This document shows, in pieces, positions 1-64,000 of a stretch of 64,000 nucleotides of DNA (position 1 is its first letter; every line of letters starts with the position of its first letter). This DNA is from Apostichopus japonicus (Eukaryota; Echinodermata; Holothuroidea; Aspidochirotida; Stichopodidae). A program made the translations under genes and the position numbers. Below the pieces are notes generated by a model, which was not told where the DNA came from, did no database searches, and saw nothing but the letters and a program-made list of their open reading frames with translations. The stretch covers positions 2,825,001 to 2,889,000 of the forward strand of contig NC_092562.1 of NCBI RefSeq assembly GCF_037975245.1, read 5' to 3'.

Positions 1-2641
1 AAACTGGAATTATGTATATATTTTTCATGCTTCATAGCAAAAGCTATTTAATATACCACCATGGGGATCGTTTCCAGGGTAACAGCTCCCATCTTACTTA
101 CTGCCCACCCTCCCCTCCCTACCTGTGGCATGCCACCTTTTGCTCGCCTCCTCCCTTCTGTGGAGTGAGTCCTTGACCTCGCCGGCTAGATTCTCTCTCA
201 AAATTGTTGGCTTATGGAGGTCGTGACTTGGGAGTAGTCTTTCATGTGGCTGTCAATATTACCTTAATCAACAAGGGATGGATTTCATTTTCCCTCCCAA
301 ATCAAGAAGCAATATATTTCATATTTTTGTGGTTTTCTCTGAATAAGGAGATCTACTATTATTCTTGGTCAAATATTGTGACTATTATGTTTGGGGAAAC
401 AATGATGGTGGTTCATGCATGGCAGCAGGGAGGAACATGGAACAAGGCTGTGGGTGCTTTAAATGTGGTGTGGTCCTTCCATCTTCGTGGATCATGGAAC
501 TCCGAAGGGCAACAACATGTATGACACTCGCAGACTAGTGTTTCTGTGGTGTGGTATTTCTGCAGTGTGGCCTGCCTTCATCATTGTAAATCATCAAACT
601 CAAATGCTAAGTGTAAAATGAAACACATGCTCTCTGGTATTTCTGTGTTTTCCTTCACAGAATTTCAAATGGTAGAATCTTGTGGCAGTACCCAAAAAGA
701 CAAACTTGACTGCTTCTTGTGATGGTTGCCATCAAATTATTTCACCCTTACCTGTCTCCATTCAACAAATGCACTCCTATTATATACCAAGCCCAATAAC
801 TAATACTTACCTCTCTGCTGTCCCTACTGACCTACTTCTGGGTCTGGTACATGACTTCCATCAATCTGAAAGTGTTGGGGTTTTCATTGTAGTGAACACT
901 ACAGGTTTGTGTGGATTCAAGCATGTTTCATAATTCAAAGTTTTCTTTATGTAAGCTACACTTTGGTGCTTATATGGTCAACTTGGTCAGAACTTCTATA
1001 ATGGTATCCCAGTTTACCGTAACATAAAATGTGAGCTCTGTGGTGTTTCTATGGTGTTTCTGTGGTGTCGTTCGCAATGACACTGTACAAACTGAAGAAG
1101 AAGAAATGTTTGATTTCAATCCATTTAGTGTTGATATAGCCATAACTGTCCTAAACTCCAAGTAATTAGATATTAACGTTGTAATATGAATTAATTTAAC
1201 ATTTTGTATTAAATTGTTTGGGATGGTAGGCTGACTGTACACTCCTTCACAGATTATTTGTTTTTACTGTCTTACTAGCTAGCTCTGTGTGTCTTTCAAG
1301 AGTATATCTCAGGATCGTTTTTAAACGGTTAGATGTCAAGAGTAAGAAGATGGTTTTACTGCTCGTGGATGCTGCTGTTGGTGATAGTAGTACCCTAAGC
1401 CTCATAGAAGAATGTTTGTATGTGATTTATTAACACTTATGTCAGGAGGTCCAGAATGGATATTGGGGTAATATAAAAGGGTTTTACAGTTTGTTTGCAG
1501 CTTGAGGCTATCTCTCTTTGAATATTTTTTTATCTCCCAGAAAGACAGACAAAATTTCCTGCAAAAGTATTGTGCATGGCCCATGGTATATATATGGAAA
1601 ATGGTGATTTCTTGCTGTTGTCGTGTCGTGTTTTATTATTCAATGTAAAGTTACAAAAATTGGGTTGTTATTGGCTGAGATAAATATTTTGCCTTTTTGT
1701 GGATCTGGCCTCCTAAAGGGTATTTATATTTATAGGGTAAACTGTCTTTGTGTAGCTACAGTGAAGCATGGAGCTATTTCGTTAATAGCTCCATGAGTGA
1801 ACGAACAACACGATCTATCTGTGGACCAAACAGTGCTAGATGGGTAGGCTAATTCAGGCCTCCTAAATTATTTACAAAGTTGGTATTGTGAGTCACAATC
1901 AAGAGTTGGGGTACCTGTACAAATAGATTGTTATGGTTGTATGTATAAAATTGTGCTTCAGATTTGTTTCCCCCCCCAACCCCCGCCCCCAAACAAAATG
2001 GGGGCCATTAATTGTTAACTACAAAAGTTACCGACTTGGAGAAAAATGTAGAATGTATGAAAAAGTTAACCTTTGTTTGATCAATATAAGCTCAGTTGAT
2101 ATAATTAGAGATTTCCAAGGTTTAAATTTAATGTTTACAACACATGCACAAATTAGCAGGAAGACAACTTTCAAATCCACTGATTGGATTTACTTTGTAG
2201 AAAAAGGCTCAAAATTTTACAAATTTGTATTTGCAATAATGGGAAACTCGTCAGTATAATATGTCGGACCTCCAATTGCAGGCTTGATTTTCTTTTGTTG
2301 TGAATCTGTGGATCTTTCCTGAGGAGGGAAGCCCCCCCTCTTGGCTTCCTGTTTTTTCTGTGTCTCTTTCTGTCTTTTTTGCTCGTTGATCCGTGGATCT
2401 CTCCCGAGACGGCTTAAATCTGTAAGGTTTATGTTAATTCCTCGTTGAATTGCTGTAACCTGTATCGTGCATGGCCGTTCCGTGTCGTGCATGCATGTGT
2501 GGCTTGCTACAGGTATAGGCAACAAAGTTGACATTCTATTTTGTGCTAATTAGATTGCATGGAACAACAGACGTTTTGTCAGCTTTATCCAATCAACTAT
2601 TAAAAGAACATTCCATCTTTTCTTCTTTTTTTACTCGACAG
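1..2641 (+). other. Patched intron upstream of exon 3 (partial)
   Basis: No coding exon was recognised here. The exon for the N-terminus and TM1, expected upstream of exon 3, is not visible, so it should lie left of the window. The stretch is AT-rich with a poly-C tract at 1971-1992 and one short perfect hairpin (1767-1795). Short open frames (for example 204-524) have no recognisable features. Confidence 0.75.
1767..1795. repeat. Perfect 12-bp inverted repeat (hairpin)
   Basis: catggagctatt at 1767-1778 and its exact reverse complement at 1784-1795 flank a 5-nt spacer. It lies in a Patched intron. It may be the core of a small foldback element; the function is unknown. Confidence 0.7.
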
Positions 2642-2831
2642 TTGGAGGACGATTACAAAGGGAACTAGACTACACAGAGAGAACTTTAGGGGCGGGGGAA
2701 GGGACTACAAATCAAATAGTATTGCAGACTTCCAGGCAGGAGGGAGCTAATTTACTCACCAAGGAGGCTTTATTACAACACTTGGAGTCTACAAAGTTAG
2801 CCACTCAAGTAGAGGTTCAAATGTTTGATAT
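2642..2831 (+). CDS. ptch1: Patched exon 3 (start of ectodomain 1)
   Basis: The acceptor is ttactcgacag and the donor gtaagt; the exon is 190 bp. It encodes the [12 protein letters not shown] segment and [17 protein letters not shown], both characteristic of Patched just after TM1. It enters with the last two bases of a split codon and leaves with two bases of the next. Confidence 0.95.
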
Positions 2832-5800
2832 GTAAGTTCAATATTTCTTCTTTTCTAAAATGTATTTTCCCTTTCTTTTGGCCTTTGGTTACTTTTCTTC
2901 TTTCTTTTGTTTATATATTTATTTCGTTTGGTTGTGTTTGTTTGTTTGCGACGATTGCAGTGTCTGTATTTATGCTTTTGATGTCCAGCTTGTATGTGGA
3001 TAGATCTGAAGATATGCAATTTGCCCATCTGGTTAGTGAAACCTGTACTGATGTGTGTGTGTAGCTTATATATTCAACAATCAATGAACATTCAATTTAT
3101 TTTGGTTATTTTAGGGAAGAGAAATGATATCTGAGGTATTTCTGCCATTAATCTTTTTCACCAGATCACCCCCCTTCTCCTTCCCCTCCCCTTCCCCCAC
3201 CCACCCCCAGCACACAGATTTAGGTCAAAACCATTTCTTCGTAGCTCACTGTACAGATACCCTACCTGCGGGTAGCTTCTCCTGATTGATTAATTTGGGA
3301 CACATCTTCTCCCCTTAATGTCTTCAAGGAGCCAGGGAATGTAACAACGTGTGAAGCCTGGTAGGAAGCCGAAATTACTTCCAGGAATGGACAGTTATAT
3401 TTAGCCAAACATCAAATTGAATTTGCTGCATTTGGATGCGTGTGCGTTTACGGGGTTGTGGGAATGTCACTTGCAAGATCAATCGTTTCGGCATCCCCAC
3501 TTTTTGGAAATTATGTACATGGCAAGTGTAAGAGCTTGTAGGAAACAGGTTTTTGCAAAATGACAGTGTCTGGCTTCAGTGACAGATCTAATTTGAGATA
3601 AATCCCTTCCGACTTTATAGGCATGCAAGATTTCACACTGCCAGCACAGTCGAACAGCATGCCCAAACACTTCACGACGAACGAGGTATAACAACCCGTT
3701 GCAATAGTTCCTTGACCTTTACAGAAAGTGCAACATGTATGTGGCTGTTTTTTCCTCTGTAGGGATGTATATGTATACATATTTGTAACTTGAGAACAAC
3801 ACACTGACTGCTGCAGCTACAGTGCATTGGTTTATTGGACAGAGGGGTATATATATATAGAGATGGGTATCATTTAACGAAATTAATGTTGACATGTTTC
3901 ATAATTTTTTATTGGCCTTGAATTTCCATGTTTCTGCATTGCCAAAGTCCCCCCTCGTTAAAATGGGGGGGTGGGGGGAGGGACTGATCTTTTTCATTAA
4001 TCGGCGTCAGTACAGTAACAGTAAAGTAACTAATTAGTGTGGCATGGGGTACAAATGTGTGTAGCTTGGCATTAAGGGCCCGTAGATGTATTAAACCTTT
4101 GATTTACCATAAAGCACCCATGCCCCCAGACAATGTGGGCTCTTCCTCAGGAAAAAGTAAAAAAAGAAAAGCATCATCCATGTAAATAAAGGCAAGTGGT
4201 CTTTACATCTGGGTGACATTGATAATTGACTTTTGATATGTTGGTCAAAGACCACTTTAGATATGAAACCCTGTTACGAATAAATAATATCCCGGCCAAT
4301 TTTGTCTCCCGGGTACCTTCCCCAGTTTGTTTCACTTGATGTAGAGTTATTTACAAAGCGCACTTTTTCTTAAGGAGCATGCACCTACTTCCTCTTCCCA
4401 GTTATCTGCTCAGAGGTCTGTTGGCTTCTTCTGAATCACTAAAGGGTCGGTGAGTTCCCCTTCCCTATCCTACTGCTGGAAGTTTTTACTGTACTTATTT
4501 GCCCCTTGCCCAGCCAGCTCCGTGGACATTGAACTCCCTGTGGCTGTAGCGGCTTCTAACCAGAGTTTAGCTACCTCTCAACTCTTCGGATGATACCTGG
4601 AACTTGCAGGCAACTGTTGAAATGAATTAAACACTCTGATATATCAGTAACTCCAGGAACGCTAGCTAACTTATTAAAATAGCAGTCAGAGATTATAATA
4701 TTCCAGATCAATATAAACAAATATCTTCTAGACGGTGTAATTACCATGTATAAATGCTAATCTTTAAAAATTTCGAAATAATATGCTCTCTGCCAATCCG
4801 CTACTCATTGCATGCAAATGAGCCTTTTACTCTTTGAAACGGGGCTCAATCTTTCTTTTAGTGTGTGTGGTGGTTGCAGTCCCTCTGCTAACATTAACAC
4901 AATTTTGAAAGAAAAAAAAAAAAGGGAAAAGTGTGCCAGATATTTAAAGAACATTTATCTGCCTTGGTTATTAACTTCACACCTGAGACCTGGCTAAATT
5001 TAACCCTTTCATTGGTAAAAAAAAAATTGGATGATTTTTCCTTTCAGAGAAAAAAAATGTTAACTTTCATTGGATGGCTTTGGCCTCGATTAACAGTCCA
5101 CCAGACAGCTGAATAGATGTTCTGAATAGTAACAGTGGCAAGGCTTTAGCCTGACACCCATCTGTCCCTCATGGCCCCAGCTCTGCTCTCTGGTGGTCTT
5201 CACTTTAATTTAATTATGGTGTATGGAATGTGGCATACCTCTACTAGTTTTCACTCTTTTGGTGCAAAGTGGAATTTCACAAATCGTTTTTGTTAAAGCC
5301 CTTTTTCTTAAATATGAGAATATAGCTTCTAGGGATGACAGGAAAACCTGGTGGAAGTGTGAGGATAAAAGTCCGGGGACAATTAGGGGGGGGGGAAGAA
5401 AAAATGATTATGTAAGAAATATATCTGGAAGGGTGCTGCACACCAGATGTGATGAATCGACTCAATGAAAGCATTATGCGTCGTTTCGTTTTATCCACCT
5501 CTTCTACAAATTAAAGATTATCCACTGTAGCTCAGTTCAGACTCTTTGTTTTCCAATTAACATGAAACAAGGGATCATTAATATTAAATTGCATGCACCA
5601 GATTGATAACCAGTATTGTAGAGTATACTTGTGAATATACCTCTTCCTTTTTTTCGATCTTCAGAACCTGGAAGTTTCGAGATCTTTGTTACATTTCAGA
5701 GTATACCAGCTTTGAAGAATATCTTATTGATGATGTAAGTAGATCATCTAATCATCAATCAATATTATTTGAACGACATGAGAACATATATTTAAAGAGC

Positions 5801-8800
5801 ATTTATCTGCCTTGGTTGTTAACTTCACACCTGAGACTTGGCTTAATTTAACCCTTTCATTGGTAAAAAAAAAATTGGATGATTTTTCCTTTCAGATTAT
5901 CCACGGTAGCTTGATTTAGACTCTTTGTTATTAATATTATAATATCTGTTATAATATCTTATTGATGATGTAAGTATACCATCTAATCATCAATCAATAT
6001 TATTTGAACGACATGAGAACATATATTTAAAGAGCATTTATCTGCCTTGGTTGTTAACTTCACACCTGAGACTTGGCTTAATTTAACCCTTTCATTGGTA
6101 AAAAAAAAATTGGATGATTTTTCCTTTCAGATTATCCACGGTAGCTTGATTTAGACTCTTTGTTATTAATATTATAATATCTGTTATAATATCTTATTGA
6201 TGATGTAAGTATACCATCTAATCATCAATCAATATTATTTGAACGACATGAGAACATTAATATTTTTTATGTGAGTGAATTATTGATGGACTTGAATATT
6301 ACATCTAGCTTTCCTGTAACACTATTTTGAAGGATGTTTAAGTAAATTCCTGCTGAATTTCTCAATTCCAGCATGAAGGTACAGTACTGTATACATATAT
6401 CTATGTATATAACTAATACATAACTGAATCCGCCAGGCAAGCAGTTTAAACCCATTTGGTGATTTTCTATAGTTTTTGTTAGGTATTGATTATGTTAAGT
6501 TTTTCCTTGATATATGAATATTAACAATATATATCAATGTCTCTTCTCCCTGAGTTTAATTATCTTAATATATATTGTACTGTACCCAAAATTGATCACA
6601 CCTCATACATGTCACCGTGGAAACTTTGATATAAGTAACCAAATAATAGTTTCAAAGTTTCAAATAATGAAAGAAAGAAAAAGTGAACACACAGTAGAAA
6701 TAAATGATCAGAATTAATTAATATGTACGTCGATCAATCAATCTTGTATAATACCGTCATGATTGTTATGCGAGGCGGTGATGGGGTGGATCATTAATAA
6801 TGCCTGTTTTTGATTATTTTGTTTTCAGATTGTCGATAGGTTGATACCGTGCACTATAGTTACTCCTTTAGACTGCTTCTGGGAAGGAGCGAAACTACTG
6901 GGACCCGAATTTCCCATTCATATTCCGTAAGTACAAATTTCAAACTGTACACAAAATGTACATATTCTATAAGACCATCTCTTTATGCACAATAGGCTAC
7001 AAGGAGGCTGGGGGGGGGGGGATTGTTTTAAACTTTTAATTACTCGTCTTAGAACTGCAGCACATTTTGAGCATTTCTATGTTCCAAATATGCTGCCCCC
7101 TCCCCCCCCCCCAGCTCTGGAGGATTTTATGCTAACTTTTTCAGGTCAAAAAGTTGAGGAAGTACAACAATGCATAAACTGTCATGTTGGCCTTTTGTTC
7201 GGCAGAGAGAGTTAGACATACTTTGATTATAAAGCTTGTAAGGACAGGGATGATGCGCAGAGACTTTGTCATAAGGTGAACTCATTTCCAGGACCACCAG
7301 GGTGTTTTTAAAGCCAGATGCCAGCCCATATGGCAACTTTGTATATTATCTTGTGTACGCTATCCTGTTGACACCTCTCTACATGTGTGAGAGAGGCTGA
7401 GAGTGGTGCTCACACATTGCCCTGGAACAAGATGTCTCTGTTGCAAAGCATTTATGGACCTTTTTTTTTTTTTTTGATCTTTTTTTTTTATCAAATTTCT
7501 GAAATCTTGGTCTTTGGAGGAACGTGACTCTAACTAACTGAGCATATAAAGTACAGTTGTTACAGGTGTGATAGCTATGTATACATACATATATATATTG
7601 TGTTTGAGGAATGAACTGTTGTAAATTTCAGTACATGTATAATATGTAATATATTGCTGCCTGTTTTGGAGAGGGAGATCGAAGATTCTTTAATTTAATA
7701 TCCAGTTATATATACCAAATTTCTGAGTATGTTGGACATGAACTTTAAGATATTCTGGACGATTGTATAACTAGGGTTGTTAAATGAGTTCTATGAGTGT
7801 GAGCATACTTAATAATTCTAGATGTGTTTGAGCTAGAATGTTTGTAAGTATGTTTGGTATTCTTACTAATTCTAGATGTGTGGGAGGCTATAAGTGTGTG
7901 GGTATACTTCTGCATACTTAAAATTTGTAGCCGTATGTGACAACTTTCTATGTATATTCTATATATTTGTGAGTATTAGTAGCATACTTGAATACAATTT
8001 CTAAATGTGTGTGACAACTTTCAATCTTTGTGAGTATGCTTGGCATACTTATATACAACTGCTAGATGTGTGTGACAACTTTCTATGATTATTCTATATA
8101 TTTGTGAGGATGCTTTGCTGCATACTTGAAAGAGTGGTGCTGTCATGGTAACTTGGTCATGGGCTCTTTCCATTTTTTTTGCCAAGTGACCTACTTACCC
8201 CTCACAGGTTCTGTAGCAATTCTTGTAACCTAGATCACAAAAGGAATTAAAACAAATCAAGGGGGCGATGGATTTGCTCTCCATGAAGAACAGAGCAGAA
8301 AGAGGTCACCGATGTTTCCGAGTCGTGTGTCGATATCAAAGTGTTTTCTCTAAACCTCTACGAATCTCCTGATGATTTTGGAATTTTGTTCGTTTGAGGG
8401 CTTCATTCTTCCTCGATTGAAATCTTTTTTTTTTAGTTGTCTTGTTCACGTTCAAACCCACCGGCAGCTATATATATATGCATGCAAGATTTCTGCTTGT
8501 CACACCTGTCTATTTGAGTATCTGCTTCCATCAGGAGAAGTTTTTTTTGCATCTCGACTGTCGTTATTATTTATCGTGCGCAGAGAAAACAGTACACAGT
8601 TTTTTAAATGGAACTGACACGATTGGCAATAACAATGATACACTCAGAAATCGCTGTTTGCTTCAATTTACCTGGTTTTCTTAGTGATCTGATCAGCTCC
8701 CTCAGAGATGAACTTGTACTGGAGGCATCATAAGGAGAAATAAATCGTTGGTTTGATCTGATAAGGAAATTCCTGAAAGTACACCTGTGACATTCATGAA

Positions 8801-11800
8801 CCACAAATTATGTTGCGTTTAGTGTAAGATCTTATCTTTAAAAACAAACAAAATGTCTTCTTTGGTTATGGTTTTTTTTTTTTCCATTGTTAATTTTTTT
8901 TCCTTTTCTTTTTGCAGAACATACAATAATACATTCAGGTGGACAAATTTAGATCCAGTAGGACTCATAGATATTTCTGAAGCTTACAGAGAATACCTTG
9001 AACCCATGCAAGAAATGTTTAATAGTGTAAGTTATTTTCATGCAACTTTTTGTAGGCTCCTATATATATGTGATGTGAAGTGGTGTCTTTGTTTTTACTC
9101 AGTGTGTACCCTGTTATCGGAACGAACTAGTTTACAATTATGAAGTATCATAAAAATGTCATTGTTATGATGGAAGCAAGGTGTGATAATGTTTGCCTTA
9201 CGTATTTGCAAAATAGAAATCTCCCCCCTCCCCCCAAAAAAAAATAACAGTGTGCTCACATGCGATACATGTGAAACATCTTGTGTTTTGATATTGTTTT
9301 GAAATGTTGAAACAGATAGGCTTTCATGGTGGAGTTTGTTGATGAAATAACCATGCTATTGCTATATGAAACATTACAAAATAGTTTTCACCCACAAGAA
9401 AGGTGCAGTTAGCTGGTATTAACCTGTAATTAATTATTCATAGCAATAAAATATGTCCCAATTCTTATTACATATGTGTTAAACGGCAAATATTTAACGT
9501 AATTTGAAGAAATCTTTGACATTTTCCAGTATGGTTTTGACATATATTCTTTACCACTATGTAAAGCATCTGTGCAATGAAGCACCGAGGATTGAATCAA
9601 TATCCTTCATTAGTCGTTAATTAGCCTTATTCGATGAAAAAGTCTGGGCCGGGGTTATGGGAGGGGGGGGATGTTGTAACCTGGTGTGATCATGTGTGAC
9701 CGTTAATAATTATTATAATTTTTAATATATTATATTAATGTATTATATATTAATATTTTATATATATTTAATATATATAATATATTATAATAAAATATAT
9801 TGTATAATGATTTTATAGTTTTTAATAATAATTATGATTACCTTTAATAATAATTAATTTTAATAATACTCCGTAGCTTTGAAAAACAAAAAGTGCTGAC
9901 CAAAATTCATCAGGCTGCTTAATGAAGCAAACTAGCATGATATATGCCACTGTTTGTTCATTAGTGATTTTGTAAATGCGAAAGATATCACACCGCAGAC
10001 AGTGACCTTTGTTTTAAATCCATTTACATCTGTAATATGGAAACCTGTCTACAAATTAACAACACAAGATTTTGTTTCTTCCACACACTGCAGACGGGTA
10101 TTGGTCACGGGTATGTGGATAGGCCGTGCTTAAATCCACAGGATCCGGAGTGTCCGAAAACAGCTCCAAATAAAGCCAGTGGGCAGGTGAGTCTTTGTGT
10201 TTTGTTATTGCAGCAGATTCGCAGACTTTGAAGACCCACAACCCATGATCTCCCGTGAGGAATGAGCCACAACCCACAGTCACACCCCCCTCCACACCCC
10301 CTCCACACCGCTGCATACCCCTCCCCCTACACTACCAACATTGATGCTCAGAATGCATGACTACTCACTTGGACTTAAGGCTTCAAAATATGGCCTAACC
10401 CATCTTCTCGGCAAGCTCTGCAAACTGTAGACATATTTTCCTAAAAACCTTAAAAGGGTCGGTCACCCACTTTTGGGTTGTGCCCTATAGTGTGTGGACT
10501 GTCGTTCTATGGAAGGTTACATTATTTCCCTTTCTGAATTTGTGTACCACAAAATGGGCAGGGCGTGGGGCCACTCTCCGTGAAAAAGTGGCCGTTGGTT
10601 CGAAACCAACAGCCACTTGAGTGAAACTGGGGACCATCTCACAATTTAGCAGTCCTTGAGATTTGACAATGAAATATGCATATTAGTACAATAATTTCAT
10701 GTATTTTTTTGTTGATATTTATTCCAGGTCCCAGATATTGGTTATTTTCTCACTGGTGGATGTAAAGGATTTGCCAAAAAGTTAATGGAGTGGCCTGAGG
10801 AATTGATCATTGGTGGTACTTTAAAAAATTCAAGCGGGTATATTAAGAGGTAAGTGTGGCGAGGGCTTGGGGAGGTTTGGGATAGGATATGGGGAGCGAT
10901 TGGGAGGGGTGGAGAGGGGGAGATGGGAGAAAGGGAGAGAGGAACTTAAGTTTGATGGAAATTTGTAATTTTGGGGAAGATGAGGGATGCTCTTACAAAG
11001 CTAGCAATACAGAAATTTTTCAATTGTTGATAAATACCTGTTGAAGCTAGAAACTTGCATGAAACAAGAGTGAAAAAAAAAATACAAAAATATTTGGATG
11101 GAGGGGAGGAATCCTTCATCAAGATGGGATAGAGATTTGATCATTGTGGTGGATATGAAATTAATGTCAGAACAGATTTTTTTAATAATTTATCCGTCTT
11201 TCTCTTTTTGTCAGTGCTGAAGCACTGCAAACAGTTATACAACTGAAAGGGGAGCAGGATATGTACAACTCCTGGCGGAACCACGATAAAGTTGCCGGCA
11301 CACGATGGTCCAGGGAGAAAGCCCTCGAAGTCTTAGATGCTTGGCAACGCAAGTTTACGGAGGTATGTCATTTTCTCAGACACAGTGGTTTTGTGCGTTT
11401 ATATTGTACGCTTGTTTGATTTTTTGGTTAAATTGCCATAGGTAGGGGAGAAGCATATGCAGTCGAGTTGGCGTGTGTATGTGTAAGTATGTGACGTCCT
11501 AGCTTGTATACACAACTTTTCAGGGTAGGCAACCTCTGCATTTCACATACATGGCATGTGGCTTCCACATAATTGGTACAAGAACCCTATTGTTTTAGGT
11601 GGAGATCAAAGGTCATTTGGGGTCAGCAAAGGGCAAAAATGTGAAAATCTTAAAACTGCTGTATCTCCAGAACCTGAACGTCAAAGGAGCTCATATATGC
11701 ATGGTAGGATAGCCTTAAGGTAGTGTAAAGTTTCTACCCAATTTGAGGTAGGGCAGAGTTCATTTAAGGTCACCATGGGTCAAACTTGAAATCGTTGTAA

Positions 11801-14800
11801 ACACGATATCTCCAGATAGGCAACTTTATTGGCTCTCATATTTTGCATTTGACTTTCCTATAATGAGTGCAAGAACCCAATTAATGATATTTTATCCATA
11901 AGAACAAAGCAAGTATGTTTGTGCTCAGACTGGGTCACAGTTCGTGACGGATGGAGAACGAACGAGATTCACATGTGAATAATCATTGCGTTACTAGGCG
12001 GGCAACTTTGTGCTGCGACAATATCACATCCCACCCCCCCCAAGAAAAAAGGGAAAACAAGAATAAGATTCACATGTTGGAAGTAGGCTTCACACAGACT
12101 GTTGATCGAATTTTATTTCTCCCTTCCAGACTGTACGTAACAGTTCCAGTGTAAATTCAACTCAGGATGTGAACGCGTTCACATCGACAGCTCTGAATGA
12201 TCTCTTGGCAGAGTTTTCAGAGATGAGTGTAATACGGGTAGCTCTAGGATACTGCCTCATGGTGAGTTCACCTATGTGAATATATATACTTTCCAACAAG
12301 GAAATCTCATTTGTTTTATTAATATTAGGTCATCAGCATCCTGTTGTTATGTTTAGTGCCATTTCTTGACCTAGGATGAAAAAGGCAAACTGCTTGCTTG
12401 CTTGCTTATTTAACGGGTTTGGTATATATATATATATATATCTATATAAATATGATAGTAGATGTTTCTGGTGTTTAAGGTTGTTCTAAATGAGAGTCAG
12501 TCCTAAATGATCTCCTGTGGATAGGAACACCTGTTATGAAGGTAATATTTAAGGCTTTCATGGGGTACTTTGTTGGCGATTTGAAAACTCCAAAGCAAAG
12601 ACAGAAATTGGTGGAGCATCACATTAATGTAGCCTTTGCGCTGAGTTGGCTAAATATGAATAGAAACTTGATATTTTAAATTGTCATGACAATGTTAAAT
12701 TTTGAATGATGAGAAAAGAGGGGGGTGGGGAGTGAGTGGAGAGAAAATGTTTAGAATGGAATGGAAGTATTTTGTGCCTCTAGTTGCTGCAAACTAGATG
12801 TACTCGAATGTTTCGTTGGCATTTTTTTCTTCCATTTTGCATAAAACTCCTCGCTTTTGTTTTGTGACTGTTCCGCATTCTCCTCCTCCCTTGCAGGTTA
12901 TCTATGCCTTCTTAACCATGTTGAAGATCCACGACGGAGTCAAATCACAGGGTGGGGTGGGGCTAGGTGGAGTGGTGCTGGTCACGTTTTCTGTGGCAGC
13001 ATCTCTCGGTTTCTGTGCCTGGATAGGTATCATGTTCAACGCAGCCACAACTCAGGTGCTTCCTTTCTTGGCATTGGGAGTCGGGGTCGACGATATGTTC
13101 CTATTGGCTCATTCAGCCACATCAATACCTTCTGAAATTCCATTTGTGGTAAGTCCCTCCCTCTGTGGCAGTTTCATTTTCATTTGGTCACATTTTAGTT
13201 TTGCGATTGTTGAATTTATTAACTTCATGTCACTCAGCCTCAAATCCCTTGAAGTAGCCTACTTACATGTAAGTGGATACCCTAATATGATATGAATGGG
13301 GGGTTGGGGGAAGGGGCATGGGGAAGGGGGCGTGGTTATAACCGGAAGTCATGTGAGCATGGTGTAACACAACATTGAAACTTGCAAAAGAAATTTATCG
13401 TATTACTTTTTAAATTTGTTTCATTGGCAAACTTTTTGGAGCATTTGCCACTTTCTTCGTATTTCATGGTGCGATTTCTTGGTGGACTGAAGAGAGGGTT
13501 TTGAATGTTTATTTAATTTCGACCATTTCTGTACGGAATCCCCGCAGATTGTGGGGAAGTTGCTGCAAATGTAAGCCAACTGACATGTCATTGAATACTG
13601 AACACTTACTCAATCCCAGTCCTAGTTCAAGAGAACTTCACCTGTTTTGGTTCAAGAGAACTTCACCTGTTACGGGTTTACCCCACTCAAATTTGAATGA
13701 CCTCTGAAGAACCGTATCTAGAGTTTGATACAATAGTTTGAAATTGTGTTAATTGTCCAGATATTGCCTTACATAAAGTTTGTAAATTCTTGCAGTGGAT
13801 TATTTATGTTTTTCTGTCTTTAAAACATGGTGGAGTTAATTTACAGCTATTCCACAGAAACCTTTCATTCCCAACATTTTGCCGACAATGTTTTATTGCT
13901 GTGTACATAAATATATAACCTGTCACTAGGTGGTGACTAGACTTAGGTTACCCGGGTGGGTGTGTGACAGCTGTGAGAGATATGCAGGTGTCCATCCATC
14001 CTGGGTGTGTCTGTGTGTGGAGAGAGGTGGTGTTGTGAGTTTACACATTCATACTTAAAAAAAAATAACGGCTTGTAAATGTCACCTTCAACATTCCCCA
14101 GGACAAGATATTCAAGGCAGTGTTTATAATATACTACTTTATTCACACTCTGCAGGCAGGAAGACCACAATTTAGTTCATGAAGCCCTCCTCTCCCCCCC
14201 CCCCCCCAAAAAAAATAAATGTTCAGGCTTGCCTTTACCACCGTTGATCACCGGTAACTTATGACTGGTTCTGCTGATCTCTTTGACTTAAATTCCCATT
14301 GCCCTGTACCAAACCAGAAGAGCAATATGAGGCCGGGACCCTCCCCCACTACTCCCATATCAATTCATTGTCTCTCCAGTCTCTAAAATAGATCTCTCTC
14401 TCCTCTTCCTTAAATTTCATTTTTGGGGGGGGGGGTAAATACCAAGCATGGAGGAAAGATGTTGTAACTAGTTAGTCTGTACTGTCACACTCAGGATGCC
14501 CTGTCAGGAAGATTTATGCCGTTTCTGTCCACAACTTGTAGAGGTGGTAACCTTTTACTTCTTTGGGTCATAAATATTCCCTCTTTTGCCCCTATTAATG
14601 TCAAGATCAGCCTCCCATAGTTATGTGGCAAGGACAGAAATATCCCATTGTGGAAAAAAAAAGACTTAGCCAACAATCATGGCCAGGTGTGTGTCACAAA
14701 TTTAGAGTTGGGATGAGCCAGCCATTAACACTGCTTTAGCTTTAGCCCATTGGGCATTCAGAACATTGTGTACAACATTGTACAGTGTGGTACATATATA

Positions 14801-17800
14801 ATATATATAGATATATGTATATATAGCTATAGCCCAGGGACCTATGATGATGTATACCCATGATAACACGCTTTCTGAAACGCTGGGATTTTACCATAGC
14901 AAACTGAAAGTACGCCAAACTTTTAAGCGAGCTGGCAAGGCGTCTTAACGTGTTATTCACAAAACGAAGTTAATCAATGATGTAATTTTGCAAAGTTTTG
15001 TCCAGATCATTGTTTACCAAGTAAATTATTTTGTTGTTTAGTTAACTAATATTTGTTTGTGTCCAGTGTAAAGAAAGAACTTAATTCTTTCTAGAACTGT
15101 CATATTTTACTTGTTATATTTGCATTGATACACAGGGTAGTATTTGAACTCATTTTAATGTGAATTAGCAGATGCATTCCACTCTCTGTTGAGTAAACTG
15201 CACCTTAAAAGGGACCGGTTTGGTGAACTTATTTGCGAAGAAACTGCGTTGGAAATTGACAAATCTGAGTTTCTATATAATATGGCTGTTCAAATATGTA
15301 ACACATTGCAAAAGCTAGATTTGTAGAAATTAGATAAGTTTAATTGCCAACAAGAAAAATTTGCATGTATGATAAATATTGAGCACATTTTCGCATAAAA
15401 TTTCAAAATCAGTCATTTTCAGGGAAGTGATTAAAAACAAGGTTTTTTTTTTCTATTGAAACCCTCATCAGCGATCAAACCTTTGTAATGCCGAGATAAT
15501 CCTTCACTGTACCCAATATGTTGTTTAAGTAATCATTTTGAAGCTTACAATTTTGTCCTCAGCCTACATTTGTTAAGCAGAATGTTTCCAAGGTTCAAAT
15601 ACTTCCCCCCCCCCTCACCCGGCATTAAAATGCTGATGTGTCATGTTTTCATGTGGTCCCAAATTACACCATCACTTGAAGAACATTCATTTTCTTCATT
15701 TTGAATCAAAACTCAGAATGGCAGCTGTTAGTCCATGACATTTGAGAAAATATTTTATCTCTCCTTCAAAGACAGAAATGCGATATGATGGATGGTTTAG
15801 CATTTAATTAGGCTTCTCACCGCCCAATTTATCGGCCTGTTTCTTGAGATGGCGATGGGGTAACCTGTTTCTTTTTTGTTTTTTTTGTTGCTTCTTTGCC
15901 TGTGGTAGATTTCAAAGATTTGTGTTAATTTATGACTTCCTCTACTCTCAAACATGAAGCTCCCCCTCATCATTATCTTACCTGCTGTCACTGTCAGCAT
16001 CTTTGAATGTCCGTCATCTTTTCCCTCCTCCCGCTGTCTGGAAGAGAGATGGCTGAAAAGTCTGTAAAAGTCAAAGCGAGGAAAACTTTGATGCTGTTCT
16101 ATTTATAAACTTTGGCGATAGATTGCAGTCGGGTGGGCGATATATATATATATATATAAGAATCACTGCCAGGAAGGTTACAAACCGTCTGACTCCAGAC
16201 TTTATATGTGTCTCTTGATTTACGCTTTAATTGCATGAGACTGGCCTGTAATGCAGGGTAAAAAAAAATAGCATTGTGAACATGAATAGCCAATATAGAT
16301 TTGGGGGGGGGGGGAGAAATTTAGTGGGCTTTCTATTGAGGATTGAGAATGAAGGGGGCAAGGGAAGAGGCAACAGTAAAGGGGGATTTGCATATGTAAA
16401 GGCCTAAAGGCTAGATACTGGTATGTTGAAATAAAGGTGAAGTTATGGCTTGGACAGGAAGGGAATGGAACTGATTGGAAAGGGTTTGATGCAATAAATA
16501 ATTTTTTAGGTTTTGTGTAAAGCAATTTTTTTTTTGGAAAGCTCTGGACTTTGTCTCTCATAACTAACTGTGGTCTGTATGTACATAAAGTACAATACAT
16601 AATGTGCTCTTGTATGCATCATCTTGCCCATTTTTGCAATACAATTTTTTCTTCCCTTTAATGGTTGAATTGGATGGTGGAATGACTGATCAAGCTCAGA
16701 TGAGAATTTTTAAGGTGCAATGGTGGAGACAAAATTTAAAGGTTATTCTGCCGTCTTCACTTTCTGTAGGCATGTTTATTAGATCATAATCTTTGTTGTA
16801 AAAGTGTGTGTTTTTATGCATTGTTATAAGTATGGAGTAATCTAGGATAGATGTCTGCTCACAGGAGCAGCTGGACTAGATGTGTGGGTTAGTAATCTGC
16901 TCACAGAAGCAACAGGTCTAGATGTGGGTTAGTGATCTGCTCACAGGAGCAACAGGTCTAGATGTGTTTGCTAGTTATCTGCTCACAGGGTAACTGGTCA
17001 AGATGTGTGGGCTAGTTATCTGCTCACAGGAGCAGTAAGACTAGATGTGTGGGTTAGTTATCTGCTCACAGGAGCAACAGGATTAGATGTGTGGATTAGT
17101 TATCTGCTCACAGGAGTAGCAGGTCTAGATGTGTGGGTTAGTCATCAGCTTACAGGAGCAACAGGTCTAGATGTGTTTGCTAGTTATCTGCTCACAGGAG
17201 CAACAGGTCTAGATGTGAGGGTGAGTTATCAGCTCACAGGAGCAACAGGTCTAGATGTGTGGGCTAGATTATCTGCTGACAGGAGCAACAGGTCTAGATG
17301 TGTGGGTGAGTTATCAGCTCACAGCAGCATCAGTTCTTGATTTGTGTTAGTTATCTGCTCTCAAGAGCAACATGTATAGATGTGTGGGCCAGTGAGCTGA
17401 AAACAGGAGCAACAGGTCTAGATGTTTGGACTAGGTAGCTGGCATCTGGTCTAGATCTATTTATCCAAAACAGTTTAATCAACATTTCTGGAGTGATAGA
17501 ATCCTTACCTGGGGATGGAATCTAGTTATTTTCTCTGCTTGATCAACCGTTCTGGACGGCTACTCTATCGGCTACTCGCAGGGTTTTGAGAGTTCTTAAA
17601 AGTGTAGGCTAGTCTATCTGCTCCCAGTGCTAACATATGGGGGGGAGGGGGTGGATTTCATTTCAACTTTTTATCTACTTAAAGTTTGTGTATATATATA
17701 AATATATATATGCTAGTCTAGAAGAGTTCTCACTACCCAGGGTAAGGGCAAAAAAAGAAGAAAAATCTGTGAATTGTTTCTGGCATTTGTCATGTCTTTC

Positions 17801-20800
17801 TGTTCTGGCATGAAATTGTCTTTGACGATATGTAAAAGTACAAGTCTGGAGTTAACTTTGTAAAGATTTTTGTTTGGCGGTGCCCTCCCAAAGAGATTTA
17901 CAATGGATACGGAAAGGGAGAAGGAAAAGAGCAGGCATTAAGGTTCAAGAACCTCGTAAAAGAGGTGATTATTGTTTTAGCTCTCAGGTGGATGGCAATT
18001 TGGAGGCGAGAGGGTACAATGTAAAATCAGAGTGTATTTTACAACAGGGTGGGTCACCGTTTGTTGGCATTTGTGTACTCGATGCGATCTGAGGAATAAG
18101 TTCAGACAATAAGGGGAGGGGAATGTTTGCTTTTATGGTAGTCGATGGAGCGAGCGGTGATGTATATTTGTACTTCTGCCAGGAGCTATTCCATAACCCT
18201 AGATGAAACAAGAAAATAAAAAGAGAGAGAAAAACTGCAATGACATTGAACCTTGCACTAACAGTAAATCATTTCAGCAATTGGGTAATCAGAATAATCT
18301 CTGAGGGAGTAGTTACTTTATATTAACCAGCTTCCGTGGTGCTTATTATTATTTGTAACACAATCCACCAATTCAGTCGAAATTGTGAAAATTTTCCGAT
18401 GGATTTCAATGTTTATTTGTTCAAAGAAGACTGAGTGCAGTAGGTCTTCCCTTCAAAAGTTTCCGATGTTTTTCCTGGAGGTTTTAGATTGTGATAGCCC
18501 TCGTTAATGGATGCATGGCTTGCATGCATCTGTTGATGCAGATTAATATCGGATGATGTAATAAATTGGTCTTTTTGATAAAATCCCTTTGATTAAGACA
18601 CAACAGGAAAGATTAAAATCATAATTAATGAACTTTTTGCAACCACATTTAATTTGGAAACAAAAACTGTCACCCCAATCATCATCATTGGTACCGTTAA
18701 CAAAGAGTTAGCGAACAGTACTTTACTGATTTCTTAATAGTTTATGCTGAACATTAAGCTTGGAAAGTTTGAAAAGAAAACAAGGGGAATAAGTCTATGT
18801 TTTTTTACTTTGGGCAGACTGTTCAAGTAATTAAAGCATTTAACCTGCAGTTGTTTGCAGCTTGTCATTTATGCTGCAGGTTTCACTCGTGTAAAGTTGT
18901 TAAATGTAAATACACCATGGGACTACCAAGAACCAAGTAAATATTGAATAATATTGCTGAATAGAGAAGTGAAATTGGTTTATGAAGATCTTTTCAATTC
19001 TGAATGAGACGTTCAGGCAATTTGTGATGACCTATTCATCTAAATCTCATATTATAATTTGGATTAATTGATCAGTTAAATTATGTACATTAAGTTGATA
19101 TTCCATTATAACAATGGTAAAGGCTAATTAGACTTGAATGATAGGCAAGTGTTAGTAACAGGTTGTATTTATTACATGTTTTTTTAAATTTTGAAACTGG
19201 TCAAGACAGAGCAAGCAGTGGGCAAATGATTGTTACCATGGCAACTTGTGGAGATAGCCCATGATGTAGGAATTAATGACATGGAAGGTCTTGCTTGCTT
19301 GGCCTTGCATTCAGGAAGTAATGTGTCTTCCAGTGTTATGATTGCTCTATGTTGTTTTATGAAGGATGGGGTCTCCTTAGCTTAACAGTCTGCCATGCAC
19401 TCATGGGGAGATGTTATGTTGTGCTAACCTTGGCGTGAATTCTCATATAGCAGAGATTGCTGAAAGATATATCTAGGGCAAGTGGACATGAATGGTTATT
19501 ACATGCAGTGTGGTAGGTATATAGAGTAGTAAGTTAGGCTCCATGGTGCAAAACCATGTACAAATCCAATGGGTGATTGTATGCACAGGGAACTGTGTTG
19601 GAGTACAGTAGGGACTCTGTTGGTTGATTGAGGGGGGGGGGTGGGTGGGGGGGGGACGGTTATGCACTGTGTTGAAAGTCAACTAAATGTAAGGGATGGA
19701 AACTGAACACAACATTGGAGATCAGACTGAAAAAGTCAGCTGGTTGACAGAGAGAGAATCATTGAGTTGAAAGATGTACGACTCCTCCCGTATATATATA
19801 TATGTCTGCATTGCTAACCATAGGTTTGACCATATCAGCTAGTATACTGTTGAGAATTGAATACTTGATACCTCCTGGCCAGTAGAAATTTTAGCTAGTC
19901 CTTGTCCTCATCACACTCACATTCTTTCATAATTGTCTGTACTTGAAAACCTCATTCATGGTTATTGGTTACTCATCACTTGTGGGCAATTTGAAAATCA
20001 AATATCTAGATTTCTAAATAGTGCAAAATATATATGCGGTACTCACACTGGTGCTTAGAGGTACTCATTCTTGTACACTTTCCAAGGTTCTTCTTGTACT
20101 CGTACTAATACTCATACCAAGGGAAATGATACTTGTACTCATATTGGTACTGTACTCATACCAAGGAGAATGCTCCTTGTACTTCTACTGGTACTCATAC
20201 CAAGAGGAATTATCCACATGTACTCATATTGGTACTCATACCAAGGAGAATGCTCCTTGTACTTCTACTGGTACTCATACCAAGAGGAATTATCCATGTA
20301 CTCATATTGGTACTCATACCAAGGAGAATGCTCCTTGTACTTCTACTGGTACTCATACCAAGAGGAATTATCCACATGTACTCATATTGGTACTCATACC
20401 AAGGAGAATGCTCCTTGTACTTCTACTGGTACTCATACCAAGAGGAATTATCCACATGTTCTCATATTGGTACTCATACCAAGGAGAATGCTCCTTGTAC
20501 TTCTACTGGTACTCATACCAAGAGGAATTATCCATGTACTCATATTGGTACTCATACCAAGGAGAATGCTCCTTGTACTTCTACTGGTACTCATACCAAG
20601 AGGAATTATCCACATGTACTCATATTGGTACTCATACCAAGGAGAATGCTCCTTGTACTTCTACTGGTACTCATACCAAGAGGAATTATCCATGAACTCA
20701 TATTGGTACTCATACCAAAGAGAATGCTCCTTGTACTTCTACTGGTAGTCATACCAAGAGGAATTATCCATGTACTCATATTGGTACTCATACCAAAGAG

Positions 20801-23800
20801 AATGCTCCTTGTACTTCTACTGGTACTCATACCAAGAGGAATTATCCACATTTACTCATATTGGTACTCATACCAAGGAGAATGCTCCTTGTACTTCTAC
20901 TGGTACTCATACCAAGAGGAATTATCCATGTACTCATACTGGTACTCACGACAAGAGGAATTCTATGTACAGTATATGTACCCATCATGCTGTTGTACAG
21001 TACCCCTAATACAAGTCCAATGTATAAGTCTGCTCTCTGTTTTAGCTGTTTATGGGTTACTTGTAAATTGGGTGTGCTGCACTGTTTGTTTATCTAGTCC
21101 TTGAAGTTATTGATGAGTAGGATATAGCTGTATGATTATGTCATAGCCTGTTTGGATAAGGTCATTGAGCACAGACCAGGGGAGGTCAGCTGGGACAGCT
21201 CATGGTGAACTGTTTATCATACAGCTCTTCTTTTTTTTTCCAGTTGAAATTTGATGATGGCATCAGTCAACTTTTATATTACTAAATGGAGAAAGAGTAC
21301 ACATTTTTTTGGAAATTTATGATTCCTCATTCTTGGATGTGAAAAATGGTAAAAGGAAAAAATCGATTGACTGGAAAAATTGTAGACTTTGTGATGTAAG
21401 AGATAGATGACAGGGAAAATTTTTTTTACCACGATCACATTGCAGAATGCTATGCAAAATGGTCAAGTACTTAAGTTACTTTACAGACCATCCAAAGATG
21501 GTATTTATAGTGGTGTTTTTACGCAGGAATGTTTTATTACAGACAAAATTCAAGAGTCTTCAAAAATGCTACACAGTTAAAATTATTCCCTGGAGATGAT
21601 GATGATAATATTGGGGGCAGCAGACTGGGGGTGATGGACACAGGGGCAGAGGAAATGAAGAGCAGAATGTGAGAATTCAGAGTTATGGAAAGAGAGAGAG
21701 AGAGGATGGTGATGGGAAGGGGGGAAGGAAGGGGCGATGAATTTTAAACGTTGTCGTGGTATTGATTAATTGGTTCGTTGGTTAATCTGCCTACTTTGTT
21801 GCTTGCCCCGGCTGCTTTCTTGCAGTCCATAAAACTTCTATTTACCAAAGCAGGGTCTATCAACTCCATTAAACTCCATACATGTTACTACAAACGTTCA
21901 CTGTTGTCCATGCTTAACGTCAGAGAGTGCAAAGGGGGAAAAAAAATCCATATTGGCTGTTACGGTCGAGCCACTTGTAAGAGAGAGAGAGGGAGGTGGT
22001 GTATGATGCATCATGGTGTATGATGCATGATGCGGCATAGCTGAGGGTAGTCTGAATGGCTGCTATTCCGTGGCAGGTACTAGAGTCGCTGATTGGAATT
22101 TGATTGCCTCTGGTAAGGATCCAGGAGGATGATCAGTCATCGTGGTCTATCAGTGGGCTTCACTTTTTATCTTCTTTTGCTAACAAAAAATGGTTATTAA
22201 GGTATGCTGACTAGTGGCTTGTTTATCCCTTTTTATGGAATATAGTCGGTTTAGAGTCTAGCGGGTAGGAACAACGTCTTGACTGATCCCCAAGGAAAAC
22301 CTTTCTCAGTTTTTTATGATGATGTGTCGCCTCTCAAGTGGCCCCTTTCCTGTTGTCTGCCTCCGAAGATTTATAGAGGTTTTTAAAAAAAAAAAAAAAA
22401 AACCTGTAATATTTTTGCTGTTAATTCTCTACTGTTGAATATGTCATATTATTATTGGTCCCGGCGAACATTAAGTCGAAAGGTCTCCGATTCGACTAGC
22501 TATTATGTGTCTATTAAACCCAGCGTCAGAAGTTTTTCCCCCCAAGTATTTCCAATGCAATAAAAGACAAACTACATGAGGTATTTAACATAAAATTACA
22601 GAGTTTTGCAATTTAAAAAAAAAAGGGAGAAAAAAAAAGGATTGAACCAGGCAGGTGTCTGCACTAACAAGATGAGGATAATTTGTCACTGGTCATGCTA
22701 GATTTCAGTACACACTCAAAAATATACTGTAGGTTTGTCATATAAAACTGCGGTCAAATCCTTCAACCCACCCCAAACCTCCGCCTCCCCCCTTTAATGT
22801 GTTACAAATATCAGGTTGTTTGTTTGCTGGAATATACATACAGTATATGTGTAATATGAAAATTGGATTTTGAGGCATATTTGTAAATCTTGACTTTGAG
22901 TGTACCAGGGAGTGTGAATTGTGTGCTGCACCTACTGTAGTAGTCATTTCAATCATTGTGTGAATTCATGGGTGGGCTGTCACATGTTCTCACATTCCTC
23001 TGGTAAACAGGCCTGGTTAAAATGGTGAAGTTTGTGTGTATAGTACATATGAGCTAGGAAAAGGCATGGGAATGGGCCTGATTGGTCAGAGAGAGGTCTT
23101 ATTGGGTCAAGAGTATTTCCAGCCATAAGGACACTGACATGCCTTATGAAAACAAACAACTAACCAAGCTTATTGCTGAAATTACTGGGAGGTAAATGGT
23201 AGAAATCTTGAAGGAGCCAATTTGCCAAAATTACTGGAGTGTTTTCCGGTGCATCATTACACTGTATAATCACAGAGGCTTTTCAAAATGCACTTGTACA
23301 GTTTGATGAAATCTGTCTCAGTATTTAAAGAAACCTCTATATACAGCTGTTGTGTATATGTCATATCCAGAGGCAGGGGGATATTGCTAGGGCTTACTCC
23401 TGGATAGGTAGGTGGATTGGGTATCTTGGGTGGTCTCGTCCTACAGCCAACAAATAAGAGGTCTTATAATGTTATTTATTACAGGCTAGAACCAATAAAA
23501 CCTATGCCTCTTAATAAGAAATCCATTTCTGGGCTAATGACTCATACATGGCATTGTGGTGAGTATGTTAATTCTTTAATGGAATAATGGCATTGCGCCT
23601 GTACATACTTATCCCCGTGTCTATATATATACAAATAGTAGTGTACTAAATATAGGATATATGTGTAGGATATGTAGGATATACACAGGATGTAGGATCA
23701 TAGGATATACTTAGGATATACTTAACATATGTAAGTCATTAAGACAAATACATAGAAACCTGCCTCAGGGTCAATCACCTCATCTCTACTTTTTCCTTTT

Positions 23801-26800
23801 GACATTTTCTGACATTCTACAGTGTCTACCTAGGTTAAAATAAATGGATTGTTTGTACTGTTTATAAGGTTGGGGAAGGGGGAGGATGGGGATGGGGAGG
23901 GTGGGGATGGGTGAGGGTGAGGGGGATTGATGGAGGGGTCAGTGTATCATAGATCTGTTAGTAAAACATGTTAAAGACTCAGAGCTGTAGTTTTGTGTTG
24001 GAACGGAAAGCGTTCCTACAAACCATGTCGTCCCGGAGCCTAACATAATATCGACGGTTCTCTTAAAACTACACTTATAGTCATGAACGTAATTACACGT
24101 AGTTAGAAGTTACGAATCGTTAAAAGTACATTCCCGAAAATTTAAGGTGATATGTTAGGAATGATCAACGTTCAGAGAGGACTGCAGGATTCAACAGTAG
24201 AATAAAAACTAATCATTAAGATGCCTAGATTATTATTATATTTTTTTTGGGATAAGATTTTTACATTAATAGTTTTAAATTAAAGTCATAACTCGATCAA
24301 ATCAATACATCAAACTTCCCGACATCAAGTCTGGACAAGGTCTTTAATTATGATCAGTATATCCTTTGGGCTGTAGGACTAAAATCCCTGCGAGTGGTTT
24401 TTCCTGCGCAACAAATCTGCACCATGTGTTATGAATGTTACGAAAGTGCACCGTTGAACATTCCTAATTTCAGTTTCCAAGGATATTAATTGGTCAATAC
24501 ATGATTAAAGCCTGTAATTTAAGCCCAAAATGTTTGCTAGAATATTTCCTTTTCAAAACAGTGTTTGTAATACCATTAATGACTCAAGTATCTATTAATA
24601 TATTAATAATAAAAAATAATATATTAATAAAAAAGAAACACATCTAAGGCCATGAAATTATATTTTTTAAGATAAAGCTCCCCAAAATTCTTCCAAAGGA
24701 TTTAGGGTACTATACACATATCCTGGTAACTTGGGTATATATTTTGAATGGGCAATTGCATCATCATCATGATCATCATCTTGTAGGCATGGTTGTCTTG
24801 TTTATAATGGATTATTATTGTCCTTGGTAACCAGTCTGGGCCTTGTAAACTGCTCTACAGTCAAGCCCCCCACCCCCCCTTCCATCAGTCTTTTTATACT
24901 GCACTGGTAGGCTCCTCTGAATTTATGGTTTGTTTATAACCTGGGAGCCTGGAAGTGGGAACAGCCAGCTGATGTGTTTACATCCAGTTGTGTTCTCTGC
25001 CTATAAATATTTGGAGAAAAGATCAACACAAACCTCAGAGAAGCTGGCATGTTGAGGGCACACACACACACACACAGAACACAGATTACACCCTGGTTTG
25101 TGCTTATGGACAGGGTTGGCCTGTGGGTGGTCGCATTCCAACCTGCCTATTTCTGCCCTTTTCACTGCTAGTTGAATGAAGGCTAAAATATGACATTTGA
25201 TTTGACTGGTGTCATTTGAAGGGAGGTGTATGTATGTATGTATGTAGTCTTTCTATATTTAAGCTGCCTATCCCTACCCATATCTTCTCTGTTTCTTTTT
25301 GTTTTTCTTTTCTTGTTTCCCTCTCTCTCTGTCATGCCTGGCTTCTTGTTGTTTTTGTAGTAGGGGTGGTGCGCCTTAGTACAGCAACTCAAGTTGGTTT
25401 TTCTGATGTTACTCTAAACGTTGCTAACGGCAACAGGGACAATATTTTTCTAGGTGGATGTTCCCTTCGTTCGGGGATACATTCCATGTACTACTGGGCA
25501 TAAATTTTACCTGTAGATTGTTATGAATATATAACTTTTAGCCAGTTGATCTCAAACATCTAGTGAACTTTAGTGAGTTTGAACTTATGACCAGAGATTT
25601 TCAAATCTATAAATCTATAATATTGTACTTTTTCCTCGGTGGACAGGAAGATGGGAAGAGGGGGGGAGGGAGGGGTAGTAGAGGGGTAGAGGGAGAGAGA
25701 AGGCAGGCAGGGGATACCTTGAATAGGATTAACAACCTTTGTGATACTTGGTGTGTTAATCCTCTTTCTGTACACAGAATTTAAGCTGTGTTTTATGATA
25801 GATACCTTAATTCCTCTTTCTCAATTTCTGCATATATTTGTATTAATGTTATGCTTGATGAGTTGGTTCATGCATATTCATAAACTTAAAGATGATGCTC
25901 GCAGAATCTTTTGTGTTTTCGAGCCAGAGTAGGTTGAAGTCCTCCGTTCATATTCCAAGAGTTGAAACTTTTGGACGGTTGCATTCCAACGTAACTCCTT
26001 TAAAAGTGTTCACACGTATTGGAAGTTGGAACTTGCTGTACGACAAGCAGTTAAGTACTTCCTGCGACAGGTCGGTCGTATTCTCCTCCTCTCTCTTCGG
26101 GGTAGATTTATCATAATATAGAAAGGTCGATTAGGCATCCCAACAACACTGTGTGCCGGTACTTCACATGTATACAGGCCTGTTTCCTCCAACGTAACCT
26201 CTCCGCGTCTTAGATAGGAATCCGAGGCATGCCAGATGTAATTTGAGGTGGAACTAGGAAATAGAACATTGCAACTCTTGCCGGTTCTAAATTTAACGGA
26301 AAAAAAGCTGGCGGCATTAAATAGATTAGACTTGTAATAATCCCCAGCACAATGAAAGTAATGGGCCGCTGTTTATCCAATTTGTGCAAGTATTTCAGCC
26401 TAGTGAGCTATGACGTAGACTCGCACAATTAGGTGTGACAGAACTTTTATCAGTGTCAAATAACGTTGAGAGGACCACCCGGCGTATCAGTGACAGGGCA
26501 ATGCTTGCTTGTACAGCAAGCAGGAGATTGGGGTGGGGGGGGGGTTGGGTTGGGGTTGGGCGGATAGGAGGGGTTAAAAACGATAATTGGATTATTACTA
26601 TGCCACACCCTCCCTCACAACCGCCCACAGCTCCCCACCTCTCCCATGATCCCCCCCCCCCTACACAACTGGTGAAAACACTTTACAGGAGGATCTTTAT
26701 AGACAGATGAGATGAAATTAATTAAAATAAAATAAAAAATAAAAATAAATTAAAACTGTTAGCAAACTGCTTAACCACTAGAGAGCCTGTGTAATAGAAT

Positions 26801-29800
26801 GTATAAAAGTAAGTTGGCCTGACGTTTCGATCCTAGCAGGATCTTCTTCAGAGGCTAAATGACAAGTAACAGTACAGTAACAGAAGGGACAAAAACATGC
26901 ACAGAATACAGACAGGTTAATGAGCACAGTGAACACAATGAGATGGATGAAAGGGGGATTATAAGTGGACAAGGGATGGAGAGAAGAAAGCTTCAGGGGA
27001 AGAGGAGAGGTAGGAGATAAACAGTGGAGGGACATTAATTACACAGGTTATCATCGTGCATCATTCCTCCCCCCCCCCCTCCCACTGCCGTCACTGGTCA
27101 TTATCCCATCCCTCCCACCATCACTGCCATCCTTTCCCATTTCTTTCACAAAGTCCCTGCCCCATTCACAACCTTCTTTGTCAGAAGGATACTTTTTACG
27201 TCATGAAGATGAAAAATGGATTAATTGGATCGTTAACACTAATCCTTTATGTCTTCCTTCATCTGATTAATCTTAATTTCAACTATCTTTGTTTCTTTTA
27301 TGTACATTACTACACAGGAGAAATATTAAGGAGAGAGGGAGTCAGTTTAACCTTACGTAACCCTACGTAATGCTTTGTATCTTCATCTGATTACTCTTAA
27401 TTTTGGTTTTCTGGTTTTCTTTGTTTCTTCTCTGTACAGTACTATACAGGAGAAATCTTAAGGAGAGCGGGAGTCAGCGTCTTGTTGAGTTCCTGCATTA
27501 ATATTTGCGGGTTTTTGTCCGCAGCGGTGATTCCAATTCCAGCCCTTAGAGCGCTAGCATTTCAGGTAAGCCATCGTCATCCGAGAGCAACGTGTCCCCC
27601 GGGGGGGGGGGGGGGCAGTGGCATAGATGAGTATTTCGACAGCAGAGATACTCAACACAAATACTACTTTGAGATACTTTGAGGAAAACGAGCACTATTT
27701 CAGGGAACAGCATGGCTAGAGCTTCTGGGACTAAGTACTTAATCAAACTTTGAAGTCTTCCAAATCAAACTTTGAAGACTTTCAAGTAGATAACTCTTTT
27801 CTGCCTCCTACAATTTCTCGATTTGGGTAATGTTCATTGCCTGGGTGTAAAAGCTAAGATCCCCCCAGGTTCAGTTTGCACAGTCCTAAGAAAACCATCA
27901 ATTGAGAGCTTTGTGTTCTCAGGTATTTTTTACCTGAGAACATAAAATGTTATTCTGTGTATATTTTTTTTCTCTTTTATATCTTACAATTCATTCCCCT
28001 TGTATGTAAAATTAAATCTTTCTCTTTTCTTCCTCCTGCCTACAGCTGGCCATTGTTTTAGCTTTTAATCTTTTGGTGATGTTGTTTGTATTTCCGGCCA
28101 TGTTGGCCGTGGATGCGGAGAGGAGGGAGATGAGACGGGTCGACATCTTATGCTGTATCACGAGGTGAGTGATATTAAACATCCTCCTGCCCACAGCCCG
28201 TAGTCTGCATGGCACTGCATTGCTGGTATCGACCAGGGTTTGCCTCAGATCATATCCTAATTGTCCAGTTGCGAAGTTGCAAAGAAAACAGACGTATATA
28301 CCCTTGACCAATCTCACATTGAGTACCAGTCTGTCTGTTAACCACCCATCTTTGCAATCAATATTCTTGGTCGATCGGACTGGAAATCAAATCGCATAAT
28401 TCGTGAAGGAATCTAATTTTCACTCTAGGCTGTTGGGAAGAAAATGCAGAAAGCTTATTGCAGGGTACCTGCCTGGCTGCGATTGGACTCATTTGTTGAT
28501 AAGGGGCGGGGGGGGGGGGTGGGAGGTAGGCATCAGGTCTTTGCTTACTATCACACCGGGGGGGGGGGGGTGGATTTGATAGGGTATGGAATAATATCGT
28601 TAAACAAGACACTAGGGTTCCATTGCAGATGGAAGAAAGCTGACTAACTTAGTGCAAGATGTTTTGGAAGTGCTTTGGGATATGCATATTAGGGGGGAAT
28701 TTTGAACTTGAGTAATGGGTACTTATCTGGTCAGTTCTGTCTTTACTCTCAGCCATGGGCCAAGCAGAGTGATGAGAGTGCAACCAAGGCCGCTGTGTGG
28801 TGGCCACGGGCCGTACAGCCGAAGGGAGAGGCTACCAAGAGGGCCTAGCCCGCCCCAGACGAGGACGGAGATAGAAGTCCAGTCAGCCGTACAGACCGTA
28901 ACGAGTGTGCCCAGTAGCCCCGGGGGCCAGACCGTCACCGTGACGCACCCCGTTTCAGGAGCCGGGGCGGACACCATGACACCCGTGTACGACACACCGC
29001 CGAGTACCTCCCATAGAACTCTGATAACACAGAATTCATTGAACAATAGAAATAGGCGTGTGAAATCTCTGTTGAGAAAGACACGGTTTTGGAGATGGAA
29101 TTTGAGCTCGTTCGCCAAGGAGCACTACGGCCCTTTACTCGGGAAAAAGTGGGCTCAGGTAAGTCATTCTTTGAGTAAACTTCTCCAGTGGGTTGTGACA
29201 GAGGGAAGGGAAGATGTGGGTCAGGGTGATCTGGGTAGGCTAGGGGGGAGGGGGGAAGGGAGGGAATGGCTTGAAAGGTAATGCTTGATATTGTGGAAAT
29301 TGTTACATTTATTATAGTGGTTTGTTCAGTTTACATTGATAGTATTTTTTGTTTTTTGGTGGGAACAAAGTAGTGGTGACAAAGGTAATAAGGGCTCAGA
29401 AAATAAGCAATGGGGATGATGTTAGGAAGAGTGGAGGTCGGAGGGGGGGGGGGGGGGTTACCCGAGTTGATGTGAACCATTCGGTGACCATTTTTTTCCT
29501 ATCATATATTCCTCCACCAGATTCCAGTGTTAATATTCTTTGGCTGTCTTCTAGCAGCCAGCATCTACGGGGTCCTCCAGATGGAGGACGGGTTGGAACT
29601 CGACGACGTGATCCCCCAGGACAGCCCCGAGGCTCACTTCCTGGCATCACAGAGCAAATATTTCAGTTATTATAATATGTACATTGTATCCGAGGAGATG
29701 GGGGACTTCCCCTGGAGGCAACAGGAGATGTACGCCCTCCACAGGGAAGTGGGACTCTTGGATAAAGTGGTCCGGAGACCGGACGGAGGGATTCAGTCGT

Positions 29801-32800
29801 TCTGGTTAGAGGTGTTCCGAGAATGGTTGATAGGTAGGTTTAAATACAAGGACGAGTGGTTCCTCCTTGGTCCTGACTGGTGGGAGGATGTGTTTTAATT
29901 TTCCATATTTTGCTCATCCTTATCTTTCGAATAGCAATTTTACTTATTTTTTCATGGTGGCTTCATATTCACAGTACTTCAGTGTATGTATCATTCAAGT
30001 TATACACACCATTAATTTGTCCACGGAGCTGCTAGGTTTATTCCGGTTTTAGGGAAAGGAGAGAGAGGGAGGGGGGGGGAAGGGTGGAGGGAATCAAATT
30101 GATGTAAGGATTGTTTAGTATCCTGATTGTCACAGATAAAATATTTATCGAATGTAACAATTATTCCGTTTCCAATGTTTCGTAGATATGCAAGCAGCTT
30201 TTGATAAAGACAAGGCAGCTTACAGTATCCGGGAGAACACATGGCACCAAAATGCCACAGAGAAAGGAGTCCTGGCTTACAAAATGTTGCTCCAAACCGG
30301 GCGCCCCGAAGACCCAATCGACCTAGCAAGGGTAAGTACAGATTTTTTATTCCATGTCCCATCATCTTTGATCGTGAGATGCCTAGACAACTAAGAACCT
30401 GCTTCTCTTTCTACTCCTAAATGTGGAACGGGAATTTTACGAAAGATGGTTTAATTTTTGGCCAAGTTAATGTGTACTGTTTTGTTCACAAAGTGACATC
30501 CTTTATTTAGTTCTGCACAGCTATTATGTTGATTGTGAAGCATCTGTACATCTGAAATTGCTTTGTTTCACTCCTCTTCAACAGAAAAGGCAGGGAAAAA
30601 GTATATATATATACATATAAGAAAGGGCATTTAGAAGAAAGCACTAATTCACTTAACTTCTGTTGAAATCTACTATAAACTGATGAAAAGTTAAAATATA
30701 TATTGATATATAGAACCCATTAAAAATATATCCACAAATTTGTACCATTTTCTGTGATGTCTCCCTAGGAATGTGCCAAATGAATGACTTAGTTCAAGCT
30801 ATGAAGTTAGCGAGATTAACATAGTCCTTCCTCGATCAAAATTGATTTCTGTGTAGTTAATGAGTATTTTGATCTCCAATCCACAGTATGCTAACGGTAG
30901 ACTAGTGGATGAGCGTGGCATTATTTTCCAGGACGCCTTCTACCAGTATCTCACGGTCTGGTACAACTACGAGTTCATCTCGGTTGCCGCAACTCAGGGC
31001 AACTTCCGTCCCATACCTCCAGCCTGGACGTCGGGTGGCAAGACTGAGCACAAAGTAGATAGTAAGTCCCTTTAAATCGTCCAAGAGCACACGGTGTTAC
31101 TTCGCGTGTTCTCGATGACATGGTCGAACATAACAGAGCAGTGAACATTTTGCTTCCTTTGAAAACTAGCGATTTATATTAGCAGCCATTAGCAGTTGAG
31201 ATCTGAAAAACACCTCTATGGAAAACATTAATTGTCTTTTGCTTTCTGTATCTTGAGTTGTGCGTGTCGTTCAAATATAAAATAAAAAGATTTGAAAAAT
31301 GAAAAAAAAAAGAAGTAAAACAGAACTTGATAAGGACTGACTCTTCTATAACTGTAGTCTGGGATGAGATAATAGCCCAATGTTTATGTAAAACAATTTA
31401 TGTTGAAAATAGAAGAGGGTATAATTTGTAAATGTCTTGGACAGTTCCGTCTTCTGTGAAGTTCTGTGAAGAGTGTTTAGGTTTGACAACATATTCCGTA
31501 TTACCTCCGAGATGTGTCAGGTCATCGTGCTGTTTCGTCGGCCTTGGTTAGGCGGTTTCATACAACAACTTATTTTTCAGCTCATTTTTACTGTCAACCG
31601 ATTATCGGAAATATGAAAATTAATATTATCATTTTTTAATATTGTCTTTCTACAGTTCCTCACTCCAAGAGGTTGAACTACACTCAGATTCCATTCTACC
31701 TGATCAACCTCCGCGAGACCAAAGACTTCATCCAGATTCTACGGAACGTGCGGAACATCTCGGACTACTTCAACTCGGTGGGGTTCAAGAACTATCCGAG
31801 GGGGGTGCCCTTCACGTTCTGGGAGCAGTACCTGAACCTCCGACAGTATCTGCTGATGTCGATGGCTTGCGTCTTTGGAGGAACCTTTATTGTTATTACT
31901 ATTTTACTGATAAATCCATGGGCAGCTCTTATAATGGTAAGTCATATGCCCCCCCCACCCCCCCAGCCCCCCCCACCGTGTAATCACTTCGTTCTTACAA
32001 AGTAAACTATTTTACTCTATTGATAAATGTCCTATGTTGATAAAATGTCCTATGACATTGATAAATGTCCTATGAATGTCCTATGGTCAATCACCCCTCA
32101 TTTATTAATGATCGGAGTGAAAGATTGAAAGGTTTGATTTCCAAATCTCTGTCAAAATTTTTAAACCATTTATTTTTGTTGGCATCAGGTGAAGTGAATG
32201 ATAGATGTATATTGGATATTAAGAAATAACTCCAGAACTGAATTTTCCCGTATGGGCCAATCAGAGTCCCTGATGTTTTCAAATACAGCCAATCAAAGCT
32301 CGCCACATCTTAATCATGACCCCCCCCCTATAGAGGGCCATTGATCTTTCTTGTACTGCCCAATGAAGGCACCTAGAACCTTCCACACAACTCCAGTCAG
32401 GATCCTTACTATAAATGGAGCTCATCTTCTTTGTACTTTCCCATTTTGTCTGTCCCATCTCTGTGGTTGTGATTGTTGTACCTTACAATTCTGTTTGTTT
32501 TCCTCGATAGGTGTTCGTCCTGGGCATGATCACCGTGGAGTTGTTTGGATTCATGGGTCTGATAGGCCTAAAACTGAGTGCAATACCAGTGGTTACACTG
32601 ATCATATCTGTAGGAGTCGGTGTGGAGTTCACCCTCCACGTTTGCTTCGTAAGTATTTCACACTAATTTTAATATTTTGTGTCAAAGTAAGAGGGCCTGA
32701 CGTTTCGATCCTAGCAGGATATTCTTCGGAGGCTGAATGGATGAATTACAGTAACAGAAGGGACAAATACACACACATAATACAGACAGGTTAATGAGCA

Positions 32801-35800
32801 GGGTGAACACGAAAGAGATAGATGTATGAGGATTAGTAGACAAGGGATGGAGAGAAGAGGGAAGAGGGAGGGAAGAGGAGAGGTAGCAGATAAAGTTATT
32901 TTAATTTTACCGAAATGTTGACTCTTGAAAAGGAAAAAGCAACTTTTGTCATGCCGGTGGTCACTGCTACAGGGTGCAAATGACATATTTGATGCTTCTG
33001 CGTAACATTCTAGCCTACTTTTGGGATGACACACGAAGCCTGGTTAATTTTCTGTCGATCTTGATTAATTCTTCGATGCCACATGGTTTCTAAAGTTCCC
33101 TCACGTCGAGCTCTTTGCCTTTGTTTTGTGTTAAAATATGGAAGAATATATGCATCCTCATAGGATCATTTGGGAATGCTTTAAAGGTTTATTAATTATT
33201 CATATTCTTAGCATCCTGCTGGAATTTGCATCTCACTCAGATAAAATTATCCTCTCGACTATGTACCAGAATGATGTCATCTCTGCTGTTTTAATACCTG
33301 AAATGCTTTTATCTAATATCTTTCTTTATGTACACAGGCCTTTCTGACAGCTGTGGGTGACAGGGAAAACAGGATAACAATTGCTTTAGAGCACACTTTA
33401 GCTCCAGTGTTGGATGGCGGCTTCTCAACTCTTCTTGGTGTCCTTATGTTAGTCGGTACCGAATTCTTATTCATCATACAGTAAGTACTACCACAGATGA
33501 TCTCTTAACAGTTTTGACATTTTAAAAACTGACTGCTGCTTGCCTTTTATAATGTTAATTCTATCGTTACCTCACCCAATGAAATAACTCTGATGTCTCC
33601 TTCAAACTGCTCAACTGGAATCCCCCCCCCTCCCTCCCCTTCTTTAATTCATTTATTTGTTTTATCGCCAATTGTATACAATGTGAAAGGAAGTCTCCTA
33701 TAACATCTTAAAAAGACTTAACAAAGTTGGAGACTCCCTGGAAGAAAAAAAAAAATGTATAATCATAAATAATACAGTAAATACGCAAGGATTAAATATA
33801 CAGTAATAGTACCTAATGATGCTGAGATGGATACGTGAATAGATTATATAGTACTAGTACGAGTTCATAAATTCCTTTTTCAAATGTCTGGTGAATGTGG
33901 TTTTGAAGGTATAGACTTCAACTTTTTGATAGAGATCATTCCAAATTTGTTTTGCTCTAGTTTAAAGACCGGCTTTCCCTATGTTGTGTCTATGGTAAAA
34001 ATTGCTATTAGCGTTGTCGGCTTGTCTTGTATGATGGTTATGTAAGACTTCATTGTTCTGGTTATAAGAGCAACTATGAGGAATTGTAGGATTCCTGTCT
34101 GTTGGTTTCCATCCCCCCCCCCCCCGTGGGTTTACTGCAAGGTGGCCGCAGTCACCGCAAGATCCACAGGAGTTGGGATAACAAGCACAATCCATGACTC
34201 ACACATAGGTCATGGCCTGCCTTTAGGGACAGTGGGTGTTTTGTGGGTGATCTGTAAGTAATGTCAACGAGAACAGTCTAGGTAACAAATTGTCTGGTCA
34301 ATATAACAAAGTCTGAGAATTATTCAGGAGTCGGCCAGTTCATCAATACAAGTTATGGAACAAATTAGCCAGCTACTTAGAAGAAAAACGGGGCTAGGAC
34401 TCTTTGAAACTGAATCATTTCTCAATCACCTTCTTCAAACATCACAAGTCACCGGTGAATTCTTGATAAGAACAGTTTCTTCAGACGTCATTTAATACCA
34501 AAGTATCGAAGCTTCGTCATGACCAAGGTATGGAAGCCTTGTTATTACAGCTGTGTTAATGCAGATGGCAACATTTTCAAACGTAGCAAGAAGAAATACT
34601 GGGTGTTCTGACCTCAACTCACCTCCCAAGCACATACTACTTGTACCGCCCCCCTGGGAATTTGATTTCTAATGGTGAAAAAACCAACTGCTTTGTGGTG
34701 GGGATAATAGATTCCCAACGAGGAAACAATTTTCTCTTTATCCTCCATTTTCTTCCCTCAGTTTTTTAAATCCTTTGAGATTGTCTCTAATTCAGAGCTA
34801 ATCCTTTGAGGGAGTCCTAACTCAGACTTGCGTCTAGCTATACATTTTAAGGCGTCCCAATATCTCTCCAAAATAAAAATTCTATCACGTCGGTCAACAA
34901 TAACTTACATCATGTTTATCACCTTGTGTTTGATCTACACATCTGTGTGAAAACGACGAATGTTAGCTTTGCTTATCTTAGTGATCATGCCAAGAGAAGT
35001 GAAGGTTTGCTGTTCATGCACGGTATTCCTGTATGATTGAAAGTAACGGAATAGTGTTATGTAAGGAATGTAATGGTAAGGAGTGTTATTATAGGTAGTG
35101 TTATTGTATGGAGTGTTAATGTAGGTAGTGTTATGGTACTGCGTTATTGTAAGGAGTGTAATTGGCAGTAGTGTTATCGTAAGGAATGTTATTGTAAGGA
35201 GTGTTATTGTAGGTAGTGTTATTGTAAGGAGTGTTATTGTAGGTAGTGTCATTGTAAGGAGTGTTATTATAAGTTGTGTTATTGTTGGGAGTGTTATTGT
35301 AAGTCATGTTATTGTAAGGTAGTGTTATTGTAAGGGAGTGTTGTTGTAAAGTAGTGTTATTGGAAGTAGTGTCATTGTAAGGAGTGTTATTGTAAGGGAG
35401 TGTTGTTGTAAGTAGTGTTATTGTAAGGGAGTGTTATTGTAGGGAGTGTTATTGTAAGGAGTGTTATTGTAAGGAGTGTTATTGTAAGGAGTGTTATTGT
35501 AAGGTAGTGTTATTGGAAGGTAGTGTTATTGGAAGTAGTGTTATTGGAAGTAGTGTCATTGTAAGGAGTGTTATTGTAAGGGAGTGTTGTTGTAAGTAGT
35601 GTTATTGTAAGGGAGTGTTATTGTAGGGAGTGTTATTGTAAGGAGTGTTATTGTAAGGGAGTGTTATTGTAAGGTAGTGTTATTGTAAAGTAGTGTTATT
35701 GTAAGGAGTGTTATTGTAAGGTAGTGTTATTGTAAAGTAGTGTTATTGGAAGTAGTGTTAAATTTTGTATCTCTCTGTTTTTCTTTCCACAGTTACTTTT

Positions 35801-37180
35801 TCTATGTGTTCTCAGCTCTTATAATACTGGGACTCCTCAACGGTCTTGTTTTACTACCTGTTCTTCTGGTCCTCTTTGGACCCCCTGGCGAGGTATGTTA
35901 CAAACGAATTACAAACTATACTTAACCTGTAGGAAGTAAACATTCAGGGGATATTTATGCGGTACTGTTCAGAATATGAACATTTTGAAATTCAAATTTT
36001 TCAAGTTTTTGTAAAGGCTTTGCCCTAAGTTCTATGTTCTGAATCCTTTGAAAATACGGACAAAAGACTGGGGGTAGGTGAGGTGGAGGAAAGGAGTAGA
36101 AGACTGAAAATAGTGGTGGGGGGGGGCATGGTGTAGATGGTCTCAGAAGTCCCTTTTGAATTCCTTTTGACTGTCAAGCAATGTCTTCCTGCTGATCAGT
36201 GAAGGTTCACGCCTACTTGTTCTTGTGTTTTACCATATATCTTGTTCTTCGGTGACAGGTTATCTCACCTGACAATGGGAACCGCCTCCGTACTCCAACC
36301 CCACCACCCACGCCTCCCTTGGGACGTTCCGTGAGGATGGATCACATGGGTCGCAGGTCACACCAAGCCTGGGAGTCTCGGTCCCCTCTTCACGAGCAGG
36401 CCTGCGGTAACGATCACATCGAGGTCCATCCGCCAGAGCTTCTGGTCGAGACGACAAGATGTAACATGTCTTCAGTTAACGAGGTAATCACTCTTGATGC
36501 CATTTGGGTGCTCGTTAAGGCTCGTTTGAATCTTGTATCCAGAAGTATGAACATGTGGCGCCAACTTTGTTAGACACCATTTGTAGAATGCCAAAACCTT
36601 GTGCTGGATGTCACAGATAAGTTTGAATTCAGAATAAACCTAGTCTCGGGCAACGCTTCATATTTCTCTTTTGTTGTATGGTCACCCTCCTTTGAGATGA
36701 GGCGGGGAAGGGGGGGAGAGGAGGGAGGACATGATTGAGGGATGATTTTTAGAAATGAAATGTTTAACGTTATATGGACACAGGTCAAATGTAAGCAGAA
36801 TATGTTACTATTCGTCTTTCGTCTATCAGGACTACGATCGGATGAGACACCCCGCAGCTGGTCCCAGAAGACCGAGACAACCGCACAGGACACGGCCGCC
36901 CAGACACCACAACTCATTTGCACATCCACACATTCCTCATCAAGTCAACATAACGTCCTCGTCCTCTTCCTCACCGTGCGATTCACCGCAGCTGTCCAGG
37001 CACGTCACCACGGTGACGGCCACGGCCAGGGTCTCCATCATCCACGGGGTGGCCTGCACGACGGCCGAACACCCCCGTCGACACAGGAGGAGATGGGACA
37101 AGGATTGGGGAGACGCCAAAGATTTGCCACAGATCAAGGATAAGGGAGGGGGCGAGGATAGCTCCGACACGGCCGTTTGA
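2642..37180 (+). CDS. ptch1: Patched (Hedgehog receptor), 21 exons, 5' incomplete
   Basis: Coding exons: 2642-2831, 5665-5734, 6829-6926, 8918-9026, 10094-10186, 10728-10849, 11215-11362, 12130-12261, 12897-13148, 27440-27565, 28046-28164, 28753-29158, 29521-29833, 30186-30331, 30887-31061, 31656-31936, 32511-32648, 33338-33480, 35793-35892, 36259-36483, 36830-37180. All have AG/GT borders and matching phase, giving 1244 codons and a TGA. Patched is a 12-TM membrane protein that binds Hedgehog and represses Smoothened, probably by moving sterol. Seen here: ectodomain 1 (exons to 11362), sterol-sensing domain TM2-6 (12130-28164) with GVGVDD in TM4, a large cytoplasmic loop (28753-29158), ectodomain 2 (29521-31936), TM8-12 with GVGVEF in TM10, and a basic/Ser-rich tail. 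These acidic TM4/TM10 residues are the RND-type ion-relay positions. The N-terminus and TM1 lie left of the window. No PPxY motif is present. Exons are numbered below on the vertebrate PTCH1 plan, recalled from memory. Confidence 0.97.
2832..5664 (+). other. Patched intron 3
   Basis: Non-coding, AT-rich, with poly-C/G tracts near 3170-3210 and 3950-3982. No exon or complete mobile element was recognised. The segment at 4945-5055 is an older diverged copy of sequence that recurs in the next intron (5785-5896 and 6020-6131). Confidence 0.7.
5665..5734 (+). CDS. ptch1: Patched exon 4
   Basis: A 70-bp exon between ttcag and gtaagt. It encodes TWKFRDLCY, matching the W-K-x-x-x-L-C-Y segment of Patched. 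Its last 14 nt and its donor are the start of a 235-bp tandem duplication that runs into the following intron. Confidence 0.93.
5721..6257 (+). repeat. 235-bp tandem duplication including Patched exon 4 donor
   Basis: Three register marks are spaced exactly 235 bp apart: atcttattgatgatgtaagt at 5721, 5956 and 6191, and gaacgacatg at 5771, 6006 and 6241. The first copy begins inside exon 4 (its last 14 nt), so the exon end and its donor are triplicated. Each duplicated unit also holds an acceptor-like tttttcctttcag. Copies are nearly identical, suggesting a recent event. Confidence 0.93.
6829..6926 (+). CDS. ptch1: Patched exon 5
   Basis: A 98-bp exon (gttttcag / gtaagt). It encodes [17 protein letters not shown], the highly conserved TPLDCFWEG motif of Patched ectodomain 1. 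Confidence 0.97.
6927..8917 (+). other. Patched intron 5
   Basis: Non-coding. It contains G and C homopolymer tracts (7010-7022, 7094-7112), T tracts near 7463-7490 and a degenerate tandem repeat at 7795-8135. No exon was recognised. Confidence 0.65.
7795..8135. repeat. Degenerate ~70-bp tandem repeat
   Basis: Phrases such as tctagatgtgtg, gtgacaactttctatg, ttctatatatttgtgag and gcatacttgaa recur four to five times with drift. This is a decayed minisatellite inside a Patched intron. Confidence 0.65.
8918..9026 (+). CDS. ptch1: Patched exon 6, first half
   Basis: A 109-bp exon (tttgcag / gtaagt) encoding [14 protein letters not shown] and ending in phase 0. With the next exon it covers what I recall as a single exon of about 199 bp in vertebrate PTCH1, so an extra phase-0 intron splits it here. 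Confidence 0.95.
9027..10093 (+). other. Extra Patched intron splitting exon 6
   Basis: A phase-0 intron that I do not recall from vertebrate PTCH1. It carries a G tract at 9660-9670 and an almost pure A/T stretch at about 9700-9870 rich in ATTAATAT and TATATA motifs. Nothing coding was seen. Confidence 0.65.
10094..10186 (+). CDS. ptch1: Patched exon 6, second half
   Basis: A 93-bp phase 0-0 exon (cactgcag / gtgagt). It encodes [20 protein letters not shown], the cysteine-containing GHGYxDRPCLNP motif that is diagnostic for Patched. Confidence 0.97.
10586..10618. repeat. 14-bp stem hairpin in Patched intron
   Basis: aagtggc-c-gttggtt at 10586-10600 pairs with aaccaac-a-gccactt at 10604-10618 around a cga loop: 14 base pairs with one internal mismatch. 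It lies between exons 6b and 7. The role is unknown; a foldback element remnant or a structured RNA are possibilities. Confidence 0.7.
10728..10849 (+). CDS. ptch1: Patched exon 7
   Basis: A 122-bp exon (attccag / gtaagt). It encodes [18 protein letters not shown] and the [11 protein letters not shown] segment, matching the GGC...WxEELIVGGT stretch of ectodomain 1. NSS is a potential N-glycosylation sequon. Confidence 0.96.
11215..11362 (+). CDS. ptch1: Patched exon 8
   Basis: A 148-bp exon (ttgtcag / gtatgt). It encodes [11 protein letters not shown] through [11 protein letters not shown], matching the EAL-Q and ILEAWQRxxxE helices that close ectodomain 1. Confidence 0.96.
11520..11895. repeat. 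Diverged ~150-bp tandem repeat with AGGTCA half-sites
   Basis: Two to three diverged units share tagg(g)caac, 'caagaaccc', 'atatctccag' and 'ggtcaaa/ggtca' phrases. Within it agatcaaaggtca (about 11605-11617) reads as a direct repeat spaced by 1, and aggtcaccatgggtca (about 11767-11782) as a direct repeat spaced by 4. This looks like a dispersed repeat family rather than a gene. Confidence 0.55.
12130..12261 (+). CDS. ptch1: Patched exon 9 (entry into TM2)
   Basis: A 132-bp phase 0-0 exon (cttccag / gtgagt). It encodes [20 protein letters not shown], the conserved F-S-x-x-S-V-I-R-V-A-x-G-Y segment leading into TM2, where the sterol-sensing domain begins. Confidence 0.97.
12897..13148 (+). 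CDS. ptch1: Patched exons 10+11 fused (TM2-TM4, sterol-sensing domain)
   Basis: A 252-bp phase 0-0 exon (cttgcag / gtaagt). It encodes VIYAFLTML (TM2), a Gly/Val-rich TM3, [20 protein letters not shown] (TM4) and FLLAHS. The two adjacent Asp codons at 13089-13094 are the conserved TM4 acidic pair. Vertebrate PTCH1 has, as I recall, an intron directly after the ATTQ codons; here the codons read through. Confidence 0.97.
16857..17400. repeat. 42-bp minisatellite
   Basis: About 12 copies of a unit built from ggttagttatctgctcacag and gagcaacaggtctagatgtg, with substitutions and small indels. Because 42 is a multiple of three, the stretch stays open as a 14-residue protein repeat (17005-17340), which I regard as incidental. 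Confidence 0.9.
20085..20960. repeat. 78/80-bp minisatellite
   Basis: About ten near-identical units. The ccaaggagaatg (or ccaaagagaatg) mark recurs at 20161, 20241, 20319, 20399, 20479, 20557, 20637, 20715, 20793 and 20873. Unit length alternates between 80 and 78 by presence or absence of one CA dinucleotide. Each unit consists of two related halves starting ggtactcataccaag and contains the small palindrome aaggagaatgctcctt. Few stop codons occur, so long spurious open frames appear in all three frames. Confidence 0.95.
23427..23435 (-). promoter_or_regulatory. Candidate Gli binding site
   Basis: tgggtggtc on the + strand is an exact match to the Gli consensus gaccaccca on the - strand. 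Patched is a classic direct Gli target, so a site in its intron is plausible. A 9-mer like this is expected about once per 130 kb per two strands by chance, so the evidence is weak on its own. A near match (gaccacccg) lies at 26473-26481 in the same intron. Confidence 0.3.
23870..23930. repeat. G-rich tract
   Basis: Repeated gggga, ggatgggg and gggtgg blocks contain many runs of three or more G, enough for G-quadruplex formation on the + strand. It lies inside the central Patched intron. Confidence 0.6.
26806..27024 (+). mobile_element. Dispersed repeat, copy 1
   Basis: About 215 bp beginning ggcctgacgtttcgatcc, with tagcaggat(c)ttcttc, acagaagggacaaa, acagacaggttaatgagca and gacaagggatggagagaaga blocks. 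A second copy in the same orientation is at 32686-32898. Copies share block order with small indels, as expected of a non-autonomous interspersed element. The family was not identified. Confidence 0.75.
27245..27355 (+). pseudogene. Decayed duplicate of the start of Patched exon 12
   Basis: 27308-27350 repeats the first 15 codons of exon 12 ([13 protein letters not shown] against [13 protein letters not shown] in the real exon), and the preceding polypyrimidine intron sequence (catctgatta, ttgtttctt) is also repeated. The offset to the real exon is 124-132 bp. The acceptor AG is changed (tacatt for tacagt) and the copy stops matching after about 45 nt, so it should not be spliced. Confidence 0.85.
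27440..27565 (+). CDS. ptch1: Patched exon 12 (TM5)
   Basis: A 126-bp phase 0-0 exon (ctgtacag / gtaagc) after the 14.3-kb intron. It encodes [18 protein letters not shown] and [15 protein letters not shown], matching the ECLKRTGxSVxLTSxxN...[14 protein letters not shown] pattern of TM5 in the sterol-sensing domain. A decayed copy of its 5' end lies about 130 bp upstream. Confidence 0.97.
28046..28164 (+). CDS. ptch1: Patched exon 13 (TM6)
   Basis: A 119-bp exon (cctacag / gtgagt). It encodes the hydrophobic TM6 [20 protein letters not shown] followed by a D-x-x-R-R and RRVDILCC cytoplasmic start, as in Patched. Confidence 0.96.
28753..29158 (+). CDS. ptch1: Patched exon 14 (large cytoplasmic loop)
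   Basis: A 406-bp exon (actctcag / gtaagt). It is GC-rich and encodes a Pro/Ser/Arg-rich loop between TM6 and TM7, with a QTVTVTHPV stretch and, near its end, [15 protein letters not shown], which matches the WxLSSFAxKHYxPxL signature of PTCH. The loop has GHGPYS and MTPVYD but no PPxY E3-ligase motif. Confidence 0.95.
29521..29833 (+). CDS. ptch1: Patched exon 15 (TM7, start of ectodomain 2)
   Basis: A 313-bp exon (ctccaccag / gtaggt). It encodes TM7 ([20 protein letters not shown]), [15 protein letters not shown] and [11 protein letters not shown], all Patched signatures, then a variable region ending WLID. Confidence 0.97.
30186..30331 (+). CDS. ptch1: Patched exon 16
   Basis: A 146-bp exon (tttcgtag / gtaagt). 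It encodes MQAAFDKDK and [20 protein letters not shown], matching LQDAFDxD...GVLAYKLLVQTGxxDxPID of ectodomain 2. Confidence 0.96.
30887..31061 (+). CDS. ptch1: Patched exon 17
   Basis: A 175-bp exon (atccacag / gtaagt). It encodes [20 protein letters not shown] and [14 protein letters not shown], matching the RLVDxxGIIxxxxFYxYLTxW and AxxxAxxRPxxPxW pattern of Patched. Confidence 0.96.
31656..31936 (+). CDS. ptch1: Patched exon 18 (end of ectodomain 2, TM8)
   Basis: A 281-bp exon (ctacag / gtaagt). It encodes [40 protein letters not shown] and the TM8 helix ending [11 protein letters not shown]. The FWEQYxxLR motif is diagnostic for Patched. Confidence 0.97.
32511..32648 (+). CDS. ptch1: Patched exon 19 (TM9-TM10)
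   Basis: A 138-bp phase 0-0 exon (ctcgatag / gtaagt). It encodes [20 protein letters not shown] and [14 protein letters not shown]. The Glu codon at 32625-32627 is the conserved TM10 acidic residue that pairs with the TM4 Asp residues. Confidence 0.97.
32686..32898 (+). mobile_element. Dispersed repeat, copy 2
   Basis: Same family and orientation as 26806-27024, sharing gggcctgacgtttcgatcct, cagaagggacaaa, acagacaggttaatgagca and gacaagggatggagagaaga. It begins about 40 bp downstream of the exon 19 donor. Confidence 0.75.
33338..33480 (+). CDS. ptch1: Patched exon 20 (TM11)
   Basis: A 143-bp exon (tacacag / gtaagt). It encodes [32 protein letters not shown] and [12 protein letters not shown], closely matching the [22 protein letters not shown] stretch of Patched. 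Confidence 0.97.
33640..34110 (-). mobile_element. 3' fragment of a non-LTR retrotransposon (LINE), decayed
   Basis: On the - strand, in one frame, 34110 to 33854 encodes an [10 protein letters not shown] stretch, then HNIGKAGL, a TAA stop (33964-33962), then [25 protein letters not shown] and a terminal TAG (33856-33854). The order H-x-HxTRQ ... GxxxW-N-x-L ... FK ... L is typical of the C-terminal end of CR1/L2/RTE-like LINE polyproteins. The region down to about 33640 would be its 3' UTR. It ends upstream at a poly-C tract (34112-34125). The in-frame stop and short length show it is dead. It sits antisense in Patched intron 20. Confidence 0.7.
34120..35060 (+). other. Patched intron 20, middle part
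   Basis: Non-coding sequence between the LINE fragment and the minisatellite. I recognise no gene, RNA or complete repeat in it. Confidence 0.5.
35060..35760. repeat. 16-17 bp minisatellite against Patched exon 21
   Basis: About 40 copies of gtgttattgtaaggag and variants (gtaggtagt, ggaagtagt, gtaagggagt), with higher-order repetition, for example the blocks near 35366-35460 and 35545-35640. It ends about 33 bp before exon 21, leaving just enough room for the polypyrimidine tract ctctctgtttttctttccac. A branch-point adenine would have to lie in or next to the array. Confidence 0.95.
35793..35892 (+). CDS. ptch1: Patched exon 21 (TM12)
   Basis: A 100-bp exon (tttccacag / gtatgt). It encodes [19 protein letters not shown] and [14 protein letters not shown], the last TM helix and the LPVLLxxFGPxxE border to the tail. 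A 16-bp minisatellite ends only about 35 bp upstream of it. Confidence 0.97.
35893..36829 (+). other. Patched introns 21 and 22
   Basis: Introns 35893-36258 and 36484-36829 flank exon 22. They are short and non-coding with G tracts (36117-36126, 36707-36716). Confidence 0.6.
36259..36483 (+). CDS. ptch1: Patched exon 22 (cytoplasmic tail, part 1)
   Basis: A 225-bp phase 0-0 exon (gtgacag / gtaatc). It encodes [20 protein letters not shown], matching the VSPANGxNRLPTPSPEPPP start of the PTCH tail, followed by a poorly conserved His/Arg-rich stretch. Confidence 0.93.
36830..37180 (+). CDS. ptch1: Patched exon 23 (cytoplasmic tail, part 2, stop)
   Basis: It starts after tctatcag and is read in phase 0 for 116 codons to TGA (37178-37180). 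It is GC-rich and encodes an Arg/Pro/His stretch, a six-Ser run and [17 protein letters not shown], which matches the conserved ITTVTASASVTVAVHPP region of PTCH tails and settles the choice of frame (other open frames overlap here). The exon appears to continue five bases past the stop to a consensus donor, GAG/GTGAGT, at 37186. Confidence 0.92.
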   Translation, partial: DYDRMRHPAAGPRRPRQPHRTRPPRHHNSFAHPHIPHQVNITSSSSSSPCDSPQLSRHVTTVTATARVSIIHGVACTTAEHPRRHRRRWDKDWGDAKDLPQIKDKGGGEDSSDTAV

Positions 37181-39660
37181 AAGAGGTGAGTCATCAATTA
37201 CATATATATATATATATATATATGTACGTGGCTTGTAGAGGGTTTACATTGACCTGCAGTCAGGCTCTAAAGTGTAAACGTAATGAAAATGATGGTCATC
37301 TTGTCAAGTCTAGAAAAAAAAGTGTTTGGGTTTTACATCTGGAAAACTGTTGGGAGACGTCACATGCAGGGTGTGTGTTTAAGTTCACATGCTTTATCTT
37401 CTGCGCAATGTTGGAACAGTGTTAGGTACTCTCTGGTCCCTTAACATGAAAAATTTTTGATTTTGAATGCAAGTAAGGAATGAATACTTGCAACGTTTCT
37501 GTGTTGTTTCTCTCCCTAGAATTTCAAATAAATTTTGTGTGATGGATTTTCTGTCTCTTCAGATTGGCGAGGTCCTTTACCTGTTTCTTGCAGAATGAAG
37601 TGCCTTAGAAGTGCCTTAAAAGTTTTCATCATAAACAAGACTGGAGATGACAGTCGTATAACCAGAAAGCCTCAGGAGAAGACTTCTTGGACCACCGGTG
37701 TCCTTAGGATGTCTTCAGATACAAACATGTCTCTTCTCATTACCTGCTTAATCTTAATGTCTTCAAATACAAACATGTCTCTTCTCATTATCTGCTTAAT
37801 CTAAATGTCTTCAAAATACAAACATGTCTCTTCTCATTACCTGCTTAATCTAAATGTCTTCAAATACAAACATGTCTCTTCTCATTATCTGCTTAATATA
37901 AATGTCTTCAAAATACAAACTTGTATCTTCTCATTACCTGCTTAATATAAATGTCTTCAAATACAAAAATGTCTCTTCTCATTACCTGCTTAATCAAGGG
38001 ATTTATATCACACTTGCTATGAAAGTATTCATGTTTGAGATAATGTATCGAGCTAGACGACTGTTGTCACTGCTCAGAAAGATGCCTAAACACTGCCATG
38101 TAGGGTCAGGTGGGAGGAGGTCAAAGGTGATTTCATCACAAGACAGTTCCATCTCCAGTGGATATCGCACGGTGGGAAATTTCAGGAAAATAGTTCTAAC
38201 TTACGAATGCAATGCATTATCTATTTATGAAATACAGTATTCTCATAGTACAGTTTCTCTTCTGTTGTTAAGGTTGCCTAACACATTGATCATATGCGGG
38301 TTTTTAGCCTAGGGTTAACTTTTAGGATGGACTCACAGTCTGTTGTGCTTCCCAGTTTGTATATTTCCTGGTATTCAACACATTTGACAGTAACAAACTT
38401 CAACCGTCATTTGTCAGACAAACTTTGTAAACAGTCTGACTGACTAAAATGATTTTTATATAATGAAACAAGTTTCATGTACGAATAATAAATTTTGATT
38501 GAAAGTTAATCAATTCCATCAGATACAAGACTATCTTGATTGGAATTCTGCTTTGGTACATTTTTGGATAGCACATTAGTTTTGTAATATGATAAAAGTA
38601 AATCCTTCATGGAAGTGATCTTTGCAACTAGTGTTTTCAATGCATTTTGATGTATTCATATCTGGTGGGATTCTCTTATTACAGTAACGTTACATTATAA
38701 CCGTCCGATTTTCTGTGTCAAGTAACAATACTTACTCAGAGCTCAACTTGATCATTTTCCGTCCATGGACTGATTTACATGTTCCACAGATTTAAATTAT
38801 GCACATTTTACTTAAATATGCAATAATTTTTATTTTCGTCATTTTTTACTCTTTTTTGAAAGGCAAGAAATTGTCATTAATATATGACTTGATTGAAAGG
38901 TTGCTTTTCATAGGGAAATGAACTTTTAGGAGTATTTTTCCTGGTTTTTACCTCCAAAAACTATGTATAAATTGTTCTTTTTGCGGGTCATTGTCCTTGT
39001 TAATCACTTTGCAATTCTGTAGATGTAGAGCTAAGGGGATGTAAGGAAATACCAGCCACAAACAAGTGCTGTCTCCATAAAGGTGCCGGGGGGGGGGAGG
39101 GGAGGGTTGTGGGGCAAGAAGAGATAAGAGATGTAAGAATAAGTGAAGTTTTGAAGTCTGGTGCTAGCATCAAGAGACTAACTTTTTAATCTATTTTTTA
39201 GAGTTCTATTTTGTATTTTTGATGTACAGGTTCCTGTACACAATGAGATAAGACTGAGTATATATATTTATTACTATTATTATTATTATTATTATTACTA
39301 TTACCACAAGTTATCAGAAAAGTTTTGTTTTCTGTTATATATATATATTTTTCTTTTTGATTTCAAAGTTTTGATTCTATTATTATAATTTTATTATAGT
39401 AATAATTATTATTATGATTACTATTATTGTCTTGGAACAAAAAATTAGAAAAGCGAAACAGCACAAACAGAATATTTGTTTATGTCAAGAACGACATCTG
39501 TTTTTTTCCTAAATGTGTTCCTTCCAATTTTTCTACCCATCATGCAGTATGTTCATATGATGTTTTTTTTTTATGTATATAGCATATATAGTGAGTGTAT
39601 ATGGAGAAACGATTGTATATGAGAGGTTCTGTATATAAATAAAAACTATTTGCCAAGTGT
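37181..39660 (+). other. Probable Patched 3' UTR
   Basis: A consensus donor (aagag/gtgagt at 37185/37186) follows the TGA by five bases. Plausible acceptors are tctccctag (ends 37519), ctgtctcttcag (ends 37562) and tttcttgcag (ends 37593), so the UTR is probably spliced. Possible polyadenylation signals are AATAAA near 37526, near 38487 and at 39638-39643; the last is followed by a cleavage-compatible region. The UTR contains (TA)n at 37201-37223, a 47-bp minisatellite and AT-rich stretches with (TTA)n near 39263-39300. Confidence 0.55.
37695..37995. repeat. 47-bp minisatellite in Patched 3' UTR
   Basis: Six copies of aatgtcttcaaatacaaaca followed by tgtctcttctcattacctgc and ttaatct, differing by a few bases and a one-base indel. 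It lies downstream of the stop codon and would be in the mature transcript if the 3' UTR is as proposed. Confidence 0.9.
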
Positions 39661-40723
39661 TTTAGTTTAAACCCAGATGAAGGTGGGACTGATAGCTCCT
39701 GGATAAGGAGGCTTTTGTGGCGATCCAGAAACAGTATGCCAAATAACATGTCAGTTTTTTTGTTGTAATTATTATCCATATTTTACTATTAATATTATAA
39801 TTAATATTATTGTTATCATCATCATCATTATTTTCTCCGTTGAAGGAAAGGCATCCTGATTACTAAGACCGATAGAAATCGTATCTCGCATACTGGCCGT
39901 TTAGTTTAGATCTAATACATTATAATGCAAAAAAAACCCTACGAAATCAAATTCGGACTTGTTGTGGTCAACGAAAATTCCACTTAAAAACAGCTTCCTG
40001 AGTTAAATTTTTTACCCCATGGGTAATTTTTTTCCCCCTCAAAAGTTTGGAAGTACTACTGGGAATATAAGGGTTGGGTTTTACTCGCTCTGGATAACCA
40101 TGCAAGTTGTAGTGGAGGACTTGATACAAATTTGTTTTCTTCAACGTTTTGTTGAAAAACACTGAAAAGCAAAAGATGAAAACTTCACATTGAATTGAAA
40201 CTGAACTAGGTAAGGCAAATTACCTGTTTTGTGGTTTGGTAGTTAAGAAAGCACTATATCATCAAACAATTTCATGATATCAAACAATGTTGTAGTATAA
40301 AAGACAGTGAAGCATTGAAAAACTGATGCAAATGTTCTCCAAAAAAACTGCTTAAATAACATTTTTCTGTGAAAAGAAGAGTGATTAGCCTCAATATGCC
40401 AAGAATATATACATATATATGTGCCATGCTGTTAAAACAATTTTGAAGTTAATATACAACAACATTTACCGCATCCTTGGCCTGCATTTTTAGTGTTACC
40501 GCCATACTGTATCAACTACGCACATCCTCCTTCCATCCTTTTGAATCTCATGAATATCGCGTAGTCTGGGAGGGGGGAGGGGGGAGGGGGGAGGGGGGAG
40601 GGGGGGGAGAGCAGCCCTAATGTACTTCACAAATTTCTCTGGTACTAAAATAGGTTGAAAACAAGATTTCTGTTAGGCATTTAGACAACAGGTCTCAGCT
40701 GTAATTTGGTGCCATATTTGTTT

Positions 40724-40754
<31 letters not shown>

Positions 40755-42688
40755 GTACTGGAAAAGGTTATAATTGCTAATCAGGATGTCTTAAGTCTTT
40801 ATAATATATATGAATAATCATTCACTCAGGTTTACTCTATCAAAAAGAGTTGTATTTTATCATATGTCAATTATGTATCCTGTTGTTTTCTTCTTTTTCC
40901 TTCTTCTTTTTCCTTCTTCTTTTTCCTGCCTTTATTGTTATTGTTGTCGTTTTTGGACAAAACTGTATATCTGAGTGTCGAGACCTCGTTTGATCTAATC
41001 TGGTGCCAAAGTGTCTACATTTTGGAAAAAATTTTATTCATGTATTTTTTTTTTTTTTTTTTTTTTTGGGTGTTAAGATGAAGTATTATTATTATTTTTA
41101 TCATCAAAATTCACTTTTGTTTGTTTGTATCATTTCTCAAACAGTAATTAACCTATTTTTTCCTTCTTCTTCTGCTTCTCAAGTCGAGGAGATTGATTTC
41201 TTATCGGTATAGTGAAACGACAACTCACGAGTAAACCTGTCCTAAATAATTTTTTTTCAGAAGAGATGGAAGTGAGACCATATATATCACATGGTTGATG
41301 GGTCGGAGAGGTAACGACAGCTTGCCTCGTCGGGGGGGATGGGGGGGGATTGCAGGTTAAGATTCTCTGGACATTCTTTGGATAGTATTAAAAATAGGCA
41401 TTATGAGAGTTTTCATCTTCTTCTATGATAGTGGATGAGAGAATAATGAACAGTACTGGCAAATAGTCCCGTTGAAATATATCAATGGACTAAAACCATA
41501 CTTTTTATGATACTTTGTAGCTCTTATTAGTGTTTGGATGGTATTAAAGGGGAGAGTTATAAGGGGCAAAAGTGGGGGGGGGTGATGGAGTTGGGGGGGG
41601 ATATCAAGGTTAGGCAGGTTTGGAGTTGCTGACATCTGGTAGTGTAAAAAAAAAAAACAGTTTTGAACAAGTGTGTGACTTTTCTTCACCTTTCAGGTTA
41701 ATACTTCTTCTTTTTACTGGATCAATTAACTCTCTCTCTGAAAAATGCTGCTTTTTGAAAAGTTGACAGTAAATAGGTGAAGTTTTTCTCAAGTTAAAAA
41801 GGGTCGATTTTAAGAAGAAACATTTCTTTTACCGTCGTTGGCAGGACAGTTACCCTATTAAGTAAATTATGTATTGTATCTTTCTTTGACAAGCATGTTC
41901 TTGGATAAATGCATTAAGAGTTAATCGAAAAAAGGTCTCACAACGGGGTGGGCGGAGGGGGTTGACAGGGTTGGACAGGTTATACATGCTAGTCTTAAAG
42001 TAAGATATTGATTCAAACCTGTTTTTGTTTTCAATGCTAAGGAAATATTTATTGAATTTATAAAATTAAAAAAACAAAAGAAATCATTGAATATTACCTC
42101 CCATGGTAAAACGATCCATCATGCTTTTAATGGGTAAAAAAGGGGCCTAATTTCCTATATTGCAGTTTGACCACAAGGTTTAATCAGCAGTTGATATATA
42201 ATGTATTTTCTTAGGTAGCAAGGAGTGGGGGAAGGGGGGGGGTTCAACTATCGGTGTAGTGTTTCAGTGTTTTGTATAGGGTGCAATATATGCACACAGG
42301 TGAAAGAAGTTGATCGTTTTGGTACTAACTATGTGAATGTAACACAAACTTACAAGACTCGAGATGGTTCTTTGCTATAGAATATTACATTATTTGTAAT
42401 ATCAGTAATACATAATTTGATAAAATATATGAACGAACAACAGATAAACTACCACTCTCTTTGTGTTTATTAAGTTTGTTGTGCTTTTCTTTCATCTTTA
42501 AAAAGAAGTATTTATTGATAAAACTTTGGGAGAACAGAATATTTGACCTTGGTCCAGGCCTGATGGCTATATTCATTCTTTGGTACCATCACCACTTACT
42601 AAAAGGAGATATTTTCTAGTACACCTTTTCACTTCTATAAAAAAAAATCCTAAAAATTCCAAACGACCCTTTCTCTATATCCTCTCCT
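39661..42688. other. Intergenic region, left part
   Basis: No gene was recognised. Contents are AT-rich DNA, a G-rich array (40566-40612), a poly-T run (40726-40754), a 12-bp polypyrimidine repeat (ttcttctttttcc, about 40885-40927), another poly-T run (41046-41067) and G tracts at 41332-41349, 41574-41600 and 42228-42242. Confidence 0.65.
40566..40612. repeat. (GGGGAGG)n-type G-rich array
   Basis: About six copies of ggggggag form near-uninterrupted G runs separated by single A. It is a strong G-quadruplex candidate on the + strand, in the intergenic space after Patched. Confidence 0.85.
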
Positions 42689-43496
42689 CATAGGCATAGG
42701 AGGCGGGGGGGCTGGGGGGGCTGCAGCCCCCCCCAACCAAAATTTTTGGTGAAAATTCGGGCAATATGCTGAGAATTTTTCGGGCACCTACTGAAAGAAG
42801 AATAACTTGCAATGTGTTTTTCATTTTTTTTGGGGGGTGAAAATTCGGGCAATATGCTAAGAATTTTTCGGGCACCTACGGAAAGAAGAATAATTTGCAA
42901 TGTGTTTTTCAATGGTTAAACTGATATTATTATTATCGTTATTATTGTAACGACTTCCCCAATAATTATAACCAATATGGAAGGGTAATAACAGGGAAAA
43001 TAAAACCAACATTTTTCGCGCGCTTCGCGCGCATTTAACACCTTATTGTGCATGTCATATAGGCATTTATCGGTTATCGGCATGTGATGTAATAACCGAT
43101 GAATGCCTATATGATAGCACATTAAAGCAGCATTTTACATCCTTTTCTATGATTTTTCTCAACCGCACTGACTCCACTATGCCATAACGACATACATAAC
43201 TAGCTTATCTATTTATATCTTACTTCAAATGGTGGCATAAAAGTCGAAAAATTTGCAACTTTCAACTTTGCTTTCTCCAAGATATTTTCTTGGCTAATAT
43301 CTTAGTTTGCTGTATTGTGATTGATATATATGTAAAAAACCTTGATGGACATGTCAAAAAAGTAGAAAACGGGGACCAAACGCAAAATGTTGCTTTAAGA
43401 TGTTGAAGGCCCGCGTAGCGCGCGAAAAATTTTGGTTATATTTTTCGGGCAAGTCGTTTCAGCCCCCCCAAATCAAATCAGGCTCCTACGCCTATG
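42689..43496. mobile_element. Non-autonomous hAT-like DNA transposon (MITE), 808 bp
   Basis: Left end cataggcataggaggc (42689-42704) and right end ggctcctacgcctatg (43481-43496) are terminal inverted repeats matching at 14 of 16 positions. They are flanked by an exact 8-bp direct repeat cctctcct (42681-42688 and 43497-43504). An 8-bp target duplication and ends beginning CA fit the hAT superfamily. Inside are poly-G/C subterminal tracts, an 88-bp direct duplication (gaaaattcgg at 42751 and 42839), copies of cgaaaaattttggtt in opposite orientations and a central 23-bp hairpin. No transposase frame is present. Confidence 0.85.
43056..43115. repeat. 23-bp inverted repeat inside the hAT-like element
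   Basis: tcatataggcatttatcggttat and, after a spacer of about 14 nt, ataaccgatgaatgcctata followed by tga. The arms pair with a single mismatch. Confidence 0.85.
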
Positions 43497-43504
43497 CCTC
43501 TCCT

Positions 43505-44181
43505 CATCCTTTAATGAAATGGTATATTGCAATAAGACTAGACAGAAGATGAAAATTTGTCATTGGTATCCCATTTGTTCCACCCTCCCACTCTCCTCCA
43601 CCCCCCACCCTCCCCCACACCACCTTTCCCTGCAGCCTGAACCACCTGGCTGCATTTCGCACGATTAACTTTTCCTTTTCAAGTTTCCTAATGTTAACAA
43701 TATACTGAGTAATTTTCAATCGCAAGGAAAAGCAGTAAGTATTTAACGACGCAAATAGCAGATTCATTGATAGGAATAAAAAAATAAAAAATCATCTTTT
43801 TATGTGCTTCTTTGGTATATTTGTAGCTTAGATTTAAAATATGCAGACATATCTGGTGTATAAAGTTTTATCTTATCTGTTAGAAATCTTCCCTGCATGA
43901 AATCTTGTCCGACAAAGGAAGAATAAAAAACCAACCAAACACCAAAGAAGAAAAAGGGAAGAATGGTCAAACGCAACTACAAACTAGATTTTGATACATG
44001 AAAGGTAACGAAAAGCATTAAAAATAAACGAAACTTGTATGATGGATGATTACAAGCGCTTCGCAGTGTGAGGCATAATAGTGTCATGACCCCTCAAGTA
44101 CATACGCAAAGGAACGTGCTTGGGAACGCAAGCGACTTTTGGTTGGTTTTCTCCGTTATTTGAACGTTTCACGGGAAAAGG
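43505..44181 (+). other. Upstream region and 5' UTR of the FKBP gene
   Basis: No gene was recognised. The start of transcription cannot be placed. The last about 90 bases before the ATG (44090-44181) are less AT-rich and presumably include the 5' UTR and core promoter, but no TATA box is evident. Confidence 0.4.
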
Positions 44182-44191
44182 ATGTTTTGGG
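44182..44191 (+). CDS. FKBP46: FKBP exon 1 (start codon)
   Basis: A 10-nt coding piece, ATG TTT TGG G, directly before gtaagaa. It supplies the MFWG start typical of nucleoplasmin-like FKBPs and joins in phase to LTLEAGK in exon 2. Because it is so short, gene predictors are likely to miss it. Confidence 0.88.
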
Positions 44192-47100
44192 GTAAGAAAA
44201 TAATCTATTGGTATGATGGTTACCTACAGATTCAATATTAATTCTTGCAGACATTTGTATTACTTAAGACTACCTTCTAACGTTGCCGCACGTTTCAGGT
44301 TAAATCTGTTAGTATTACACGGTACACCTAACGTGTTAAATGTTTAGGTTAGGCCGTTATGCCTACCCTGTAACTTGTAACAGATTGGCCCTGACTAACC
44401 AGTGTCAGCCTGACGTTAGGCTTGTTCGCCCTTGTTTAAGGGCAAACTGAGCCCATGGCTTACTTGAATCATGAAAACTATAGAATCTAGGCAAACGGAC
44501 AGCATACTTTACACAACACTACACATTAATGCATGTCACAAGTATTCTCATGAATACTTAGGCCTAGGTTAGGTCATGATGAATGGGTGTGATTTGTTTT
44601 TTGGGAGTACTGCACAAATTCCCTTGCATGTACAATATGTTCCTCACATTTTAACTGTGATGTAAATACTGACTTCTTCAACAGCCTGGGAACCTATATG
44701 CTGTGGTACATTTTATGACAGACTTTTGAAATAAAATGAATTTACCATAGTCTAGCAATGCTTAGGCCTAACTTTGTAATGTCTGCTTAAAATGTGCTTA
44801 GACAAGTTAGAGCAAGACCGTCAATGCTCTTTTCACAAAACTGAAGTGGAATATTGTTCATGTTTGCCAAACTATTTAAGTCCTAACCAACAACATGCAG
44901 GAACTGTTTTGTGTTGAGTAAGGGACCAGCTCAACTGTCGCTGTTTCTTTTCATGTTGAATATGAAAAACGAATTAAGGCCCTAAATATAGAACTAGTTT
45001 ATTTCAGTTGTTTGTGAACTTTTGTACCTGTTTTTGTGCTGAAGTTGGGAGGGCTTAAACCAGGACTTTCCTTTCTTGGAGCCCGTCAAGAATCGAGAAA
45101 ACATATTCCAAATATTCTTTTTGACAAAACATTTTTCTTTTTGAATTTTCATGTTAATAACAAACAGCTCAGTAGCATAATTTGTCTCCTACAAGATTCT
45201 TTTGCAGAAAGGTAGTAAATTTCCTTTGAAGTTTGAATTAAAATTTTAACTGTTCAAGCGGAATCAAGGCAAAGTTTAAATGATTGTGCGAGACGACCAA
45301 ATTTCTGTTCGAACATGTACAGTAACCGAAACAATTGGCTAGTTCTTTAAATCAAATTCAGATCGCAACTATATTGTAACTATATTCCCAGGTAGTTATA
45401 ATGATAAATTGGTATCATATTCCATCACTGTGGACATAATGAAAAGAAAAAAACCAAATAATGGTACTGGTAGGCATCTAGGCCTGTGATCCACTTGAAG
45501 GGGGGTTTTACTGGCCCAAACCTGATAGGTGTTCTATTCACCTAATCTACACATCTAACCCCACAGTGCATATATTGGTGGTTCTTCATTTGCTAGTTAA
45601 ACATGTTTTGACACAACTGACTATCTGCTCTGCACACAACCCAACCAGAAAAAGTCCTTAAGAATTTGAACCAGATGTACACATTTTTATTTGACAGGAT
45701 TAACACTCGAAGCTGGCAAGCATTACAGCCAGTCAATAGAAGACTCTTTCCATGTCTCCATGGCTGCTTTGGAGTTACAATATGACTATCAAGGTAAATG
45801 TTGTCATGTTTGGGACTGTACTCTAACTATATTATTGTGACCATAAGTGTTTTCAGTATCAGTCTAGGCTAGGACTTTAACTTACACTAGTTAATAAGGT
45901 GATATTATCAAAGTACATTGTCAATTATTAAAGTAATACTGTCAGAAGGAGGGCAAATAGTGTATCACAGTTGTGGGTGAGAAATGTGATAAACTCCCAT
46001 TACAACTGTCAATGAAACATTGTTGCATTGATCACTATATGGATGACATGTGTAGGTCTGCAGTGGAACAAAAAAATTAATAGTGTCACATTAGAAAGGG
46101 TAATAGTGGACATCAGGTTATGACTAAAGTTGTATGAATGTCACTCAAACAGTTGCAATTAAGAGTTGAAGTGATACTTCCTCTGTACGACAGACACAGA
46201 ATTTGATTGTGAATTTTGTGACTATCAAAGTAGTAGTTACTGTACATGTGATGGTAAATGGCATAATTGTGTCACCCTATGATGTCAAGTGAAGGTAATA
46301 ATAGTGTTACAGTGTGACACAGTCTTAAGGCATGATTGTAGTGGTACAATAAGTGATAGCTTCTGCTTGCACTAAGTGCCAAACTACATTTTCAATATAT
46401 CTCGGTGCCTGGGTGCTATCGATAGAAAAGTTTTATCAACTCTTGGGATTTTGCAGGTTATTTTAATCCTCTTGGAATTATCTCATATGACTTTCCTTCT
46501 TGTTTGTTATCCCATTTCTTTTTTATTGTTTTTGTCTTTAATGGTCGAGTATTGCATAGTCTTTGAAACGGGCGAAAGATCGTTTGATAGAGAGTCACAT
46601 CGTGTTTGCCGTAAGATTGTCTGGTTTGTCTTTGATACGGTGCGCGGCCCACGTATCGCGACGGACACCGAACGGACCGTATAAACTTAGAAAGTTCTGT
46701 GGTCTATTTTTTTATTGTCAGACAGGAGTCTCCGGCCACCAGTCCAAGTCATGGTACAGCATCACAAGAAGGACTTCCTGTTATGTTCACTCATCCATGG
46801 CACCTTAATCCAACAGCCGTTGGATCTGGATTTCACCGAAGGAGAACAGGTGACGTTCTACTTGGAAGGATCAGGTGAATGTTCGGCATTGCCAATGTCG
46901 GTCATTTTCTTTCACATCTTCACCAAGTTCTCTAGAATCTTTGATTCGACAACGTAACAACACCTATGATAGTATTAACCATCCCCCGCTCCCCCACTCC
47001 CACTCCCCCACTCTCTTGTCCTCACCTCTCATCTCTTGACTAGGTCTCTCGAAACACCACTCGCTGAGAGATACGGCGATTGTTTAATTTTTTGGGGGGT

Positions 47101-50100
47101 CATTCCGAAAAGTCCAGGATGACTTAGGAGTAGGGAACTCCCTCGGGCTGCATTTTGTTTGTGTGATACTGGGTTGTGTACTGCAGACGTTAAGTTTTAA
47201 TATCCGTTGTTAATGGTGATGTATTTAAATTTCATTGTAATATACCAGAGAAAGGCAAAAGTGATAAAACTTGCATCAACAATTTCTGATTACCCACTTC
47301 CATTTATTAATAGTTCTGGCATGATAGGGTTTTATGTTCCATCATGACCTTTTTTCAGCATATGTACAGTTGTTCTTTTTGCTTACAAATATTTTTTTGT
47401 AATTATCAATAAGTGACCAAATTTGGGTCCTAGTGAGCCAAATATTTCTATAAAAACAGTCTATTATGCCGTGCAGCATAACACTCATGGGTCTCACTTG
47501 CATGTACTCATGTCAAGTTCAGGAATATTCTCATAATTTAAAAGGAGTTGTCAACAAAATACGTAATTTTGGAGCCTAGAAAGCCTCCCGTAGATCACAT
47601 AGGGAATTATCCCAGCCGCTTGTATTAACGTCTGCCTTGTCTCTTTTTGCGGTGAAGGTGCCGTGCATCTGACAGGCTACTTGGTTCAGGAGAAACCATT
47701 TGATTCCGAAGAGGAACCGATTCTCGGTTCTCCCCCGGAGTCATCAGAAGATGGTATGGAAGTCAGTGACGAGGAAGGTGATGCCAAAGAGGATCTTGAT
47801 GGTAAGCATCGAGTTAGGGGGGTATGGTTACAGGGAGGAGAAAGAGGGGGGGAGGATAGATGATAATGAGAGAGTGGTGGCCAATTGGCTAAGGCGTCGG
47901 GCTGGTGATCCAAGGATTGCTGGTTCGATTCCTGCCTAGTTCATTACGTTGTGTCCTTGGGCAAGATGCTTTATCTCAATTGCCTCTCTCCACCCAGGGG
48001 TTAAATGGGGGCAGTATATAACTGCTGCCGACTGGAGGGATTGTCTCTGGGACAGGTCATCATTGACCAGGGGTAATATAACGTCTGTAAAGCGCTTTGA
48101 GACCTATCGCTGGTATAAAGCGCTATATAAATAATCAAATATTATTATTATTATAGGGTGATGTGTAGTGTTGGGTATGAGACATGGACAGGTTTTTTTT
48201 TTTTGGCAAATGAAACAATTGTCGCAATTGACCTGAACAGATTAATGACATTGAGTGTTTGCTCTCTCCTTTGATAGAAACCATTCCAAGCCTTCAGCAA
48301 CTTGCGTCTGGACAGGATTTAGAGTCTGAGGACGATGAGAGTGAAGAGGAGTGGACACCAGTGCAGAAAGGTGAATAATGCAAGAGCGCCCTCTAGTTGA
48401 TTGTTGAGTCTAGATGATGAGTATTTGAATGCTTCCTACATTTGTGATGCGGGGTATGGGGGAGGGGGTCCTGCTTTAATCCATAATCGGGTGATACTGT
48501 CATTATTTAGTCCATAGTCTCAAAAGAAGCAAAAATTACCCCTTTGAATCACCTCAAGGAAAAGAAGCAAATTATATGGTTCCTTAAATAAAAGTACTTA
48601 CCATTATGAATTTTCTGAGTTAGGGTTTTCAATTTGGTATTCTTAAAATATTGACCATTTCCATTTTCTCTTTTATTTCTTTAAACATTTGCAGCCGAGT
48701 CAACAAAGAAGAGAAAATCGACAGAAAAGACACCAACGACTCAGAAGAAGAAAAAGTCAGAAGGTAAGATACCCTGGGTATCCAGGTATGCCTAGATGCA
48801 GACTATTAAGCAGGTCTTGAATAGCTCCTCACTATCTTATATAGTATCGTGTGGCTATTGCTGGTATCAATGAGTCAGGGTCATTACCAAGAAGTGAGTT
48901 GGGGGAGGGGGGAAAGGGGGTTGAGGGAGGGGGGTTGAGGGAGGGGGAAAGGGGGGTTGAGGGAGGGGGAAAGGGGGTTGAGGGAGGGGGAAGGGGGTTG
49001 AGGGAGGGAGGTTGGAGGTGTCGGTTGCACTTGTTTATATTCTGTGAAAATGACGTACATGGTTAATATTGGAATATGAAAAGAGACCTTGGTTTTGTTG
49101 TTTTGGAAATACTTTTAATTTCACAGCACTGGGGGTGGGGGGTGGGGTTGAGAAGGGTAGGGAATGGCAGAGGGAGGATATCAGGTGACAGTACATATTC
49201 TAGCTGATGTTCTGAGGAATTTATTTTGGTGCAGAACCAATCCAGGGTCAAATGAATAGCAAATCCCTAAGCAAACCTGGATGCATGAAACCTGGATGCA
49301 TAAAAGTGAATGCATGCAAACAGAATAAACAACTCTTGGCTGGATTTGCTTTTACCTGCGTGCTGTATGATGAGATTAAGCAATTCAGATGTGAATCTCA
49401 TTTGTTTGAGCTTGGAGACCTGTGTATTTTTGAAAAACTTAAAGAGAGATAATTTGTTACTTTATTTTATTTTCAACTTGCTGATCATGTGAACGTCATT
49501 TGTAGCTACTGCTGATAGTCTGGTACTGTGGACATAAAACATAGATACCGCCGATAGTGTTGACGTTACACATAGGTACCACTGATAGTGTGGACAAAAC
49601 AGAAATAGCACTGACATTACACAAAGACATAACACATAGATGTGACAAAACACAAAGATGCCACTAATAGTCTGGGCATAACACATAGCTGCTACCGATA
49701 GTGTGGACGTAACATGTAGCCTGCACTGATAGTGTGGACATTACACATAAATACCACTGATGTGGACATAACACAAAGATACCACTGATGTGGACATAAC
49801 ACAAAGATTACAGTAATAGAGTGAATGTAACACATAGATACCACTCAAGGTGTGGACATAGCGCAAAGATGCCACTAAGAGTGTGGACATAACATTTGTA
49901 GATACCATATATAGCACTGAGAGTGTAACAGTGTGGACATAACACACAAATAGCACTGATAGTGTAGACATTACTCATGCATATCTTTATTACTCTGGAC
50001 ACATCTAGATCTGATAGTCTGTATTTGGAAACATTTCTGGGTTTTTTCATCATGAGGGGTTTAATATCTTTGTGCTTAAATGTGACATGTCGCAAAACAA

Positions 50101-53100
50101 AGGGATATATTGTTTACTCTCTTTGTGTTTGTTGTGATTAATAGCAAAGGTGAAAGAGGAGGAGGAGGAGGACCAGTCATCAGAGGATGAAGAAGATGGC
50201 GACGAAGAAGACATAGTGGATGAGATGGCAGATTTAATTAAGGATATCGAAGAAAACGGGAACGGAGGCAAGGAAGAAACAGACGAGAGTGGAAAGGTGA
50301 AACAAGAGGCAGGAGAGAAGACCACTCCCAAAAAGAAGAAGAATAAGAAGAAGAAACAACAAGAACAACAAGAACAAGGCAACAAAACTGAGGGCAGCAA
50401 ACCACCTACAACACCAAAGGCAGCTAACAAGAACAAAGACAAACCTGCACAAACTCCCGCAGTAAGTGGAATAGTTTGTTACGAGTTCCAACCTCGCTTG
50501 GTTTATACCCAGAAGAAACCGGCAATCTTCCAGAAAGACAACACGATTAATTCAGACGGTATTTGTGACTTCCGTGGGTGAGATAAGGAAGAGAGCATAG
50601 GTTACTCAGAAATTCAACGTTTTTTCTGGGTGTTAACCAAGCGAGGGCTAACGAGATTGAACTCGAATTGCTAGTACTATCACCTTAACATTCCTTATTT
50701 ATTTTCCATTTTTGTATTAACAATTTTGATTTTAAAATAACTTATTTTTGGTATTAACAGAACCAAAGACTTTTGATAGTTATAATAGTAAAGGTTACTT
50801 TGAGCAGGAATATGCAGCTTTTGACCACTGTTCATATAGCCACAGCATTGGTTATTATTGAAGAGGATAGCATTGTTAACGTTGATAGAGGCACTGTTAT
50901 GGCATTGGTTTATGGTTAGTCATAACAATTTATTTTTGTTTTGGTACTTACGAACGAAAGGTTTTTTTTCTCTTGGTGGGAACTTTCATCTTTCACCTCT
51001 TGGATATGTTTTGATTCAGTCTTTGACTAAGCATCATGATGAAGATTATCCTCATGGTAACTGCTTTCTGTGTACATTTATAAGGTCATTATCATGAAAC
51101 ACAGACTACAGTTATTCTGATGCTAATGAAGTGCTCTTATTGACAATAATACTTCGCATCATTTTACATTTTACATTATTTCACATCCCAGATGACACTT
51201 GAGCTTTACCTTTTCTTTTCTTTCTTACGTCATCTCTTAAGAAATCGAAGAAGAAACTTTCCAACGGTGTGGTCATAGAAGATACTGTCGTGGGCGAAGG
51301 AAAACTGGCAAGACCTCTTAAAATGGTAAGGACTGCAGGATTCAAGAAAGTACCACCACTTGAATTTAGTAGGCTACTGCATCCCCTCAGGGATCCACCA
51401 TTCATTAAGTGATCCTCTCGGCTTCAATTCTATGGGACATGAACTCAGACATGCCCATTTCTTGATGAACAAGCAGGACAGTTTGGGCTGGGGAATTCCA
51501 TCGTTTGGAGTCAGTACTTTGACTGTCAAAGAGAAAGAATATCTGGCCAAGGTATAAGTTCGGTGCTGTTACATAAATAATGGCCAAGGTATAAGTTAGG
51601 AGCTGTCACATGTCCACATTAACACTGGCCAAGGTAGAAGTGAAGAGCTGTCATATATTTATGGTTAAGAGCAGTCACATGTCCACATTAACACTGGCCA
51701 AGGTATAAATTGAGAGCTGTCACATGTCCATGTTATTGCTGGCCAAGGTAGAAGTGAAGAGCAGTCACATGTCCATGTTAATGCAGGCCAAGTTAAGAGC
51801 AGTCACATGTTCACACTAATACTATACAAAAAGACTATTATATATGAAGGTAGGACAGCAGGAGTTTCTAATGGTCAACAAGGACTATTTACACACCAGC
51901 AGCTTCACATAAACAGTCACTGTGGCACATTTCATGTAAAATCTGTATCACAGCGTCAAGTTGTCACTGATGGGAGGGTGATTTGTGGTTAGATTTCAAA
52001 CTTCCAATCACAGTCTTTTGAGCTTGCTGTCTGCTGATAAATATTTAACTCTGGCTGCGTGACATTTCACTCTGAAGAATGATGACCTCCGGCTCAACTT
52101 TGAGGTGACCAACCATGTCCTTTGAAGTCATCGTAGGTTTGAGATTTTGGTGAGAAGACCATGCAAACATTGGTTTTTTCAGTTTTTGAGATTGTTTGAA
52201 AGCAGTGCAAATCAATTTTTTTGAACTGTGATCAACAATGGGAAATGGCTTCGTCAAACGTATTTGATTTGATTATTTTTGCTTTGATCATGCATGAGCT
52301 TTTATCCGTGAAATATCTGTGATTCTTTTCTACCACGGGGACAAAAACTATTATCCTAACACACTGTAGCATACACGAACTGGAGCCTATACCGCAAATT
52401 TTTGCAAAGTTCTGTGATTTTTTATTCTACCCAGGCTCATCCCTGTTTGATTATTGCAATGTCTTTGTTGTTGTTTTAGGTGGGTGTTTATTACAAGGGT
52501 ACGTTGGCAGGAAGAAAGCAAGAATTTGATTCGTGTTTATCGGGTAAACCATTCCGATTCAGGTTAGGAACCAAAGAGGTTATCTCAGGATGGGACTCTG
52601 GTCTCGCAGGTGAGTGAAGTTGTTAGACAAGTGTTTTTAATATGACTTGACAGCTATATGTATATTGAACTGGCCAAAGCAGAGAAAATGTTGGGTACAA
52701 TGGGGGGAATTCATACCAGTGACCTCTGGATTAAAAAATATTGTAAGTGTTATGTATAGTTTGCAGGTCAGCATTTGTCGATTTACATATATATAATTGT
52801 ATCTCTGAGCAGTGTGTTTTTGTCCCTCAGCAGACCTTTCATTGAGATGACAATAAATACATAGTTTTGGCATTTTTTCTTGGTTTTTGCTTTTACAGGA
52901 ATGAGAGTTGGGGGCAAACGAAGGCTAACTATTCCACCATCGCAAGGGTAAGTCTTCAACAGGGCACCCTATGAGACTGCAGCAGTTTTCTAATCACCTT
53001 CCCCTGGTATTCTATTCATCTTGTTTCTAATCACTTCCCAGTGATGAAGTTGGCTAGTTTAAAAAAAAAAAATTGTGCAATTCTTTGAACCAATAGGAAC

Positions 53101-53964
53101 TGCATTGTGACAGATGGAATTTTTCAAATGTGAAAATATTATACATTCCTGTCAAATGTTCCAAACAAACGTGAGATGGTGATATTAGTATTTCTGTACA
53201 AAGTGTCATCATCTGCTCAATCGATGGTCTGCCTGCCTGCCTGCCCTAGTTAAAATTTACCTCTAAGTCGATCTGCTCAGTTATTAAGTATCGACATGAG
53301 CTGCTTGGCATTCCAGATCACCTGAAACTGGTCACCTCATTTGAGATCTATCCAAGCAGCAGGTGCTTACAGAACTTCTATATGTTCCCAGATTACTGAA
53401 TGTTATCAATGTCAACTATCAGCCGGTTTGCTTGGGGTATCCAATTAGATTGGGGCCAGCCTGTTTGATGTATCCAAACCACATGGAAGTCTGGTTCAGC
53501 TATTTAAGGACACCTGTAAGCAGGTCTAAGAATCCATCGTAAGCCGTGTCGTGATTGTTTCATGATGTTAGGGTTCCGGCTTTTCTTCCTCACTTTAAAT
53601 AAACTCAATACTATTAATAACCGTGATCTTTCACACTTTTTGTTTGGGAATCAAGCTAACACCAGGAATATCCAGCCATACTGTAACTCCCTAGTTTCTG
53701 TGTAAACATTGCTTAACTATTATGGAGACATGTCTCGTTGTGATGGAGCTAGAGTTGATGGGTCTGTAGCATCTAGGCTGAAATAGTAAGCTATCTTGAT
53801 GCTCCGTCATCATTTCACTCGCATATTATAACTAACAAATTAAAAAATTTATGATCATTATTTCTCCCCCTCTTTTCCATCACAGCTATGGCAAAACCAG
53901 AACTGGCAGCATTCCTCCCAACAGTACACTCGTCTTTGATGTCGAACTGAAGGAGGTGAGGTGA
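44182..53964 (+). CDS. FKBP46: Nuclear nucleoplasmin-like FKBP (FKBP39/46 type), 11 exons, complete
   Basis: Exons: 44182-44191, 45698-45793, 46722-46874, 47658-47801, 48278-48370, 48695-48763, 50145-50461, 51242-51325, 52480-52609, 52899-52947, 53886-53964. All borders are AG/GT and in phase, giving 407 residues. Residues 1 to about 100 form a nucleoplasmin-like domain ([15 protein letters not shown] at the start, [13 protein letters not shown] in the middle). Residues about 105-165 are acidic, 166-188 are basic (nuclear-localisation type), 190-215 acidic, 235-260 Lys/Gln-rich, and about 300-407 are an FKBP peptidyl-prolyl isomerase domain. The family acts in the nucleus as histone chaperone and proline isomerase. 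In FKBP12 terms the binding-pocket Tyr, Phe-Asp, Val-Ile, Trp, Tyr and Phe are present, but the loop between FDS and KPF is one residue shorter and lacks the Arg. To my knowledge vertebrates lack this fusion. Confidence 0.95.
45698..45793 (+). CDS. FKBP46: FKBP exon 2
   Basis: A 96-bp exon (atttgacag / gtaaat) encoding [19 protein letters not shown] followed by SMAALEL, the first strands of the nucleoplasmin-like fold. Confidence 0.93.
46722..46874 (+). CDS. FKBP46: FKBP exon 3
   Basis: A 153-bp exon (attgtcag / gtgaat) encoding [20 protein letters not shown] and [20 protein letters not shown], the second half of the nucleoplasmin-like domain. The alternative acceptor four bases downstream (gacag) would break the phase. 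Confidence 0.92.
47658..47801 (+). CDS. FKBP46: FKBP exon 4
   Basis: A 144-bp exon with a poor acceptor (gcggtgaag) and a good donor (gtaagc). It encodes [11 protein letters not shown], closing the nucleoplasmin-like domain (the xVHLTGY motif), then an acidic Ser/Glu/Asp stretch. Phase and family match support the weak acceptor. Confidence 0.88.
47872..48155 (+). mobile_element. tRNA-derived SINE
   Basis: A box tggctaaggcg (47886-47896) and B box ggttcgattcc (47922-47932) have normal polymerase III promoter spacing. A body follows with cttgggcaagatgctttatc and tctccacccaggggttaaat, then a 3' end tataaagcgctatataaata and a (ATT)n tail. It is inserted in FKBP intron 4, in the sense direction. 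Confidence 0.88.
48278..48370 (+). CDS. FKBP46: FKBP exon 5 (acidic)
   Basis: A 93-bp exon (ttgatag / gtgaat) encoding [20 protein letters not shown], an acidic histone-binding-like tract. Confidence 0.88.
48695..48763 (+). CDS. FKBP46: FKBP exon 6 (basic, nuclear localisation)
   Basis: A 69-bp exon (tttgcag / gtaaga) encoding STKKRKS and QKKKKS, probable nuclear localisation signals. Confidence 0.88.
48899..49018. repeat. G-rich tandem repeat (gggggttgaggga)n
   Basis: About six copies of a unit of roughly 16-20 bp made of gggggttgagggaggggg with aaa interruptions. It can form G-quadruplexes in the FKBP pre-mRNA sense strand. Confidence 0.85.
49510..49985. repeat. Degenerate ~33-bp minisatellite
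   Basis: About 14 diverged units share gatagtgtggacataacaca and agataccact phrases. It lies in FKBP intron 6. Confidence 0.8.
50145..50461 (+). CDS. FKBP46: FKBP exon 7 (acidic then Lys/Gln-rich)
   Basis: A 317-bp exon (attaatag / gtaagt). It starts with an acidic Glu/Asp run ([19 protein letters not shown]), then [16 protein letters not shown], a [16 protein letters not shown] stretch and a Thr/Pro/Lys linker. The open frame continues past 50461, but the consensus donor and the phase of the next exon place the end here. Confidence 0.9.
50462..51241 (+). other. FKBP intron 7
   Basis: Non-coding; the frame of exon 7 stays open to 50581 before a stop. No repeat or RNA gene was recognised. Confidence 0.6.
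51242..51325 (+). CDS. FKBP46: FKBP exon 8 (start of isomerase domain)
   Basis: An 84-bp phase 0-0 exon (catctcttaag / gtaagg) encoding [20 protein letters not shown], the first strand of the FKBP fold. Confidence 0.9.
51550..51812. repeat. ~45-60 bp minisatellite in FKBP intron 8
   Basis: Five to six diverged units share ggccaaggtataagt, gagagctgtcacatgtcca and cattaacact phrases. Confidence 0.8.
52480..52609 (+). CDS. FKBP46: FKBP exon 9 (isomerase core)
   Basis: A 130-bp exon (gttttag / gtgagt) encoding [18 protein letters not shown] and [18 protein letters not shown], with the Y, FD, I and W residues of the FKBP pocket. Confidence 0.96.
52899..52947 (+). CDS. FKBP46: FKBP exon 10
   Basis: A 49-bp exon (ttttacag / gtaagt) encoding [16 protein letters not shown], the canonical GxKxxLTIPP strand. 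Confidence 0.95.
53886..53964 (+). CDS. FKBP46: FKBP exon 11 (stop)
   Basis: It begins after atcacag and encodes [20 protein letters not shown], then LKEVR and TGA (53962-53964), the standard FKBP C-terminus. Confidence 0.96.
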
Positions 53965-54729
53965 TTCCAGTCTAGAAAGTGCCATCTTACGAGGAAACGA
54001 CTTGATGTGGTAGAGTTTTACCAGCCTTGTAAAATGACCACCACCACCATCACTTAATATGTGCCTTAACACCAAGATGACAATGTCTCCAGTATTTACA
54101 AGTGCAGGTAGCCGCTCTAAAGTGAACTTAGCGATGGAAGAAAGAAATATTTGTACTCCATTATGTAGAGAGGAGACTTCTTTTCAAGGCGGACTTAAGT
54201 TGTCAATAACCAAGGTGAACAGTTTAGGGATGTAAATGCTGCAGCTTGCCTTGGGATTATCAGGATTTAGCATCATTCAACAAGAAAATTTTCAATTTAT
54301 TTAAAACAATTTTTGGTATCAGAAGTTTCATCTCGTTTCTCTTCACCAGAGATAGTAGTGTCCTCTCTGATGGACAAGGAAGAATTCTCAGTAGTATGTC
54401 CTGTAGAGATGTTGATGTATGTTGAAAAGATTCCAAATTTGAGTTAAAATGTTGAATTGGAAGCCATCCGACGTGTAAGTTGTAATCCATAAGCCCTTGC
54501 GGGTTTCTCCCACATTTGTGGTCGCTTAAGCATCGTAAAAAAAACTGCTGATTATTATATATTAATATTATACCACATTGTGATAAGAAGCTTTAACAAA
54601 CAAGGAAGTTGAAAATATTCCAGGCCAACAAGCTTACCCTAATGGATGAGAAAAATCCTTAAGGGTCTGGAAGCCGTACCTGTAACCAGTATAAAAAAAA
54701 TGTCAGCCTAAACGGGGAAATTGTAGGAC
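53965..54729 (+). other. FKBP 3' UTR and flank
   Basis: The 3' UTR must begin here, but no AATAAA is clear before the satellite edge; one lies at about 54815 within the diverged repeat. Nothing else was recognised. Confidence 0.4.
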
Positions 54730-55370
54730 ACATGGTCGACCTACGTTACTCCATGGAGGTGCATAACCCGATCCTAACATATTTTAGCATCCTGAATCCA
54801 CATGAGCATCCTTTAATAAATCTGAGAAATAACATAATTTTCTGGAAAATTTGGAAGGCTAAATCCCTTATCATTTTTTCATATTTTGGCCCAAAATCAC
54901 GACTTTTTCAATTCTTCTCAAAACGATACAAATGGAGTAGGGCGCCCTTCTGTGTATATATCAAGCATAATTATGTTCTTATTTATTCCCATTTGAATGA
55001 AAATGGCCTTTTTTCTACACAAGTTTAAATATCGGTTTACTATTAAGAAATAGGCCAATATGAACCTTAAACTTCCGAGAAATTCCACTTGAAGTCAATC
55101 AAAATACATATTTTATCATCCTGAATCTGTAATGAGCATCCTGAAATATATCTGAGAAATTTCATAATTTTCTGGAAAATATTGTAAGGCTATATACTCT
55201 TATCATTTTGTCATATTTTGGCCCAAAATCGCGACTTTTTCAATTCTTCTCAAAATGATACAAACGAAGTAGGGCGCCCTTCTGTGTATAGTTTTGATTC
55301 CTTTCCATGTGATTAGAGTAATAAAAACACTAATATTTTGGTGGAGAAATGAAATTTAATAACCATATTT
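54730..55370. repeat. Satellite edge, left (diverged type)
   Basis: It is related to the core unit (ttttggcccaaaatc, cgactttttcaattcttctc, agggcgccc) but diverged, and carries extra sequence (catcctgaat, tctgagaaat, ataattttctggaaaat, caagcataattatgttctta). The same extra sequence, in the same orientation, recurs at the right edge (61240-61690). Confidence 0.85.
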
Positions 55371-58300
55371 TGATGTCATTTCATATCGGATTTAAATGAC
55401 TAAAACTTCGTGGAATCCCACTTTTGTTCTCGGGAAAAGCATGTACTGGATGCTGGAGGTCTGTTATATGTATACTGACAGGAATTTGAGAGCTTTCATT
55501 TTTGGCCCAAATTCGACAATTTTGTAAGGCTACACCCTTATGATTTTGTTCGATTTTGGCCAAAATCACGACTTTTTTAATTCTTCCCAAAATTGTAGCT
55601 GCAGTGTGTGGCGCCCTTTTGATTCCTTTCCAGGTGATTAGAGTAGGAAAAACACTAATATTTTGGTGGAAAAATGAAATTTAATAACCATATTTTGACG
55701 CCATTCATATCGGATTTAAATGACTAAAACTTCGTGGAATCCCACTTTTGTTCTCGGGAGAATCGTGTACTGGGTGCTGGGGTCTGTTATACATCCTGAA
55801 AGGAATTTGAAAAAGGAAAAATGAAATTCAATAAACATATTTTGACGTCATTGATATCGGATTTAAATGACTAAAACTTCGTGGAATCCCACTTTTGTTC
55901 TCGGGAAAAGCGTGTACTGGGTGATGGGGGTCTGTTACACGTATCCTGACAGGAACTTGAGAACTTTCATTTTTGGCCCAAATTCGACAATTTTGTAAGG
56001 CTATACCCTTATGATTTTGTTCGATTTTGGCCAAATTCACGACTTTTTTAATTCTTCCCAAAATTGTACCTGCAGTGTGTGGCGCCCTTTTGATTCCTTT
56101 CCAGGTGATTAGAGTAGTAAAAACACTAATATTTTGGTGGAAAAATGAAATTTAATAACCACATTTTGACGTCATTGATATCGGATTTAAATGACTAAAA
56201 CTTCGTGGAATCCCACTTTTGTTCTCGGGAGAAGCGTGTACTGGGTGCTGGGGTCTGTTACACGTATCCTGAAAGGAATTTGAGAACTTTCATTTTTGGC
56301 CCAAATTCGACAATTTTGTAAGGCTATACCCTTATGATTTTGTTCGATTTTGGCCAAAATAACGACTTTTTTAATTCTTCCCAAAATTGTACCTGCGGTG
56401 TGTGGCGCCCTTTTGATTCCTTTCCAGGTGATTAGAGTAGGAAAAACACTAATATTTTGGTGGAAAAATGAAATTTAATAACCATATTTTGACGTCATTG
56501 ATATCGGATTTAAATGACTAAAACTTCGTGGAATCCCACTTTTGTTCTCGGGAGAATCGTGTACTGGGTGCTGGGGTCTGTTATACATCCTGAAAGGAAT
56601 TTGAAAAAGGAAAAATGAAATTTAATAAACATATTTTGACGTCATTGATATCGGATTTAAATGACTAAAACTTCGTGGAATCCCACTTTTGTTCTCGTCA
56701 GAAGCGTGTACTGGGTGCTGGGGTCTGTTACACGTATCCTGACAGGAACTTGAGAACTTTCATTTTTGGCCCAAATTCGACAATTTTGTAAGGCTATACC
56801 CTTATGATTTTGTTCGATTTTGGCCAAATTCACGACTTTTTTAATTCTTCCCAAAATTGTACCTGCGGTGTGTGGCGCCCTTTTGATTCCTTTCCAGGTG
56901 ATTAGAGTAATAAAAACACTAATATTTTGGTGGAAAAATGAAATTTAATAACCATATTTTGACGTCATTGATATCGGATTTAAATGACTAAAACTTCGTG
57001 GAATCCCACTTTTGTTCTCGGGAGAAGCGTGTACTGGGTGCTGGGGTCTGTTACACGTATCCTGAAAGGAATTTGAAAAAGGAAAAATGAAATTCAATAA
57101 ACATATTTTGACGTCATTGATATCGGATTTAAATGACTAAAACTTCGTGGAATCCCACTTTTGTTCTCGGGAAAAGCGTGTACTGGGTGATGGGGGTCTG
57201 TTACACGTATCCTGACAGGAACTTGAGAACTTTCATTTTTGGCCCAAATTCGACAATTTTGTAAGGCTATACCCTTATGATTTTGTTCGATTTTGGCCAA
57301 ATTCACGACTTTTTTAATTCTTCCCAAAATTGTACCTGCAGTGTGTGGCGCCCTTTTGATTCCTTTCCAGGTGATAAGAGTAGTAAAAACACTAATATTT
57401 TGGTGGAAAAATGAAATTTAATAACCACATTTTGACGTCATTGATATCGGATTTAAATGACTAAAACTTCGTGGAATCCCACTTTTGTTCTCGGGAGAAG
57501 CGTGTACTGGGTGCTGGGGTCTGTTACACGTATCCTGAAAGGAATTTGAGAACTTTCATTTTTGGCCCAAATTCGACAATTTTGTAAGGCTATACCCTTA
57601 TGATTTTGTTCGATTTTGGCCAAAATAACGACTTTTTTAATTCTTCCCAAAATTGTACCTGCGGTGTGTGGCGCCCTTTTGATTCCTTTCCAGGTGATTA
57701 GAGTAGGAAAAACACTAATATTTTGGTGGAAAAATGAAATTTAATAACCATATTTTGACGTCATTGATATCGGATTTAAATGACTAAAACTTCGTGGAAT
57801 CCCACTTTTGTTCTCGGGAGAATCGTGTACTGGGTGCTGGGGTCTGTTATACATCCTGAAAGGAATTTGAAAAAGGAAAAATGAAATTTAATAAACATAT
57901 TTTGACGTCATTGATATCGGATTTAAATGACTAAAACTTCGTGGAATCCCACTTTTGTTCTCGGGAAATGCGTGTACTGGGTGATGGGGGTCTGTTACAC
58001 GTATCCTGACAGGAACTTGAGAACTTTCATTTTTGGCCCAAATTCGACAATTTTGTAAGGCTATACCCTTATGATTTTGTTCGATTTTGGCCAAATTCAC
58101 GACTTTTTTAATTCTTCCCAAAATTGTACCTGCGGTGTGTAGCGCCCTTTTGATTCCTTTCCAGGTGATTAGAGTAGGAAAAACACTAATATTTTGGTGG
58201 AAAAATGAAATTTAATAACCATATTTTGACGTCATTGATATCGGATTTAAATGACTAAAACTTCGTGGAATCCCACTTTTGTTCTCGGGAGAAGCGTGTA

Positions 58301-61230
58301 CTGGGTGCTGGGGTCTGTTACACGTATCCTGAAAGGAATTTGAGAACTTTCATTTTTGGCCCAAATTCGACAATTTTGTAAGGCTATACCCTTATGATTT
58401 TGTTCGATTTTGGCCAAAATAACGACTTTTTTAATTCTTCCCAAAATTGTACCTGCGGTGTGTGGCGCCCTTTTGATTCCTTTCCAGGTGATTAGAGTAA
58501 TAAAAACACTAATATTTTGGTGGAAAAATGAAATTTAATAACCATATTTTGACGTCATTGATATCGGATTTAAATGACTAAAACTTCGTGGAATCCCACT
58601 TTTGTTCTCGGGAAAAGCGTGTACTGGGTGATGGGGGTCTGTTACACGTATCCTGACAGGAACTTGAGAACTTTCATTTTTGGCCCAAATTCGACAATTT
58701 TGTAAGGCTATACCCTTATGATTTTGTTCGATTTTGGCCAAATTCACGACTTTTTTAATTCTTCCCAAAATTGTACCTGCGGTGTGTGGCGCCCTTTTGA
58801 TTCCTTTCCAGGTGATTAGAGTAATAAAAACACTAATATTTTGGTGGAAAAATGAAATTTAATAACCATATTTTGACGTCATTGATATCGGATTTAAATG
58901 ACTAAAACTTCGTGGAATCCCACTTTTGTTCTCGGGAGAAGCGTGTACTGGGTGCTGGGGTCTGTTACACGTATCCTGAAAGGAATTTGAGAACTTTCAT
59001 TTTTGGCCCAAATTCGACAATTTTGTAAGGCTAAACCCTTATGATTTTGTTCGATTTTGGCCAAAATAACGACTTTTTTAATTCTTCCCAAAATTGTACC
59101 TGCGGTGTGTGGCGCCCTTTTGATTCCTTTCCAGGTGATTAGAGTAGGAAAAACACTAATATTTTGGTGGAAAAATGAAATTTAATAACCATATTTTGAC
59201 GTCATTGATATCGGATTTAAATGACTAAAACTTCGTGGAATCCCACTTTTGTTCTCGGGAGAAGCGTGTACTGGGTGCTGGGGTCTGTTACACGTATCCT
59301 GAAAGGAATTTGAGAACTTTCATTTTTGGCCCAAATTCGACAATTTTGTAAGGCTATACCCTTATGATTTTGGCCAAAATAACGACTTTTTTAATTCTTC
59401 CCAAAATTGTACCAGCGGTGTGTGGCGCCCTTTTGATTCCTTTCCAGGTGATTAGAGTAGGAAAAACACTAATATTTTGGTGGAAAAATGAAATTTAATA
59501 ACCATATTTTGACGTCATTGATATCGGATTTAAATGACTAAAACTTCGTGGAATCCCACTTTTGTTCTCGGGAGAAGCGTGTACTGGGTGCTGGGGTCTG
59601 TTACACGTAACCTGAAAGGAATTTGAGAACTTTCATTTTTGGCCCAAATTCGACAATTTTGTAAGGCTATACCCTTATGATTTTGTTCGATTTTGGCCAA
59701 AATAACGACTTTTTTAATTCTTCCCAAAATTGTACCTGCGGTGTGTGGCGCCCTTTTGATTCCTTTCCAGGTGATTAGAGTAGGAAAAACACTAATATTT
59801 TGGTGGAAAAATGAAATTTAATAACCATAGTTTGACGTCATTGATATCGGATTTAAATGACTAAAACTTCGTGGAATCCCACTTTTGTTCTCGGGAGAAT
59901 CGTGTACTGGGTGGTGGGGTCTGTTACACGTATCCTGACAGGAATTTGAGAACTTTCATTTTTGGCCCAAATTCGACAATTTTGTAAGGCTATACCCTTA
60001 TGATTTTGTTCGATTTTGGCCAAAATAACGACTTTTTTAATTCTTCCCAAAATTGTACCTGCGGTGTGTGGCGCCCTTTTGATTCCTTTCCAGGTGATTA
60101 GAGTAGTAAAATCACTAATATTTTGGTGGAAAAATGAAATTTAATAACCACATTTTGACGTCATTGATATCGGATTTAAATGACTAAAACTTCGTGGAAT
60201 CCCACTTTTGTTCTCGGGAGAAGCGTGTACTGGGTGCTGGGGTCTGTTACACGTATCCTGAAAGGAATTTGAGAACTTTCATTTTTGGCCCAAATTCGAC
60301 AATTTTGTAAGGCTATACCCTTATGATTTTGTTCGATTTTGGCCAAAATAACGACTTTTTTAATTCTTCCCAAAATTGTACCTGCGGTGTGTGGCGCCCT
60401 TTTGATTCCTTTCCAGGTGATTAGAGTAGGAAAAACACTAATATTTTGGTGGAAAAATGAAATTTAATAACCATATTTTGACGTCATTCATATCGGATTT
60501 AAATGACTAAAACTTCGTGGAATCCCACTTTTGTTCTCGGGAGAATCGTGTACTGGGTGCTGGGGTCTGTTATACATCCTGAAAGGAATTTGAAAAAGGA
60601 AAAATGAAATTTAATAACCATATTTTGACGTCATTGATATCGGATTTAAATGACTAAAACTTCGTGGAATCCCACTTTTGTTCTCGGGAAAAGCGTGTAC
60701 TGGGTGATGGGGGTCTGTTACACGTATCCTGACAGGAACTTGAGAACTTTCATTTTTGGCCCAAATTCGACAATTTTGTAAGGCTATATACCCTTATGAT
60801 TTTGGCCAAAATAACGACTTTTTTAATTCTTCCCAAAATTGTACCTGCGGTGTGTGGCGCCCTTTTGATTCCTTTCCAGGTGATTAGAGTAATAAAAACA
60901 CTAATATTTTGGTGGAAAAATGAAATTTAATAACCATATTTTGACGTCATTCATATTGGATTTAAATGACTAAAACTTCGTGGAATCCCACTTTTGTTCT
61001 CGGGAGAATCGTGTACTGGGTGCTGGGGGTCTGTTATACGTATCCTGACAGGAACTTGAGAACTTTCATTTTTGGCCCAAATTCGACAATTCTGTATTCC
61101 TTTTGATTCCTTTCCAGGTGATAAGAGTAGTTAAAACACTCATATTTTGGTGGAAAAATGAAATTTAATAACCATATCTTGACGTCATTTCATATCGGAT
61201 TTAAATGACTAAAACTTCGTTGAATGCCAC
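55371..61230. repeat. Satellite core: 323-bp unit with 148-bp truncated variant
   Basis: Full units contain, in order, tgacgtcattgatatcgga, ctaaaacttcgtggaatccc, gtgtactgggtgctggggtc, tttttggcccaaattcgac, ttgtaaggctatacccttat, cgacttttttaattcttccc, tgtggcgcccttttgattcc and aacactaatattttggtgga. Equivalent points lie 323 bp apart over long runs. A short variant lacking the middle (gaatttga joined to aaaaggaaaaatgaaat) occurs five times (about 55797, 56588, 57060, 57855, 60583), producing 471-bp and 794-bp spacings. Units are nearly identical. About 20 TGACGTCA palindromes occur. Confidence 0.96.
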
Positions 61231-61700
61231 TTTTGTTTTATCATTCTCCTCAATGATTAGGGCGCCTTACTGTGTATATATATATATGGCATAATAATGT
61301 TCTAATTCATTCCCATTAGAAAGAAATAGCCTTTTTTCTACACAAGTTTATATATTGGTTTACTATGATTAACATGGCCAATATTAAACTTAAATTTCCG
61401 AGAAACTCTGCTTGAAGTTGATCAAAATACATATTTTAGCATCCTGAATGCGTATAAGCATCCTGAAATAAATCTGAGAAATTTCATAATCTTCTGGAAA
61501 ATTTTGTAAGGCTAAATCCCTTATCATTTTTTCATATTTTGGCCCAAAATCGCGACTTTTTCAATTCTTCTCAAAATGATACAAACGGAGTAGGGCGCCC
61601 TTCTGTGTATATATCAAGCATAATTATGTTCTTATTCATTCCCATTTGAATGAAAATGGCCTGTTTTCTACACAAGTTGATATATTGATTTATTAATATT
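61231..61700. repeat. Satellite edge, right (diverged type)
   Basis: Diverged units matching the left edge: tcctgaatgcgtataagcat, tgagaaatttcataatcttc, aaatcgcgactttttcaatt and tcaagcataattatgttctt. The array ends near 61690. Confidence 0.85.
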
Positions 61701-63111
61701 TTTTTCTTTTTTGCAATGTCGGTTTCATTAATCTTAAATGAAAGAGATACTGTGATCTGCTGTAGCAGTCAACTGTTCAGAAACAACTGTTCAGATCTAT
61801 AAAGCTGGTCATGTTGATGATGTAACAAAAAAAAACAAAAAAAAAATCACCCATAGTTTGTTTACACAAAAGCGGGAATGGAAATTTTTTAAAGCACCAT
61901 TTTATTTTTATTTTTTCCAACTCGTTACTGGCAATGTACTGGCTTATCACTACACCTGGCACGGTAAAGTCCAAAGCAACGTCAATGAAGTAACTTGTAC
62001 TGAAAAGTGAGGCTTGAACTAAGTACTGATAGAAAAGTGCGGATTTCAGAACAAAGTTATTTCTTAAGTTTGGAAACTTACAACATTTAACTTGAAACCC
62101 CCCTAACACTACCACCCCCCATATAAAATAACAATATTGTATTGCTAGTTACTTAAAAAATAAACCGGTTTTGTTTGCATAGCATAATCTATTTAAAAAA
62201 TAATAATAATTGGATTGTACACGAATCAAATTACCCTGTACTGGGATTTCATTGTGAAATAAAAAATTTCACCCAACTACAGTTGAAAATTATCCTTACA
62301 GTGAACTCTTGCAGGTTTTCTATGCTATTGAAAAGTAGAAATTCGATATACTTAAAACACAGACAAATCCAAATTTTAAATCTCAAACCCCTTAATGCTG
62401 TCCTAGAATAAATTACCCTGGATTTTATCTACAAACTATTAGCAAGGTTCTTGAAATATCGGATAAGATGATAGATATACATAATTAACGTGGTAAAGAC
62501 TACTGTGGCTTCACATAGCAGCCCAATTTTTTTTTTTTTTTCAGTGATCGATTTCCCTGTTTAATACTGCTATATAAATAAAGAACTGTATATCTACAGA
62601 AAATTTCCAAATTCATCAGTTGATTATGCAATGAATAAGATGATGTCCAAAAGAAAAAGTATGAAAATATTACAACGGCTAAAGGCATCGTTGGCAGCTC
62701 CGGGGTATTAAGAAAAATGTTTTATCCAAATGGTATCACTCCGGGGCGAACCAGGGCCGACACCCCTGTGTGCGTGTGTGTGCAGCACACGATACAACTA
62801 TCACAATACTGGAAGCATTAAAGGTGTCGAAACCAAATCAGATTTCATCTAAGCAGCATGTTTTGCATGTACGCTAGTCCACCGGCCCTCACAATGCGAC
62901 TTATTTCACATCTCTAAAGCTGTTGTTAGCCAGTTGTTAGAAAGGGAATCCATCTCCATATTGTCAATGTTCTTGAATATGTTTCCCCTCGCTGAAAAAC
63001 AATTTCAGAGCTGATATATATATATATCCGTTCTCGGTTTGGGAACATGCACGCACCTGTCGCTCTACCCTGGTCGAGACGAGGCACACCGAGCGTTCTT
63101 CGGTCATTATT
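61701..63111 (-). other. Region after the satellite, including the 3' UTR of the phosphatase gene
   Basis: No coding exon was recognised. It must include the 3' UTR of the - strand gene that stops at 63112. No clear polyadenylation signal was settled; tttatt (AATAAA on the - strand) occurs near 61900. Homopolymer runs lie at 62528-62541 (T) and 61827-61848 (A). Confidence 0.4.
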
Positions 63112-63198
63112 CTATCGACTGTAATTTTCGTAGATGTTGCTGTCGTCAGGGTCTTCGAGATGAGACAGTACCGAGTCGAATATGCATTGGTACTGCAA
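63112..63198 (-). CDS. PTP last exon
   Basis: 28 codons plus TAG. It is preceded on the - strand by a pyrimidine-rich acceptor (ccctcttccattttccag) and starts in phase 0 with LQYQCIF, completing the Q-Y-x-F motif of the PTP C-terminal helix. Confidence 0.83.
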   Translation of the reverse strand: MQYQCIFDSVLSHLEDPDDSNIYENYSR

Positions 63199-64000
63199 CT
63201 GGAAAATGGAAGAGGGGGGTATTTACTTTTACATATCATCAGAGACTGGAAATGGTAGAAAATGTTTGCGACTAATCATCTATTTTACGACACCCGACAA
63301 TCTGCAACAGAGTACCGCTCCCTGTATCCCAGAAAAGTGCTTGGAATTAAGGCACTATATGTGACTGGTTCATATCTTGAATGTATTTGTGTACACAGCT
63401 GATTTGTAATGTAAGAGATATCCCCCCACCCCTGCACCACCCCCCTGCCCATTTTCTACCTTCAAGGGCAAAACACAATTATGATTATGAAAAATTTCCA
63501 CCAGTGCCTAGAGCAAGGACTGTTAAAAAAAAAAACGGTCAACAATGATGGTGTAATGTATATTTTGATATGACAGTAAATCAAATGATTGCAATGTGGT
63601 ATATTTAAAAGAGACATTAAAATTCACGGTCGTATGTTGCACTAGAAGAGTTGTATGTATGTATGTATATGTGATCTTCCCGCAAGCAGGAACTCTCGAA
63701 AGAAGCCATTGAGGCTTGAAGACTCGCAAGCTGACCGAAGCCAATCTCTCGGCACACATCCATTTAACGTCCATGTCAGGAAGTTGTTATTGAACAACAC
63801 CCTTGCCAGACGACACACATTGCTGTCGGCGGGGAATCGAATCCAGGAATTTAAGTTAATCCAGTTAATCCAGGAATTTAAGTGTCGTCATTATTACTTA
63901 CATAATTCTCCACCATGGAGGGTCTGGAGGTCCTAAGTTTATTGACCAGCTGAAAGATGTCGACCTTGTCTTCACTCTTGGTTTGGTCCAGCGCGGACAG
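63112..64000 (-). CDS. Protein tyrosine phosphatase, probably receptor type, last two exons (partial)
   Basis: Read on the - strand: exon 64000-63902 (continuing beyond the window; donor tat/gtaagt), intron 63901-63199, last exon 63198-63112 (acceptor cattttccag), stop TAG 63114-63112. The joined reading gives SEDKVDIFQLVNKLRTSRPS, then MVENY, then LQYQCIFDSVLSHLE and an acidic tail ending SNIYENYSR. This is the end of a PTP domain: V-D-x-F-x-x-V-x-x-L-R-x-x-R-P-x-M-V-x-x-x-x-Q-Y. The IFQ and LRTxRPxMV spelling is closest to receptor PTPs (LAR, RPTP-alpha or RPTP-kappa-like). The catalytic CX5R loop lies right of the window, so which PTP domain this is, and whether it is active, cannot be judged. 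The tail has a Y-E-N motif of the Grb2-SH2 type. Confidence 0.85.
63690..63860 (-). mobile_element. Probable truncated tRNA-derived SINE
   Basis: On the - strand a B-box-like ggattcgattccccgccgac is followed by agcaatgtgtgtcgtctggc and a body with a ggcaag and a ttaaatgg phrase, similar in order to the SINE at 47872-48155. The A box is missing. It lies in the PTP intron. Confidence 0.45.
63902..64000 (-). CDS. PTP penultimate exon (partial)
   Basis: 33 in-frame codons with the KVDIFQLVNKLRTSRPSMVE core. The donor on the - strand is gtaagt (63901-63896), in phase 0. Confidence 0.85.

Follow-up and report, generated by a model that had tools for sequence, protein, structure and literature searches.

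A locally homogenised satellite array bordered on both sides by a second satellite type in Apostichopus japonicus

Organisation of the array and its surroundings

We analysed a 64,000-bp stretch of the Apostichopus japonicus genome (C2:2825001-2889000, hereafter the window), together with searches of the whole assembly (671,581,487 bases in 35 contigs). Near the right-hand end of the window lies a tandem array of about 6 kb, which was recovered both by Tandem Repeats Finder and by a second repeat-detection program. Its units are longer than 100 bp and run head to tail, and the unit is present in many genomic arrays, as expected of a satellite. Unit mapping of the core (C) gave 15 full-length units of 313-325 bp each and five short deletion units of 147-149 bp (starting at 55669, 56463, 56933, 57729 and 60452), in agreement with the initial annotation of ~323-bp units with five ~148-bp deletion variants. 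Diverged relatives had also been noted on both edges in the same orientation, and these proved to be ~329-bp monomers of a second type (E). Copy number and unit order are given as assembled, with no N in the window or in loci L001-L008. The features of the array, all on the plus strand and in window positions, are as follows.

54777-55291, +: left edge, E-type satellite, made up of one complete 329-bp monomer (54788-55116) and the E portion of the monomer that follows; in the E clade of the tree, with the E-specific half at 54948-55109
55117-55343, +: chimeric junction monomer, E to ~55291 and C from TTTTGATTCC at 55292 (a partial C unit of 52 bp, 55292-55343); its two tree rows lie between the E and C clades
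55344-55668, +: first full C unit, 325 bp, with outgroup alleles at two of nine diagnostic sites
55669-56462, +: first short-A-B higher-order block, 794 bp (unit mapping)
56463-56932, +: partial short-A block, 470 bp (unit mapping)
56933-57728, +: second short-A-B block, 796 bp (unit mapping)
57729-58522, +: third short-A-B block, 794 bp (unit mapping and block comparison)
58523-60451, +: six C units of 313-324 bp (A, B and four B-like), with no short unit among them (unit mapping)
60452-60914, +: the fifth of the short units, followed by the last near-full C unit of 316 bp (unit mapping)
60915-61237, +: truncated C pieces of 184, 54 and 85 bp (unit mapping, outgroup alleles)
61238-61700, +: right edge, E-type satellite, oriented as the left edge (repeat comparison, tree, E-specific half)

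Variant sites order the left part of the core as first unit, short-A-B, short-A, short-A-B and short-A-B, and the right part as A, B, four B-like, short-A and truncated pieces, with an A-type or A-like unit directly following every one of the five short units. The blocks are 98.5% identical over 784 bp at an offset of 794 and 99.4% identical over 931 bp at an offset of 1266, while neighbouring A and B units are only 96-97% identical; the multi-unit blocks are thus more alike than adjacent units, which is the hallmark of a higher-order repeat. Near-identical blocks reach 1119 bp, at offsets (e.g. 794, 1266 and 2060) that are sums of unit lengths. A 794-bp higher-order period had been described from two blocks; both were recovered, read in another phase, and the third block (57729-58522) extends that count. 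Open stretches of 107 codons occur inside A-type units of this putatively non-coding array.

The array had been placed in gene-rich DNA, at given distances from two stop codons, and these gene distances were not confirmed: when ten open frames were compared with Pfam (E-value 0.01), only the frame at 12798-13292 was matched (sterol-sensing/Patched domain, E-values 5.4e-18 and 1.3e-11), and none near the array. Elsewhere, the window contains a minisatellite with ~46 copies of a 15-bp unit (35053-35760), a second minisatellite with an 80-bp period and a 39-bp half period that leaves open frames (20093-20948), and 2.3 copies of a 235-bp unit with 99% matches (5718-6257), which is probably a recent tandem duplication. 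A tRNA match is present on the plus strand at 47871-47943 (Rfam, 35 bits against a cut-off of 29).

Homogenisation of the core and its relatives in the genome

Full C units average 97.1% identity within the array. By position, the mean identity to the other full units is 94.3% for the first unit and 95.6% for the last, and lies between 96.7 and 97.8% for the 13 units between them, so that the higher identity in the centre anticipated by the initial annotation is indeed found. We also scored nine diagnostic sites, chosen because the 13 units of the array middle differ there from 11 other array groups. The first unit (55344) has outgroup alleles at 2/9 sites, and the pieces at 60915, 61099 and 61153 have them at 2/6, 2/3 and 3/4 sites, respectively; among the other 14 full units there are none in 13, including the last near-full unit (60599), and one in the unit at 57082. 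The five short units carry 2, 1, 0, 1 and 2 outgroup alleles at six sites. A gradient is thus evident at the first unit and in the truncated pieces on the right; for the middle it is in part built in, as the diagnostic sites were chosen from the 13 middle units and some of their allele purity follows from that choice.

The short units result from a deletion of 176 bp. Its junction was matched five times without mismatch, always in this array, and a search of the 671.6-Mb genome that allowed three mismatches gave no other copy, so a single event was propagated inside the array. Since this one deletion stands in five places and the block offsets are sums of unit lengths, it was copied in register, and such copying of the core fits both unequal crossover and gene conversion. 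A deletion unique to the array marks a single unit lineage, and homogenisation is weakest in the outermost units; the core is thereby a clean natural example of local homogenisation.

Relatives of the C unit are widespread. A first genome search, in which 9 of 303 candidates were scored, returned the window array and at least eight other places on C2, C4 and C6. A 56-bp core pattern, with three mismatches allowed, matched the genome 142 times against none for the reversed control, so the repeat is present far beyond chance, and a 25-base pattern from the module shared with E (see below) gave 2007 matches at up to one mismatch (control 0). In all 12 array groups, units were more alike within the array (89.3-98.4%) than in any comparison between arrays (80.9-94.3%), the margin in L001 and L005 being less than one point. 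This is a pattern of concerted evolution with which the tree agrees. In the array-end comparison, from which the three-unit array L001 was left out and which had no chance control, the terminal unit fell below the inner mean of its array at 17 of 22 ends and was the lowest unit at nine; terminal divergence is not universal among C arrays. At L002 (2030-4093), a C array is arranged head to head, minus units followed by plus units, meeting at phase 173. The L003 array is flanked by an inverted pair, ~1.2-1.7 kb to its left and 0.6-1.2 kb to its right, pieces of which match the right flank of L004. We found no published description of this satellite for Apostichopus japonicus, sea cucumbers or holothurians in a literature search that covered little subscription literature.

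The edge monomers and their junctions with the core

The edge monomers (~54777-55290 and 61238-61700) are direct repeats of one another, with identities of 87.5% (360 bp compared) and 91.9% (270 bp). Their relationship to the core was examined in a tree of 100 rows drawn from 304 C and 36 E monomers, with at most four monomers per array except for the window; L018 was excluded here and from the breakpoint analysis as it overlaps L021, and L016 had no monomer long enough. In this tree, a split with 100/100 support sets 24 E rows apart from all others; these rows come from the window edges, the edge of a sister array and seven further loci on six contigs. The 74 C rows, from 16 array groups, form one group (98/100). 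Two overlapping rows of the window junction monomer fall between the two groups. The grouping of the window edges with the sister edges is weak (88/22), and the tree bootstrap had not settled. The split between E and C is older than the array.

Comparison of half-units shows where the two types meet. A profile built from E matched 67 of 68 C module halves at an E-value below 1e-3 (shuffles 0/340), and none of the 68 other C halves at that threshold (best 5.4 bits). At an E-value below 10, 18 of these 68 were matched (best E-value 0.06) against 10 of 340 shuffles, with 0/17 in the reverse direction; a faint trace of homology in the non-shared halves may be present, weakly indicated by these matches. 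The E profile found all eight left-out E loci, with 61-112 bits among the matches listed. With the cut applied here the shared module is 145 bp long; stricter alignments of E loci mostly give ~110-125 bp. Compared between arrays, the module is conserved no better than the other half in C (87.0% against 86.3%, 95% interval -2.5 to +4.0 points for the difference, over 16 arrays) and better than the other half in E (77.8% against 70.4%, interval +3.8 to +11.1, eight arrays). Gradual divergence of E and C along their full length was considered and rejected, as the non-shared halves align no better than shuffles (z 0.2) and the profile matches are weak. In one of their halves, E and C thus differ beyond ordinary drift, through either replacement or very old divergence. 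Two E-type arrays, L009 (C2:5.098-5.104 Mb) and L016 (C22:13.798-13.801 Mb), display a 657-bp dimer period and a shortened 223-bp spacing.

At the left junction in the window, the switch from E to C at TTTTGATTCC lies ~12 bp beyond the shared module. On the right, the two types join out of register, C phase 84 meeting E at a phase that does not match, and a deletion or end-joining is needed to explain this. The sister C array (C2:1,919,028-1,953,858) lies on the opposite strand 0.93 Mb away and adjoins an E monomer (C2:1,953,918-1,954,245); both of its ends and part of its inside were read, and its middle is known from pattern matches. Here, C also begins at TTTTGATTCC, E breaks off ~70 bp earlier than in the window, and the gap between them is filled by 63 bases of degenerate, telomere-like CCCTAA repeats. 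A third C array (C2:2,492,465-2,506,491, both ends read, the middle stretch known from module-pattern matches) has E on both sides in opposite orientation. The E-specific half was found beside C in the window, in the sister and at both ends of this third array. These three are the only ones, among 15 array groups for which one or both ends were read, to have E beside C within ~1-3 kb of flank. Apparent E-like DNA beside C at L027 was discounted, as the E-specific profile finds none there.

Telomere-like CCCTAA repeats stand at the start of two C arrays, L001 (1939-1987; C2:63.4 kb) and L021 (1462-1512; C2:1.954 Mb), on the same side and in the same orientation. A strict CCCTAA motif scan of 29 loci and the window found none beyond these two and L018, which overlaps L021. 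Searching the genome for CTAACCC no more than 30 bases from TTTTGATTCC yielded four matches, located at three places; two of these places are the arrays just named, and the control yielded two matches. As judged from these two cases, an association of telomere-like repeats with C-array starts is suggestive. Prompted by the palindromic junction at L002 and by array ends near phase 180, we considered an imperfect inverted repeat (phases 155-220) as a hot spot for breakpoints. The phases of 27 hand-picked C-array ends, mostly one per array side in a set that left out E-array module edges and most internal breaks, showed no clustering when scanned against a uniform distribution (lowest P 0.09), and the idea was dropped.

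Origin of the arrangement and comparison with known satellites

We consider it probable that the window holds a local array of a dispersed satellite superfamily, with a C array nested in a short E array and homogenised locally. In this reading, C (~323 bp) and E (~329 bp) are two old monomer types that have a module of ~120-145 bp in common and form arrays on several contigs. C DNA would have entered or arisen in an E array when DNA recombined, or a break was repaired, at the shared module or close to it, possibly by way of circles or broken ends; unequal crossover or gene conversion may have done the later copying of C. Such an event near the module would fit the left junction; it would not account for the right junction, nor for the telomeric patch of the sister. 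The small share of array groups with E beside C (three of 15), the scattered phases of array ends, the uneven terminal divergence of C arrays and the faint trace in the non-shared halves also count against this reading. A further proposal holds that C and E arrays have repeatedly been planted in each other by recombination or break repair near the one common module of the superfamily (~120-145 bp), with some junctions patched by telomeric repeats, and that new families form by swapping the other half of the monomer; we regard this as doubtful.

The initial annotation had read the locus as a single array, in which unequal crossover homogenised the middle and the edges are the oldest surviving copies of the same repeat. 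The identity gradient, the outgroup alleles of the outermost C units, the common orientation of the two edges and the weak colinear trace in the non-shared half all speak for it, and for the C core and its terminal units it holds. It finds no support at the E edges, where the tree and the half-unit tests both speak against it: in the tree these edges group apart from the core, together with E monomers from seven further loci, they share only one module with the core, and E recurs beside C elsewhere, once inverted. That the edges are old copies of the core array is thus not supported, and as an account of the whole locus the single array is improbable. Diverged relatives at the edge of an array may, as here, be a neighbouring satellite of a different type.

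An old inverted duplication, by which the window and the sister array (C2:1.919-1.954 Mb) would be copies of one E-plus-C locus that were then homogenised separately, has a real if minor chance of being correct. Their E monomers are 88.0% identical (287/326), C starts at TTTTGATTCC in both, and no other two arrays have C units as similar as theirs (94.3%). However, E differs more than C, and the first C units are less alike (92.8%, 297/320) than the first unit of the sister is to nine inner units of the window (95.3-96.9%); on the left, homology ends with the repeats, and the telomere-like repeats are found in the sister junction only. Transport of the array to each place by a Helitron-like or other non-autonomous mobile element, with fixed ends around an internal tandem array, seems very improbable. 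The many dispersed arrays of the C unit, the presence of E at the border of two other C arrays, the inverted pair flanking the L003 array (76% over 589 bp) and the mutual matches between flank pieces of L003, L004 and L008 could be read in this way. An all-against-all comparison of the flanks of nine loci (16 flanks, with only the right for L006 and L007) gave partial matches among L002, L003, L004 and L008, but no sequence common to all and hence no constant termini; in addition, the array ends lie at scattered phases and E adjoins just one end of the sister array. In our preferred reading, of a C array nested in E, the locus is ordinary satellite biology with an informative junction, and the common module and the recurrence of C beside E make it a testable case of how satellite families originate and spread.

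Primate alpha satellite has a higher-order core with older monomeric layers on its flanks. The window array resembles it in being layered and in having higher-order repeats in its core (for alpha satellite, see PMC4496801). Unlike alpha satellite, the array here is ~6 kb long and is not known to be centromeric, and its flanks are not full-length relatives of the core. The Drosophila 1.688 / 359-bp satellite family (see PMC7642928) likewise has related units of similar length in many arrays; it belongs to another animal group, and the likeness is one of description, our array being known only as sequence. In satellites under concerted evolution, homogenisation is more complete in the middle of an array than towards its ends, and variants that diverge at the ends may give rise to new satellites (PMC5615363). 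The window array shares with the satellites described there a better-homogenised centre, array-specific variants, short dispersed euchromatic arrays and a library of subfamilies. It differs from them in that its outer edges are a second subfamily, which has a single module in common with the core and meets it at a sharp chimeric junction.
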